DNA of 48,799 nucleotides, taken from positions 1 through 48,799 of the forward strand of contig JAFXXD010000018.1 of assembly GCA_017542475.1 (NCBI GenBank), read 5' to 3'. Every line of letters starts with the position of its first letter. Position 1 is the stretch's first letter. Of this stretch, positions 1-48,799 are shown piece by piece. Both the position numbers and the translations under genes were made by a program. The notes below the pieces were generated by a model. The model was not told the origin of the DNA and did not search any database. It was given only the letters and a program-made list of their open reading frames with translations. Source of the DNA: Ruminococcus sp. Its GTDB lineage: Bacteria; Bacillota; Clostridia; Oscillospirales; Ruminococcaceae.

Positions 1-99
1 AAGAGTAAGACCCCTCAAAGACTATGAGGTTGATAGGTGCAAGGTGTAAGCGTGGTGACACGTTCAGCCAGCGCATACTAATAGGTCGAGGGCTTTTCC
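1..99 (+). rRNA. 23S rRNA, 3' end (partial)
   Basis: The first 99 bases match the conserved 3' terminal part of bacterial 23S rRNA: a segment with GTAAGCGTGGTGACACGTTC, followed by the CATACTAATAGGTCGAGGGC end that closes domain VI. The gene enters from outside the window on the left. The exact 3' end was placed by eye. Confidence 0.93.
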
Positions 100-184
100 T
101 TTTACTTCATCACATGAGGTTCTCCCTCGTTTCATTCTTTGCTTATTCAGTTTCAAATTTTCTTTTGAAATTTGGAGAAATCGC

Positions 185-213
185 TTGACAAACGGTTACG
201 TTTATGATATAAT
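185..213 (+). promoter_or_regulatory. Consensus promoter of the tRNA-5S cluster
   Basis: TTGACA at 185-190 and TATAAT at 208-213 are separated by exactly 17 bp, and a TG precedes the -10 box. It lies between the 23S end and tRNA-Lys, so tRNA-Lys, tRNA-Glu, 5S and tRNA-Asn can be transcribed apart from the upstream rRNA. Its spacer closely resembles that of the tRNA-Thr promoter at 11392-11420. Confidence 0.9.
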
Positions 214-230
214 ATATAAGCGATGTAAAT

Positions 231-306
231 GCACCATTAGCTCAGTTGGTAGAGCAACTGACTCTTAATCAGTGGGTCCTGGGTTCGAGTCCCCGATGGT
301 GCACCA
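231..306 (+). tRNA. tRNA-Lys (anticodon CTT)
   Basis: A complete cloverleaf starts at GCACCAT and ends with the pairing ATGGTGC-ACCA. The anticodon loop reads ACTCTTAAT, giving CTT for lysine. The CCA end is encoded. Confidence 0.95.
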
Positions 307-309
307 CAC

Positions 310-384
310 GGCCCGTTGGTCAAGCGGTTAAGACACCGGCCTCTCACGCCGGTAACACCAGTTCGATTCTGGTACGGGTCACCA
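310..384 (+). tRNA. tRNA-Glu (anticodon CTC)
   Basis: The acceptor stem GGCCCGT pairs with ACGGGTC and CCA is encoded. The anticodon stem CCGGC/GCCGG encloses the loop CTCTCAC, giving anticodon CTC, the GAG-reading glutamate isoacceptor. It lies three bases after tRNA-Lys in the same transcript. Confidence 0.93.
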
Positions 385-392
385 AATTTCAA

Positions 393-509
393 GTCGGTGC
401 TTATTGCAGTGAGGTCACACCCGTTCCCATTCCGAACACGGCAGTTAAGCTCACTCGCGTCGATGATACTCGGCTGGTGACCGCCCGGGAAAGTAGATCA
501 GTGCCGGCA
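393..509 (+). rRNA. 5S rRNA
   Basis: The internal region CCCGTTCCCATTCCGAACAC and the helix that pairs GTCGGTGC with GTGCCGGC identify 5S rRNA of about 117 nt. It sits between tRNA-Glu and tRNA-Asn instead of directly after 23S. The ends are approximate. Confidence 0.93.
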
Positions 510-516
510 TTGATAT

Positions 517-592
517 TCCTCCTTAGCTCAGTCGGTAGAGCACTCGGCTGTTAACCGAGTTGTCGCCCGTTCGAGCCGGGCAGGGGGAGCCA
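517..592 (+). tRNA. tRNA-Asn (anticodon GTT)
   Basis: The acceptor stem TCCTCCT pairs with AGGGGGA, with discriminator G and encoded CCA. The anticodon stem CTCGG/CCGAG encloses CTGTTAA, giving GTT for asparagine. It is the last gene of the tRNA-5S cluster. Confidence 0.95.
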
Positions 593-596
593 AACG

Positions 597-622
597 AACG
601 TCTGCAATAGCAGGCGTTTTTT
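597..622 (+). terminator. Intrinsic terminator of the tRNA-5S cluster
   Basis: AACGTCTGC and GCAGGCGTT form a stem with an AATA loop, followed by a run of T. It lies four bases after tRNA-Asn. Confidence 0.85.
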
Positions 623-624
623 AT

Positions 625-653
625 TTGACATATTGCAGCTGTTATGCTATAAT
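625..653 (+). promoter_or_regulatory. Promoter of the MBL-fold hydrolase gene
   Basis: TTGACA at 625-630 and TATAAT at 648-653 have a 17-bp spacer. The start of the following gene at 691 lies about 30 nt after the expected transcription start. Confidence 0.85.
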
Positions 654-690
654 GGCTGTAATATATTATTTTTTTGTGGGGAAATTGAAA

Positions 691-1806
691 ATGAAAAAAT
701 CAAAAGCTCTGAAGGTGATATTTGCTATCCTGTTAGCCGTGCTTGTTATCGGCGGTGTATGTGTGTTCGCGTTCTACAAATATTTCACGGCTCCAATCGG
801 AAAGTACCCCGATAAGGCTCAGCGTGCGGAGTTTATCAAGCACCCGTCCGTGCTCTATAACGACGGCGAAGGGAGGTTCTATAATGAAAATCCCGTTGAG
901 TCCACGTCGAGCAGCTCGTTAAACGTCAATGGCTACTCCAAGCCTGAGAGCCTTATTCCTGCGGAGAAGATAGATTCGCTCGACCGCGCGTCTGACGGCG
1001 AGATGAATATCAGCTGGCTGGGACACTCGTCCGTGCTTGTTCAGATGGGCAGTCAGAACGTCCTCATCGACCCTATTCTCACGAAGGGCGCGACTACCCC
1101 GCAGATGTACACCCTTCCCGCGCGAATTTCCGAAATTGCGCTCGATATCGACAATATTCCCGACATCGACGTGCTCTGCATCTCGCACGACCACTTTGAC
1201 CACCTCGACTACGGCACTGTGACCGCTATCGACAGCAAGGTCGGCACTTACGTTGTTCCGCTCGGCGTTGATTCGCTCCTTGAGGGCTGGGGGATCGACG
1301 AAAGCAAAATCCACGTTCTCGGCTGGTGGGAAAGCGTGGAGCTCGGCGGCGTGACCTACACTCTCACGCCCGCGCAGCACTATTCGGGCAGATTTGCAAG
1401 CAAGCAGTATAAGACGCTGTGGGGCGGCATCTATATGTCGGACAGTGCTCACAGCCTCTATTTTACGGGTGATTCCGGCTACTGCGGCACCTTTGCGGAC
1501 ATCTACGACAAGCTCGGAGCTCCCGATGTTATGCTCGCGGACGCAGGTCAGGACACGCCTGCATGGTCGCATATGTCGCCCGAGGAGGTCACTCAGGCGG
1601 CGCAGGACGTCCACGCGGCGTATCTGATACCCGTTCACTGGGGAGCCTATCTCTACTCGAATTATGACTGGTACAAGCCCGCCGAGGACATTGTCAAGCA
1701 GGCTGACGAAGACGGAGTCGCAATAGCAACGCCGAAGCTCGGACATCTTTTCAGCTACGACGAGATCGCCGACCAGAATGAAAAATGGTGGGAAGAAAAC
1801 GAATAA
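691..1806 (+). CDS. Membrane-anchored MBL-fold metal-dependent hydrolase
   Basis: This 371-residue protein belongs to the metallo-beta-lactamase superfamily, in the UlaG/NAPE-PLD-like branch of metal-dependent hydrolases. Residues 9-28 form one N-terminal membrane segment, so the catalytic domain is probably displayed outside the membrane. The domain runs from about residue 105: GHSSVLVQ at 111-118, the metal-binding HDHFDH at 166-171, a later TPAQHYSGR and FTGDSGY. The frame is open upstream to 625, but that stretch is the promoter; ATG 691, preceded by GGGGAAATTGAAA, fits the signal-anchor start. It is monocistronic with its own promoter. The substrate cannot be told from sequence: phosphodiester, lactone and phospholipid hydrolases all occur in this branch. 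Confidence 0.85.
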   Translation: MKKSKALKVIFAILLAVLVIGGVCVFAFYKYFTAPIGKYPDKAQRAEFIKHPSVLYNDGEGRFYNENPVESTSSSSLNVNGYSKPESLIPAEKIDSLDRASDGEMNISWLGHSSVLVQMGSQNVLIDPILTKGATTPQMYTLPARISEIALDIDNIPDIDVLCISHDHFDHLDYGTVTAIDSKVGTYVVPLGVDSLLEGWGIDESKIHVLGWWESVELGGVTYTLTPAQHYSGRFASKQYKTLWGGIYMSDSAHSLYFTGDSGYCGTFADIYDKLGAPDVMLADAGQDTPAWSHMSPEEVTQAAQDVHAAYLIPVHWGAYLYSNYDWYKPAEDIVKQADEDGVAIATPKLGHLFSYDEIADQNEKWWEENE

Positions 1807-2032
1807 GCCAATAATACATATAAAATCGGCATAGCAATCTTGTGCGGAGATAACTCCGCAGACAAGATTTTACGGAACGGAAGAAGGGGACGCCTTCTAC
1901 AACAGAGTTGCATATAGCATCACAATCCAAATCAAAGATTAGGTGTGCTGCTTATCTTACAAGGCATCCCCAGCAGCAGAGCTGCATATAGCTGCGAAAG
2001 CCAAATCAAAGATTTGGTACGCAGCTTATCTC
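1807..2032. repeat. Gene-free stretch with two copies of the CATATAGC dispersed repeat
   Basis: Two similar units of about 55 bp, at 1902-1956 and 1974-2031, share CAGAG-TTGCATATAGC, then CCAAATCAAAGATT and a GCTGCTTATCT or GCAGCTTATCT end. A third copy lies in reverse orientation at 45353-45410. No coding signal was found; the short frame across the region only translates the repeat. Confidence 0.7.
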
Positions 2033-2059
2033 AAAAAACAGCCCACTGGGCTGTTTTTT
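2033..2059. terminator. Symmetrical intrinsic terminator
   Basis: AAAAAACAGCCCA and TGGGCTGTTTTTT form a perfect stem with A and T runs on both sides, so it could stop transcription on either strand. It is the first strong terminator downstream of the MBL-fold gene, 227 bp after its stop. Confidence 0.7.
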
Positions 2060-2226
2060 GATTCACCCCTTGCGAGGCGCCTTCGATTTATTTCGCCGTT
2101 CTCTAAAAGCTGTGAACGGCGACCAAGGGCTCTGCCCTTGGAACCTGCAAGCCTTTGAAAAGGCTTGAGCGAAACTTTCGGATTCGCGTCGTAGCATATC
2201 AGCGGCGGAAGATGTTTCCGCGCCGC
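2060..2226. repeat. Dispersed repeat fragment
   Basis: CCAAGGGCTCTGCCCTTGG at 2123-2141 is a perfect small hairpin, followed by a second one, AAGCCTTTGAAAAGGCTT, around 2150-2167. This hairpin-plus-hairpin layout resembles the 150-190-bp repeats at 14314, 16867 and 39114. No gene is evident. Confidence 0.5.
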
Positions 2227-2253
2227 AAAAAAGCCTCCCGATAAGGGAGGCTT
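2227..2253 (-). terminator. Terminator of the GH10 xylanase gene
   Basis: On the minus strand AAAGCCTCCC and GGGAGGCTTT form a stem closed by TTAT, followed by TTTTTTG. It lies nine bases after the xylanase stop codon. Confidence 0.88.
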
Positions 2254-2261
2254 TGCTGTTC

Positions 2262-4253
2262 TTATTCCATTACGGGAAGCTCCGTGACCTTGCCTGCGTC
2301 AAGAGCCTGTATTGCCCATGCGTCCATTGCGGTGATACCGTCGCCTGTGTTGTAGCAGTCGGCGTTTGTTTTGCCTGTGTCGCTGAGCGCGTACTTGTCT
2401 TTGTTCGCGATGGACTGGAGTATCGCTACTGCGTCGGCTACAGTTACCTTCTTGTCGTTGTTGGCGTCGCCGAGGAGGACATCGCCTGTGCCGAAAGTCG
2501 TATCAGCCGCGGAGGCTGTCGTTGACTCCGTAACAGTTGTGGTCGTAGTAGAAGTTACTGTTGTCGTTGTAGCTGAGGAGGTGGTAGTGGTCTCCTTCTT
2601 GGTGGTCGTCGTTATCTCGGGAATGTCGATGCCGTCGATTATCGAGTAGTATGCGGGCTTAGCCTCGTAATCCTTGTTGAAGAGGAGCGGGTTATTTTCG
2701 GCACGCCAGCTCTGGTCGTCGGTCGTACCCCATACAACTACAGCTGAAATGTAGTCCTTATAGGCAACGATAGCGTCGAAGATGTCGCTGTAGTACTGCC
2801 CCTGAAGCTCGTATCTCTCATCGTCAACTGTGGCGTCGAGCTCGGTTATCTGGATGTCAAGACCTGTCTTGCTGAACTTCTCCAGCGCCGCCTTGTACAT
2901 ACCTGCGGTCGGGAACGGGTCGTTTGTACCGTTGTTGGTTACATTGAGGTGGGACTGCATACCGATACCGTCGATGTAGTGACCGTCGGAGTTTATCTCC
3001 TCGACAAGCTTGACGATAGCGTCCTTCTTGTCCATATACTCGTTATAGTCGTTGTAGTAGAGCTTGGTTCCCTCGGGAGCGTACTCCTTGGCGTACTCGA
3101 AGGCGGGCTTGATGAATGAATTATCGCCGAAAATCTTGACCCACGGAGAAGCTGCGTACTGGTTTTCCTGAGCGGGGAAGCCTGCTTCTCTGGGAGTTCC
3201 GCCGTCCGTGAGAGCCTCATTTACTACGTCCCACGCATAGAAGTCAACGTCGGGGTATTCCTCCTTGACTGCCGCGAAAACGTTCTTGATGTAGTTCTCC
3301 ATACGCTTGAGCATCTTTTCCTTCGATACCCAGTCACCGTCGGCATCGTAGTTCTCCTTGAAGAACCAGAGAGGGGTCTGCTGGTGCCATACGAGGACGT
3401 GACCTCTTACGGAGATGTTGTTCTCTCTTGCGAAGTCGAGTATCGGAGCAGCGTTTGCGAGCGTAACCTGCGGGTCTGTATCGTCGCCGTCAGCAGCCAT
3501 TGCGAGGCAGGCAGCCTTGTCGAGGACTGAATCGGGCTTGAGCTCGTTGCCTGCGGTGAGGCTGTTGAAGTGGTGCTTCACGAGCTCCTGCGTTGTCTTG
3601 GGCGATATCTCACCGACTGTAGTAGCCGTGCCGAATTTGAACATATCGGCGTATACGTCTTTGAGTCCGACGAGGGTCTTGTCGAGCTTGTTGGGAGCGA
3701 GAGCAATTTTGAAATCGTCCACGCAGAGGTCGTTAGCCTCGCCGTTGGTCTCGATGTAGATGGAGACGTCCTTTTCCTTGTCGCCGAAGGAGAAGCTTGT
3801 CTCGAGGGTGACGTAATCGCCCTGAGATACGCCTTTCACGAGGTTGGTATACTGCGGTTCATCAGCTCCGCCGGGGGTATGCTGCATCGAAACGCACACG
3901 GTGTTGTACCACGCAGCCTTTACCTTGACCGAGAGGGTATACTTCACGTTCGGCTCGAGCAGTCCCTCTACCGAGAGAGACGGACCGTTCCAGCTCTGGT
4001 CGCGTCCGGATACGGACATTACCTTGCTTCCGCTCGGAGCCTTCGCGTCCTCGATGACCTCGATAACGGAGGTGTCTTCGTCGCCGCGCTTGGAGAACTT
4101 GGAGGCGTCGCCGTCCTCGAAATCCGTCGCGAAAACGATGTCCTCGGTATCGGCGGCGTCGGCGGTCACCGACTCCGACGCGGGGAACGATGACATCACC
4201 ATAGCCGCAGCAAGAGCGGCAGCGGTGAGTGCGTTGAATGGTTTGTACTTCAT
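2262..4253 (-). CDS. Cellulosomal CBM22-GH10 endo-beta-1,4-xylanase with dockerin
   Basis: This 663-residue secreted enzyme cleaves internal beta-1,4 bonds of xylan. Residues 1-35 are a signal peptide. Residues 38-188 form a beta-sandwich of CBM22 type. Residues 190-545 are the GH10 barrel: WHQQTP at 289-294, acid/base Glu346 in WDVVNEAL and nucleophile Glu471 in ITELD. A Thr-rich linker (547-585) leads to a type I-like dockerin (590-655) with GDANNDKKVTVADAVAILQS. The dockerin implies attachment to a cohesin scaffold that is not encoded here. ATG 4253 follows GAAGGGATG. The gene has its own promoter and terminator, and its leader contains a long hairpin. Family assignment is certain from the catalytic motifs; the CBM22 label is less so. 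Confidence 0.94.
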   Translation of the reverse strand: MKYKPFNALTAAALAAAMVMSSFPASESVTADAADTEDIVFATDFEDGDASKFSKRGDEDTSVIEVIEDAKAPSGSKVMSVSGRDQSWNGPSLSVEGLLEPNVKYTLSVKVKAAWYNTVCVSMQHTPGGADEPQYTNLVKGVSQGDYVTLETSFSFGDKEKDVSIYIETNGEANDLCVDDFKIALAPNKLDKTLVGLKDVYADMFKFGTATTVGEISPKTTQELVKHHFNSLTAGNELKPDSVLDKAACLAMAADGDDTDPQVTLANAAPILDFARENNISVRGHVLVWHQQTPLWFFKENYDADGDWVSKEKMLKRMENYIKNVFAAVKEEYPDVDFYAWDVVNEALTDGGTPREAGFPAQENQYAASPWVKIFGDNSFIKPAFEYAKEYAPEGTKLYYNDYNEYMDKKDAIVKLVEEINSDGHYIDGIGMQSHLNVTNNGTNDPFPTAGMYKAALEKFSKTGLDIQITELDATVDDERYELQGQYYSDIFDAIVAYKDYISAVVVWGTTDDQSWRAENNPLLFNKDYEAKPAYYSIIDGIDIPEITTTTKKETTTTSSATTTTVTSTTTTTVTESTTASAADTTFGTGDVLLGDANNDKKVTVADAVAILQSIANKDKYALSDTGKTNADCYNTGDGITAMDAWAIQALDAGKVTELPVME

Positions 4254-4277
4254 GATAGATCATCCCTTCATTTTGAA

Positions 4278-4325
4278 CTTGTTTTTCACGCGGGACAAAC
4301 GTGCAGCGTCCGAGTGAAAAACAAG
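4278..4325 (-). other. Hairpin in the GH10 mRNA leader
   Basis: CTTGTTTTTCAC (4278-4289) and GTGAAAAACAAG (4314-4325) form a 12-bp perfect stem that continues imperfectly inward. It lies 25 nt upstream of the xylanase start, in the predicted 5' untranslated region of about 125 nt. It may stabilise the mRNA or control translation; there is no T run to make it a terminator. Confidence 0.65.
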
Positions 4326-4387
4326 CCCATGATTTGTACCGCCCTTACTAAACAGAACGGAATACAACTTAAAAACATTACAGCTTT

Positions 4388-4416
4388 ATTTTAACATAGA
4401 GCCTCACTATTGTCAA
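4388..4416 (-). promoter_or_regulatory. Promoter of the GH10 xylanase gene
   Basis: On the minus strand TTGACA (4411-4416) and TAAAAT (4388-4393) are 17 bp apart. Confidence 0.75.
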
Positions 4417-4444
4417 TAATTGCCGTAAAACTAAGCAATTATTG
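4414..4444. promoter_or_regulatory. Inverted repeat overlapping the GH10 -35 box (candidate operator)
   Basis: CAATAATTGC (4414-4423) and GCAATTATTG (4435-4444) are perfect 10-bp arms 11 bp apart. The inner arm overlaps the -35 box, the usual position of a repressor or activator site. The regulator is unknown. Confidence 0.5.
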
Positions 4445-4469
4445 ATAAATACTGATAAAAAATGGTCAG

Positions 4470-4504
4470 AAAAAACCACCCGAACGGTTTCCCGCCCGGG
4501 TGGC
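4470..4504 (-). terminator. Terminator of the first GH9 gene
   Basis: On the minus strand CCACCCG and CGGGTGG enclose a GC-rich loop and are followed by TTTTTTC. It lies 26 bases beyond the GH9 stop codon. Confidence 0.85.
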
Positions 4505-4529
4505 ACTTCACATATTTATCCTTATCTCA

Positions 4530-6758
4530 TTATCTGATGGGGAGCTGTGAAACGCTTATCGAGCCTGCGTCGACCTTCTGGATAACGCGTGCATCGTTAG
4601 CTGTTATGCCGTCGCCTGTGTTGAAGACGTCAGCGTTTGCGAGCTGCTTAGCGTTGAGCTGGTACTTATCCTTGTTGCCGATGTACTGGAGGATAGCAAC
4701 TGCGTCAGCGATAGTAACATAGCCGTCGAGGTTGACGTCGCCGTACTTTGAAGCCTCGTTAGCGGGCTGAGTAGTTGTAGCAGTCGTTGTAGTTGTTGTG
4801 GTAGTTGTCGTTGTTGTAGTAGTGGTTGTTGTGGTAGTTGTGGTCGTAGTAGTTGTGGTGGTCTTTGTAGTTGTTGCGGGAGCGCTGCTGCCGTCCTTAT
4901 GGAGGACTACCTTCTGGATCTCAACGTCGTTGCCGTGAGGCCACCATACGATAGCCTTTACAACAGAGCCAACGTTTGAGGGGATAGTGTAGTCAACAGT
5001 CGCGATCTTATCGGAGCCTGCCTTTACGCCCTCGAACTTGTCCTCGAGCCACTCGCCTGTCCATGTACCGAACTCGCCCGATATCTCTGTATCGCTGGAG
5101 TTGATCTTTACATAGAGAGTTGCGGACTTGGCGCCGTCGGGCTTGAATTCAACGTAATTGTTGATCTTGCCGTCATCGCCTTCCTCTGTGCCTGCGGTCA
5201 TATCCGCGGGAAGGAGAGTAACGTCCTTGTCGCTTGAAGGATTGGAGTTTGTTGTAACAGTTGTAGTTGTAGTTGTGTTATCGTTGCCCTGCCACTGAGT
5301 CTGAGTTGTAGTAGTTGTAGTGGGCTGGTCGGGCTGAGTAGTTGTGCCGGGCTGTGAGCTTCCGCCGCTGTAGATCTTGGTAACGCCCTCGATGTTTGTA
5401 TCGATGGAGCCTGTACCGTAGAAGTGGTAGAGACCTGCTGCTGCACCTACGAGACCTGCGTTATAGTCGATAGCGACCTCGTTGCAGACATAGTCAGCCA
5501 TATTGTCGTGGTAATCGCCGTTTGCATTGCAGGGACCGCCTACGAGCGCACCGATGAGAGTGTGCGAGTTGGGACCGTAAGCGCAGAAGGGATTCATATG
5601 GTCGCCCTCGTCCTTCCAGCCGTCCATATTGAATTCACTGTAGCTCGTATAGCCTGAAGCAGCTCTGTGGTGTGCGTTCTTTGCGCTGTTGCTTGCGAAG
5701 CCTGTTACGAAGCAGGTGTTTGCGGGGTTAGCGCCGAGGATGTAGTTCATCTGTCCCTTAGCCCAGTCCTTGTAGTTGCCTGCGCCGTGTGCTGTAGCAA
5801 CGAGAGCTGTGAACTGCATTGAGCAGTTGAGACGAGCACTGCCCCATTTGTCGAGGAAGAGGTAGTTGCTGCCGCTTGCCTTGCCGGAAATGTAGCCGTT
5901 AGCCCTGCTCCAGTCCTTGGAGTTCTCGCCGAGGAGACAGGCTGCGCCGAGGTGTGTATCGTTCCAGCCGTGTACCCAGCCGACAGTCGGGAAGTTCTTG
6001 GAGTCGTTGAGGTAGCTGCTGTCGCCTGTAGCGATGTAGAGCCAGCCTGCTGCCCAAGCTTGATCGTCGGCAACGCTGTTCGAGCCGTAGAACTTGCAGG
6101 GAGCTGCCTGATTGTACTGCTTTGAGAACTTGTAGAGAGCCTTAGCGTACTTGAGAGCTTCCGCATCGCCGAAGTTCTTGTAGTGAGCAGCAAGAGCAGC
6201 TGCATACTCTGCAGCGATCTCGCTTGCGCCGTTGCTTGTCCAGAACATAGCTCTGCTTCCCTGGCTCTCGGGAGGTCCCCAGTAGCCGTGGTCCTCGTCA
6301 CCGTCGCCCTTCTGATAGAGGAAGTTGGTAACAGTATCGCCGCTGAGCTTTGTGGAGTCCTTGAAGAACTGGATGAAGTGGTCAGCTATGACCTTGAAAT
6401 GCTCTGTCTGACCTGTTTTCTCAAATGCGTCGGGGAATTCGTAGTAAGCCCACTCGAGAGTGGAAGCTGCAAAGCCCTGAGGAAGACCGAACATAGCGTG
6501 GTCGCCCGCATCGTGGAAGCCGCCCTTGACCTCATCGGTCATATGGCAGTCCTTTCTCCATGAGAGTCCGCCGCTTGAGTTGTCGCCGCACATATTGGCG
6601 TCGTAGAAATAGAGGGAATACTGAAGGAGTCTTGCGTAGTTGTCGTTATCTGCCGCGTTCGCATTGAGAGAGGGAGCGACTGCGGAGAATGAGCTTGATG
6701 CTGACGTGAGAACGAGAGCACCGCTGAGGATCGCAGATGTTAACTTTTTTAAATGCAT
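4530..6758 (-). CDS. Cellulosomal GH9 endoglucanase with beta-sandwich module and dockerin
   Basis: A 742-residue secreted cellulase. A signal peptide (about 1-36) is followed directly by the GH9 (alpha/alpha)6 barrel (38-450), without an N-terminal Ig domain or CBM. Asp83 and Asp86 in FHDAGDH, HHR at 363-365 and Glu427 in NEVAIDYNA are the expected active-site positions. After a Thr/Gln linker, residues 512-624 form a beta-rich module with GTWTGEW and VWWPHGND, probably carbohydrate-binding but not of a family I can name. A run of 27 consecutive Thr (633-659) precedes the dockerin (674-735). ATG 6758 was chosen because GAAAGAAG lies about ten bases upstream; a GTG at 6767 is in frame but touches that site. 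Confidence 0.92.
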   Translation of the reverse strand: MHLKKLTSAILSGALVLTSASSSFSAVAPSLNANAADNDNYARLLQYSLYFYDANMCGDNSSGGLSWRKDCHMTDEVKGGFHDAGDHAMFGLPQGFAASTLEWAYYEFPDAFEKTGQTEHFKVIADHFIQFFKDSTKLSGDTVTNFLYQKGDGDEDHGYWGPPESQGSRAMFWTSNGASEIAAEYAAALAAHYKNFGDAEALKYAKALYKFSKQYNQAAPCKFYGSNSVADDQAWAAGWLYIATGDSSYLNDSKNFPTVGWVHGWNDTHLGAACLLGENSKDWSRANGYISGKASGSNYLFLDKWGSARLNCSMQFTALVATAHGAGNYKDWAKGQMNYILGANPANTCFVTGFASNSAKNAHHRAASGYTSYSEFNMDGWKDEGDHMNPFCAYGPNSHTLIGALVGGPCNANGDYHDNMADYVCNEVAIDYNAGLVGAAAGLYHFYGTGSIDTNIEGVTKIYSGGSSQPGTTTQPDQPTTTTTTQTQWQGNDNTTTTTTVTTNSNPSSDKDVTLLPADMTAGTEEGDDGKINNYVEFKPDGAKSATLYVKINSSDTEISGEFGTWTGEWLEDKFEGVKAGSDKIATVDYTIPSNVGSVVKAIVWWPHGNDVEIQKVVLHKDGSSAPATTTKTTTTTTTTTTTTTTTTTTTTTTTTTTTATTTQPANEASKYGDVNLDGYVTIADAVAILQYIGNKDKYQLNAKQLANADVFNTGDGITANDARVIQKVDAGSISVSQLPIR

Positions 6759-6809
6759 TCTATTCACACTTCTTTCTGATTGGCTTGCCTATAATATGCC
6801 TTATGACCT

Positions 6810-6940
6810 ATTATACATAATTTCTTCACATTTTTAGTTACAAAACGGATAACACAAGGTTACAATTCAATTACACAAAGCCGATTTATCGAAGATTCTA
6901 CCTATTGCCCTAAAATGATATATCCGTTTTGTATATATTG
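6810..6940 (-). promoter_or_regulatory. Control region of the first GH9 gene: -10 box and TACAAAACGG sites
   Basis: A minus-strand TATAAT (6810-6815) has no good -35 box at 17 bp. Two copies of TACAAAACGGAT face each other, at 6839-6850 and, inverted, at 6922-6933. The first sits just upstream of the expected -35 position, which suits an activator. A related TACAAAACGG lies upstream of the second GH9 gene at 9659. The factor is not known. Confidence 0.45.
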
Positions 6941-7017
6941 ACGTAAATATTACAAGCTATTATGAACGGCAAATGTACAAATCCAAATTATTGTGAATAA
7001 AATTGCCTCAAAATAGC

Positions 7018-7059
7018 AAAAAAGTACCGATATACAATGGTTGTATTGTATATCGGTAC
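7018..7059 (-). terminator. Terminator of the second GH9 gene
   Basis: GTACCGATATACAAT (7024-7038) and ATTGTATATCGGTAC (7045-7059) form a perfect 15-bp stem with a six-base loop. On the minus strand it is followed by TTTTTTG. The stem is unusually AT-rich for a terminator. Confidence 0.75.
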
Positions 7060-7105
7060 CAAAAAACATATTTAATATTTGTGCGAAACGGGGAGAGTCA
7101 GACTA

Positions 7106-9502
7106 TCAGTTGATCGCCGATTCCGCAAGCGGGAGGTCTGCCGCCTTGAACTTGCCCGCGTCCACAAGCTGTATCACATACGCGTCCTTGGCTGTTACGC
7201 CGTCGCCGTTCGCGTAAACGTCGGCATTCAGCGCACCCTCGGACTTGAGCGCGTACTTGTCCTTGTTCGCTATCGACTGGAGGATAGCCACCGCGTCCGC
7301 AACAGTCACCTTCTCGTCGAGGTTGGCATCGCCCCAGAGCCTTACGGTCTCGCCGTTCTTGTCAAGCTCAAACTTCGGGGATATGACGTCGGTGCGGTAG
7401 AATGCACATAATCTGTCCGTATCCTCGGGCATATCGTAGCCCTGCGGAACTGACGTGACAGTTACCGTCGCAGTCATCTTTGAAGGCGCGGTCACGTTGT
7501 CCCACTTGACGTCTATCGCATTCGTGCCGTCGATAGAGGTATAGCTCTTTGTGCCGAGGTCGGTGTTGCCCTCCTTCAGCGAGATAGTGAACTCCGCACC
7601 CGGAATCGCCTTGCCCGATTCCTTGTCAACGATGTCGATGTTGAGCATCATTTTCTCGTATGAGGGAGCCTTTTCGAGAGTTACCGTTACATCAGCCTTG
7701 CCGTCAACTATGCTGAAACTGCCGTTCATTGGGGAGGGGATCAGATAGCCCGCGGGAACCTCTCTTATTCCTATCTCCCAGAATTTAGCCCGCTTGAACT
7801 CCTCAGTGGGGAGGTCGTGCCAGTTGACGTCTATGGTGTCTGTCGTATCACCCGATACGAACTTTTCGCTGCCGAAGAAAGCGCCGTTGTCGCCGTAGCC
7901 TGTGATACCGTACTCAACGCCCGCTACCTGCTTGCCTGTGTCGGGGTCGAGGATGCTCACGTTTACGATAGCCTTTGCGCGGTCCGCGGTAGTTGTCACC
8001 GTGGTCGTGGTAGTCTCGGTGGTGGTCGCTGTGGTAGTCGTGGTCGTCTCCGTTGAGGTGGTAGTCTCAACGGTAAAGTTCTCCTCGTAGTGGATAACAC
8101 GGTCAACGCCGTTCGGGTTTGCGTCTACCTGACCTGTCTTGTATATGCTGTACAGACCGGCCGCCGCCGCTACGAGCGTAGCGTTGTAGTCGATACCGAC
8201 CTCGGAGGAGGTAATGTCTTGGAGCGAATCCGTGAAGTCGAAGCCTGTGCTCTGGAAGCCGCCCTCAAGAGCGCCCGTGAGGACGTGACCGCCTCTCGGA
8301 CCGAAGGTCGCGCCTGCCTGATTGTACTCGTCCCAGCCGCTCAGACCAGAAGCCGCCTCGTGGTGAGGATACTTCGCGGACTTGTCGTTGAAGCCTACGA
8401 CTACGCAGGCATTTTTGGGATTGTTGCCGAGTATCATACTCATCTGCGACTTAGCCCACTCGGAGTAGTCGCCCTGATTATACTTGGTAAGGAGCAGACC
8501 CGTGAACTGTGCCGCTGTGTTGTATCGTGCAGCACCCCAGCTGTCGAGGAGGTACCATGTGCCCGCGTCCTTATATCTGCCGCTCGCGTACTTGGAGGCA
8601 ATACCGAAGTCGCCGTTTATCTCGCCGTTGAGGATAGAAGCTCCGATGGCCACCTTGTCCCAGCAGTAGTCCCAGTTGGGGTCGTTACTCGGATTGCCCG
8701 CGTACTGCTTGAGGTCGTTCTTGTAGGATTCTTCCTGTGTTGCGAGATAGAGGAAGCCTGCCGCGAATGCCTGATCGTCGTCACAGCTCTTTGAATTATA
8801 GAAAGGTGTAACGCCCTGTGTAGCACACTGGTTGTACTGCTTCGAGAACTTGTACAGAGCCTTCGCGTAGGTGAGGTCCTCCTCGTTGTTGAAGTTTATG
8901 AAGTTGACCGCCAGAGCTGCCGCGTACTCAGCCGCAACGTCGCTGGCACCGCTCGAAGTCCTGAACACCTTGCGCGAGGAGCTGTCCTGATTCTCGGGAG
9001 GTCCCCAGTAGGAGTTGTGGTCCATATCGCCGTCGCCTATCTGATATACGAGGTCGGACACACTGTCGCCGTTGAGGGTGGTGCAGTCCTTGAAGTATTT
9101 GCAGAAGTGGTCGGTGAGGAGCTTGAGGTGTCCCGTCTGACCGAGCTCGTCGAAAACGTCCTTGTATTCGTAGTAAGCCCAGCCGAGGGTCGCGCCCGAA
9201 TAGCCCGCGGTTATGCCGAATTTTACGTGGTCGCCGCAGTCGTGGAAGCCGCCGGGGACTTCGTCATCGGTGTGGCAGTTGCCGCGCCACGAGAAGGCGC
9301 TCTTCTGCTCGACTTCCTTGCCGCACATATTGCCGTCGTACAGGTACATCGAGTATTGCAGGAGCTTTGCGTAGTTGTCGGTGTCGTCGGCTGCGACTGC
9401 GGTCGGCAGAGCTGACGCGCCGCCCGCTGCCGAGCAGGCGATAGAGGTCGCGAAGGCTGTGAAGCCTGCCGTGACACGTCGGATAAGGTTTTTGTTCTTC
9501 AT
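7106..9502 (-). CDS. Cellulosomal GH9 glycoside hydrolase with two CnaB-like domains and dockerin
   Basis: A 798-residue secreted enzyme. Residues 1-38 are a signal peptide; 42-455 are a GH9 barrel with Asp88 and Asp91 in FHDCGDHVKF and Glu434 in SSEVGIDYNA. The conserved PHHR motif reads PHHE (379-382), unlike the first GH9, so substrate contacts may differ. A Thr/Glu linker (477-505) leads to two prealbumin/CnaB-like beta domains (about 508-610 and 613-715), each with a GKxxxGxEYxI or GKAIPGAEFTI strand pair. The dockerin occupies 722-785. ATG 9502 follows GAGAGGG. It is probably an endo- or processive cellulase; GH9 also contains other beta-glucanases. Confidence 0.91.
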   Translation of the reverse strand: MKNKNLIRRVTAGFTAFATSIACSAAGGASALPTAVAADDTDNYAKLLQYSMYLYDGNMCGKEVEQKSAFSWRGNCHTDDEVPGGFHDCGDHVKFGITAGYSGATLGWAYYEYKDVFDELGQTGHLKLLTDHFCKYFKDCTTLNGDSVSDLVYQIGDGDMDHNSYWGPPENQDSSSRKVFRTSSGASDVAAEYAAALAVNFINFNNEEDLTYAKALYKFSKQYNQCATQGVTPFYNSKSCDDDQAFAAGFLYLATQEESYKNDLKQYAGNPSNDPNWDYCWDKVAIGASILNGEINGDFGIASKYASGRYKDAGTWYLLDSWGAARYNTAAQFTGLLLTKYNQGDYSEWAKSQMSMILGNNPKNACVVVGFNDKSAKYPHHEAASGLSGWDEYNQAGATFGPRGGHVLTGALEGGFQSTGFDFTDSLQDITSSEVGIDYNATLVAAAAGLYSIYKTGQVDANPNGVDRVIHYEENFTVETTTSTETTTTTTATTTETTTTTVTTTADRAKAIVNVSILDPDTGKQVAGVEYGITGYGDNGAFFGSEKFVSGDTTDTIDVNWHDLPTEEFKRAKFWEIGIREVPAGYLIPSPMNGSFSIVDGKADVTVTLEKAPSYEKMMLNIDIVDKESGKAIPGAEFTISLKEGNTDLGTKSYTSIDGTNAIDVKWDNVTAPSKMTATVTVTSVPQGYDMPEDTDRLCAFYRTDVISPKFELDKNGETVRLWGDANLDEKVTVADAVAILQSIANKDKYALKSEGALNADVYANGDGVTAKDAYVIQLVDAGKFKAADLPLAESAIN

Positions 9503-9531
9503 CTTACATCCCTCTCATCTTTATTTTTTTT

Positions 9532-9586
9532 GAGCCGCGAGGCTCGTATACAATGCGATTATATCATAAATCAAAGTTGTATTGTA
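9532..9586 (-). promoter_or_regulatory. Promoter and leader hairpin of the second GH9 gene
   Basis: On the minus strand TATAAT (9558-9563) lies 17 bp from TACAAT (9581-9586), a weak -35 box. The leader carries a small hairpin, GAGCC/GGCTC at 9532-9545, about 30 nt before the start codon. Confidence 0.5.
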
Positions 9587-9658
9587 GTCGAAATCTAAAA
9601 TTTAGCCATTAAAAATCCGAAATTTGGCGAATCCGTCAGAATGAGCGCTGCCGAGTTG

Positions 9659-9683
9659 TACAAAACGGCGATAATGTTTTGTA
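9659..9683. promoter_or_regulatory. Inverted repeat between GH9 and rsmE (candidate operator)
   Basis: TACAAAAC (9659-9666) and GTTTTGTA (9676-9683) are 8-bp arms separated by nine bases. The left arm is part of TACAAAACGG, shared with the other GH9 control region. It lies 157 bp upstream of GH9 and just before the rsmE -35 box. Confidence 0.45.
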
Positions 9684-9689
9684 ATCCTA

Positions 9690-9718
9690 TTGCAAAATAT
9701 TACGCAATGTTGTATACT
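9690..9718 (+). promoter_or_regulatory. Promoter of rsmE
   Basis: TTGCAA (9690-9695) and TATACT (9713-9718) are 17 bp apart. Confidence 0.65.
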
Positions 9719-9741
9719 GTTGATAAGGGGAGGTTATGCCT

Positions 9742-10464
9742 ATGCCAAGATTTTTTACCAATGAGATAGATGAGAACAATATCACCCTGACAGGGAGCGA
9801 CGCCAACCACATCGGTCATTCGCTCCGTATGAGGGCGGGCGAGGAGCTGACCGTGTGCTGCTGCGGCATCGACTACAACTGCACGATATCACGTATCACC
9901 GCGGATACGGTCTATCTTGACCTCGTGGACAAGAAGCGTTGCGCCGCCGAGCCCGACATCGAGGTCACGCTGTTTCAGGCAGTCCCCAAGCAGGACAAGC
10001 TCGAATATATCATACAGAAGAGCGTGGAGCTCGGCGTGAGCAGGATAGTCCCCGTGCTGACCCGCAGGTGCATATCGCGTCCCGACGAGCGCGATTTCGC
10101 GAAGAAGCTGCCGCGCCTGAACAAGATAGCCGCCGAAGCCGCAAAGCAGTCGGGCAGGGGGATGATACCCGAGGTAACGTCCATAGTTGACTGGAAAACG
10201 GCTGTCACTATGATGAAGGAGCTCGACGTCACCGCTCTGCTCTATGAGGAAAAGGGCGGCTGCTCGTTCGCGGACATCGACTTTTCGGGCGTCAGGACCG
10301 CAGGACTCGTCGTCGGGAGCGAGGGCGGCTTCGACAGCAGCGAGGTCGCAGAGGCGCAATTCGACAGCATTCGGCGCGTGTGGCTCGGCAACAGGATCCT
10401 CCGTTGTGAAACTGCACCAATAACCGCCCTCTCTATTTTGATGTTTTTAACAAATAATATGTAA
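9742..10464 (+). CDS. rsmE: 16S rRNA (uracil1498-N3)-methyltransferase
   Basis: A 240-residue SPOUT-class methyltransferase that uses S-adenosylmethionine to methylate U1498 of 16S rRNA. An N-terminal PUA-like domain (1-70) with SDANHIGHSLRMRAG is followed by the knotted catalytic domain, with the signature VGSEGGFDSSE and LGNRILRCETAPITAL near the C-terminus. The start is ATG 9742, giving MPRFF, eight bases after GGGGAGG; an in-frame ATG at 9736 is only two bases from that site. The usual partner prmA is not adjacent. The gene stands alone, divergent from the GH9 gene. Confidence 0.93.
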   Translation: MPRFFTNEIDENNITLTGSDANHIGHSLRMRAGEELTVCCCGIDYNCTISRITADTVYLDLVDKKRCAAEPDIEVTLFQAVPKQDKLEYIIQKSVELGVSRIVPVLTRRCISRPDERDFAKKLPRLNKIAAEAAKQSGRGMIPEVTSIVDWKTAVTMMKELDVTALLYEEKGGCSFADIDFSGVRTAGLVVGSEGGFDSSEVAEAQFDSIRRVWLGNRILRCETAPITALSILMFLTNNM

Positions 10465-10468
10465 ACGG

Positions 10469-10497
10469 TTGAAATTTGAGACAAGGTGTGGTATAAT
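10469..10497 (+). promoter_or_regulatory. Promoter of the small acidic-helix gene
   Basis: TTGAAA (10469-10474) and TATAAT (10492-10497) are 17 bp apart, directly after the rsmE stop. Confidence 0.78.
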
Positions 10498-10572
10498 ATC
10501 AATGTAGTTTATCAGAGCCGTTCGCAAGCGGCTTGATAAAATGATTTCCTTGCGAAGAAATGAGGAAAAAAT

Positions 10573-10977
10573 ATGAGTAAGAAAAGAGGAATCAGTATGA
10601 ACAACATTCTTGTAGGTGTACTTGTAACAGGTGCGGTTGTTGCAGCAGGCTACGCTGCATACAAGATCATCAAGAGCAAGAACGCAGAGCCCGATTACGA
10701 CGACGATATTTATGATTATCCCGATCCGTACGATACAGACGAGAGCATAGATTTCGAGATCAACGACGATACAGTCAGGGATCTCTCCGAGGATATGGCT
10801 GACAAGGCTGAGGAGCTCACAGATAAGGCTTCCGACGCTGCCGGGGACCTCGCTGACAAGGCAGGCGACTTCGCAGAGGACGTAAAGGACGCAGCTTCCG
10901 ACGTCGTAGGCGATATCAAGGACGCAGCTGAGAACATCGTTGACGATGTAAAGGACGCTTTCAAGAAGAAAAAGTAA
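10573..10977 (+). CDS. Small YtxH/LEA-like membrane-anchored acidic helical protein
   Basis: A 134-residue protein. Residues 9-30 form one membrane segment; the rest is hydrophilic. Residues 40-65 are very acidic, and residues 70-130 are an amphipathic helix built of 11-residue units of the kind DKAxxxAxDxx, ending in a KKKK tail. This resembles YtxH-domain and LEA-like stress proteins, but no enzyme motif is visible. GAGGAAA precedes ATG 10573; an in-frame ATG at 10597 is possible. It has its own promoter and terminator. A role in envelope stress or membrane association is inference only. Confidence 0.75.
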   Translation: MSKKRGISMNNILVGVLVTGAVVAAGYAAYKIIKSKNAEPDYDDDIYDYPDPYDTDESIDFEINDDTVRDLSEDMADKAEELTDKASDAAGDLADKAGDFAEDVKDAASDVVGDIKDAAENIVDDVKDAFKKKK

Positions 10978-10983
10978 TGCGGA

Positions 10984-11008
10984 AGAGGGGCGATAAGCCC
11001 CTCTTTTT
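10984..11008 (+). terminator. Intrinsic terminator
   Basis: AGAGGGGC and GCCCCTCT form a stem with a five-base loop, followed by a T run, seven bases after the stop of the acidic-helix gene. Confidence 0.88.
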
Positions 11009-11037
11009 GTTTCTGCGGGCAAATCACATATTACCGC

Positions 11038-11066
11038 TTGACAACACGGGACATATCTGATATAAT
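11038..11066 (+). promoter_or_regulatory. Promoter of tRNA-Pro
   Basis: TTGACA (11038-11043) and TATAAT (11061-11066) are 17 bp apart, with TG before the -10 box. Confidence 0.9.
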
Positions 11067-11093
11067 GTAAAAGCTGTCCGCAGAGGACATTAT

Positions 11094-11170
11094 CGAGGCG
11101 TAGCTCAGTTTGGTAGAGTGCTTGGTTTGGGACCAAGATGCCGCAGGTTCGAGTCCTGTCGCCTCGACCA
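11094..11170 (+). tRNA. tRNA-Pro (anticodon TGG)
   Basis: The acceptor stem CGAGGCG pairs with CGCCTCG, and CCA is encoded. The anticodon stem CTTGG/CCAAG encloses TTTGGGA, giving TGG for proline. Confidence 0.95.
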
Positions 11171-11391
11171 GCGCCGAGCGGGCGCGCGCAGTTCGCGCGG
11201 ACGCTCGCAAGCTCGCTTACTTTGCTCAGAGCGGAAGTATTTCCCGCGAGCTGTACCAAATGTGAATGGCGAGCCTTTTTATGGTTGCCGCTTTGTTGCT
11301 TCTGACGGCGTTTGATTTTGTAGGGGACGGCGTCCTCGGCGTCCCGCAAATTCGGAAAAATAAAAAAATCTCAAAAAATTTCAAAAAAAGC
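11171..11391. repeat. Gene-free spacer with degenerate dispersed repeats
   Basis: On the minus strand AGCAAAGTAAGCGAGCTTGC (around 11208-11230) is a diverged piece of the 150-190-bp repeat seen at 16867. TGTAGGGGACGGCGTCCTCG at 11320-11339 is a single unit of the TGTAGGGG hairpin family. The end is A-rich. No gene is evident. Confidence 0.6.
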
Positions 11392-11420
11392 TTGACAAGC
11401 GGAAACGTTTGTGATATAAT
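11392..11420 (+). promoter_or_regulatory. Promoter of tRNA-Thr and tRNA-Tyr
   Basis: TTGACA (11392-11397) and TATAAT (11415-11420) are 17 bp apart. The spacer matches that of the promoter at 185-213 in most positions. Confidence 0.9.
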
Positions 11421-11435
11421 AATCAAGTCAGTTAA

Positions 11436-11511
11436 GCTGGTGTAGCTCAGTTGGTAGAGCAGCTGATTTGTAATCAGCAGGTCGGGGGTTCGAGTCCGTC
11501 CACCAGCTCCA
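11436..11511 (+). tRNA. tRNA-Thr (anticodon TGT)
   Basis: The acceptor stem GCTGGTG pairs with CACCAGC, and CCA is encoded. The stem GCTGA/TCAGC encloses TTTGTAA, giving TGT for threonine. Confidence 0.95.
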
Positions 11512-11616
11512 GCGCGGTGTCCGCGCCGCCAAACTCGCGCTCCGCATATTGCGGGACGTGCGTTTTTTTCCGCGAATGAAAGAAATGCAGAGCGGAACGG
11601 TTATTATTTTTTCTTT

Positions 11617-11702
11617 GGGAGAGTTCCCGAGTGGCCAAAGGGGGCAGACTGTAAATCTGTTGCTTTTCAGCTTCGGTGGTCCGAATCCACCCTCTCCCAC
11701 CA
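11617..11702 (+). tRNA. tRNA-Tyr (anticodon GTA)
   Basis: The acceptor stem GGGAGAG pairs with CTCTCCC, and CCA is encoded. The stem CAGA/TCTG encloses CTGTAAA, giving GTA. The long variable arm is as expected for bacterial tRNA-Tyr. Confidence 0.95.
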
Positions 11703-11703
11703 A

Positions 11704-11730
11704 AGCCCCGAAATCTTCGGGGCTGTTTTT
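11704..11730 (+). terminator. Terminator after tRNA-Tyr
   Basis: AGCCCCGAA and TTCGGGGCT form a perfect stem closed by ATC, followed by GTTTTT. Confidence 0.9.
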
Positions 11731-11739
11731 ATGAAATGA

Positions 11740-11766
11740 CCTTGCAACCTCTGCAAGGGCTTTTTT
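11740..11766 (+). terminator. Second terminator after tRNA-Tyr
   Basis: CCTTGCA and TGCAAGG form a short stem followed by GCTTTTTT, giving tandem terminators after the tRNA genes. Confidence 0.65.
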
Positions 11767-11787
11767 ATGTCAGGAAAAAAAGAGCTT

Positions 11788-11816
11788 TTGCACGAAATAC
11801 CGCACTATTGTTAAAT
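11788..11816 (+). promoter_or_regulatory. Probable promoter of the YcxB-like gene
   Basis: TTGCAC (11788-11793) and TTAAAT (11811-11816) are 17 bp apart; both boxes are imperfect. Confidence 0.45.
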
Positions 11817-11835
11817 AAATGTATGGGAGGTTACT

Positions 11836-12357
11836 ATGCTGACAGTCAAAACCCACCCCACATTGGAAGGCTATAAGAAATACTGGTGGAGCAGACCGCG
11901 CTCGTGGTTCAATCTGCTGCTGCCCGTTCCGATGATATTGTTCGAGCTTTTGCAGCTTGCTGGCTCGCTGCTTTTGTTCGCCGCCAAGGGCGAGGGGCTT
12001 TTCTATGCTTTTGTGTCGGTGCTGTTCATAGTGCTCGGCATACTTTTTATGGTGTGGGCTTGCTACATACCGCGAAAGCTCTATAATGCGTCGCAGAAGC
12101 TTTGCAGTGACGTAACCGAGACTGTCACCTTCGGCGACGACTCCTTCACCGCCGTGAATGTCGGCTCGAAGATAGACGAGCGCGTGACAAATATGTACAG
12201 CTCGGTCACGAGTGCGAAGTCAGGCGGAGGCTGGTTCGTGATAATATGCGACAAGTACCGCTTCTACACATTCAAAGAGACCGAATTTACCGAGGGCACG
12301 CCCGACGCCCTGAGATCACTTCTTAGCGTAAAGCTCGGGAACAAATTCAAAAGGTAA
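11836..12357 (+). CDS. YcxB-like membrane protein
   Basis: A 173-residue protein with two membrane segments (about 27-48 and 56-78) followed by a soluble C-terminal domain with VTFGDDSFTAVN, YSSVTSA, and GGWFVIICDKYRFYTFKETEF. This order resembles YcxB-family proteins of Firmicutes, whose C-terminal domain is PH-like; no function is known. GGGAGG lies six bases before ATG 11836. It precedes typA by 35 bp and may be cotranscribed with it. Confidence 0.7.
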   Translation: MLTVKTHPTLEGYKKYWWSRPRSWFNLLLPVPMILFELLQLAGSLLLFAAKGEGLFYAFVSVLFIVLGILFMVWACYIPRKLYNASQKLCSDVTETVTFGDDSFTAVNVGSKIDERVTNMYSSVTSAKSGGGWFVIICDKYRFYTFKETEFTEGTPDALRSLLSVKLGNKFKR

Positions 12358-12392
12358 GAGATAACTAAAGGTTATTTTAAGGAGAGATAAGT

Positions 12393-14216
12393 ATGATAAG
12401 AAATGATCTGAGAAACATCGCGATAATCGCTCACGTTGACCACGGTAAGACCACCCTCGTTGACGAGATGCTCAAGCAGGGCGGTGTTTTCCGCGAGAAT
12501 CAGGCTGTTGCCGAGCGAGTTATGGACTCGAACGACATCGAGCGAGAGAGAGGTATCACTATCCTTGCGAAGAATACCTCCGTTATGTACAACGACATCA
12601 AGATAAACGTTATCGACACCCCCGGACACGCCGATTTCGGCGGCGAGGTGGAGCGTATCCTCGAAATGGTGGACGGCGTTCTGCTTCTCGTTGACGCGGC
12701 TGAGGGACCCATGCCGCAGACCCGCTTCGTGCTCTCGAAGGCACTGGAAATGGGTCACAAGATAATCATCGTCGTAAACAAGATAGACCGTCCCGACGCC
12801 CGTCTCGACGAGATAGGCGACGAGGTGCTGGAGCTCCTGCTCGACCTCGACGCGAGCGAGGAACAGCTCGAATCTCCGCTCCTTTTCTGCTCGGGCAGAA
12901 GCGGAACGGCTTCACTCAGCCAGTACGAGGCAGGCACAGACTTAAAGCCTCTCTTTGATACCATAATCAACTACATCGAGCCGCCGCAGGGCAACGAGGA
13001 GGAGCCTCTCCAGATGCTCATTTCCTCTATCGACTACAATGAGTACGTCGGTCGTATCGGTATCGGACGTATCGTCCGCGGCAGCATCAAGGTAAATCAG
13101 CAGGTAACGGTCTGTGACTACACGGGCTCGAAGAAGAATTACAACTCCAAGATAGTTTCGCTCCTCCAGATTCAGGGACTTAACCGCGTTCCCGTGCAGG
13201 AGGCTACAGTCGGCGATATCGTGTGGATCTCGGGTATAGAGGGCATCACCATCGGTGATACTATATGTGCGCCCGAGGCTCCCGAGCCGCTTCCCTTCGT
13301 CAAGATAAGCGAGCCGACCGTCGAGATGACCTTCTCCGTCAACGACAGCCCCTTCGCAGGACGCGAGGGCAAGTTCGTTACCTCCCGTCAGCTCCGCGAG
13401 AGACTCTTCCGCGAGCTCCTCAAGGATGTTTCCCTCCGCGTTGAGGAGACAGAATCCACCGATTCGTTCAGAGTTGCAGGCAGAGGTGAGATGCACCTGT
13501 CCATACTCATTGAGAATATGCGCCGCGAGGGCTACGAGCTCGCGGTATCGACTCCCCGCGTGCTCTTCAAGAAGGACGAGGAGACAGGTCAGAAGCTCGA
13601 GCCTATCGAGCGCCTTGTCATCGACGTTCCCGAGGACTGCGTCGGCTCCGTTATGGAGAAGATGGGCACCCGCAAGGGCGAGCTCGTCTCCATGCACCCG
13701 CAGGGAAGCCGTATGCGTATCGAATTCCTTGTTCCCGCAAGAGGACTTTTCGGCTATAAGAGCGAGTTCCTCACCGATACCAAGGGCGAGGGCATTATGA
13801 GCCACGTATTCGAGGGCTACGAGCCCTACAAGGGCGATATCGAGCGCCGCAACACGGGCTCGCTCGTGTCCTTCGAGACAGGCGAGGCTGTTACCTACGG
13901 TCTGTACAACGCTCAGGAGCGCGGACAGCTCTTCATTCCCGCGGGTACTCCCGTGTACGAGGGAATGATAGTCGGAGCTTCCCCGAAGGTAGAGGACCTC
14001 GTAGTAAACGTGTGCAAGAAGAAGCACCTGACCAATACCCGTGCAAGCGGAAGCGACGACGCGCTCCGTCTCGTGCCGCCGCGTGTGCTCAGCCTTGAGG
14101 ACTGCCTTGAATTCCTTGCGGACGACGAGCTGCTGGAGGTAACTCCCGAGAGCCTGCGTATCCGCAAGCGCATACTCAGCAACTCGCAGCGCGCGAAGGT
14201 CAGAGCGAAGCAGTAA
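12393..14216 (+). CDS. typA: Translational GTPase TypA/BipA
   Basis: A 607-residue ribosome-associated GTPase of the elongation factor family, needed for ribosome assembly and growth under stress. The G domain has AHVDHGKT (13-20), the RGITI switch I segment, [10 protein letters not shown] and [12 protein letters not shown]. Domains II, III and V follow, and the C-terminus holds the BipA-specific region with [13 protein letters not shown] and ending [11 protein letters not shown]. Length is typical. AAGGAGAG precedes ATG 12393. Confidence 0.96.
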
Positions 14217-14517
14217 GAGCTCAGATTGAGCCGTTAGCCATTAGCCGTTAGCTTTTGTAACGTGCGCGGACTTGCGGGCGGATAATATCCGCCCCTACAG
14301 TGGTTGATTACGTATTTGCTTCCCGCCGAAAGCAGACAGAGCCTTCTGTACAGACTGAGCGAGTTTACGAGCGGCAACGAAGCCGGGTTCAAAGGGACTG
14401 CGTCCCTTTGCAGGGTCCGGGACAGAGTCCCGGCGGATTCCAAAGGCAGTGCCTTTGGAGATTTCATTATTTTTGCATAAAGATAACATACAGCTTTCAA
14501 ATAACGGAGATAGAATT
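14217..14517. repeat. Gene-free stretch of four repeat types
   Basis: It holds GAGCTCAGA just after the typA stop (14219-14227), a heptamer tract TTAGCCATTAGCCGTTAGC (14234-14252), one TGTAGGGG-family unit in reverse (14275-14298), and copy 1 of the long dispersed repeat (14314-14462), whose inner hairpins are AAGGGACTGCGTCCCTT and CCGGGACAGAGTCCCGG. The short frames here are translations of the repeat. Confidence 0.7.
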
Positions 14518-15228
14518 ATGAAGAAAATGGTCCTGCTGTCCGTTCTGCTGGCGTTCGCGGCAGTATCTGCGGGGTGTTCGGAGGTAGATAACAGCTCGTC
14601 TCAGTCTTCACAGGAGACGACTGCCTCAGCCGCCGAGACTGAGCCCGAGGTCGAGCCCGATACCTTCATCGACGAGTTCGGCAACGTATACAGCGAAAAG
14701 CCTACCGTTCACGTCAGGGACGTGAAGGAGTCCACCGACTTCGAGTACGTCATCGAGGACGGACAGGCTAAAATAACAAAATATGACGGGAACGACCAGT
14801 ATATAGCCATTCCCGACAGTATCGAGGGCGTGGCGGTCACCGAGATAAGCTACTACGCCTTCGAGGCTAACTACGATGTCGTATCTGTGCAGATACCCGA
14901 GAGCGTTACCCTCATCGGCGAGGGCGCCTTTATGGACTGCGCATCGCTCGAGGAGGTCAATATCCCCGAGGCTGTGACAGGTATCGACAGAGGCGCATTC
15001 GTCGGCTGTGCGAGCCTGACGTCGGTGACGATACCTCAGAATGTCGCTTATGTCCGCGAGGAGGCTTTCACCGCCTGCGAGGGACTGACAGAGCTGAATA
15101 TACTCAATCCCGATCTGAAATACGAGAACTGGGGGCTCGAGGAGCTCCCCGACCTTACCGTCTATGCTCCTGCGGGCTCGGAAGCCGCTCAGTGGGCTGA
15201 CGCTATGGGGAAATTCCTACCATTGTAA
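14518..15228 (+). CDS. Lipoprotein with leucine-rich repeats (BspA type)
   Basis: A 236-residue predicted surface lipoprotein. The N-terminus has a signal peptide with the lipobox-like VSAGC (cysteine 19). After an acidic, Ser/Thr-rich spacer come LRR_5/BspA-type repeats: VAVTEISYYAFE, VTLIGEGAFMDCASL, VTGIDRGAFVGCASL and VAYVREEAFTACEGL, roughly residues 110-205. Such repeats bind proteins or glycans on bacterial surfaces. The start is ATG 14518 after CGGAGA; the frame is open to 14449, but that part is repeat DNA. It is the first of three consecutive lipoprotein genes, with 15-bp gaps, probably one operon. Confidence 0.82.
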   Translation: MKKMVLLSVLLAFAAVSAGCSEVDNSSSQSSQETTASAAETEPEVEPDTFIDEFGNVYSEKPTVHVRDVKESTDFEYVIEDGQAKITKYDGNDQYIAIPDSIEGVAVTEISYYAFEANYDVVSVQIPESVTLIGEGAFMDCASLEEVNIPEAVTGIDRGAFVGCASLTSVTIPQNVAYVREEAFTACEGLTELNILNPDLKYENWGLEELPDLTVYAPAGSEAAQWADAMGKFLPL

Positions 15229-15243
15229 AAGAGGTGTATCTTT

Positions 15244-16008
15244 ATGTATCGTAAACGTCTGGCGGCTGCCGTAACGGCGGCAATATGCCTCATATCCTGC
15301 GCTGCCTGCGGAAAGGGCGCCGAGCTCTCGGTCGATGAGAATGTCTCGGTCGTTACCGCTCCGACTGCGACCAATGCGGCGGGCGAAGCTGTTCTCTCTG
15401 TAGGCGACATCGTCGAGCCCGACGAGGACAGCGAGGAGTATGTCCTCGGAAGCTACCGCGTTGCGTCCGACGGCGTGAAGTTCTATTACGACGAGCCCAT
15501 CACCGAGGAGCTTATGTTCGCGATCGACACGTACTTCACCTGCTTCCAGAACAACGATTACGATACCTACGAGACACTGCTCTACCCCGACTACAAGGAG
15601 CGCTATTCTGCGTATTTGCAGGAAGAGTACGAGTATGACCTCAGACATTCGTTCGAGCTCAACGGTCAGAACCTGCGCACGATAATGCAGAGGGAGTGCG
15701 CCGAGGGCGACGAGGACGAGGATACCTCAAAATATACGGGAGATTTCACCATTACCCGCATAAAGGCGGAGGAGCCCGAGCTCGAAGAGGGCGAGACCAT
15801 CGAAGGTCTGCAAAAGAAGCTTTTTGAATTCTTCGATGAAGCCTTTGAAATGGATTATTACGAGTATGTCAAGGAGAATTCCGACGACATCGAGTATGTC
15901 TGCTTCTATATCTACGCACGCGGCGAGGACGGCGCGGAGCACCGCCTTATCAGCGGCTACGATATTGCCTTTGCCCTTGTGGACGGCAGATATTACGCTT
16001 TCGGCTAA
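15244..16008 (+). CDS. Predicted lipoprotein of unknown function
   Basis: A 254-residue protein with a signal peptide and the lipobox LISC (cysteine 19). The body contains IDTYFTCFQNNDYDTYETLL and YPDYKERYSAYLQEEY, a pattern of two or three helices followed by strands that recalls SnoaL/NTF2-like lipoproteins. The protein is very acidic (EGDEDEDTS and EPELEEGE). The following gene has a similar core (YFEALNNNDVQGVLDCYYP), so the two are probably paralogues. GAGGTG precedes ATG 15244. No function can be given. Confidence 0.75.
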   Translation: MYRKRLAAAVTAAICLISCAACGKGAELSVDENVSVVTAPTATNAAGEAVLSVGDIVEPDEDSEEYVLGSYRVASDGVKFYYDEPITEELMFAIDTYFTCFQNNDYDTYETLLYPDYKERYSAYLQEEYEYDLRHSFELNGQNLRTIMQRECAEGDEDEDTSKYTGDFTITRIKAEEPELEEGETIEGLQKKLFEFFDEAFEMDYYEYVKENSDDIEYVCFYIYARGEDGAEHRLISGYDIAFALVDGRYYAFG

Positions 16009-16023
16009 ACGGAGATGAACGCT

Positions 16024-16728
16024 ATGAAGAAAATATTTACGACAATTGCGGCGGCGGTGCTCGCGGGAGCTATGGCTACAGCCGTTTCATGCGGAGACAA
16101 GAGCAGCTCGTCATCATCGGGTGTCCGCATAGACGGCGGGGAAAACGCCCGAAAGAATATGACCGACGAGGAGTATCAGGCAGCATATGTCTCGGGCTTT
16201 GACCTCAAGCCCGACGAGGATGAGAACATCAGCATAATGATAAGCTTCGACCGCAGCTACTTCGGCGGCGATGATTCGGATTACAGCGAGATATACCTTA
16301 TCGACAGGTATTTTGAAGCGCTCAACAACAACGACGTGCAGGGCGTGCTCGACTGCTACTACCCCGGATATCTTGAAAGTCTGGGCTCGGGCGACAGCAC
16401 AGATACTCCCGAGTCATACGTCCAGAACTACCGTGACCAGCTTGCAAGTGCTCTCGTTGACAATTTCAAGTTTGAATTTCTTGACGTCTCGAACTGCCAG
16501 CTCAGCGGAGACAGCGAGGCGGATTCGTTCTTTGCGACTGACGACGGCGCACTGGAAAATGCTTTTGGCGCAGAGATACTGGATAAGGTATCCGACCGCA
16601 AGCTCGTTACAATAGGCGGCTATACTTATTTCACCGCCGACAGCGATTACGCCGAGCTGAACACCTTCTTCACCGAGGGCATCAAATTCTGCGTATACAC
16701 CATCGACGGAAAGCCCTATATCTTCTGA
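16024..16728 (+). CDS. Predicted lipoprotein, probable paralogue of the preceding gene
   Basis: A 234-residue protein with a signal peptide and lipobox AVSC (cysteine near residue 23), followed by a Ser-rich linker. The core has YLIDRYFEALNNND, CYYPGYLESL and a C-terminal VTIGGYTYF...KFCVYTIDGKPYIF strand set, matching the layout of the upstream lipoprotein. ATG 16024 is preferred over ATG 16015 because GGAG ends right at 16014, giving nine bases of spacing. It ends the three-gene lipoprotein cluster. Confidence 0.75.
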   Translation: MKKIFTTIAAAVLAGAMATAVSCGDKSSSSSSGVRIDGGENARKNMTDEEYQAAYVSGFDLKPDEDENISIMISFDRSYFGGDDSDYSEIYLIDRYFEALNNNDVQGVLDCYYPGYLESLGSGDSTDTPESYVQNYRDQLASALVDNFKFEFLDVSNCQLSGDSEADSFFATDDGALENAFGAEILDKVSDRKLVTIGGYTYFTADSDYAELNTFFTEGIKFCVYTIDGKPYIF

Positions 16729-16755
16729 TTGAAGAGCTCAGAGCTCAGAAAGCAC

Positions 16756-16783
16756 TTGACAAATGTTTTTTGCGTGATATAAT
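16756..16783 (+). promoter_or_regulatory. Orphan consensus promoter
   Basis: TTGACA (16756-16761) and TATAAT (16778-16783) are 16 bp apart, with TG before the -10 box. No gene follows, only a terminator about 50 bp downstream. Confidence 0.75.
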
Positions 16784-16789
16784 ATATAC

Positions 16790-16861
16790 AACCACAAAGG
16801 AAAGTATGTGCAAGGTTTCACTAAATGCGAAAAACCCGAGAGCTGCCACTCTCGGGTTTTT
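16790..16861 (+). ncRNA. Candidate small RNA between promoter and terminator
   Basis: The predicted transcript begins near 16790 and ends at the stem AAAAACCCGAGAG/CTCTCGGGTTTTT (16830-16861), so it is about 70 nt. It contains AAAGGAAAGTATG, a possible ribosome site and start, but a reading frame from it runs into the terminator. It may be a regulatory small RNA or a leader whose downstream part was replaced by the repeat at 16867. Confidence 0.4.
16830..16861 (+). terminator. Intrinsic terminator of the short transcript
   Basis: A 13-bp perfect stem with a six-base loop, with five T in the 3' arm. Confidence 0.82.
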
Positions 16862-16866
16862 GTTAT

Positions 16867-17058
16867 ATTATTGCTTCCCGCCGAAAGCAGACTATGCCAT
16901 TTATACAAAGTGAGCGAGCTTGCGAGCGGCAACGTAGATGGATTCCAAAGGGCTGTGCCCTTTGGCAGGGCCTGGGGCGGCGCTCCAGCGGGTCAAGGGC
17001 AGAGCCCTTGCGGATTGTCAAGGCAGAGCCTTGACAGGAGTCCAGAGGCATAGCCTAT
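16867..17058. repeat. Long dispersed repeat, copy 2
   Basis: It starts TTGCTTCCCGCCGAAAGCAG and contains GTGAGCGAGCTTGCGAGCGG, then several small perfect hairpins such as CCAAAGGGCTGTGCCCTTTGG and CAAGGCAGAGCCTTG. Copies 1 and 3 lie at 14314-14462 and 39114-39262. The outer frame is conserved, the hairpin stems differ. Confidence 0.7.
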
Positions 17059-17069
17059 GGTGTATATTA

Positions 17070-17096
17070 AAAAGCCCCGCAATGAGCGGGGCTTTT
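17070..17096 (-). terminator. Terminator of guaB
   Basis: On the minus strand AAGCCCCGC and GCGGGGCTT form a stem closed by TCATT, followed by T residues, two bases beyond the guaB stop. Confidence 0.88.
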
Positions 17097-17098
17097 GG

Positions 17099-18607
<1,509 letters not shown>

Positions 18608-18619
18608 TTATTAACTTTA

Positions 18620-18648
18620 ATGATACCAATTTTTTCTCTCCGTGTCAA
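18620..18648 (-). promoter_or_regulatory. Promoter of guaB
   Basis: On the minus strand TTGACA (18643-18648) and TATCAT (18620-18625) are 17 bp apart. Confidence 0.78.
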
Positions 18649-18720
18649 TACCCGAAGGGATAAAACGGATATAGAAAAATTATACGAAAATATGGTTTAA
18701 ATATGTTTATTCGTGTCACA

Positions 18721-19665
18721 TTAAAGTGAAGAATCGGACGTTGTGGAAAGGCGTGAATACTCGATGAGTATGCGCGAGGCGTCGTTGGCGTCGATGACGT
18801 TATCGGGCTTCATATCGCCGACCAGCCTCTGCCAGCGTGAGAATGTCAGCTCTGCTCCCGTAGAGGCACGCGAGTATTCGGTGAGGACGCTGGAGGCGTC
18901 CTTCGCGTCAACTCTGCCGTCCTTGTTGACGTCGCCCGCGAGGTAGTTGTCGGGGTCGAGGAAGTCGAAGCCGTACTCCTTGGCATACGTCTCGGCAGCG
19001 CTGCCGACTCTGCCGCCTATGATGAAGTCGTCCACCTGCGTCGAATACGAGGAGTGGGAGGCGCTCGTGTAGCCGAGGGCTGAATAGCCTATGCTGGTGA
19101 CTGTCTCGGGGATAAGGGTGTCGAGCTCGGGGCAGCCGTAGAAAGCCTCATTGCCTATCTTTGTGAGCTTGCTCGGGAGAGTTACCTCCTTCAGCGACGG
19201 GCACGAGAAGAAGCACTCGTCGGGTATCTCGGTCACGCCCTCGCCGACAGAGACGGTGAAGAGCTTGGTACAGCCCATAAACGAGCTGTATCCGAGACTT
19301 GTCACGTTATCGGGGATAACGACCTGAGTCATAGAGGTGCAGCCCGCAAATGCCGACTGACCGATATATTCGAGGGAATCGGGGAGGTAGATGAATTCGA
19401 GCTTGGTCTGCCCGAGGAAGGCGTTGTCGAATATGCCGATGACCCTGTGTCCGTCAATTTCGGCGGGCAGCGTGAAGGCTCCCGTAACCTCGGACACCTT
19501 CATTATCGTGATGCCTGCGGGGTCGGAGTCCTCGATGGTGTATGTGTATGTTACGCCGTCGATCTCCGCAGTCTGTTCCGAAGGGGCATCCTCGGCGTAT
19601 GCGGCTGCGGGGACTGCTCCGAGCATTAAAGCTCCCGAAAGCAGCGCTGTTACAAGCTTTTTCAT
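18721..19665 (-). CDS. Secreted leucine-rich-repeat protein with dockerin
   Basis: A 314-residue secreted protein. Residues 1-24 are a signal peptide. Residues 70-200 hold BspA-type repeats such as IGQSAFAGCTSM, LGYSSFMGCTKL and IGNEAFYGCPEL. Residues 244-306 form a dockerin with two clear calcium loops, DVNKDGRVDAKD and DMKPDNVIDAND, each followed by an xxLxEYSR helix. This dockerin is unlike those of the three glycosidases here, which have AILQSIANKDKY. It may add a binding or structural part to the cellulosome. GGGAGG precedes ATG 19665. The start lies only three bases after the amidohydrolase stop, so the two are cotranscribed. No clear terminator follows. Confidence 0.85.
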   Translation of the reverse strand: MKKLVTALLSGALMLGAVPAAAYAEDAPSEQTAEIDGVTYTYTIEDSDPAGITIMKVSEVTGAFTLPAEIDGHRVIGIFDNAFLGQTKLEFIYLPDSLEYIGQSAFAGCTSMTQVVIPDNVTSLGYSSFMGCTKLFTVSVGEGVTEIPDECFFSCPSLKEVTLPSKLTKIGNEAFYGCPELDTLIPETVTSIGYSALGYTSASHSSYSTQVDDFIIGGRVGSAAETYAKEYGFDFLDPDNYLAGDVNKDGRVDAKDASSVLTEYSRASTGAELTFSRWQRLVGDMKPDNVIDANDASRILIEYSRLSTTSDSSL

Positions 19666-19668
19666 ATG

Positions 19669-20838
19669 TTATACCTCCCTGCGTATGATGTTTCCGTTTA
19701 TCATTACGAGCACGGGCTCGCTCATCAGTCCGAGCGGGTCGTCGCCCCTGCGGTAGAGCTGTATATCGGCGTCCTTGCCGACTGCGAGACTGCCGACGCT
19801 CTCCTCTGTGCCGAGTATCTCCGCGGGCGCGATGGTCAGCGCACGGAGCGCCTCCATACGGTCGAGCCCGCCCTTGACGGTCGCCTGCGCCGAGAGCGGC
19901 AGGTACTGTATCGGGATAACGGTGTGGTCGGTGCAAATCGCTATCTTTACGCCGTTTTCCGCGAGGACTGCAGCGTTTCTGAGCTCCTGCCCGCGCATCT
20001 CGGGCTTGCAGCGGTCGCATATTATCGGACCGCATATCACGGGCAGCTTCTCCTCGGCGATGATGTCGGCTATCCTGTAGCCCTCGGTGCCGTGGATAAT
20101 GACCGTATCGAGCGAGAACTCCTTGGCTATCCTCATCGCGGTGCAGATGTCGTCCGCACGGTGGCAGTGGAAGAAAGCCTTCTGCTTGCGGTCGAGCAGC
20201 GGCATCAGAGCCTCGAATTTCGCGTCGTACTCGGGCGGGTCGCAGTTCTCGTTGTCGGAGTAGTAGCTGTCCATATCGTGGGCATAGCGGCGGGCTTTGT
20301 AGAGCCCCTCGCGTATCAGCGCGACCGTAGCCATGCGCGTTACGGGAGTATCGTCCTTGTCGTTGTAGACGCGCTTGGGGTTCTCGCCGAGCGCGAATTT
20401 CATACCCGCGTTCGCTATGAGCATATCGTCCACGCGTCTGCCCGCGGTCTTTATCACGCAAATCTCGCCTCCGCAGGCGTTGGCGCTTCCGGGGCAGACA
20501 GCTGCCGCGGTAACTCCGCGCATACGAGCCTCCTCGAAGCAGCGGTCGAAGGGATTGATACCGTCGAGAGCCCTCATCTGCGGCGTGAACGGGTCGGTCG
20601 TTTCGTTGCAGTCGTCGCCCTCGAAGTCGAGCCCGTCCTCGATAATGCCGAGGTGGGTGTGGGCGTCGATGAAGCCTGGGAGCAGCGTGCCTCCCTGCGC
20701 GTCTATATCGTCGGCGGAGACGTTTTCGGGCGTGCCGCTCCCGAGGGCGACTATCCTGCCGTCCAAGAGCTCTATCCAGCCGTTTTCGATGACCCCGTCC
20801 TCGTCCATGGTGTATATCTCAGCGTTGTATATCTTCAT
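19669..20838 (-). CDS. Amidohydrolase family protein (imidazolonepropionase-like)
   Basis: A 389-residue metal-dependent hydrolase of the amidohydrolase superfamily. The barrel carries HTH at 60-62 in GFIDAHTHLG, the later FHCHR, VIIHGTEGY and ICTDHTVIP, which supply metal ligands and the catalytic Asp. The C-terminal VGSLAVGKDADIQLY segment is typical of the small composite beta domain. The substrate is unknown; imidazolonepropionase-like and dipeptidase-like members have the same motifs. It lies 13 bp after aroK and just before the LRR-dockerin gene in a minus-strand operon. Confidence 0.85.
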   Translation of the reverse strand: MKIYNAEIYTMDEDGVIENGWIELLDGRIVALGSGTPENVSADDIDAQGGTLLPGFIDAHTHLGIIEDGLDFEGDDCNETTDPFTPQMRALDGINPFDRCFEEARMRGVTAAAVCPGSANACGGEICVIKTAGRRVDDMLIANAGMKFALGENPKRVYNDKDDTPVTRMATVALIREGLYKARRYAHDMDSYYSDNENCDPPEYDAKFEALMPLLDRKQKAFFHCHRADDICTAMRIAKEFSLDTVIIHGTEGYRIADIIAEEKLPVICGPIICDRCKPEMRGQELRNAAVLAENGVKIAICTDHTVIPIQYLPLSAQATVKGGLDRMEALRALTIAPAEILGTEESVGSLAVGKDADIQLYRRGDDPLGLMSEPVLVMINGNIIRREV

Positions 20839-20851
20839 ATAAGCGCCCTTT

Positions 20852-21352
20852 CTACCGCAGTTTCTTCACGGATTCGACTATCCTCTCAGCCGTTTCTATC
20901 GGACTTCCGCCGCAGTCTATATGCACGTCGGAGTGTGCGGCGTACAGCACGCGGCGCTTGTCGAAGCGCTCGCGGAGCTCCTCCTTGGTCGAGGAAGCCG
21001 CTATCGGGCGGTTTTTGTCGTTGCATATGCGCTCGTAGCAGGTCTCGAAGTCGGCGTCGAGGAAGACGACCACGCCCGCCTCGGAGGCAGCCTTGGCGGT
21101 GTCGGGATTGAGCATTGCGCCGCCTCCGCAGGCGACAACCGCCTTCTTTCCGCAGACGCCCTTCACGATATTCGCCTCGACCTCGCGGAAGTAGGGCTCG
21201 CCCTTCTGAGCGAATATATCGGGAATGGACATCTTCTGGTCTTCAACTATGAGGTCATCGGTGTCGCAGAAGCCGCAGCCGAGCTTTTTCGCCGCGAGCC
21301 TGCCGACGGTCGTCTTGCCGCAGCCCATAAAGCCGCAAAGAAATACAGTCAT
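20852..21352 (-). CDS. aroK: Shikimate kinase
   Basis: A 166-residue kinase that phosphorylates shikimate with ATP in the aromatic amino acid pathway. The P-loop GFMGCGKTTVG spans 7-17, the shikimate-binding DTDD follows at 31-34, and the GGGAM segment and the R-rich lid with DKNRPIAA are present. AAGGAG precedes ATG 21352. It is followed by the amidohydrolase after 13 bp. Confidence 0.94.
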   Translation of the reverse strand: MTVFLCGFMGCGKTTVGRLAAKKLGCGFCDTDDLIVEDQKMSIPDIFAQKGEPYFREVEANIVKGVCGKKAVVACGGGAMLNPDTAKAASEAGVVVFLDADFETCYERICNDKNRPIAASSTKEELRERFDKRRVLYAAHSDVHIDCGGSPIETAERIVESVKKLR

Positions 21353-21384
21353 ATTTTACTCCTTATTACGAAGCCGTCAGAAAT

Positions 21385-21472
21385 TGTTTACAGCCTTTAG
21401 CTTTTAGCCGTTAGCCGTTAGCTATCGGTATCGCCTTTAGCTAAAGGCTAATGGCTAATGGCTAACGGCTTT
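21385..21472. repeat. Heptamer repeat tract forming a hairpin
   Basis: The tract holds TTAGCCGTTAGCCGTTAGC on the left and GGCTAATGGCTAATGGCTAA on the right, so the two halves can fold on each other. It separates aroE from aroK. Related tracts occur at 14234, 26592, 27540, 41431, 41595 and 45451. Confidence 0.75.
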
Positions 21473-21474
21473 TA

Positions 21475-22311
21475 TTATTTATTCATTGAATTTACGTGCT
21501 CTTCCACATCGAGCACTATCTTCGCTATGTCCTCGGTGTTGAATTCGCCGCCGTACCAGTATTCGTGAGCCTTAACCGCCTGATACACGAGCATTGAAGC
21601 TCCGCCGACAGCGGTCTTGCCGAGAGCGCGGGCTTTTTTCATCAGCAGAGTCTCGGTGGGGTTGTAGATGACGTCGAAGAAGCTGCCGCAATCCGCGATG
21701 AGCTCGTCGGAAACCGCGCAGTTCTCGGTCTTGGGGTACATTCCCACGGGAGTGGCGTTTATCAGCAGGTCGAAGCTGCCGCTGACCTCGCTGACGAGGG
21801 ATATCTTCACATTCGCATTGCTGCACTTCGCGAGTATCTCCGCCATAACGAGCTGGGCGTTCCTGATATCCTGCGGGATAACGGCGATCGTGAGCTCCGC
21901 ACCGTGCAGAGCCGCCTCAATGGCTATCATTCTGCCGACTCCGCCGCAGCCCACGAGCAGCACCTTCCCGCCGAGGGGGAGCGCCTCCGCCGAGCGCAGG
22001 AAGCCGTCGCAGTCGGTGTTGTAGCCGACGAAGCGTCCGCCGCTGCTGCTTATGCAGTTCACGGAATTGTAGCGCTGAGCGCTCTCGCTGAGCTCGTCCG
22101 TGAAGGGGATTATCGCCGTCTTATGAGGGATAGTGATGTTGAAGCCGCGGAGCTCCTTCAGCTTGCCGATACGCGAGGAAAGCTCCTCGGGAGCTATGTC
22201 TATGAGCTCGTAGCTGTAGTCGGATATGCCGCTGAGAGCGAACAGCTTCTCGTGTATGAGCGGCGACATAGAGTGCCCGAGCGGGTGTCCGATAAGTCCG
22301 TATTTATCCAT
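21475..22311 (-). CDS. aroE: Shikimate dehydrogenase
   Basis: A 278-residue NADP-dependent enzyme reducing 3-dehydroshikimate to shikimate. The N-terminal substrate domain has GHPLGHSMSP and the catalytic Lys64 in NITIPHK; NTDCDG supplies the paired Asp. The nucleotide domain has LLVGCGGVGRM. The C-terminal end reads GGASMLVYQAVKAHEYWYG, as in the family. The start overlaps the end of fabD by 8 bp, which shows translational coupling. Confidence 0.95.
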   Translation of the reverse strand: MDKYGLIGHPLGHSMSPLIHEKLFALSGISDYSYELIDIAPEELSSRIGKLKELRGFNITIPHKTAIIPFTDELSESAQRYNSVNCISSSGGRFVGYNTDCDGFLRSAEALPLGGKVLLVGCGGVGRMIAIEAALHGAELTIAVIPQDIRNAQLVMAEILAKCSNANVKISLVSEVSGSFDLLINATPVGMYPKTENCAVSDELIADCGSFFDVIYNPTETLLMKKARALGKTAVGGASMLVYQAVKAHEYWYGGEFNTEDIAKIVLDVEEHVNSMNK

Positions 22312-23239
22312 ATATTTCCTCCGCCTTTTCGAGAGTTTCGTGGTTTTCGATGTTGAACGCCCTCACGTCGGGGAGCGTCTTCTTTACAAGTCCCGTCAGC
22401 GTCTTGCCCGGTCCGAACTCGACGAAGGTGTCAGCTCCGTCAGCCTGCATAGCGGCGAGCTCGGAGGTAAAGCGTACGGGCGATACGATATGCTTTGCGA
22501 GAAGCGACGGCATATCGCTGAAATCTGTCAGCTCGCCGCCTGTCACGTTCGAGTAATACTTCACGTGCGGAGCCTTGAACGTTATCTGCTTTGCCGCCTC
22601 GTAGAACTTGTCGGCGGCGGACTGCATCAGCTTCGAGTGGAAGGCTCCCGCAACATTGAGGCGGACAACTCGTGCCTTCATTTCGGCGAAAACCGCGCTC
22701 ACCTCGTCGATACCCTCGGGAGTTCCCGCGATGACGGTCTGCATTGGGGAGTTGTAATTCACCGCCGCAACGTAATTTTTCGCGTTGTTGCAGACCTCCT
22801 CTATCTTCTCGGGGGCAAGCTTCATAACTGCCGCCATAGCGCCCTTGTTCTCGCGGGCGGCTTCGTCCATAGCCTCGGCACGCGCCTTTATCAGGCGGAA
22901 GATGTCCTCGAGGGATACCATGCCCGACATCGTCAGCGCGGCGTATTCGCCGAGCGAGTGTCCCGCAACTCCGTCAAAGCGGAAGGGGATACCCGCCTTG
23001 TGTACGCGGCTTATCGCCGCAGAATTGCATACGAGCGAGGTCAGCAGCACCGCGGGCTGAGCGTTTATGGTCTGCGCAAGCTCCTCGGGAGTGCTCTCGA
23101 AGCAGACCTTGCGCATATCGCGTCCGAGCACGTCGGAGGCGATGTCGTAGAGCTCGCCCGTGTGAGGGTAAGCCGTGAGGATATCATTTCCCATATTTGG
23201 GTACTGGGAGCCCTGTCCCGAAAAGAGTGAAATTATCAT
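22304..23239 (-). CDS. fabD: Malonyl-CoA:ACP transacylase
   Basis: A 311-residue enzyme that moves malonyl from CoA to acyl carrier protein for fatty acid elongation. FSGQGSQYPNMG at the N-terminus, Ser95 in GHSLGEYAAL, and the later GAFHSKLM that supplies the catalytic His are diagnostic. AGAAAGGAAA precedes ATG 23239. Although the rest of the fatty acid genes start 700 bp away on the other strand, fabD runs the other way and is coupled to aroE. Confidence 0.96.
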   Translation of the reverse strand: MIISLFSGQGSQYPNMGNDILTAYPHTGELYDIASDVLGRDMRKVCFESTPEELAQTINAQPAVLLTSLVCNSAAISRVHKAGIPFRFDGVAGHSLGEYAALTMSGMVSLEDIFRLIKARAEAMDEAARENKGAMAAVMKLAPEKIEEVCNNAKNYVAAVNYNSPMQTVIAGTPEGIDEVSAVFAEMKARVVRLNVAGAFHSKLMQSAADKFYEAAKQITFKAPHVKYYSNVTGGELTDFSDMPSLLAKHIVSPVRFTSELAAMQADGADTFVEFGPGKTLTGLVKKTLPDVRAFNIENHETLEKAEEIYG

Positions 23240-23370
23240 GCAGTTGGTTTCCTTTCTGTTGATTTTTACCGATTATCACAAGTTGTATTTGTGAAAAATG
23301 ACGATATCTCCTTTTCAGCAAAGCAAAGGGTTAAAATATCGTTGAAAAATTTTCGGAAATGATTTATAAT

Positions 23371-23666
23371 AAATGTGTGTGCAATAACCGCCGTCGGGCG
23401 GTTATTGCCCCGAACTTCGTTCGGGGAGCGCAAATTCTTAAAAGAATAAGGGATTTGCGCATCACATTTCTTGATGTCAAGCTCATTTTGCCCTAAAGGG
23501 CAAAACAAAGTGCAAGAAAAATCGTAAAAAAAGTGTTTTTCTTGCGCTTTGACAACTAAAAATTGGCTTTTAAAAGCTATATAAAGCCAATTTTTAGTTG
23601 TTGAGCAGACATTAATATATATTGTATACTGCTATGACTATATCCGCATAACAGTATAGATATAAT
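23371..23666. other. Cluster of consecutive hairpins in a gene-free region
   Basis: Seven inverted repeats follow one another. They are GCAATAACCGCC/GGCGGTTATTGC, CCCCGAAC/GTTCGGGG, and GCGCAAAT/ATTTGCGC, these three enclosed by AAATGTG/CACATTT. Next come TTTTGCCC/GGGCAAAA, then CAAAGTGCAAGAAAAA with TTTTTCTTGCGCTTTG, the 19-bp pair ACAACTAAAAATTGGCTTT with AAAGCCAATTTTTAGTTGT, and ATACTGCTATG/CATAACAGTAT. A TATAAT lies at 23661-23666. None has a T run directly after it, so they are not ordinary terminators. It may be a structured RNA or a mobile-element remnant. Confidence 0.6.
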
Positions 23667-23697
23667 ATAACACATTATTATTGAAATTGCAAGTATT

Positions 23698-23722
23698 GAG
23701 AGCTCAGAGCTCAGAGCTCAGA
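23698..23722. repeat. GAGCTCA tandem tract
   Basis: GAGCTCA is repeated three times with an 8-bp period (GAGCTCA-G). Shorter copies stand just after the stop codons near 14219, 16734, 39055, 43308 and 45223. Confidence 0.7.
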
Positions 23723-23731
23723 AATTACAAT

Positions 23732-23788
23732 TGTAACCGATAAAGTTACATTTAGTACATTGGCAGAACGGCATAGATGTGATAAAGT
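23732..23788 (+). promoter_or_regulatory. Probable promoter and operator of the fatty acid operon
   Basis: TTGGCA (23760-23765) and TAAAGT (23783-23788) are 17 bp apart. Just upstream TGTAAC and GTTACA (23732-23750) are inverted around seven bases, and TTTAGTAC lies between them and the -35 box. This could be a site for a fatty-acid regulator, but it does not match a known consensus in full. Confidence 0.4.
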
Positions 23789-23829
23789 GGAGTTAGTCCG
23801 CAAATTGTACCGTGCGGAGGTGAACTATC

Positions 23830-23898
23830 GTAGGGGCTGCCTTTGGCAGTCCGACGGATTCACCGACCTGCGGACGCCCGAAGGGCGCCCCTACGGTA
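23830..23898. repeat. TGTAGGGG paired-hairpin element in the fabH leader
   Basis: The outer ends GTAGGGGC and GCCCCTAC are inverted. Inside lie two hairpins, CTGCCTTTGGCAG and GGACGCCCGAAGGGCGCCC, separated by about ten bases. Confidence 0.75.
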
Positions 23899-23946
23899 GT
23901 TACGGATACTCGTTAATATAGTTCCACATACAAAAGGAGACAAAAT

Positions 23947-24933
23947 ATGGGCATAAAGATACTGGGAATGGGGAGCTACCTTCCCGAACAGACGCTCAAG
24001 AACGACGATTTCACGCGCTTCGTTGAGACTAACGACGAGTGGATACGCACCCGCACGGGCATAGCCGAGAGGCGTATGGCGGGCTGGGAGCCCGTGTGGT
24101 ATATGGGCTCGGAGGCAGCTAAGAAAGCCATTGCGCAGGCGGGTATCTCGCCCGAGGATATCGGGCTCGTCATCGCTACGACGGCTACCAACGACTTCCA
24201 CACCCCGAGCGTTGCCTGCATGGTGCAGAGCGAGACAGGTGCGGTAAATGCCGCCGCGTTCGATATGAACGCCGCGTGCTCGGGCTTTGTTTATGCCTTC
24301 GATACGGCGCACCGCTTCCTCGCGACCGACAGGACTATGAAATACGTGCTCATCGTCGCGGCGGAGGCTCTCTCCCGCTTTCTTGATTTCGGCGACAGGT
24401 CGTCGTGCATCCTCTTCGGAGACGGCGCGGCGGCGGCAGTCGTGGAGTACAGCGACACGCTCTTTACATCGGGTCTCGGCGCTGACGGAAGCGGCGGACG
24501 TCTCCTCTATGCGAGGGCTGTAGGCGTTGCAGAGGAAGTGAAGATAGATTCCGATTTCGACGACGGCTTCCCTGAGAAGCGCCTCCACAAGCTGTATCAG
24601 GACGGCAAGGAGGTATACAAGTTCGCGACAAAGGCTCTGCCGAAGGCGTTCCACCTCGCGGCGGACAAGGCGGGCATTGCTCCCGAGGACATCGACTGGT
24701 TCGTGCCTCATCAGGCTAACGTCCGCATAATAGAGACAGCAGCCAAGAACCTCGGAGCTCCGATGGAGAAGTTCATCGTGACCCTCGACCACTTCGGAAA
24801 CACCTCGAGCGCGTCGATACCGCTCGCGCTGTGCGAATCCGTGGAGAAGGGCATTATCAAACGCGGACAGAAGCTTGCGCTCATAGGCTTCGGAGCAGGT
24901 TTGACCTACGCGGGCGCGGTATTTGAATACTGA
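23947..24933 (+). CDS. fabH: Beta-ketoacyl-ACP synthase III
   Basis: A 328-residue condensing enzyme that starts fatty acid chains from acyl-CoA and malonyl-ACP. The Cys-His-Asn triad is Cys111 in NAACSGF, His255 in VPHQAN and Asn285 in HFGNTSSAS. The C-terminal GFGAGLTYAGAV is typical. AAAGGAG precedes ATG 23947. It is the first gene of the fab/acc operon, with a hairpin repeat in its leader. Confidence 0.96.
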   Translation: MGIKILGMGSYLPEQTLKNDDFTRFVETNDEWIRTRTGIAERRMAGWEPVWYMGSEAAKKAIAQAGISPEDIGLVIATTATNDFHTPSVACMVQSETGAVNAAAFDMNAACSGFVYAFDTAHRFLATDRTMKYVLIVAAEALSRFLDFGDRSSCILFGDGAAAAVVEYSDTLFTSGLGADGSGGRLLYARAVGVAEEVKIDSDFDDGFPEKRLHKLYQDGKEVYKFATKALPKAFHLAADKAGIAPEDIDWFVPHQANVRIIETAAKNLGAPMEKFIVTLDHFGNTSSASIPLALCESVEKGIIKRGQKLALIGFGAGLTYAGAVFEY

Positions 24934-24934
24934 T

Positions 24935-25585
24935 ATGATGTACAGCGACCTCCCCGCCCACTGGAAACGCATATTCGGTCTCGAATGGCAGTCGGTGTGC
25001 GAGGGGAGCAAGGCTATAGCCGCCGTCATCACCGACGCTGACGGGAACATCATCTCCGAGGGACGGAATATGACAGGCGAGCATACCATCCCCAATCCCT
25101 CCGCGGCTCATGCCGAGGCCGAAGCGGTCAGAGGTCTGGACACGGAGAGATTCCCCGACAAGCACAGCTATACGCTCCATGCGGGGCTTGAGCCGTGCGT
25201 GATGTGCATGGGAACGCTCGTTATGGGCGGGATTCGCAATGTCGAAATTGCCGCAAGAGACGATTTCGGCGGAGCAATGCACCTGCTCGGCAAGAGCGAC
25301 TTCACAAGAAGCAAGAATATCCGCGTCACGTGGCTCGATAACGAGCTCGGCGACGTACAGCGGGCGCTCCAGACGATAAGGGAGCTCCTGTACAATACCG
25401 ACAGCGCGAAGCTCAGCCGTATGCTGGCGGACTTCTCCGTGCATAACGCCGCGGGAGTAAGGGCGGCGCAGGATGTGGTCGGGCGCGGGATGTTCAGCGA
25501 TAAACAGCCCTCGGACTACACCGCGGAAGAGGTGGTCGGCGAGGTGCTTAGACTAATAGTCAAATCAAAGGAGGACAACTTATGA
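24935..25585 (+). CDS. Cytidine/deoxycytidylate deaminase-family protein
   Basis: A 216-residue protein with the zinc-dependent nucleoside deaminase fold: HAEAEAV supplies the zinc His and the catalytic Glu, and PCVMCMG the two zinc Cys. About 70 extra C-terminal residues follow the fold. Guanine, cytidine, dCMP and tRNA-adenosine deaminases share these motifs, so the substrate is open. The start is taken as ATG 24935 (ATG 24938 is also possible), just after the fabH stop; no strong ribosome site is visible, so translation is probably coupled. The end overlaps the fabK start by 4 bp (ATGA). A deaminase inside a fatty acid operon is unexpected. Confidence 0.82.
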   Translation: MMYSDLPAHWKRIFGLEWQSVCEGSKAIAAVITDADGNIISEGRNMTGEHTIPNPSAAHAEAEAVRGLDTERFPDKHSYTLHAGLEPCVMCMGTLVMGGIRNVEIAARDDFGGAMHLLGKSDFTRSKNIRVTWLDNELGDVQRALQTIRELLYNTDSAKLSRMLADFSVHNAAGVRAAQDVVGRGMFSDKQPSDYTAEEVVGEVLRLIVKSKEDNL

Positions 25586-26508
25586 AAACACGTATAACCG
25601 AGCTTTTGGGCTGTGAGTACCCGATAATCCAGGGCGGTATGGCTTGGGTAGCCGAGCACACCCTCGCCTCTGCGGTGTCGAATGCGGGCGGTATCGGACT
25701 TATCGCGGGCGGAAGCGCTCCGATAGACTACCTCCGCGACCAGATACGCAAGTGCAAGGAAAAGACAGATAAGCCGTTCGGCGTGAATATAATGCTTATG
25801 AGCCCGAATGCCGATGACCTCGCTCAGCTCTGTATTGACGAGGGCGTGAGAGTTGTCACAACGGGCGCGGGCAACCCCGGCAAGTACATCACCGCGTGGA
25901 AAGAGGCGGGAATAAAGGTCATCCCCGTTGTACCGTCGGTGGCTCTCGCAAAGCGTATGGAGCGCGCGGGCGCTGACGCCGTAGTTGCCGAGGGCACGGA
26001 GAGCGGCGGTCATATCGGCGAGAACACGACGATGTGTCTCGTTCCTCAGGTAGTGGACGCGCTTGAGATACCCGTTATCGCGGCGGGCGGTATCGCTGAC
26101 GGCAGAGGTATGGCGGCGGCATTTATGCTCGGAGCCGAGGGCGTTCAGATAGGTACGCGCTTCCTTGCGTCCGAGGAATGTCAGATACACCCCACGTTCA
26201 AGGAGCTCGTCATCAAGGCGAAGGACACGGACAGCGTAGTTACGGGACGCTACACGGGTCACCCGTGCCGCAACATAAAGACCAAGTTCTCGAAGAAGCT
26301 TGCCAACGGCGAAAAGGACGGCACTCTCTCGCCCGAGGAGTTCGAGCAGATAACGCTCGGCTCGCTCCGCAAGGCTGTCGTTGACGGCAACGTGGACGAG
26401 GGCTCGTTCCTCTGCGGAGCTATCGCGGGAATGGTCAACGAGATTAAACCGTGCAAGGACATCGTCGAGGAGATAATGGCGGGCGCTGAGAAGCTGCTCG
26501 TAAAGTAA
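25582..26508 (+). CDS. fabK: Enoyl-ACP reductase II (FMN-dependent)
   Basis: A 308-residue flavoenzyme of the nitronate monooxygenase-like fold, catalysing the last reduction of each elongation cycle with NAD(P)H and FMN. IIQGGMAWVAE at the N-terminus, GTESGGHIGE and IPVIAAGGIADGRG for FMN phosphate binding, and GAEGVQIGTRFLAS are diagnostic. It is the expected replacement for FabI in this group. AGGAGG precedes ATG 25582, which overlaps the deaminase stop. Confidence 0.95.
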   Translation: MKTRITELLGCEYPIIQGGMAWVAEHTLASAVSNAGGIGLIAGGSAPIDYLRDQIRKCKEKTDKPFGVNIMLMSPNADDLAQLCIDEGVRVVTTGAGNPGKYITAWKEAGIKVIPVVPSVALAKRMERAGADAVVAEGTESGGHIGENTTMCLVPQVVDALEIPVIAAGGIADGRGMAAAFMLGAEGVQIGTRFLASEECQIHPTFKELVIKAKDTDSVVTGRYTGHPCRNIKTKFSKKLANGEKDGTLSPEEFEQITLGSLRKAVVDGNVDEGSFLCGAIAGMVNEIKPCKDIVEEIMAGAEKLLVK

Positions 26509-26521
26509 GGATATAGAATTT

Positions 26522-26615
26522 GTCGTAGGGGCTGCCTTTGGCAGTCCGACAAATCTGTTTATCTGCGGACGCCCGAAGGGCGCCCCTACATAATGGCTAA
26601 CGGCTAATGGCTAAC
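26522..26615. repeat. Paired-hairpin element plus heptamer tract (fabK-fabG gap)
   Basis: GTAGGGGCTGCCTTTGGCAG and the reverse end GGACGCCCGAAGGGCGCCCC are nearly the same as the element at 23830. TAATGGCTAACGGCTAATGG follows at 26592-26611. Confidence 0.75.
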
Positions 26616-26647
26616 AATTACACATCAGAAATACGGAGGGAATATAT

Positions 26648-27388
26648 ATGGCAACAGCGATAATCACAGGCGCTTCACAGGGCATCGGAGCTTGCATCGC
26701 AAGGAGACTGGCTAAGGACGGCTTCGATGTGGCTATCAACCACTATCCCAGCGACGGCGACAAGGAAAAGGCTCTTGCGGTGGCGGAGGAGTGCCGCTCA
26801 TTCGGCGTAAAGGCGGAGTGCTACGCGGCGGACGTCTCCAAGTATGCGGACTGCGAGGCTATGGTGGAGCAGGTCAAGGCTGACTTCGGCACGATAGACG
26901 CTCTCGTGAACAACGCAGGTATCACCAAGGACACCCTCCTCGCGCGCATGACCGAGGATATCTACGACGCTGTAATCGCTGTCAACCAGAAGAGCGTGTA
27001 CAATATGATGAAGCTCGTCTGCGGCGTTATGGGCAAGCAGAGGAGCGGAAAAATCGTCAATGTTTCGTCGGTTGCGGGTCTGTACGGCAACCCCGGACAG
27101 GTCAACTACTCCGCTTCAAAGGCGGCTATCATCGGTATGACAAAGTCGGTAGCCAAGGAATACGGCAAGCGAAACATCACCTGCAACGCCGTAGCTCCAG
27201 GACTTATCCGCACTCCTATGACGGAGGTGCTGTCCGACGAGCTGAAGGCAAAGATGCTTGAGGCGGTAGCTCTCAAGCGCTACGGCGAGCCCGAGGAGAT
27301 AGCCTCCGTGGTATCCTTCCTCGTCTCCGACAACGCGAGCTACATTACGGGTCAGGTCATCGAGATATCGGGAGGACTTTCCATGTAA
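26648..27388 (+). CDS. fabG: 3-oxoacyl-ACP reductase
   Basis: A 246-residue short-chain dehydrogenase that reduces 3-oxoacyl-ACP with NADPH. The dinucleotide site is TGASQGIG (7-14), NNAG follows near 88-91, and the catalytic set is Ser140/141, Tyr154 and Lys158 in YSASK. It ends in ITGQVIEISGGLSM. GGAGGG precedes ATG 26648. Confidence 0.95.
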   Translation: MATAIITGASQGIGACIARRLAKDGFDVAINHYPSDGDKEKALAVAEECRSFGVKAECYAADVSKYADCEAMVEQVKADFGTIDALVNNAGITKDTLLARMTEDIYDAVIAVNQKSVYNMMKLVCGVMGKQRSGKIVNVSSVAGLYGNPGQVNYSASKAAIIGMTKSVAKEYGKRNITCNAVAPGLIRTPMTEVLSDELKAKMLEAVALKRYGEPEEIASVVSFLVSDNASYITGQVIEISGGLSM

Positions 27389-27394
27389 TGCAGG

Positions 27395-27570
27395 CCTTCG
27401 GCTTGCAGAGCTCTGACGGGACGCCGTGGGCGGCGTCCCCTACAAATGCTTGCCGTTGATGTTTCTGTCATTGCGGACGCCAGAAGGGCGCCCCTACAAG
27501 GAAAATTCAAATATATCGCCGTCAGGCGATACCGCAAGCTAATGGCTAAAGGCTAACGGCTAATGGCTTC
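27395..27570. repeat. Paired-hairpin element plus heptamer tract (fabG-fabF gap)
   Basis: GGGACGCCGTGGGCGGCGTC runs into CCCCTACA, followed by GGACGCCAGAAGGGCGCCCC and TACA. GGCTAAAGGCTAACGGCTAA follows at 27545-27564. No coding signal is present. Confidence 0.7.
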
Positions 27571-27604
27571 TCAACAAAAGATTCAGAATACGAAAGGGTA
27601 ATAT

Positions 27605-28861
27605 ATGAGCAGAAGAGTAGTAATAACAGGCATGGGAGCAGTGACTCCCCTCGGCACAGGCGTTGAAAAATTCTGGGAGGGCATAAAGGCAAACAAGATA
27701 GGCTTTTCCTTCATTGATAAATTCGATACGGAGCGTACAGGCGTGAAGATAGCGGGCATAGTCCGCGACTTCAACGAGGAGGACTACTTCGATGTTGAGG
27801 GATGCTTCGACAAGAAGGAGTCCAAGCGCATGGATACGTTCACCAAGTACGCCCTCGTTGCGGCGCATGAAGCGCTCACCGACGCGGGTACGGACTTCTC
27901 CGACCTCGACCCGTACAGAGCAGGCGTTATCGTCGGCTCGGGAATAGGCGGAATCGACCTCACACTCAGCGAGTACGGCAAGTATCTTGAAAAGGGACCC
28001 GGCAGAGTTTCCCCGTTCTATATCCCCATGATGATAAGCAATATGGCAGCGGGAACTATCTCGATGAAGACCGGCTTCCGCGGAGCTAATTTCGACGTAA
28101 CTACAGCCTGCTGCACAGCGACTCACGCTATCGGCGAGGCTTTCCGCAAGATAAAGGACGGCTACCTCGATGCGGCTATCGCCGGAGGTACCGAGAGCAC
28201 GAACGTCGAGTTCACATATGCAGGCTTTTCAAATATGAAGGCGCTCACCAAGAGCGACGACCTCTCACGCGCTTCTATCCCGTTTGACAAGGAGAGAAAC
28301 GGCTTCGTCCTCGGCGAGGGAAGCGGTATCGTTATCCTTGAGGAGTACGAGCACGCAAAGGCTCGCGGAGCTAAGATATATGCGGAGGTTGCCGGCTATG
28401 GTGCTACCTGCGACGGATATCACATGACCTCACCCATGCCTACAGGCGAGGCTTCCGGAATGGGCATGACTCTCGCAATGCAGGAGGCAGGCTTGAAGCC
28501 CTCGGACGTTGACTACATCAACGCGCACGGCACGTCTACGGGTCTGAACGACAAGTACGAGACAGCCGCGATAAAGCTCGCATTCGGCGAGGACGCATAC
28601 AAGGTGAAGATAAGCTCGACCAAGTCGATGACGGGACATCTTCTCGGCGCGGCAGGCGGCATAGAGGCTATCATCTGCGCCAAGACCATTGAGGAGGGAC
28701 TTATCCACGCTACAGTGGGATATAAAGTCCCCGACGAGGAATGTGACCTCGATTACTGCGTAAACGGCAATATTCAGCAGGAGGTACGCGCGGCTCTGTC
28801 GAACTCGCTCGGCTTCGGCGGACACAACGCGACGCTCTGCTTCAAAAAAGTTACAGACTAA
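27605..28861 (+). CDS. fabF: Beta-ketoacyl-ACP synthase II
   Basis: A 418-residue elongating condensing enzyme. Cys169 in TACCTATHAIG is the nucleophile; the two active-site His lie in NAHGTSTGLND and MTGHLLGAAGG. The end NSLGFGGHNATLCF is typical. Length is normal. AAAGGGT precedes ATG 27605. Confidence 0.96.
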   Translation: MSRRVVITGMGAVTPLGTGVEKFWEGIKANKIGFSFIDKFDTERTGVKIAGIVRDFNEEDYFDVEGCFDKKESKRMDTFTKYALVAAHEALTDAGTDFSDLDPYRAGVIVGSGIGGIDLTLSEYGKYLEKGPGRVSPFYIPMMISNMAAGTISMKTGFRGANFDVTTACCTATHAIGEAFRKIKDGYLDAAIAGGTESTNVEFTYAGFSNMKALTKSDDLSRASIPFDKERNGFVLGEGSGIVILEEYEHAKARGAKIYAEVAGYGATCDGYHMTSPMPTGEASGMGMTLAMQEAGLKPSDVDYINAHGTSTGLNDKYETAAIKLAFGEDAYKVKISSTKSMTGHLLGAAGGIEAIICAKTIEEGLIHATVGYKVPDEECDLDYCVNGNIQQEVRAALSNSLGFGGHNATLCFKKVTD

Positions 28862-28873
28862 GGAGAACAGAAG

Positions 28874-29344
28874 ATGAACGAGATATTCGGTATGACCGAC
28901 CTTGACACGATAAGCAGTCTTGCGGACATCATCAACGACAAGGAGCTTTCGGAGATAACCATAACAGAGGGCGGCAGGACTATCACTATCAAGGGAAAGA
29001 AGTGCGTACCCGCGCCCGTTATGGGTATGCCTCCCATGCCCCCGATGGGAGCAGGCGCTCCCGCACCCGCGCAGGAGGCTCCCTCGCCCGCCAAGGACGA
29101 GGCTAACGGCGGCAACATCGTGAAGGCTCCCATAGTCGGCACGTACTACCGCTCGCCCTCGCCAGACAAGCCGCCGTTCGTAAAGATAGGCGACAAGGTC
29201 AAGAAGGGCGACGTGATAATGATAATCGAGTCGATGAAGCTGATGAACGAGGTGCAGTCCGAGTTCGACGGCGTAGTCGAGCGCATACTCGTCACCGACG
29301 GGCAGGCTGTGGAGTTCGACCAGCCCATAATGATAATCAAATGA
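28874..29344 (+). CDS. accB: Acetyl-CoA carboxylase biotin carboxyl carrier protein
   Basis: A 156-residue carrier. A Pro/Ala-rich linker (45-75) follows the N-terminal region, and the biotinyl domain has the biotin Lys122 in IESMKLMNEV. The end PIMIIK is typical. AAGGAG precedes ATG 28874. The stop overlaps the next start by 4 bp (ATGA), so the membrane protein that follows is translationally coupled. Confidence 0.95.
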   Translation: MNEIFGMTDLDTISSLADIINDKELSEITITEGGRTITIKGKKCVPAPVMGMPPMPPMGAGAPAPAQEAPSPAKDEANGGNIVKAPIVGTYYRSPSPDKPPFVKIGDKVKKGDVIMIIESMKLMNEVQSEFDGVVERILVTDGQAVEFDQPIMIIK

Positions 29345-29979
29345 AGCCGTCGGAGCTTAACTACATCACGCAGGATATCATAGACAAGGGCACCTTCAAC
29401 GTCACCTCGCCCGAGATGATGGACGAGGCGCGGCACTACAATATGGACGCTGTCACAAACGCCGCCAAAAAGCGCCGCGTCGATGTTATCACGGGTATTT
29501 GGTTCATCGTGCATCTGCCTCTTCCGCTCATATGGGTGTGCATTATGCTGGCGCAGCGGACGCTTGCCGATATGAGTGCCTACGCCGCGGGTGATTTCGG
29601 GCGGATAATGACCTATGCGGCTATCGCGGCGATGTTTCTCGGACTTGTCGCGTACTACGGACTGTTCGGCTACTACATCATATTCAGGTTCCAGCGCGAC
29701 CCGAAGCTCGTGCTGCTGTGCTCGCTTCCAATTCTTATAACGATGCTGGTCGCACTTATGATTCCCGCGGGTATACTCATAGTCGCAGTAAACGTGATAA
29801 TGGCGTGGTGGTACACCAAGACAGACGAGCAGCTCTCGCAGGAGGCAGGCTATCCCGCGTTCGTGAGGCTGAATGTCACCACCGTCGAGAGTGACGCCCA
29901 CAGCGTGCTCGACCTCACCTACGAAAGCATAAAGGAGCGCACAAAGCACCGCCGTTCGGAGGGCGATGAATTTTTATGA
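29341..29979 (+). CDS. Uncharacterised membrane protein A in the fatty acid operon
   Basis: A 212-residue protein with about four membrane segments (roughly 52-71, 90-116, 123-140 and 142-158). The soluble N-terminus has LNYITQDIIDKGTFNVTSPE, and the C-terminal side EAGYPAFVRLN. The next protein shares the pattern YITxxDIxxxxxNVTSxEM and ExGYPxFxxL, so the two are tandem paralogues. It starts at ATG 29341 inside the end of accB and ends 4 bp into its paralogue. I do not recognise the family. Coupling to accB points to a role at the membrane in fatty acid synthesis or use, but this is inference. Confidence 0.8.
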   Translation: MKPSELNYITQDIIDKGTFNVTSPEMMDEARHYNMDAVTNAAKKRRVDVITGIWFIVHLPLPLIWVCIMLAQRTLADMSAYAAGDFGRIMTYAAIAAMFLGLVAYYGLFGYYIIFRFQRDPKLVLLCSLPILITMLVALMIPAGILIVAVNVIMAWWYTKTDEQLSQEAGYPAFVRLNVTTVESDAHSVLDLTYESIKERTKHRRSEGDEFL

Positions 29980-30683
29980 CGATACAGGACCTCAAATACA
30001 TAACGCCGCTCGATATACAGGCGGCTTACCTCAACGTCACCTCCTCTGAGATGTATGCCGAGGCTAAGGAATTCAACAGGCATATGTACGATATGCAGAG
30101 GAAGCGCTGGAGATTTATGCGCGACTTCTGGGTGATGGTGATATTCAACGTCATTATGCTCGCGCTCGGTATCATCACTGCGCCGAGCTCGTTCACGTCA
30201 CTGCTGTTCTATATTTCGGGCGGCAGAGGACCGCTGGGCTTCACTACGGGCGGAAATATGTTCGTAACGCTGTTTCCCGTGCCGATATATATATTCCTGT
30301 TCGTGTGGCTGATACTGATAAGGAAGATATACGATTCGCGGCTCGTGCTGGTGATAAGCCTTATGCTCTTTCCCGTGAACTACGGCTTCATCGGGCTGAC
30401 GATAGCGAACGTTATCCTCATCGGAGCAATGAACAAGGTCGATAACGAGATAAAGGACGAGGTCGGCTACCCGCACTTCGCGGAGCTCGCACTCTCGTAC
30501 ATACGCGACGAGGAAAACGCCGAGGACGGCGGTATGGAGAGTTGCAGCGAGGACGAGACGACCGACGACCTCATCAGCGAGCGCAGGGAGAACCCATTCG
30601 ACAAGTACCGTACACGCTGGGCTGACGGCGAGGGTCTCCTTCGAGACAGCGACATCGCTGATGCATTGGATTATACGGAATAA
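29976..30683 (+). CDS. Uncharacterised membrane protein B, paralogue of protein A
   Basis: A 235-residue protein with about four membrane segments: after FMRDFW near residue 52, near 95-115, and a pair at 120-150. The N-terminal YITPLDIQAAYLNVTSSEM and the EVGYPHFAELAL segment after the last membrane helix match protein A. An extra acidic tail of about 60 residues follows. Its start overlaps the stop of protein A (ATGA), and the gene closes the first tightly coupled part of the operon. Function unknown. Confidence 0.8.
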   Translation: MTIQDLKYITPLDIQAAYLNVTSSEMYAEAKEFNRHMYDMQRKRWRFMRDFWVMVIFNVIMLALGIITAPSSFTSLLFYISGGRGPLGFTTGGNMFVTLFPVPIYIFLFVWLILIRKIYDSRLVLVISLMLFPVNYGFIGLTIANVILIGAMNKVDNEIKDEVGYPHFAELALSYIRDEENAEDGGMESCSEDETTDDLISERRENPFDKYRTRWADGEGLLRDSDIADALDYTE

Positions 30684-30687
30684 ATTT

Positions 30688-30757
30688 GTAGGGGCGGCGT
30701 TTCGCCGCCCGCCAATGGATGTGTTTTTCTCTGGCGGCGGAACGCCGCCCCTACACA
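30688..30757. repeat. Paired-hairpin element between membrane protein B and fabZ
   Basis: TGTAGGGGCGGCGTTTCGCC and the reverse end GGCGGAACGCCGCCCCTACA are inverted around a short spacer. The inner stem is GGCGGCG instead of the stems used at 23830 and 26522. Confidence 0.75.
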
Positions 30758-30794
30758 AAAGCATTTTCACCATAAAATATGTAAGGAGTAAACT

Positions 30795-31247
30795 ATGTCT
30801 GATATACTTATGAACAAAGAGCAGATAATGGAGGTCATACCTCACCGCGACCCCTTCCTTCTCATTGACGAGATAGTGGATATGGAGGTCGGCGTGAAGG
30901 TACACGCCCGCAAATACATCAAGGAGGACGACTTTTGGTTCAAGGGTCACTTCCCCGATTACCCCGTTACTCCAGGTGTGCTTATGGTGGAGATGCTCGC
31001 ACAGGCGGGAGCTGTATGTATGCTCTCGAAGCCCGAATTCAAGGGCAAGATAGGTCTGTTCGGCGGCATCGACAAGGCGAAGTTCCGCAGGCAGGTAGTC
31101 CCCGGCGACGTGCTCGACCTCGAGGTCGAGATAATCAAGCAGAGAGGACCTGTCGGCACGGGCAAGGCGCTTGCCTCCGTCGGCGGAGAGAGAGCCGTTT
31201 CCTGCGAGATAACCTTTGTCGTAACAGATAGCGACAAGGAGCAGTAA
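30795..31247 (+). CDS. fabZ: 3-hydroxyacyl-ACP dehydratase
   Basis: A 150-residue hot-dog-fold enzyme that dehydrates 3-hydroxyacyl-ACP. IPHRDPFLLIDEI, His52 in GHFPDYPVTPGV and Glu66 in VEMLAQAGAV form the active site. AAGGAG precedes ATG 30795. Confidence 0.95.
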   Translation: MSDILMNKEQIMEVIPHRDPFLLIDEIVDMEVGVKVHARKYIKEDDFWFKGHFPDYPVTPGVLMVEMLAQAGAVCMLSKPEFKGKIGLFGGIDKAKFRRQVVPGDVLDLEVEIIKQRGPVGTGKALASVGGERAVSCEITFVVTDSDKEQ

Positions 31248-31251
31248 CAGA

Positions 31252-31327
31252 AGCTGTAGGGGCTGGCGTCCTCGACAGCCCGCTCTAAATGTGTGAAATG
31301 GGACGCCGAGGACGTCGTCCCCTACAT
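31252..31327. repeat. Paired-hairpin element between fabZ and accC
   Basis: TGTAGGGGCTGGCGTCCTCG and the end GACGTCGTCCCCTACA flank stems built of GGCGTCC and GGACGCC types. It sits just before the accC ribosome site. Confidence 0.7.
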
Positions 31328-31348
31328 TTCAAAGGAGATACATTATAA

Positions 31349-32701
31349 ATGTTCAAAAAAATACTCATCGCCAACAGAGGCGAGATAGCGGTACGCATAA
31401 TCAGAGCCTGCCGCGAGCTCGGCATACGCTGCGTCACGGTGTATTCCACCGCAGACAGAACGTCCCTGCACGCGCAGATCGCCGATGAATCGGTATGCAT
31501 AGGACCTCCCGCGACCAAGGACAGCTACCTCAATATGAATGCTGTCATACAGGCGGCGCACAACGTCGGCGCGGACGCCATACACCCGGGATTCGGCTTC
31601 CTCTCGGAGAACGCGGAGTTTGCGCGTCTGTGCGAGAAAAACGGCATAACCTTCATCGGACCTTCCTACAAGGCGATAGAAATGCTCGGCGACAAGGCGG
31701 CTGCCAAGGAGACTATGGCGGCGGCGGGAGTCCCCGTTATTCCCGGCTCCAAGGGCGCTGTCAAGAGCCTTGCCGAGGCTAAGAAGATAGCCGAGAAGTG
31801 CGGCTACCCCGTGCTCGTTAAGGCTTCCGCAGGAGGCGGCGGACGCGGTATACGCCGCGTGGATTCGCCCAAGGACCTCGAGGCGCAGATGACTGCCGCC
31901 CAGCAGGAGGCACTGAGCTTCTTCGGCGACGATACCGTATATATCGAGAAATTCCTGATAAATCCCCACCATGTCGAGATACAGATGATAGCCGACAGGC
32001 AGGGACACTACATCTACCTCGGCGAGCGCGACTGCTCGATGCAGAGGCGAAATCAGAAGGTGCTCGAGGAGTGCCCGAGCCCTATCGTGGACTGCGAGCT
32101 CCGCAGACAGATGGGCGAGGCGGCTGTGACTGCGGCAAAGCAGTGCGGCTACTACAACGCGGGCACGATAGAGTTCCTTGTGGACGAGAACCGCGACTTC
32201 TACTTTATGGAGATGAATACGCGCATACAGGTCGAGCACCCGATAACCGAGGAGGTAACGGGCTTCGACATCGTAAAGGCGCAGATAGAGATAGCGGCGG
32301 GACTGCCGCTCCACGTTACGCAGAACGACATCAAGATGCGCGGTCACGCGATAGAGTGCCGTATCAACGCGGAGAACCCGAAGCTCAACTTCCGTCCGTC
32401 GCCCGGTACTATAAACGCGCTGTACGTTCCCGGAGGTCCGGGCATACGCATTGACGGCGCGGTATATCAGGGCTACACGATAACGCCGTACTACGATTCG
32501 ATGATAAGCAAGCTCATAGCTCACGGCTCCGACCGCGACGACGCTATCCGCAAGATGCGCTGGGCTCTCTCCGAGTTCATCGTTGACGGCGTGGACACCA
32601 ACATCGACTTCCAGCTTGAGATAATCAAGCAGCCCGAGTTCCTCAGCGGAAACTACGATATAGGCTTCCTCAACAGGTTTGTGGAAAAGAGCAAGAAATA
32701 A
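31349..32701 (+). CDS. accC: Acetyl-CoA carboxylase biotin carboxylase
   Basis: A 450-residue ATP-grasp enzyme that carboxylates biotin on AccB. KILIANRGEIAVRIIRA at the N-terminus, ASAGGGGRGIRRV for ATP, EMNTRIQVEHPITEEVTG for catalysis and GHAIECRINAE are all present. Length is typical. AAAGGAG precedes ATG 31349. Confidence 0.97.
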   Translation: MFKKILIANRGEIAVRIIRACRELGIRCVTVYSTADRTSLHAQIADESVCIGPPATKDSYLNMNAVIQAAHNVGADAIHPGFGFLSENAEFARLCEKNGITFIGPSYKAIEMLGDKAAAKETMAAAGVPVIPGSKGAVKSLAEAKKIAEKCGYPVLVKASAGGGGRGIRRVDSPKDLEAQMTAAQQEALSFFGDDTVYIEKFLINPHHVEIQMIADRQGHYIYLGERDCSMQRRNQKVLEECPSPIVDCELRRQMGEAAVTAAKQCGYYNAGTIEFLVDENRDFYFMEMNTRIQVEHPITEEVTGFDIVKAQIEIAAGLPLHVTQNDIKMRGHAIECRINAENPKLNFRPSPGTINALYVPGGPGIRIDGAVYQGYTITPYYDSMISKLIAHGSDRDDAIRKMRWALSEFIVDGVDTNIDFQLEIIKQPEFLSGNYDIGFLNRFVEKSKK

Positions 32702-32716
32702 GGGGTGACGTAACTG

Positions 32717-33559
32717 ATGTTTGACGATTTTTTCAATGTTGTTAAGCTGCGCTTCAACGGCGGCGACGTGGACGAAACGCCTTCCTTCAAATGTCCGAGA
32801 TGTCAGAGCCCCGTGCCTATGGACAAGTACGAGGAGCTCCACAGGGTCTGCCCGAACTGCAACTACCACGGCAGACTTCCCGCGAGCGAGCGTATCGCCA
32901 TAACCGTTGACAGAGGCACATTCACCGAGCTCGACTCGGATATGATAAGCGGCGACCCGATCGACTTCCCCGAATATGCCGAGAAGCAGAAGGAGCTCCG
33001 CAAGTCCACGGGTCTGAAGGACGCTGTTGTTACGGGTACGGCTATGATAAAGGGCGTAAAGACCGTGATAGGCGTTATGGACTCGAACTATATGATGGGC
33101 TCGATGGGAAGCGTTGTCGGCGAGAAGATAGCGCGCGCCTTCGAGTACGCCACCGAGAACGGACTGCCCGTCGTGCTGTTCACGGCTTCGGGCGGTGCCC
33201 GTATGCAGGAGGGCATAGTGTCCCTTATGCAGATGGCTAAGACCTCGGGAGCTGTCAAGCTCCACAGCGACAGCGGCGGACTGTACATAACCGTCCTCAC
33301 CGACCCGACTACGGGCGGCGTTACGGCGAGCTTTGCCTCGCTCGGAGACGTCATCATCGCCGAGCCGAAGATACTCATCGGCTTCGCGGGACGCCGCGTC
33401 ATCGAGAGCACGATGAAGCAGCGCCTCCCCGAGGACTTCCAGCTTGCCGAATTTATGCAGGAAAAGGGCTTTGTCGATATGATAGTCGAGAGAAAGCGCA
33501 TGAGGGCTACCCTCGGACATATCCTCGAGCTCCACGGCTATAAGGGAAAGGAGGTCTGA
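32717..33559 (+). CDS. accD: Acetyl-CoA carboxylase carboxyltransferase beta subunit
   Basis: A 280-residue subunit of the carboxyltransferase. A four-Cys zinc ribbon (Cys26, 29, 45 and 48) precedes the crotonase-like fold with TASGGARMQEG and DPTTGGVTASFA. AGGGGTG precedes ATG 32717, 15 bp after accC. Confidence 0.96.
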   Translation: MFDDFFNVVKLRFNGGDVDETPSFKCPRCQSPVPMDKYEELHRVCPNCNYHGRLPASERIAITVDRGTFTELDSDMISGDPIDFPEYAEKQKELRKSTGLKDAVVTGTAMIKGVKTVIGVMDSNYMMGSMGSVVGEKIARAFEYATENGLPVVLFTASGGARMQEGIVSLMQMAKTSGAVKLHSDSGGLYITVLTDPTTGGVTASFASLGDVIIAEPKILIGFAGRRVIESTMKQRLPEDFQLAEFMQEKGFVDMIVERKRMRATLGHILELHGYKGKEV

Positions 33560-33562
33560 CCT

Positions 33563-34369
33563 GTGGACGAGAAAAAGACCGCGTGGGAACGCCTGAAACT
33601 TGTTCATACCAAGGGCAGACCCACTATAAGAGACTATATACCGCTGATATTCAGCGACTTCTATGAGATGCACGGCGACCGCTTCTACGGCGACGACAAG
33701 GCTGTCATCGGCGGCATAGCGTCGCTCGACGGCACTCCCGTGACCGTTATCGCTCAGGTAAAGGGCAGGGACATCGACGAGAACAAGGCGTGCAACTTCG
33801 CAATGCCGCTCCCCGAGGGCTACAGGAAGGCTCTCCGCCTTGCAAAGCAGGCTGAGAAGTTCCACAGACCCGTTATCTGCTTCATCGACACCCCCGGAGC
33901 TTACGCGGGCGTTGCCGCTGAGGAGAGGGGACAGGGCGAGGCTATCGCCCGCAATATCGCCGAGTTTATGACTCTGCGCACGCCTATCATCTCCATCGTC
34001 CTTGGCGAGGGCGGAAGCGGCGGAGCTCTTGCTCTCGGCGTGTGCGACGAGCTGGCTATGCTCGAGAACGCACAGTATTCCGTAATATCGCCGCGCGGCT
34101 TCGCGAGCATACTCTGGAAGGACGCCGAGCGCGAGGAGGAAGCCTGCAATATTATGCGGATAACTGCCGAAGATATGGTGCGTCTCGGGGTCGCGGAGGC
34201 TGTCATCGAGGAGCCTCTCGGCGGAGCACATAACGATTTAGACAAAATTTCAGAAAATATCAAGGAATATTTGTTACATAAAATTCCCGAAAAATGCAAA
34301 AAAGATATTGACGTTTTACTAAAAGAACGCTATACTAAGTTTAGAAAAATCGGAGAGTTCACAGAGTGA
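33563..34369 (+). CDS. accA: Acetyl-CoA carboxylase carboxyltransferase alpha subunit
   Basis: A 268-residue partner of AccD. FIDTPGAYAGVAAEERGQGE and LGEGGSGGALALG form the oxyanion and CoA region; FASILWKDA follows. It begins with GTG at 33563 after AAGGAGG and four bases past the accD stop. It is shorter at the N-terminus than the E. coli protein. Confidence 0.95.
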   Translation: MDEKKTAWERLKLVHTKGRPTIRDYIPLIFSDFYEMHGDRFYGDDKAVIGGIASLDGTPVTVIAQVKGRDIDENKACNFAMPLPEGYRKALRLAKQAEKFHRPVICFIDTPGAYAGVAAEERGQGEAIARNIAEFMTLRTPIISIVLGEGGSGGALALGVCDELAMLENAQYSVISPRGFASILWKDAEREEEACNIMRITAEDMVRLGVAEAVIEEPLGGAHNDLDKISENIKEYLLHKIPEKCKKDIDVLLKERYTKFRKIGEFTE

Positions 34370-34383
34370 CACCGTTTTTCTGT

Positions 34384-34401
34384 CTCCCGCACCAGCGGGA
34401 G
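34384..34401 (+). other. Small hairpin between accA and acpP
   Basis: CTCCCGC and GCGGGAG enclose ACCA. There is no T run, so it may protect or process the acpP message. Confidence 0.5.
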
Positions 34402-34432
34402 CCCCATAAATAAAAGATTGGAGGATAAAAAT

Positions 34433-34666
34433 ATGGTATTTGATAAGATCAAGGAGATCATCGTAGAACAGCTCGGCGTTGAAGAGGACGCTGTTACTCC
34501 CGAGGCTAATATCCAGGAGGATCTCGGCGCAGATTCACTCGACATCGTAGACCTTATCCAGACTATCGAGGACGAGTACGATCTCTCTATCCCCGACGAG
34601 GCTGTTGAGGAGATCAAGACAGTTAACGATATCGTTAACTACATCGAGAAGAACACTGAGGAATAA
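34433..34666 (+). CDS. acpP: Acyl carrier protein
   Basis: A 77-residue acidic carrier. Ser35 in [11 protein letters not shown] takes the phosphopantetheine arm. The start is ATG 34433, nine bases after GGAGG; the frame is open to a TTG at 34418, which overlaps that site. It is the last gene of the operon and is followed by a terminator. Confidence 0.97.
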
Positions 34667-34677
34667 TCAAGATGTTC

Positions 34678-34706
34678 AACGGCTCCCTTTCGGGAGTCGT
34701 TTTTTT
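34678..34706 (+). terminator. Terminator of the fatty acid operon
   Basis: CGGCTCCC and GGGAGTCG form a stem closed by TTTC, followed by seven T. Confidence 0.87.
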
Positions 34707-34803
34707 GTTGCAAAGCTTTTGTGCTGATTGTCAAAACAGGAGTGGTTTGATTGTTGTAAATTACAAAAAGTATTAACTTGTTGTGAACATCTGCTGAAAA
34801 CAG

Positions 34804-34831
34804 TTGACTTTCTGTGAGATTTATGTATAAT
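34804..34831 (+). promoter_or_regulatory. Promoter of the double-glycine peptide gene
   Basis: TTGACT (34804-34809) and TATAAT (34826-34831) are 16 bp apart. Confidence 0.75.
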
Positions 34832-34881
34832 TATAAATACAGAGAGCGAAAAACTCGGAAAATTAAAAGGAGGTCATCCAT

Positions 34882-35178
34882 ATGGCAGAAATTATTAAGG
34901 ACGAAAAGGATCAGAACATTGATGCAGAAGCAATTGATCTTGAACAGCTCGATAACGTAAACGGCGGTGCTTATATGCACGACCCCGGTGTGTTTAGGCA
35001 GATGCGTTTTATCTTCAATGAACAAGATGTTGAGATCCTCAAAAGCAGAGGCTATAACGTGCAGGCTAATCGCGAGTATTCAAGAGGCCAGCTGAATGAT
35101 ATGGGTATCCCCGGTAGTACAGGCGGCAAGGTTAAGGCATTCTTGAACGACCTTGGCATATATGTTGAGGAGATATGA
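34882..35178 (+). CDS. Double-glycine leader peptide (candidate secreted peptide precursor)
   Basis: A 98-residue precursor. Residues 1-29 form a charged leader ending in DLEQLDNVNGG, which fits the double-glycine leaders cut by C39 peptidase ABC exporters. The core of 69 residues begins AYMHDPG, contains no Cys, is strongly charged and has GIPGSTGGK near the end. That is unlike classic class II bacteriocins, so a signalling or modified peptide is also possible. AGGAGG precedes ATG 34882. The gene has its own promoter and a strong terminator, with no exporter, immunity or modification gene next to it. Confidence 0.75.
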   Translation: MAEIIKDEKDQNIDAEAIDLEQLDNVNGGAYMHDPGVFRQMRFIFNEQDVEILKSRGYNVQANREYSRGQLNDMGIPGSTGGKVKAFLNDLGIYVEEI

Positions 35179-35191
35179 TGGATCAGCTTAT

Positions 35192-35225
35192 CCCCGAAGC
35201 GTTTCAAAGCGCTTCGGGGCATTTT
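35192..35225 (+). terminator. Terminator of the peptide gene
   Basis: CCCCGAAGCG and CGCTTCGGGG form a 10-bp stem, followed by CATTTTATTTT. Confidence 0.82.
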
Positions 35226-35239
35226 ATTTTATATTGCTG

Positions 35240-35310
35240 ATTTGCAGGGGCTGATGCCCACATCAGCCCGACATATCACGTAAAATACAGGGTAATATTG
35301 GCATCGCCCC
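35240..35310. repeat. Variant paired-hairpin element
   Basis: TTTGCAGGGGCTGATGCCCA and the reverse end CATCGCCCCTGCA flank CTGATG/CATCAG. The outer end is TGCAGGGG instead of TGTAGGGG. Confidence 0.6.
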
Positions 35311-35375
35311 TGCATTTCCGTTTTTGCGCTGTCCCTGCCCGATACGGCAGGGATAAATTATCGGAATAAAAATAC

Positions 35376-35404
35376 TTGCATTTGACAGTGTAAAGTGGTA
35401 TAAT
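35376..35404 (+). promoter_or_regulatory. Promoter of the ParA-like gene
   Basis: TTGCAT (35376-35381) and TATAAT (35399-35404) are 17 bp apart. A TTGACA at 35382 is too close to the -10 box to be used with it. Confidence 0.65.
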
Positions 35405-35445
35405 ATAAGTTGCAGGATTTTTTTGACGCCTGAAAGAGGATAAAT

Positions 35446-36138
35446 ATGAAGAAAATTACCATTATCACAGGTCACTACGGAAGCGGCAAGACCAATCTCT
35501 CGGTCAATCTCGCTGTGAGAGCTGCCGAGGAGGGCAAGAAGGTCGCTGTCGTTGACCTCGACCTCGTCAACCCCTACTTCCGTACTGCCGATTTCAAGGA
35601 GCTTTTCGAGAGCAAGGGCATAAAGCTCATAGCTCCCGACTTCGCGAACACCAACCTCGATGTGCCGTCGATACAGTTCGACGTCGAGCAGCTCGCCATA
35701 AACGAGGACTGCCTCATCATCGACGTGGGCGGCGACGACGCGGGCGCTACGGCTCTCGGACGCTATGCCGAGGCTATGCTCGAAAGGTTCGCGGACGATA
35801 TAGATATGCTCTACGTCATCAACCAGCGCCGCACGCTCACCTCAAATGCGGACGAGGCGACCGCGCTGATGTACGAGATAGAGGCGGCTTCGCGAATGAA
35901 GCACACCGCCATAGTCAACAACACCAACCTCGGCTGTGAGACAACGGCAGAGGTCGTGGAGCAGTCCGCCGAGTTCGCGGCAGAGGTCGCAGCTAAGACG
36001 GGGCTTCCGCTCGCGTTCACGACCTGCCCCGAGGAACTGTGCGGTCACGCCGAGCGCGACGGCATACTGCCCGTGAAGGTCTACGTCAAGCTGCCGTGGG
36101 AGCGGGGTGTCCCCGCCGCCGATTCGCGCCATAATTAA
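35446..36138 (+). CDS. ParA/MinD-like P-loop ATPase
   Basis: A 230-residue SIMIBI-class NTPase. The deviant Walker A motif is GHYGSGKTN (9-17); VVDLDLVNPYFRT follows at about 39-51, and LIIDVGGDD gives Walker B. It has no DNA-binding domain. Its role is unknown. It stands just before the ferredoxin oxidoreductase genes, which may hint at cofactor or cluster maturation, as in Mrp-type ATPases, but this is inference. GAAAGAGG precedes ATG 35446. Confidence 0.8.
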   Translation: MKKITIITGHYGSGKTNLSVNLAVRAAEEGKKVAVVDLDLVNPYFRTADFKELFESKGIKLIAPDFANTNLDVPSIQFDVEQLAINEDCLIIDVGGDDAGATALGRYAEAMLERFADDIDMLYVINQRRTLTSNADEATALMYEIEAASRMKHTAIVNNTNLGCETTAEVVEQSAEFAAEVAAKTGLPLAFTTCPEELCGHAERDGILPVKVYVKLPWERGVPAADSRHN

Positions 36139-36174
36139 TTTGGAACGGCAGATGTTCCCGCGAGCCCAAACAAT

Positions 36175-36380
36175 TTGCAGGGGCGGATATTATCCGCCCG
36201 AAACCAAACCCATTGTAGGGGACGGCGTCCCCGACGTCCCATTAATCAACTGAACTGTAGGGGCGCATTCCGTGCGCCCGCTAATGAAGAACCGTTGTAG
36301 GGACGACCATTGGTCGTCCGCCAAAAACGAAAAAACGACAAATCTGTAATCACGGACGCGCAATTCGCGTCCCTACACAG
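36175..36380. repeat. Array of five hairpin units with different stems
   Basis: Four units point one way and the fifth the other. They begin TTGCAGGGG (36175), TTGTAGGGG (36213), CTGTAGGGG (36256) and TTGTAGGG (36295), and the last ends GTCCCTACACAG (36380). The stems are GGCGGATA/TATCCGCC, GGGGACGGCGTC with its partner, GGGGCGCA/TGCGCCC, GGACGACC/GGTCGTCC and GGACGCG/CGCGTCC. The frame open across this array is not a gene. Confidence 0.8.
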
Positions 36381-36398
36381 GAAAATCACGGTAAAAAC

Positions 36399-36412
36399 GC
36401 GGAAAATTCCGC
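36399..36412. promoter_or_regulatory. Palindrome before the oxidoreductase genes
   Basis: GCGGAAAATTCCGC is a perfect 14-bp palindrome 39 bp upstream of the ferredoxin subunit gene. It could be an operator; no clear promoter was found beside it. Confidence 0.35.
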
Positions 36413-36450
36413 TTTACATTATATATAGCTATGCGAAGGGAGTGAAAAGA

Positions 36451-36657
36451 ATGGCAAAAATGACGGTTATCACCGAGAGGTGCAAGGGCTGCGGACTCTG
36501 TACTGCTGCCTGTCCCAAGAAGATAGTGGCTCTCCAGAAGGAAAAGCGCAACAAGAAGGGATATTTCTACGCTGAATGTACCGATCAGGACGCTTGCATA
36601 AGCTGCGCTATGTGCGCGACTATGTGCCCCGACTGTGCTATCGTTATCGAAAAGTAA
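36451..36657 (+). CDS. 2-oxoacid:ferredoxin oxidoreductase, delta (ferredoxin) subunit
   Basis: A 68-residue protein with two [4Fe-4S] motifs, CKGCGLCTAACP and CISCAMCATMCPDC. It would carry electrons from the catalytic subunits to ferredoxin. The start is ATG 36451 after AAGGGAG; the frame is open far upstream, but only across the repeat array. It is the first gene of a four-gene operon. Confidence 0.92.
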   Translation: MAKMTVITERCKGCGLCTAACPKKIVALQKEKRNKKGYFYAECTDQDACISCAMCATMCPDCAIVIEK

Positions 36658-36690
36658 ATCTTACCTATCATTGAAAGGAGCTGTTTAGCT

Positions 36691-37749
36691 TTGGAAAGAA
36701 ATCTTATGAAGGGTAACGAGGCTCTCGCCGAGGCTGCTATCAGAGCAGGCTGCAAGTGCTTCTTTGGCTACCCGATCACTCCCCAGACAGAGCTTGCCGC
36801 TTATATGGCAAAGCGTATGCATAAGGCAGGCGGCGTATTCCTTCAGGCTGAGTCTGAGATCGCTGCTATCAATATGGTTCTCGGCGCTGCTTCTACAGGT
36901 GTGAGAGCTATGACATCCTCGTCATCTCCCGGAATCTCGCTCAAGAGCGAGGGCGTATCCTACATCGCAGGCTCAGACCTCCCCGCTGTTATTATCAACG
37001 TTGAGAGAGGCGGCCCCGGTCTCGGCGGTATCCAGCCTTCACAGGCTGACTACTGGCAGGCTACAAAGGCTCTCGGTCACGGCGACTTCCAGCTTCTCGT
37101 ATATGCTCCCGCTTCCGTTCAGGAAATGGTTGACTACGTAGTAAAGGCTTTCGACCGCGCTGACAAGTACCGTATGCCCGCAATGATACTCGCTGACGGA
37201 CTTCTCGGTCAGATGATGGAGCCTGTTTCCTTCCCCGAGATAAATCCCGACGCCTACGACAAGAGCAGCTGGGCTGCCAACGGTCACAAGAATTCAAGAG
37301 ACCACCACATCATCAACTCCCTCTACCTCAAGCCCGACGAGCTCGAGAACTCCATCGTTGAGCGCTACAAGAAGTACGACATCATCAAGGAGACAGAGAC
37401 AGAGGCTGAGCTCTACCTCACCGAGGACTGCGATATCCTCCTCTGCGCATTCGGCGCTACAGCGAGAGTCGTAAAGTCGGCTGTAAACACAGCAAGAGAG
37501 CAGGGCATAAAGGCAGGTCTGTTCCGTCCCAAGACACTGTGGCCCTTCCCCGTAAAGGAGATAAACGAGGCTGCAAAGAACGCTAAGGCTCTCCTCAGCG
37601 TTGAGATGTCTATGGGTCAGATGGTAGACGATATCAAGCTCGCTATCAACTGCTCTAAGCCCGTTCACTTCTTCGGAAGAACAGGCGGCGTTATCCCCAC
37701 ACCTACAGAGGTGCTTGAGGAGATCAAGAAGATCGGAGGTACACTTTAA
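36691..37749 (+). CDS. vorB: 2-oxoacid:ferredoxin oxidoreductase alpha subunit (VorB/KorA type)
   Basis: A 352-residue subunit of an oxygen-sensitive enzyme that turns 2-oxoacids, CoA and oxidised ferredoxin into acyl-CoA and CO2. MKGNEALAEAAIRAGC, FFGYPITPQTEL and TSSSSPGISLKSEG are diagnostic. The start is probably TTG 36691, ten bases after AAAGGAG, which matches the family's N-terminus; ATG 36706 is the alternative. The substrate may be branched-chain 2-oxoacids or 2-oxoglutarate; sequence reading does not decide. Confidence 0.92.
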   Translation: MERNLMKGNEALAEAAIRAGCKCFFGYPITPQTELAAYMAKRMHKAGGVFLQAESEIAAINMVLGAASTGVRAMTSSSSPGISLKSEGVSYIAGSDLPAVIINVERGGPGLGGIQPSQADYWQATKALGHGDFQLLVYAPASVQEMVDYVVKAFDRADKYRMPAMILADGLLGQMMEPVSFPEINPDAYDKSSWAANGHKNSRDHHIINSLYLKPDELENSIVERYKKYDIIKETETEAELYLTEDCDILLCAFGATARVVKSAVNTAREQGIKAGLFRPKTLWPFPVKEINEAAKNAKALLSVEMSMGQMVDDIKLAINCSKPVHFFGRTGGVIPTPTEVLEEIKKIGGTL

Positions 37750-38519
37750 TGGCTGTTGTATTTGAAAGACCCCACGCACTCATTGATGTGCCTACACATT
37801 ACTGCCCCGGCTGTACTCACGGTATCGTTCACCGCATACTCGCCGAGGTAATAGACGAAATGGGCATCGAGGGCGACACTATCGGCGTATGTCCCGTTGG
37901 CTGCTCCGTTATGGCTTACGATTACTTCAACTGCGATATGATCGAGGCTGCTCACGGACGTGCTCCGGCTGTTGCTACGGGCGTTAAGCGCACAAATCCC
38001 GACAAGTTCGTATTTACATACCAGGGCGACGGCGACCTCGCCGCCATCGGTACTGCCGAGACCGTTCACTCCGCTACAAGAGGCGAGAACATCGTTGTTA
38101 TCTTCATCAACAACACTATCTACGGTATGACAGGCGGACAGATGGCTCCTACAACTCTGCCCGGTCAGGTAACACAGACAACCCCCTTCGGAAGAAGCCC
38201 GCAGCTCGCAGGCTACCCCGTAAAGGTGTGCGAGATGCTCTCGCAGCTCACAGGTACAGCTTATGCTGAGCGTGTAGCCGTTGACAGCGTTCCCCACATC
38301 AAGAACGCAAAGAAGGCTATCCGCAAGGCTTTCGAGAATCAGAAGGCAGGCAAGGGCTTCTCTATCGTAGAGGTCCTCTCGACTTGCCCGACTAACTGGG
38401 GTCTCACTCCTCTTGAGGCTATCAAGAGACTTCAGGACGAAATGATCCCCTACTACCCGCTCGGCGTTTACAAGGACGTTGAAGAGGGCGTATTCCCCGC
38501 AGAAGGAGGTAACGAATAA
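37749..38519 (+). CDS. 2-oxoacid:ferredoxin oxidoreductase beta subunit (TPP-binding)
   Basis: A 256-residue subunit holding thiamine pyrophosphate and a cluster. HYCPGCTHG at the N-terminus, TYQGDGDLAAIG for TPP-Mg binding, and NNTIYGMTGGQMAPTT are present. Its start overlaps the alpha stop (TAATG), so the two are made in equal amounts. Confidence 0.94.
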   Translation: MAVVFERPHALIDVPTHYCPGCTHGIVHRILAEVIDEMGIEGDTIGVCPVGCSVMAYDYFNCDMIEAAHGRAPAVATGVKRTNPDKFVFTYQGDGDLAAIGTAETVHSATRGENIVVIFINNTIYGMTGGQMAPTTLPGQVTQTTPFGRSPQLAGYPVKVCEMLSQLTGTAYAERVAVDSVPHIKNAKKAIRKAFENQKAGKGFSIVEVLSTCPTNWGLTPLEAIKRLQDEMIPYYPLGVYKDVEEGVFPAEGGNE

Positions 38520-39052
38520 TGGCAACTACTGAAATTCTCCTCGCAGGCTTCGGCGGACAGGGTATCCTCTTCGCAGGCAAGATACTCGCTTACTGCGGTC
38601 TTATGGACAACAAGGAGCTCTCATGGCTCCCGTCATACGGTCCCGAGATGAGAGGCGGTACGTGCAACTGCTCGGTATGTATCTCCGACGAGCCCATCGG
38701 CTCTCCGCTGGTGCTTACTCCCGACCTCCTCATCGTAATGAATCAGCCATCATTCGACAAGTTTGTCAAGGACGTCCGTCCCGGCGGAAAGGTATTCTTC
38801 GACAGCTCGATGATAGAGGCAAATACCGACAGAACTGACATCAGCCTCTTCGGTATCCCGTCTCAGCAGATGGCTGACGACAACGAGCTCAAGGGCGGCT
38901 CGAACATCATACTTCTCGGCAAGCTCCTAAAGGAGACGAATATCTGCTCGCTCGATACAATGAAGAAGGCTATCGAGAAGGTAGTTCCTCCGAAAAAGGC
39001 AGCTCTTATCCCCAACAACTACAAGGCTATCGAGCTCGGCATGAACGCATAA
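38519..39052 (+). CDS. 2-oxoacid:ferredoxin oxidoreductase gamma subunit
   Basis: A 177-residue subunit with AGFGGQGILFAGKIL at the N-terminus and SYGPEMRGGTCNCSV, both typical. It overlaps the beta stop (TAATG) and ends the operon, followed by a strong terminator. Confidence 0.94.
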   Translation: MATTEILLAGFGGQGILFAGKILAYCGLMDNKELSWLPSYGPEMRGGTCNCSVCISDEPIGSPLVLTPDLLIVMNQPSFDKFVKDVRPGGKVFFDSSMIEANTDRTDISLFGIPSQQMADDNELKGGSNIILLGKLLKETNICSLDTMKKAIEKVVPPKKAALIPNNYKAIELGMNA

Positions 39053-39067
39053 GAAGAGCTCAGAACT

Positions 39068-39100
39068 AAAAAGGGCACACCGTTAAGGTGTGCCCTTTTT
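39068..39100 (+). terminator. Terminator of the oxidoreductase operon
   Basis: AAAAAGGGCACACC and GGTGTGCCCTTTTT form a perfect stem closed by GTTAA. Confidence 0.92.
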
Positions 39101-39113
39101 GTGCGGACGTCAA

Positions 39114-39262
39114 TTGCTGCCCGCCGAAAGCAGACTATGCCTTTTGTACAGAGTGAGCGAGCAAGGCGAGCGGGTTCGTAGTTAGGGGTTTCGGGGAGTG
39201 CGCTCCCCGACAGGGTCTGGGACAGAGTCCCGGCGGAGTCCAGAGGCAGCGCCTCTGGAAAT
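39114..39262. repeat. Long dispersed repeat, copy 3
   Basis: TTGCTGCCCGCCGAAAGCAG starts the unit; GAGTGAGCGAGCAAGGCGAG follows. The inner hairpins here are CGGGGAGTGCGCTCCCCG, GGGACAGAGTCCC and CCAGAGGCAGCGCCTCTGG. Confidence 0.72.
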
Positions 39263-39290
39263 TGACAATCCCGCCTGTCCGTGGTATAAT
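39262..39290 (+). promoter_or_regulatory. Promoter of the 144-residue hypothetical gene
   Basis: TTGACA (39262-39267) and TATAAT (39285-39290) are 17 bp apart. Confidence 0.85.
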
Positions 39291-39320
39291 GAGACATATC
39301 TATTTTTAGCAGGTGATACT

Positions 39321-39755
39321 ATGACAAATATAGAAAAGCTGGTTGCACTGTTCCGCAAGGTCTCGCGTCTGACCGACGACTATGACGGTCAGTCCGTGGA
39401 CTATGCCGTGGGGCTGAAGCTCGGCGAAATGATGAAGAACGGCGAGGAGGTCCTTGCCGCGGTCACAGGCGACGCTGTTGAGAACACCGACGGCAGCTTC
39501 GGTATGCAGCTCGTTATCGCTCCGACCTCTCACGGCAATTTCTTTATGATATTCCCCGATACGGAGACTGCCGCCGCTGTCGGGACGGGCTACACGATGT
39601 GCAGGATAGCGGAGCTCATAGAGCTCGTTGACAGGACTCCGCAGATGAGCGGCATACAGCTCGTCCTCAGCGTTGATGCGGAGACAGGGCGCTTTGGTAC
39701 GGGCGAGATAAACCGCCCGATGGTGATGTTCGCGCTCGAAGCGGCGAAGGCATAA
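39321..39755 (+). CDS. Hypothetical protein
   Basis: A 144-residue soluble protein that I do not recognise. It begins with a helical segment (1-55) and continues with strands including GSFGMQLVIAPTSHGNFFMI, then a helix with AELIELVD and a strand pair with GIQLVLSVDAETGRF. Neither a signal peptide nor a catalytic motif is visible. ATG 39321 follows AGGTGA and a consensus promoter; the upstream open frame lies in the repeat. Confidence 0.75.
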   Translation: MTNIEKLVALFRKVSRLTDDYDGQSVDYAVGLKLGEMMKNGEEVLAAVTGDAVENTDGSFGMQLVIAPTSHGNFFMIFPDTETAAAVGTGYTMCRIAELIELVDRTPQMSGIQLVLSVDAETGRFGTGEINRPMVMFALEAAKA

Positions 39756-39782
39756 AAAAGTCCCCTGCAATAACAGGGGACG
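39756..39782 (-). terminator. Terminator of the XRE regulator gene
   Basis: GTCCCCTG and CAGGGGAC form a stem with a six-base loop. The T run is on the minus strand, so it serves mainly the regulator gene, but it also ends the facing gene at 39755. Confidence 0.85.
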
Positions 39783-39787
39783 GTGTA

Positions 39788-40519
39788 TCAGTAGCCGCGG
39801 TTGTTTTCGCCGTTGCTGTGATATTTGGAACGTGTGCGGGCTATGCTCTCCTCGCTGCGCTTGATAAGATTGAGCAGCGATGACGAATACTGTGCGTAGT
39901 CCTTTTGCAGGGTCGAGGTCGTTATGTACAGGGTATCGAAGTTGTCTATGCAGTCGTTACCGTCGAGAGCGATGCCGCTCGAAGCGGCTTTGATGTCAGC
40001 CTCGCTCATAGAGATTATGGCATTTGAGCTGTCATTGGCTATGACCTTGGGTATGCGGAAGAGCTTCTGGTCGTTGTGCGGGTTCGCGTTATAGACGATA
40101 CGGAAGAGCTTGTACACCGACAGCATAAGGTAGGACGAGACCTCCTTGATGAGGGTGATGCTGTTAGCCTTCTGAGCGAGGGCGAACAGCAGACTGATAG
40201 AGTTGTTGATGATACGCCTGTTGAAGTTGATTATCTCGGGCGAGGGCATTTCGAGGGTGTTGTTGCCGTCGTCGTCGGGGATATCCTCAATTGTGATGAC
40301 CTTGCCCTCGGGCTCGGGGGTACGTCCGAGCAGGTAGTCGCAGGAGACATTGTAGTAGTCGGCTATCTTGACGAGGAAATTCAGACCGCACTCTCTGATA
40401 CCCTTTTCATAGTGAGAGAGCAGAGCCTGCGAGATACCGAGGTCTGCGGCAGCCTGCTTCTGGCTGATGTGGCGTTCTTTTCTCTGCAAGGTGATGATAC
40501 GCGCGAAATCTGAATTCAT
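39788..40519 (-). CDS. XRE-family transcriptional regulator
   Basis: A 243-residue protein with an N-terminal helix-turn-helix (about 6-62): ISQKQAAADLGISQALLSHY and CGLNFLVKIADYYNVSCDYL, ending LLGRTPEP, as in Cro/CI-type regulators. The C-terminal 160 residues are mostly helical and of no known family, perhaps for dimerisation or sensing. AGGAGG lies nine bases before ATG 40519. Two short palindromes in its promoter region suggest self-regulation. The target genes are unknown. Confidence 0.88.
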   Translation of the reverse strand: MNSDFARIITLQRKERHISQKQAAADLGISQALLSHYEKGIRECGLNFLVKIADYYNVSCDYLLGRTPEPEGKVITIEDIPDDDGNNTLEMPSPEIINFNRRIINNSISLLFALAQKANSITLIKEVSSYLMLSVYKLFRIVYNANPHNDQKLFRIPKVIANDSSNAIISMSEADIKAASSGIALDGNDCIDNFDTLYITTSTLQKDYAQYSSSLLNLIKRSEESIARTRSKYHSNGENNRGY

Positions 40520-40551
40520 GGGGATTCCCTCCTATTTTGATAGACTAATAG

Positions 40552-40609
40552 TTACTGTAAGTATATTTTTGCCATAATATTATTATAATACATACTGTAT
40601 AACTTGTAA
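40552..40609 (-). promoter_or_regulatory. Promoter and candidate operators of the XRE gene
   Basis: On the minus strand TTACAA (40604-40609) and TATAAT (40582-40587) are 16 bp apart. TTACTGTAA (40552-40560) and ATACTGTAT (40592-40600) are related palindromes, one between the -35 and -10 boxes and one downstream. Confidence 0.55.
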
Positions 40610-40652
40610 ATATGTTGAATTATGGAATTACAGCTTAATTTTTCGGGCTTAT

Positions 40653-40680
40653 TTGTGAGAATTACCAACAGTTATAAAAT
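40653..40680 (+). promoter_or_regulatory. Possible promoter of the histidine phosphatase gene
   Basis: TTGTGA (40653-40658) and TAAAAT (40675-40680) are 16 bp apart. The boxes are imperfect. Confidence 0.35.
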
Positions 40681-40725
40681 TCGAGCCGCTTTTTGGCGGT
40701 TTTGCATAATGAGAAGGAGCAGTTT

Positions 40726-41370
40726 ATGAAAGGCTACAGGATAAGTGTTATACGCCACGGTCTGACAGAGGCGAACGAAAAGGGCATATACATCGGAAAG
40801 ACCGATATGCCGCTGTCTGCGAAGGGAGCAGCCGACCTCGCCGCGAAAATGGACGAGTTCGACTACCCGTCGGTGCACAGGGTCTACACCTCGCCTCTGC
40901 TGAGGTGCAGGGAGACCGCGGACATACTCTTCCCCGAGACGGAGATAGTCCCCGTGGACGATTTCCGCGAGCTCGACCTCGGCGAATTCGACGGCAAGAG
41001 CGTGGACGAGCTCATAAACCGCGCCGACTACAAGGCGTGGCTCAAGGGCGGAAAGGACGCCCGTCCTCCCAAGGGCGAGAGCCTCGAGGAGCTGACCGCG
41101 CGTACATACACGGGTCTGCACAATATCATAATGGATATGATGGAGAGCGGGCTGACCCACTGCGCTCTGATAACGCACGCGGGCGTGATATCGAATATGC
41201 TTGCGGGCTTCGGCATACCGAAGTATTCGCCCTCGCAGATAACCACCGAGGCGGGCGGCGGCTTCGACGTGCTCGCGACCGCACAGATGTGGCTGAATTC
41301 GCAGTGCGTCGAGATACTCGGCTACTGCCCGTATGAGCGCATAGAGGACGACGGTCCCGATTTTGAATAA
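40726..41370 (+). CDS. Histidine phosphatase family protein
   Basis: A 214-residue protein of the phosphoglycerate mutase-like branch. The catalytic RHG is at 10-12 in VIRHGLTEAN; SPLLRCRETAD, FRELDLGEFDG and ALITHAGVISNM complete the active site. The substrate may be a sugar phosphate or an alpha-ribazole phosphate-like compound; sequence does not decide. The start is ATG 40726 after AAGGAG, while the frame is open to 40693. Confidence 0.9.
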   Translation: MKGYRISVIRHGLTEANEKGIYIGKTDMPLSAKGAADLAAKMDEFDYPSVHRVYTSPLLRCRETADILFPETEIVPVDDFRELDLGEFDGKSVDELINRADYKAWLKGGKDARPPKGESLEELTARTYTGLHNIIMDMMESGLTHCALITHAGVISNMLAGFGIPKYSPSQITTEAGGGFDVLATAQMWLNSQCVEILGYCPYERIEDDGPDFE

Positions 41371-41404
41371 AATCCCATAAAGCTCACATAATACCAGTGT
41401 AATT

Positions 41405-41625
41405 CGGAATGCGAAATTCGGAATTATAAGCCTTTAGCCGTTACCCTTTAGCTTGCGTTATCGCCTACGGCGATGATTTTAAAATTGCAGGGGCGCCCTT
41501 TGGGCGTCCGTGTGACAATAACGTTGTTTTATGCGGGCGGCGGAACGCCGCCCCTACATTTCAATTATTATCGGCGAAGCCGATACCATAAGCTGACGGC
41601 TAATGGCTAACGGCTTTGATCTTAG
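41405..41625. repeat. Gene-free stretch of heptamer tracts and a paired-hairpin element
   Basis: CCTTTAGCCGTTACCCTTTA (41430-41449) and ACGGCTAATGGCTAACGGCT (41597-41616) are heptamer tracts. Between them GCAGGGGCGCCCTTTGGGCG and the end GGCGGAACGCCGCCCCTACA bound a paired-hairpin element whose two stems differ. ATCGCCTACGGCGAT and ATCGGCGAAGCCGAT are small extra hairpins. Confidence 0.7.
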
Positions 41626-41657
41626 CTCTTTTGCGAATTATGTGTGGGAGTGGTTGT

Positions 41658-42455
41658 TTGAGTATATGGGAGCTTATCGGCTATACGAGGCGGCGGATAC
41701 GCGGTCGGCGCGCGGAGATACTGCTCGCGTGTCTGCCTCCGATAGCGGCGGGACTGCTCTTCCGTCTCGGCGAGGCGGCGTTTTACAGTATGCTCCTCTA
41801 CTTCGGAGCAATGCGCCCCGCGGAGCTCTTCACGGGCGGCTATGCGGGACAGCTCATTCTTGCGGTACTGCTCACGCTCCTGCGCTGGGGAGTGACAGCT
41901 CCGCTCATTTGCGCGTCGGCGGAGAAGCTGAGAGCAATAGTAACCGACGGCGCGGAGGACGTTTCCGCCTCGGAGCTCCTGCTTCACGGGAGCTTCCTCC
42001 GCCGCAGTATCACGGCTTACGCGGCGGGAAGACTGATTTGCTTTGCCGCGCTTGTTCCCGCGGCTCTGCTCGGAGCCTACGCCTATACGCTGCTGGCTGA
42101 CGGCGGCGGGAGCGGCGAGCTCTTCGCTGCCTCAAATGTTGCGGCTCTTGCGGCTGTATCGGCTCTGCTGTGGCTCGCCGCGAGACTGAGCATAACGGCA
42201 GTACCGTTCCTGCTCGCGGAATTTCCCGAGCGGAGCGCACTCGCCTGCGCGGCGATGTCGCTGAGCTTTATGCGCGGACGGAAGCGGCTTCCGCTGGCAC
42301 TTGCGGCGGTGTATGCCCTGCCGATACTGTCGGTTGTCGGGCTGCCGATATTTCTGCCCGAGCTCGCGGCGGCGTTCGCGACGGGCATTTCCATTTTCAC
42401 AAAAGAGGACGAGTACGCGCGTTCAGCGGTGCGGCGCGTCCGACGAGCGGGGTGA
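41658..42455 (+). CDS. Uncharacterised multi-pass membrane protein
   Basis: About 265 residues with five or six hydrophobic segments, rich in Ala and Leu, and Arg-rich loops (YTRRRIRGRR near the start, VRRVRRAG at the end). I do not recognise the family. No strong ribosome site precedes the ATG at 41640 or 41616; TTG 41658 lies seven bases after GGGAG and is preferred, with moderate trust. The gene ends four bases before the start of the pseudouridine synthase, so the two are coupled. Confidence 0.65.
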   Translation: MSIWELIGYTRRRIRGRRAEILLACLPPIAAGLLFRLGEAAFYSMLLYFGAMRPAELFTGGYAGQLILAVLLTLLRWGVTAPLICASAEKLRAIVTDGAEDVSASELLLHGSFLRRSITAYAAGRLICFAALVPAALLGAYAYTLLADGGGSGELFAASNVAALAAVSALLWLAARLSITAVPFLLAEFPERSALACAAMSLSFMRGRKRLPLALAAVYALPILSVVGLPIFLPELAAAFATGISIFTKEDEYARSAVRRVRRAG

Positions 42456-42459
42456 GGTC

Positions 42460-43350
42460 GTGGCTGAGCTGAGATTCATAGTCGATACGGAGCAGCCAGT
42501 GTCGCTGAAGACCTTTCTGCGCGGGAGAAACGGCGTATCAGCGCGGCTCCTCGCGAAGCTGAAGCACCGCGAGGGCGGTATCACCTGCAACGGCGAGCCG
42601 ATTCGGAGCATTGACACAGTCAGGGAGGGGGACGTCATAGTTCTCGATATGGGCGAGAACGCTGCCGCCGAGCCGAATCCGTCGCTGTATGCGGCGATAG
42701 CCTACGAGAACGAGAGCCTTGTCGTGTTTGACAAGCCCGCGGGTATGCCCGTGCACGAGTCGCACGGACACCGCGGCGACACCCTCGCCAACTATTTTGC
42801 TTATCTGTACCCCGAGCTCTCGTTCCGCCCCGTGAACCGTCTCGATAAGGACACCTCGGGGCTTTGCCTTGTCGCGAAGGACGCTCATGCCGCGAATCTG
42901 CTGCAAGGCAGCTGTGAGAAGGTCTACTTTGCGGCGGTGGAGGGCGTCACCGATGAGGCAGGCACTATAGATGCGCCTATCTCCCGCGAGCGCGAGAGCG
43001 TGATATTGCGCTGTGTGCGCTCGGACGGCAGACCTGCGGTCACGCATTATCGGCGTATCGCCTGCAACGGGCGGTACTCGCTCCTTGAAATACGGCTCGA
43101 AACGGGGCGGACTCACCAGATACGGGTACATTTCGCGCATATCGGGCACCCTCTCGCGGGGGACGATATGTACGGCGGCAGCACGGCTGATATCGCGCGG
43201 CAGGCTCTGCACTGCGGGCGGCTGACGTTTGCTCTGCCGCTGACGGGCGGGGAAGTGACGGCGGAGTCGGAGCTCCCCGAGGACATACGGAATTTATTAG
43301 AGCTAAGAGCTCAGACTGCAGCCACTACAGCTCACCTTCTTGACAGGTAA
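42460..43350 (+). CDS. RluA-family pseudouridine synthase
   Basis: A 296-residue enzyme that isomerises uridine in rRNA or tRNA. An S4-like N-terminal domain (about 14-62) is followed by the catalytic domain with Asp129 in NRLDKDTSG (usually HRLD) and RTHQIRVHFAHIGHPLAGD. The start is GTG 42460, just after GGGGTGAGG; the frame is open to 42301 inside the preceding gene. The target uridine is unknown. Confidence 0.9.
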   Translation: MAELRFIVDTEQPVSLKTFLRGRNGVSARLLAKLKHREGGITCNGEPIRSIDTVREGDVIVLDMGENAAAEPNPSLYAAIAYENESLVVFDKPAGMPVHESHGHRGDTLANYFAYLYPELSFRPVNRLDKDTSGLCLVAKDAHAANLLQGSCEKVYFAAVEGVTDEAGTIDAPISRERESVILRCVRSDGRPAVTHYRRIACNGRYSLLEIRLETGRTHQIRVHFAHIGHPLAGDDMYGGSTADIARQALHCGRLTFALPLTGGEVTAESELPEDIRNLLELRAQTAATTAHLLDR

Positions 43351-43429
43351 ATCATTAAATTAAACAGGCTGATTTTTTGTGCAGACCTACAAAATTTGTC
43401 TCAGCCGACATTTTTCACGAAGTTTTGCG

Positions 43430-43457
43430 TTGTATTCTTCCGAAAATACGCTATAAT
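43430..43457 (+). promoter_or_regulatory. Promoter of the M23 peptidase gene
   Basis: TTGTAT (43430-43435) and TATAAT (43452-43457) are 16 bp apart. Confidence 0.6.
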
Positions 43458-43490
43458 AGAATAGTAACACTATGGAGAGGAGTATCGCTT

Positions 43491-45221
43491 TTGAGCGTTT
43501 TTCATAGAGCGGCAGACGGCGCGTCGGGGCTTTTCGTCTGCGCGGCGCACTGCACATTCAAATTCATAGCGGCGATACTGCTCGCCGTGATAAAGACCGT
43601 TAAATTCATAGCCGCCGACCTCCGCGACCTCATCAGAACGACAGGCAGAGGCATACTGTGGCTGTGGAGGGAGTTCACCGAGTCCTTCCGAATCCGTGTC
43701 AAGCTCTCGAACGAGCTCACGCGCAATGTCCGCAGAGCCAAGAAGGAGGGCAGGAAAGAGTACCTGACCGCCCTCGCGACCTTCATCGGCTCGTTCTTCT
43801 TCGGCGAGAACGGCGTGGTCTACACTGCGTTCAACTATACGCTCCCGATACTGTGCCTCGCCTTCCTCGTGGGAGTCGTGCGCTTCGGCTCGGGACTGGA
43901 ATACGGCATTGCTGTCGAGTACAACGGGCACGAGATAGGCATAATCTCCTCGGAGGCGGACTTCGATTCCGCCGCGCAGGACGTAAAGCAGAGAGTCGCC
44001 TACTCCGAGAACGAGGAGGCGCTTGATATGTCCGCCAAGCTGTCGCTGCGCGTTATCTCTGACAACGACAAGTTCGTAACGGCGGGGCAGCTTGCCGACA
44101 AGATGCTCGAGGCTTCCGACGAGGACCTCACCGAGGCTTACGGAATCTACATCGACGGCGAATTCGCGGGAGCAGTTACCGATAAAAAGGCTGTTGAAGC
44201 CGCACTTGAGGACAGACTCCTCAACTATGACGTAAAGGGCACGGTCAGGGACGTATCCTACGTGAACAAGATAGAGTACACAAAGGGAATATACCTCCGC
44301 AGCAGCGTCAAGTCCGAGCAGGACACCATCGCTCAGCTGACCGCGCAGAAGGAGAAGCCGCGCGTTTACGTTGCGCAGGCGGGCGATACCGTGGTAACTG
44401 TCGCGCAGAAGTACGGTATGGAGCTTCAGAAATTCAACGAGCTCAACCCCGACGTCAGCACGACGCTGAAGGACGGTCAGATGATAAACGTCATACAGAC
44501 CGAGAGCTACCTCCCGATACAGTATATCCGCGAGATGGACACGCTGTCCTTCCTTGATTATGAGACGATAGAGGTCGAGACGAGCGCGCTCAACGTGGGC
44601 GTTGTCGCGACTCTGACCAAGGGCGAGCGCGGCGAGAAGGAGAGCAGGATAGAGATAACCTACATCGACGGCATCGAAGCCTCGCGAAAGATAATCAGCA
44701 ACAATATCACGAAGAATCCCGTTATGGAGGTCATCGGCTACGGCACCTACTCCGCGATGCCCGACGACCCCGACACCTGCTTCTTCGGACAGCCTATGAC
44801 GGGCACGGGACAGCTGGGCTGGCCTGTTGACGGCGGCTGGGTGAGCGACACCTTCATCAGCGACAGAAACCACAAGGGAATGGATATCGCGGCTCCCGAG
44901 GGCACGGAGATATACGCCGCCGAGGAGGGCGAGGTAGTATCCGCGGGCTGGAATTCGGGCGGCTACGGCAACGTCGTGATGATAGAGCACCCCGACGGCT
45001 ACGCGACGGTATACGGTCATATGATATCGGTGTATGCGGTCGAGGGCGAGTACGTGCAGAAGGGACAGCTGATAGGCTTTGTCGGCAATACGGGCAACTC
45101 CTTCGGCGACCACTGCCACTTCGAGGTGCGCTATCAGGGTATCTGCTACGATCCCGCTTCGTTCCTCAATACCGAGAATATGGCTGAGGAAAAGAAAAAG
45201 CGCGACGAGGAAAGAGGATAA
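43491..45221 (+). CDS. Membrane-anchored M23 peptidase with LysM and G5 domains
   Basis: A 576-residue cell-wall hydrolase. A long basic N-terminal part precedes a membrane segment at 115-131. A LysM domain (290-336) with YVAQAGDTVVTVAQKYGM binds peptidoglycan, a G5 domain (345-420) follows, and the M23 domain (440-562) has its zinc ligands His461 and Asp465 in HKGMDIAAP and His541/His543 in HCHFEVR. The order is typical of clostridial cell-division or sporulation endopeptidases. The start is TTG 43491, eight bases after GGAGAGGAG; no ATG fits. Confidence 0.92.
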   Translation: MSVFHRAADGASGLFVCAAHCTFKFIAAILLAVIKTVKFIAADLRDLIRTTGRGILWLWREFTESFRIRVKLSNELTRNVRRAKKEGRKEYLTALATFIGSFFFGENGVVYTAFNYTLPILCLAFLVGVVRFGSGLEYGIAVEYNGHEIGIISSEADFDSAAQDVKQRVAYSENEEALDMSAKLSLRVISDNDKFVTAGQLADKMLEASDEDLTEAYGIYIDGEFAGAVTDKKAVEAALEDRLLNYDVKGTVRDVSYVNKIEYTKGIYLRSSVKSEQDTIAQLTAQKEKPRVYVAQAGDTVVTVAQKYGMELQKFNELNPDVSTTLKDGQMINVIQTESYLPIQYIREMDTLSFLDYETIEVETSALNVGVVATLTKGERGEKESRIEITYIDGIEASRKIISNNITKNPVMEVIGYGTYSAMPDDPDTCFFGQPMTGTGQLGWPVDGGWVSDTFISDRNHKGMDIAAPEGTEIYAAEEGEVVSAGWNSGGYGNVVMIEHPDGYATVYGHMISVYAVEGEYVQKGQLIGFVGNTGNSFGDHCHFEVRYQGICYDPASFLNTENMAEEKKKRDEERG

Positions 45222-45227
45222 GAGCTC

Positions 45228-45257
45228 AAAAGGACGCACGGCAGTGCGTCCTTTTTT
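45228..45257 (+). terminator. Terminator of the M23 peptidase gene
   Basis: AAAAGGACGCAC and GTGCGTCCTTTTTT form a stem with a short loop. Confidence 0.88.
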
Positions 45258-45261
45258 GAAA

Positions 45262-45475
45262 AATGTGTAGGACGGTTTGGGATAGGGCGGACGCGCAATG
45301 CGCGTCCCTACAGACAGTTTCGGGTGGTTTGGCGGGGAATTTTCGGGCGCACGGATAAGCAGCACGCCAAATCTTTGATTTGGATTGTGATGCTATATGC
45401 AGCTCTGCTGTAATGCGCCCCTACAGATAATCGCTTCAGGCGATACCGATAGCTAACGGCTAATGGCTCAATTGG
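45262..45475. repeat. Gene-free stretch of mixed repeats
   Basis: It contains a reverse TGTAGGG-family unit (GGACGCGCAATGCGCGTCCC at 45290), copy 3 of the CATATAGC repeat (45353-45410) in reverse, another CCCCTACA end at 45418-45425, and a heptamer tract CTAACGGCTAATGGCT (45452-45467). Confidence 0.68.
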
Positions 45476-45539
45476 CAACAATAAACAAAAATGCAGGACA
45501 AACCTTTGTAAAGTTCTACATAGAAAAATCTGCCAAAGC

Positions 45540-45568
45540 TTGCAATTCTCCTCAATATATGGTATAAT
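45540..45568 (+). promoter_or_regulatory. Promoter of the S10 ribosomal protein operon
   Basis: TTGCAA (45540-45545) and TATAAT (45563-45568) are 17 bp apart. Confidence 0.72.
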
Positions 45569-45574
45569 TGTCAA

Positions 45575-45891
45575 TGTTGAGCGCACTCTGAATCGTGCGC
45601 GACTGCAAAAGATATGCGAGGAAGCGGAAGGTTGCTGCCGGTATGGCAGGGAATTTCCGTGGAGTATGTCCGATTTTAAACCGGGCGAATGGGATAATGA
45701 ACACAGTTTGTGTAAGGTGTAGGGCGCAGCTTGCGTATGCGCTTACTATGCTCACTTTGTGTCTCAATATGTCTGAACGCTGCTCGGAAAATAACGATTT
45801 TTCGAGCTTTTTTAATACGGTCAAGCATGAAACACACGGAAACGTGTGAATCCCAAGAAGCGTCCCCAAAATTTTTCAAGGAGGCGAAATC
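45575..45891 (+). promoter_or_regulatory. Long leader of the S10 operon with attenuator-like structure
   Basis: About 315 nt separate the promoter from rpsJ. The leader has a hairpin GCGCA/TGCGC (45724-45742), an intrinsic terminator at 45781-45813, and after it CACACG-GAAA-CGTGTG (45833-45848), a stem capped by a GNRA tetraloop. This fits feedback control by a ribosomal protein, as L4 does in E. coli, but the structure differs from that leader. An 84-codon open frame across it has no family signal. Confidence 0.6.
45781..45813 (+). terminator. Intrinsic terminator inside the S10 leader (candidate attenuator)
   Basis: GCTCGGAAAAT and ATTTTTCGAGC form an 11-bp stem (one G-T pair) closed by AACG, followed directly by TTTTTT. 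It would end the transcript about 240 nt after its start, before rpsJ. Confidence 0.7.
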
Positions 45892-46206
45892 ATGGCAGTC
45901 AACGAAAAGATCAGATTCAAGATCAAGGGCTACGATCACGCTACAGTAGACATCGCTGCAGCTAAGATCGTTGAGGCGGCTAAGAGAAGCGGTGCGAGAG
46001 TTTCGGGTCCTATCCCGCTCCCCACAGATAAGGAAGTTGTTACTATCCTTCGCGCAGTACACAAGTACAAGGACAGCCGCGAGCAGTTCGAGATGAGAAC
46101 TCACAAGAGACTCATAGATGTTCTCCGTCCCACAGACAAGACATCAGCTGCTTTCGAGAAGCTTGAGATCCCCGCAGGCGTAGACGTTGTTATGGAGGTC
46201 AAGTAA
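45892..46206 (+). CDS. rpsJ: 30S ribosomal protein S10
   Basis: A 104-residue protein of the small subunit head, also part of transcription antitermination complexes. [32 protein letters not shown] and the C-terminal [12 protein letters not shown] are family hallmarks. AAGGAGG precedes ATG 45892. Confidence 0.97.
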
Positions 46207-46312
46207 GACCGAAATTACGCTTGGAACCACCGCTCGGGAGGCGGAATGGCGGTAGTCCGCCGGTCATGTTGACGACCTTCGTCAACCAATAACCTAACAG
46301 GAGGAAAATGAT
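46207..46312 (+). other. Structured spacer between rpsJ and rplC
   Basis: GTTGACG (46268-46274) and CGTCAAC (46280-46286) form a hairpin. Upstream GACCG and CGGTC enclose a GC-rich segment with ACCGC and GGCGG parts that can pair. At 106 nt the gap is much larger than others in the operon and may hold a processing or protein-binding site. Confidence 0.45.
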
Positions 46313-46945
46313 ATGCAGAAAGGCATTATCGGCAAGAAGATCGGTATGACTCAGATCTTCGACGAGGCAGGAAAGGTTATTCCTGTAACAGTAGTTGAAG
46401 CCGGTCCCTGCGTTGTAGTACAGAAGAAGACCGTTGAGAACGACGGCTACGCTGCACTTCAGCTCGGCTACGGCGACGTAAAGGTCCAGAGAGTAAACAA
46501 GCCTATGAAGGGTCACTTCGACAAGGCTGACGTTGCTTGCAAGAAGAACCTCAAGGAGTTCAGACTCGACGACTGTGACGCTCTCAATGTAGGCGACATC
46601 GTTAAGGCTGACGCATTTGCAGTTGGTGACGCTATCGACGTCATCGGCACAAGCAAGGGTAAGGGCTTCGCAGGCGCAATAAAGCGTCACAACCAGCACA
46701 GACTCAAGGAAACTCACGGTACAGGTCCTGTTCACAGACAGGCAGGATCAATGGGTGCCTGCTCATCGCCTTCGAGAATCTACAAGGGCAAGGGCATGGC
46801 TGGTCATATGGGCGCAGAGCAGGTAACTGTTCAGAACCTCGAGATCGTTAAAATAGACGCAGAAAACAATCTCATCGCTATCAAGGGTGCAGTTCCCGGT
46901 CCTAAGGGCGGAATCGTATATATCGTTGACAGCGTTAAGGCTTAA
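46313..46945 (+). CDS. rplC: 50S ribosomal protein L3
   Basis: A 210-residue protein near the peptidyl transferase centre. [32 protein letters not shown], and [20 protein letters not shown] are diagnostic. GGAGG precedes ATG 46313. Confidence 0.97.
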
Positions 46946-46962
46946 GGAAGGAGGAAGCGTAA

Positions 46963-47586
46963 ATGTCTACAATTTCAGTATTTGATATGGCTGGCAAGCA
47001 GGTATCCGAGACAGAGCTCAACGACGAGATCTTCGGTATCACTCCCAACGAAGCTGTTATGCACGCAATGGTAGTTAATTACCTCGCAAACCAGAGACAG
47101 GGCACACAGTCCACACTTACAAGAACAGAAGTAAGCGGCGGCGGCAGAAAGCCCTGGAGACAGAAGGGTACAGGTCATGCAAGACAGGGCTCGACACGTG
47201 CTCCTCAGTGGTACCACGGCGGCGTTGCTCTCGGTCCCAAGCCCAGAGATTACAGATATGCTCTCAATAAGAAGGTAAGAAGACTTGCTATGAAGTCTGC
47301 TCTTTCCACAAAGGTCCTCGACAACAATATGATCGTTCTTGACGCTCTCACAGTTGACAGCTACAAGACAAAGACCATCGCAGAGATGCTCAAGGCACTC
47401 GGCGTAGAGGGCAAGGCACTCATCGTTACTGCTGAGGCTGACGCTAAGGTAGTAAAGAGCGCTGCAAACATCCCCGGCGTAAAGACAGCCGCTGTAAACA
47501 CACTTAACGTATACGACATCCTCAACTATGACAAGTTCATCGTTGTAAAGAATGCCGTAGGAAAGATCGAGGAGGTGTACGCATAA
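46963..47586 (+). CDS. rplD: 50S ribosomal protein L4
   Basis: A 207-residue protein lining the exit tunnel. The tunnel loop [20 protein letters not shown] and [18 protein letters not shown] are present. In other bacteria L4 also represses this operon. GGAGG precedes ATG 46963; the stop overlaps the rplW start (TAATG). Confidence 0.97.
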
Positions 47587-47879
47587 TGAAAACAGCTCAG
47601 GACATTATCCTCAAGCCCGTTATCACTGAAAAGTCTATGGACGGTCTTCAGGCAGGAAAGTACACCTTTAAGGTAGCTAAGGACGCTACAAAGCCCGAGA
47701 TCAAGAAGGCTGTAGAGACCCTCTTCGGCGTTGAGGTAGACAAGGTCACCACAATGAACGTAAGCGGCAAGGCAAAGCGCCTCGGCAGATACGAGGGCAG
47801 GACCGCTTCCTGGAAGAAGGCTATCGTAACTCTTACAGAGGATTCAAAGGCTATCGAGTTCTTCGAGGGTATGTATTAA
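47586..47879 (+). CDS. rplW: 50S ribosomal protein L23
   Basis: A 97-residue exit-site protein, the docking point for trigger factor and [16 protein letters not shown] at the N-terminus, [19 protein letters not shown] and [10 protein letters not shown] are typical. Confidence 0.96.
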
Positions 47880-47954
47880 TCGCCCTTTTTAAATAGGAAG
47901 AACAAGTATGGGAGTAATGCTCCCGCGAAAAATGCATTAAAGGAGAAAATTGAA

Positions 47955-48788
47955 ATGGCTATTAAAACCTACAAGCCTACTACTCCTTCCAGACGTCAGA
48001 TGACTGTTACCGATTATTCGGTACTCTCTAAGGTAGAGCCCGAGAAGAGCCTTCTCGAGCCTATGAAGAAGAAGTCGGGAAGAAATAGCTACGGCAGAAT
48101 CACAGTTCGCCACAGAGGCGGCGGTAACAGAAGAAAGTACCGCGTTATAGATTTCAAGCGTGACAAGGACAACATGATCGCTGTTGTTCAGACTCTTGAG
48201 TACGATCCCAACAGAAGCGCATTCATCGCTCTCGTTCAGTACGAGGACGGCGAGAAGAGATACATCCTCGCTCCCAACGGACTGAAGGTAGGCGACAAGA
48301 TCGAGTCAGGCTCCGAGGCTGATATCAAGCCCGGCAACGCTCTCAAGCTCGAGGATATCCCTGTTGGTACATTCATCCACGCTATCGAGCTTTACCCCGG
48401 CAAGGGCGCTCAGCTCGTAAGAAGCGCAGGCAATCAGGCTCAGCTGATGGGCAAGGAGGGCGCTTACGCTCTTATCAGACTTCCCTCAGGCGAGATGAGA
48501 AAGGTTCCGATCGGCTGCAAGGCTGCTATCGGTCAGGTTTCCAACATCGACCACGAGAACGTTAACTACGGTAAGGCAGGTCGTGTAAGAAATATGGGCT
48601 GGAGACCTACAGTCCGCGGTTCTGTTATGAACCCCTGCGATCACCCCCACGGCGGTGGTGAAGGTAAGTCGCCTGTCGGCCGTCCCGGACCTGTTACCCC
48701 CTGGGGCAAGCCCGCTCTCGGCTACAAGACACGTAAGAAGCACCACAGAACTGATAAGTTCATCGTAAAGCGCCGCAACGGCAAGTAA
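47955..48788 (+). CDS. rplB: 50S ribosomal protein L2
   Basis: A 277-residue core protein of the large subunit. [20 protein letters not shown], the conserved [20 protein letters not shown] with [10 protein letters not shown], and a basic C-terminus ending FIVKRRNGK are diagnostic. AAAGGAG precedes ATG 47955. The window ends with GAAAGGAG, the ribosome site of the next gene, presumably rpsS. Confidence 0.97.
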
Positions 48789-48799
48789 TCTGAAAGGAG

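Follow-up and report, generated by a model that had tools for sequence, protein, structure and literature searches.

Among the known systems nearest to the gene described here are the NHLP and Nif11-type precursors and the NHLM exporter (TIGR03794/03796/03797). According to Haft et al. 2010 (PMC2887384), NHLP and Nif11 peptides combine one conserved leader with many cores, and the NHLM exporter comprises two ABC proteins, the first of which carries a C39 peptidase. The gene considered here has in common with these systems the Gly-Gly, a conserved leader and hypervariable cores in paralogous sets, and exporters with the same two-ABC organization occur in the loci of its relatives. In contrast, its leader is short (29 residues) and without an NCBIfam match, its core is a 69-residue, Cys-free domain and no exporter was found in its genome.

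The LahA/ProcA (LahT) and FlvA (FlvT) sets likewise place many cores behind double-glycine leaders. Bobeica et al. 2019 (PMC6363468) report that LahT recognizes positions −4, −7 and −12, as Val, Leu and Leu; the leader described here carries Val, Leu and Ile. In the same paper LahA and Flv are clusters with an exporter (nine LahA and 12 Flv substrates), whereas the present gene stands alone and encodes a core without Cys. Double-glycine sets are known in Ruminococcus flavefaciens, namely Flv of FD-1 with the exporter FlvT (PMC6363468) and lanthipeptides (PMC13289728). The class II bacteriocins (Bacteriocin_IIc) are alike in having a double-glycine leader without obvious modification enzymes, but our protein matches no such family, its core has a net charge of about −1 and no immunity gene was recognized by reading its neighbours. 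LahA and Flv substrates are modified peptides.

The precursor gene

The gene lies on contig JAFXXD010000018.1 (C36) of the Ruminococcus sp. assembly GCA_017542475.1, in a stretch of 48,799 nucleotides that we refer to as the window. Other genomes, contigs and loci are labelled G, C and L. The gene is placed between acpP, with acc genes (named by reading) upstream, and a gene for a P-loop (CbiA/ParA-like) protein. The features are:

34678-34701, + strand, terminator-like hairpin 3′ of acpP (10 pairs and a T run), which sets the precursor gene apart from the fatty-acid operon
34804-34831, + strand, sigma-70-type promoter-like site, TTGACT-16-TATAAT (11 of 12 consensus matches; pattern evidence only)
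34868-34873, + strand, AGGAGG ribosome-binding site, from the sequence, 8 nt 5′ of the ATG
34882-35178, + strand, double-glycine precursor ORF, 98 codons for 98 amino acids, ATG start
34882-34968, + strand, 29-residue double-glycine leader ending DLEQLDNVNGG (leave-out profile of 15 other leaders)
34969-35175, + strand, 69-residue core, the predicted mature protein from Ala30 to Ile98, about 7.88 kDa (homology to the core of a 124-residue ORF, L002/L069; a homologous frame in G339 is truncated)
34975-35010, + strand, MHDPGxFRQMRF, conserved start of the core (11 of 12 residues the same as in the full-length relative)
35192-35219, + strand, terminator-like hairpin 3′ of the precursor gene (12 pairs, eight of them G-C, with a T-rich tail)

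The ORF sequence bears out the first-pass annotation in its description of a 98-residue product with a 29-residue leader ending DLEQLDNVNGG. That annotation also saw an independent gene, on the grounds of a strong ribosome-binding site, a promoter and a terminator. The ribosome-binding site and terminator-like hairpins are present, and the hairpins on both sides suggest a separate transcription unit; two hairpins of this type are seen in the region and 0.9 are expected. The promoter is a matter of pattern only, with three such sites in the region compared with 2.3 expected from shuffles. This count is close to chance, so that only the quality of the site at 34804 is notable.

The leader

Is the leader a genuine export tag? 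It is acidic, with a charge of about −7.5, and ends in IDLEQLDNVNGG, the Gly-Gly being residues 28-29 of the precursor. The hydrophobic positions are Val-4, Leu-7 and Ile-12, as the −4/−7/−12 pattern demands. The Glu at −8 of the ComA consensus, as quoted in PMC6363468, is missing since the leader has Gln-8 and Glu-9; in the 15 leaders used for the profile the residue at −8 is Gln, Lys or Ala.

The profile of these 15 related leaders, constructed without the window gene, placed the ORF at the top of 1273 six-frame segments with an E-value of 4.2e-5. The next-best segment gave 0.37 and the best reversed segment 6.8. Because a profile that is independent of the gene ranks the ORF first, and far ahead of the next segment, the leader is judged genuine and, on sequence grounds, a member of the C39/NHLM-linked leader family of the genus. 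The NCBIfam models, including the Nif11-type leader model TIGR03798, gave no match for the window protein at E up to 10.

Related leaders in the genus belong to short proteins that start MTDEMxKNLxNEELDLEQLExVSGG, MTDNINKNIENEELDLEQLENVSGG and similar. A six-row profile, which includes the window leader and has rows from G299, G314, G359 and G392, gave matches in nine of the 125 genus genomes at E≤0.05, with one match in the gene's own genome; G303, G308, G322 and G368 are the independent carriers. The first-pass annotation had proposed to search the rest of the genome for other genes with LEQLDxVxGG leaders; this profile gave the one match there, and its further matches are in the eight other carriers.

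The core protein and its relatives

The core has no Cys, eight Lys or Arg and nine Asp or Glu. It had been described as Cys-free, strongly charged and unlike a class II bacteriocin; the first point stands, as does the third in that no class II family matches, but the core, though charged, is near neutral overall.

There was no match for the window protein in Pfam and NCBIfam at E up to 10, bacteriocin models included, none for the whole protein in PADLOC and PHROGs and none among phage and plasmid proteins at E up to 1. A profile search of viral contigs returned 18 pattern stretches and no relatives. Among genome contigs a single-protein search returned 68 pattern stretches, again with no relatives, and a profile search 118 stretches with one relative. 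At the level of the order, 394 genomes were searched with the core profile, and the only match at E≤0.01 was in the genome that carries the window; G192 and G339 are not among the matches and were presumably not in the sample. In the family, 58 of 297 genomes gave a match at E≤1, with G192 at E 1e-13. The own genome, G192 and, for the leader only, G035 were kept, and the remaining matches (E 0.005 to 1) were dropped as chance, most of them on a motif scan alone. In the genus, 23 of the 125 genomes matched at E≤0.1; among those with loci the matches, as read or motif-scanned, are leaders before other cores, long unrelated proteins and one truncated core relative, in G339.

The full-length relative, in G192, is the 124-residue ORF of L002/L069 (50% over residues 15-75). 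Conservation of the Gly-Gly in homologues had been named as a point on which the double-glycine reading depends, and this relative keeps the Gly-Gly, together with MHDPGxFRQMRF, although its leader is of a different type. Over 27 ungapped codons the two genes differ ten, eight and 18 times at positions 1, 2 and 3, respectively. Of the 16 residues that are identical, ten are encoded by different codons, as are eight of the 11 identical residues in MHDPGxFRQMRF. Since the differences concentrate at the third position and identical residues are encoded differently, the core is, by its codons, a conserved protein. The leader of this homologue (L002, in RUG12579) is longer and Nif11-like by eye only, since NCBIfam, TIGR03798 included, gave nothing for the protein at E up to 0.01.

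In G192 the gene for this homologue (L045:8086-9731, G192:C24) is situated 174 bp after a Fic/DOC gene (PF02661), with IS66 transposase genes (PF03050, PF05717) about 2.4 kb upstream. By reading, neither Fic/DOC nor IS66-type genes adjoin the window gene.

The only core relative seen by profile search in the 124 other genus genomes is a truncated one in G339 (L172:1-774, G339:C41). Directly adjoining it on the opposite strand, near a contig end, is a phage-type integrase that is likewise truncated. A tRNA 3′ end is discernible by eye near 110-165 of this locus; ARAGORN finds no tRNA on the contig.

An AlphaFold2 model of the core has a pLDDT of 81 and a pTM of 0.64. A small folded body may lie behind the conserved mature N-terminus, MHDPGxFRQMRF. 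None of the structural matches has so far been convincing, and literature searches found nothing on this core. On the basis of those searches and the family libraries the core is a new family, matching no described one.

Could the frame have arisen by chance, or encode an ordinary cytosolic protein with an accidental Gly-Gly at the end of a helix? Short Gly-Gly motifs occur frequently, and the searches yielded just two homologues of the core, of which one is truncated. This explanation is nevertheless very improbable, given the E-value with the independent leader profile, the codon-position pattern of a conserved protein and a full-length homologue that divides at the Gly-Gly into another leader and the same core.

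Exporters beside the leader family in relatives

A PF03412 exporter is found no more than about 7 kb from leader matches in G299 (two of two), G392 (two of two), G303 (one of five) and G368 (one of three), and members of the leader family occur inside the exporter loci L171, L136 and L138. In G308 none of the four leader matches is near the exporter; one further leader gene, read by eye, is part of the exporter locus. The exporter pairs of G192, which has the core relative, and G035, which has leader genes, were those scored with the NHLM models. Against TIGR03796 (cut-off 853) they reach 925 and 890 bits, respectively, and against TIGR03797 (cut-off 709) 714 and 696.5 bits, the last being just under. 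The exporters of G299, G303 and G308 resemble these pairs by eye. The exporter loci also include genes for a STAS protein, tested in G192, and for a DUF7005 protein, for which G303 and G308 were tested; DUF7005 (PF22541) is found between a Gly-Gly precursor and the exporter genes at L136:9698-10546 and L138:9686-10519.

Overall 45 of the 125 genus genomes have a PF03412 match above the cut-off and 80 have none. There is no significant enrichment of C39 matches among leader carriers (five of the eight others, compared with 40 of 116, p 0.14).

A genome without a recognizable exporter

The assembly to which the window belongs comprises 2.66 Mb in 57 contigs, with a completeness of 93.99%. A search with PF03412, whose controls were positive in eight of 14, gave no matches above the cut-off, the best being 17.1 of 22 bits. 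When the whole protein is scored, the best C39 match, L031 (349 residues), reaches 22.3 bits with PF03412, for which the cut-off is 22. It was rejected as an exporter, being a Peptidase_C39_2 protein (95.3 bits) that reads as a lipoprotein without an ABC part, and the second weak match, a 346-residue frame in L032, was set aside as a protein similar to it. With the G192 exporter as query there are 43 ABC matches, none of which includes the peptidase part (none begins before query residue 170). The contig that carries the window has none of these 43 and neither of the two weak C39 matches. The first-pass annotation stated that no exporter, immunity or modification gene is near; this holds for the exporter, and for immunity and modification genes it was judged by reading the ORF list only.

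Two further sites were considered. In the own genome the counterpart of the DNA around the G308 exporter locus is on contig C32, the match extending over the glutamine synthetase gene and beyond. In C32, well inside a contig of 113 kb, glutamine synthetase adjoins a GGDEF-EAL protein and there are no exporter genes; the GGDEF-EAL protein is 73% identical to one near the G303 exporter locus. At the second site a fragment of an ABC exporter runs off the edge of contig C14. It was rejected as a cut C39 exporter in that MsbA-type models fit better (302 bits versus 221 for TIGR03796). The fragment resembles other ABC exporters encoded in this genome more closely than it does NHLM ones, and the genes beside it read as ECF transporter genes.

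The first-pass annotation concluded that the partner must be elsewhere and suggested a search of the rest of the genome for C39 ABC transporters. The search revealed none above the PF03412 cut-off and none at the G308-equivalent site, and with no exporter-type C39 peptidase in an assembly that is 94% complete the conclusion was not upheld. We consider it likely that a C39 exporter is truly absent from the strain.

The opposing view is that the product is a working secreted peptide and that the exporter of the strain lies in the 6% of the genome that the assembly lacks. The incomplete, fragmented assembly means that an exporter could be missed, C39 exporters are present in two close relatives that carry leader arrays (G303 and G308), and the precursor gene looks intact. 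Against this, the site in C32 is present and without an exporter, the 43 ABC matches all leave the N-terminal peptidase part uncovered and the 80 genus genomes without a PF03412 match make absence a frequent state. A hidden exporter is, in our estimation, unlikely.

Alternatively, the leader may no longer serve export, and the whole 98-residue protein, or the core cut by another protease, would act inside the cell. Three other leader carriers, G314, G322 and G359 (73%, 94% and 85% complete, respectively), also have no C39 match above the cut-off. However, the family profile still gives the leader a good score, and after the loss of export the Gly-Gly and hydrophobic positions would be expected to drift. 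An intracellular role is accordingly quite improbable.

Origin of the gene

By comparison with G308 and G303, in which the neighbouring P-loop gene is 92% identical and acpP 99% and 96%, respectively, the flanks are native. In five close relatives the P-loop gene is preceded, on the other strand, by a gene for a dockerin-type protein, which the own genome and G397 lack. In the three relatives with acpP in the locus, the dockerin-type gene sits between acpP and the P-loop gene.

The dockerin protein (L108:2363-3097, with relatives in L109, L110, L111 and L112) is secreted and has a Thr-rich linker. PF00404 matches with E 1.4e-9, tested in L108, and the C-terminal domain resembles Colicin D very weakly (E 0.043, below the cut-off). 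This is possibly a cellulosome-type toxin-like protein.

The precursor gene has a GC content of 0.444 and a GC3 of 0.49, compared with GC3 of 0.60-0.77 in seven measured neighbours. The low GC is weak as evidence of transfer because acpP next door is also low, at 0.458. From the native flanks, the lack of the dockerin-type gene, GC and GC3, the rarity of the gene in the genus, the integrase in G339 and the IS66 element in G192 taken together, we infer that the precursor gene is mobile and arrived recently.

One leader and many cores

Cores of the type LIVDCG..YRIVDDKTGEILD follow related leaders in G035, G308, G314 and G359, and glycine-repeat cores in G303, G308 and G314. Further types are VITNPTSGNK, NFVIVGGNN, a zinc-ribbon-like CKHCGQK core, KKDDPNNA repeats and a short core with ICPECSS. 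Two more cores contain Cys and follow longer leaders, and the window core is a type of its own. When 11 representative cores were compared all against all, the sole clear pair consisted of two LIVD members; the next, VITN and LIVD, has an E-value of 0.031 with 27% over 41 residues. Since only the LIVD pair matches clearly, there are ten core types, two of them perhaps distantly related. One glycine-repeat core protein, from G308, matches Bacteriocin_IIc weakly (E 0.0048, below the cut-off). Three short-leader genes occur in a row in G303, and in G308 three short-leader and two Nif11-like genes do so. In sequence terms the leader family is a one-leader, many-cores set, as are the NHLP and Nif11 peptides.

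Two Nif11-like Gly-Gly precursors with zinc-ribbon-like cores are located directly before a radical SAM/SPASM protein (PF04055, PF13186) at L168:16361-18535 (G308:C20), a possible modified-peptide cluster. By the exporter locus L171 there is a 499-residue protein (L171:3472-4968, G299:C16) with a Nif11-like leader ending LEDLEGVGGG. It has a weak match to the PBECR1 phage-type nuclease domain (20.7 of 27.6 bits) and a similar protein is found in G392 (L058). Judged by these sequences, larger effector-like proteins may use the double-glycine route.

A broader and more tentative idea, which we regard as possible though rather doubtful, is that one short leader has been fused by recombination to many apparently unmodified protein-sized cores, zinc-ribbon-like and glycine-repeat cores included. 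Leader-core genes would then spread as mobile orphans into strains without an exporter, and cores would switch leader types exactly at the Gly-Gly. The window gene would be one such orphan, perhaps a cargo cassette or a protection against the exported form.

Conclusions

The observation on the gene and its leader is confirmed and the interpretation placed on it in the first-pass annotation is partly supported. The explanation we favour, and which on balance is probable, is a true double-glycine precursor whose product is a small secreted protein and whose core belongs to a new family, the gene having arrived horizontally and been orphaned from its exporter. By inference from the family, the leader would be read by an NHLM-type C39 exporter as in the relatives, the C39 peptidase binding Val-4, Leu-7 and Ile-12 and cutting after Gly29, and the 69-residue core would be exported as a small folded protein. 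The gene itself would have been gained by horizontal transfer or recombination. In this strain the export step cannot run with any exporter seen, so the product would stay uncut inside the cell unless an exporter is encoded in the missing 6% or otherwise supplied. The intact ORF, ribosome-binding site and terminator argue against a long-dead relic. By analogy, the exported core would most likely be an inter-bacterial effector or bacteriocin-like protein, a signal being less likely.

The change of leader type with retention of the core at the junction provides a clean case on whether cores move between leaders. The one-leader, many-cores repertoire is more interesting than the single gene. The findings suggest that double-glycine precursor genes are able to stand alone without an exporter, and that Ruminococcus-related bacteria place the double-glycine tag on many kinds of small protein, not only on classical bacteriocins.
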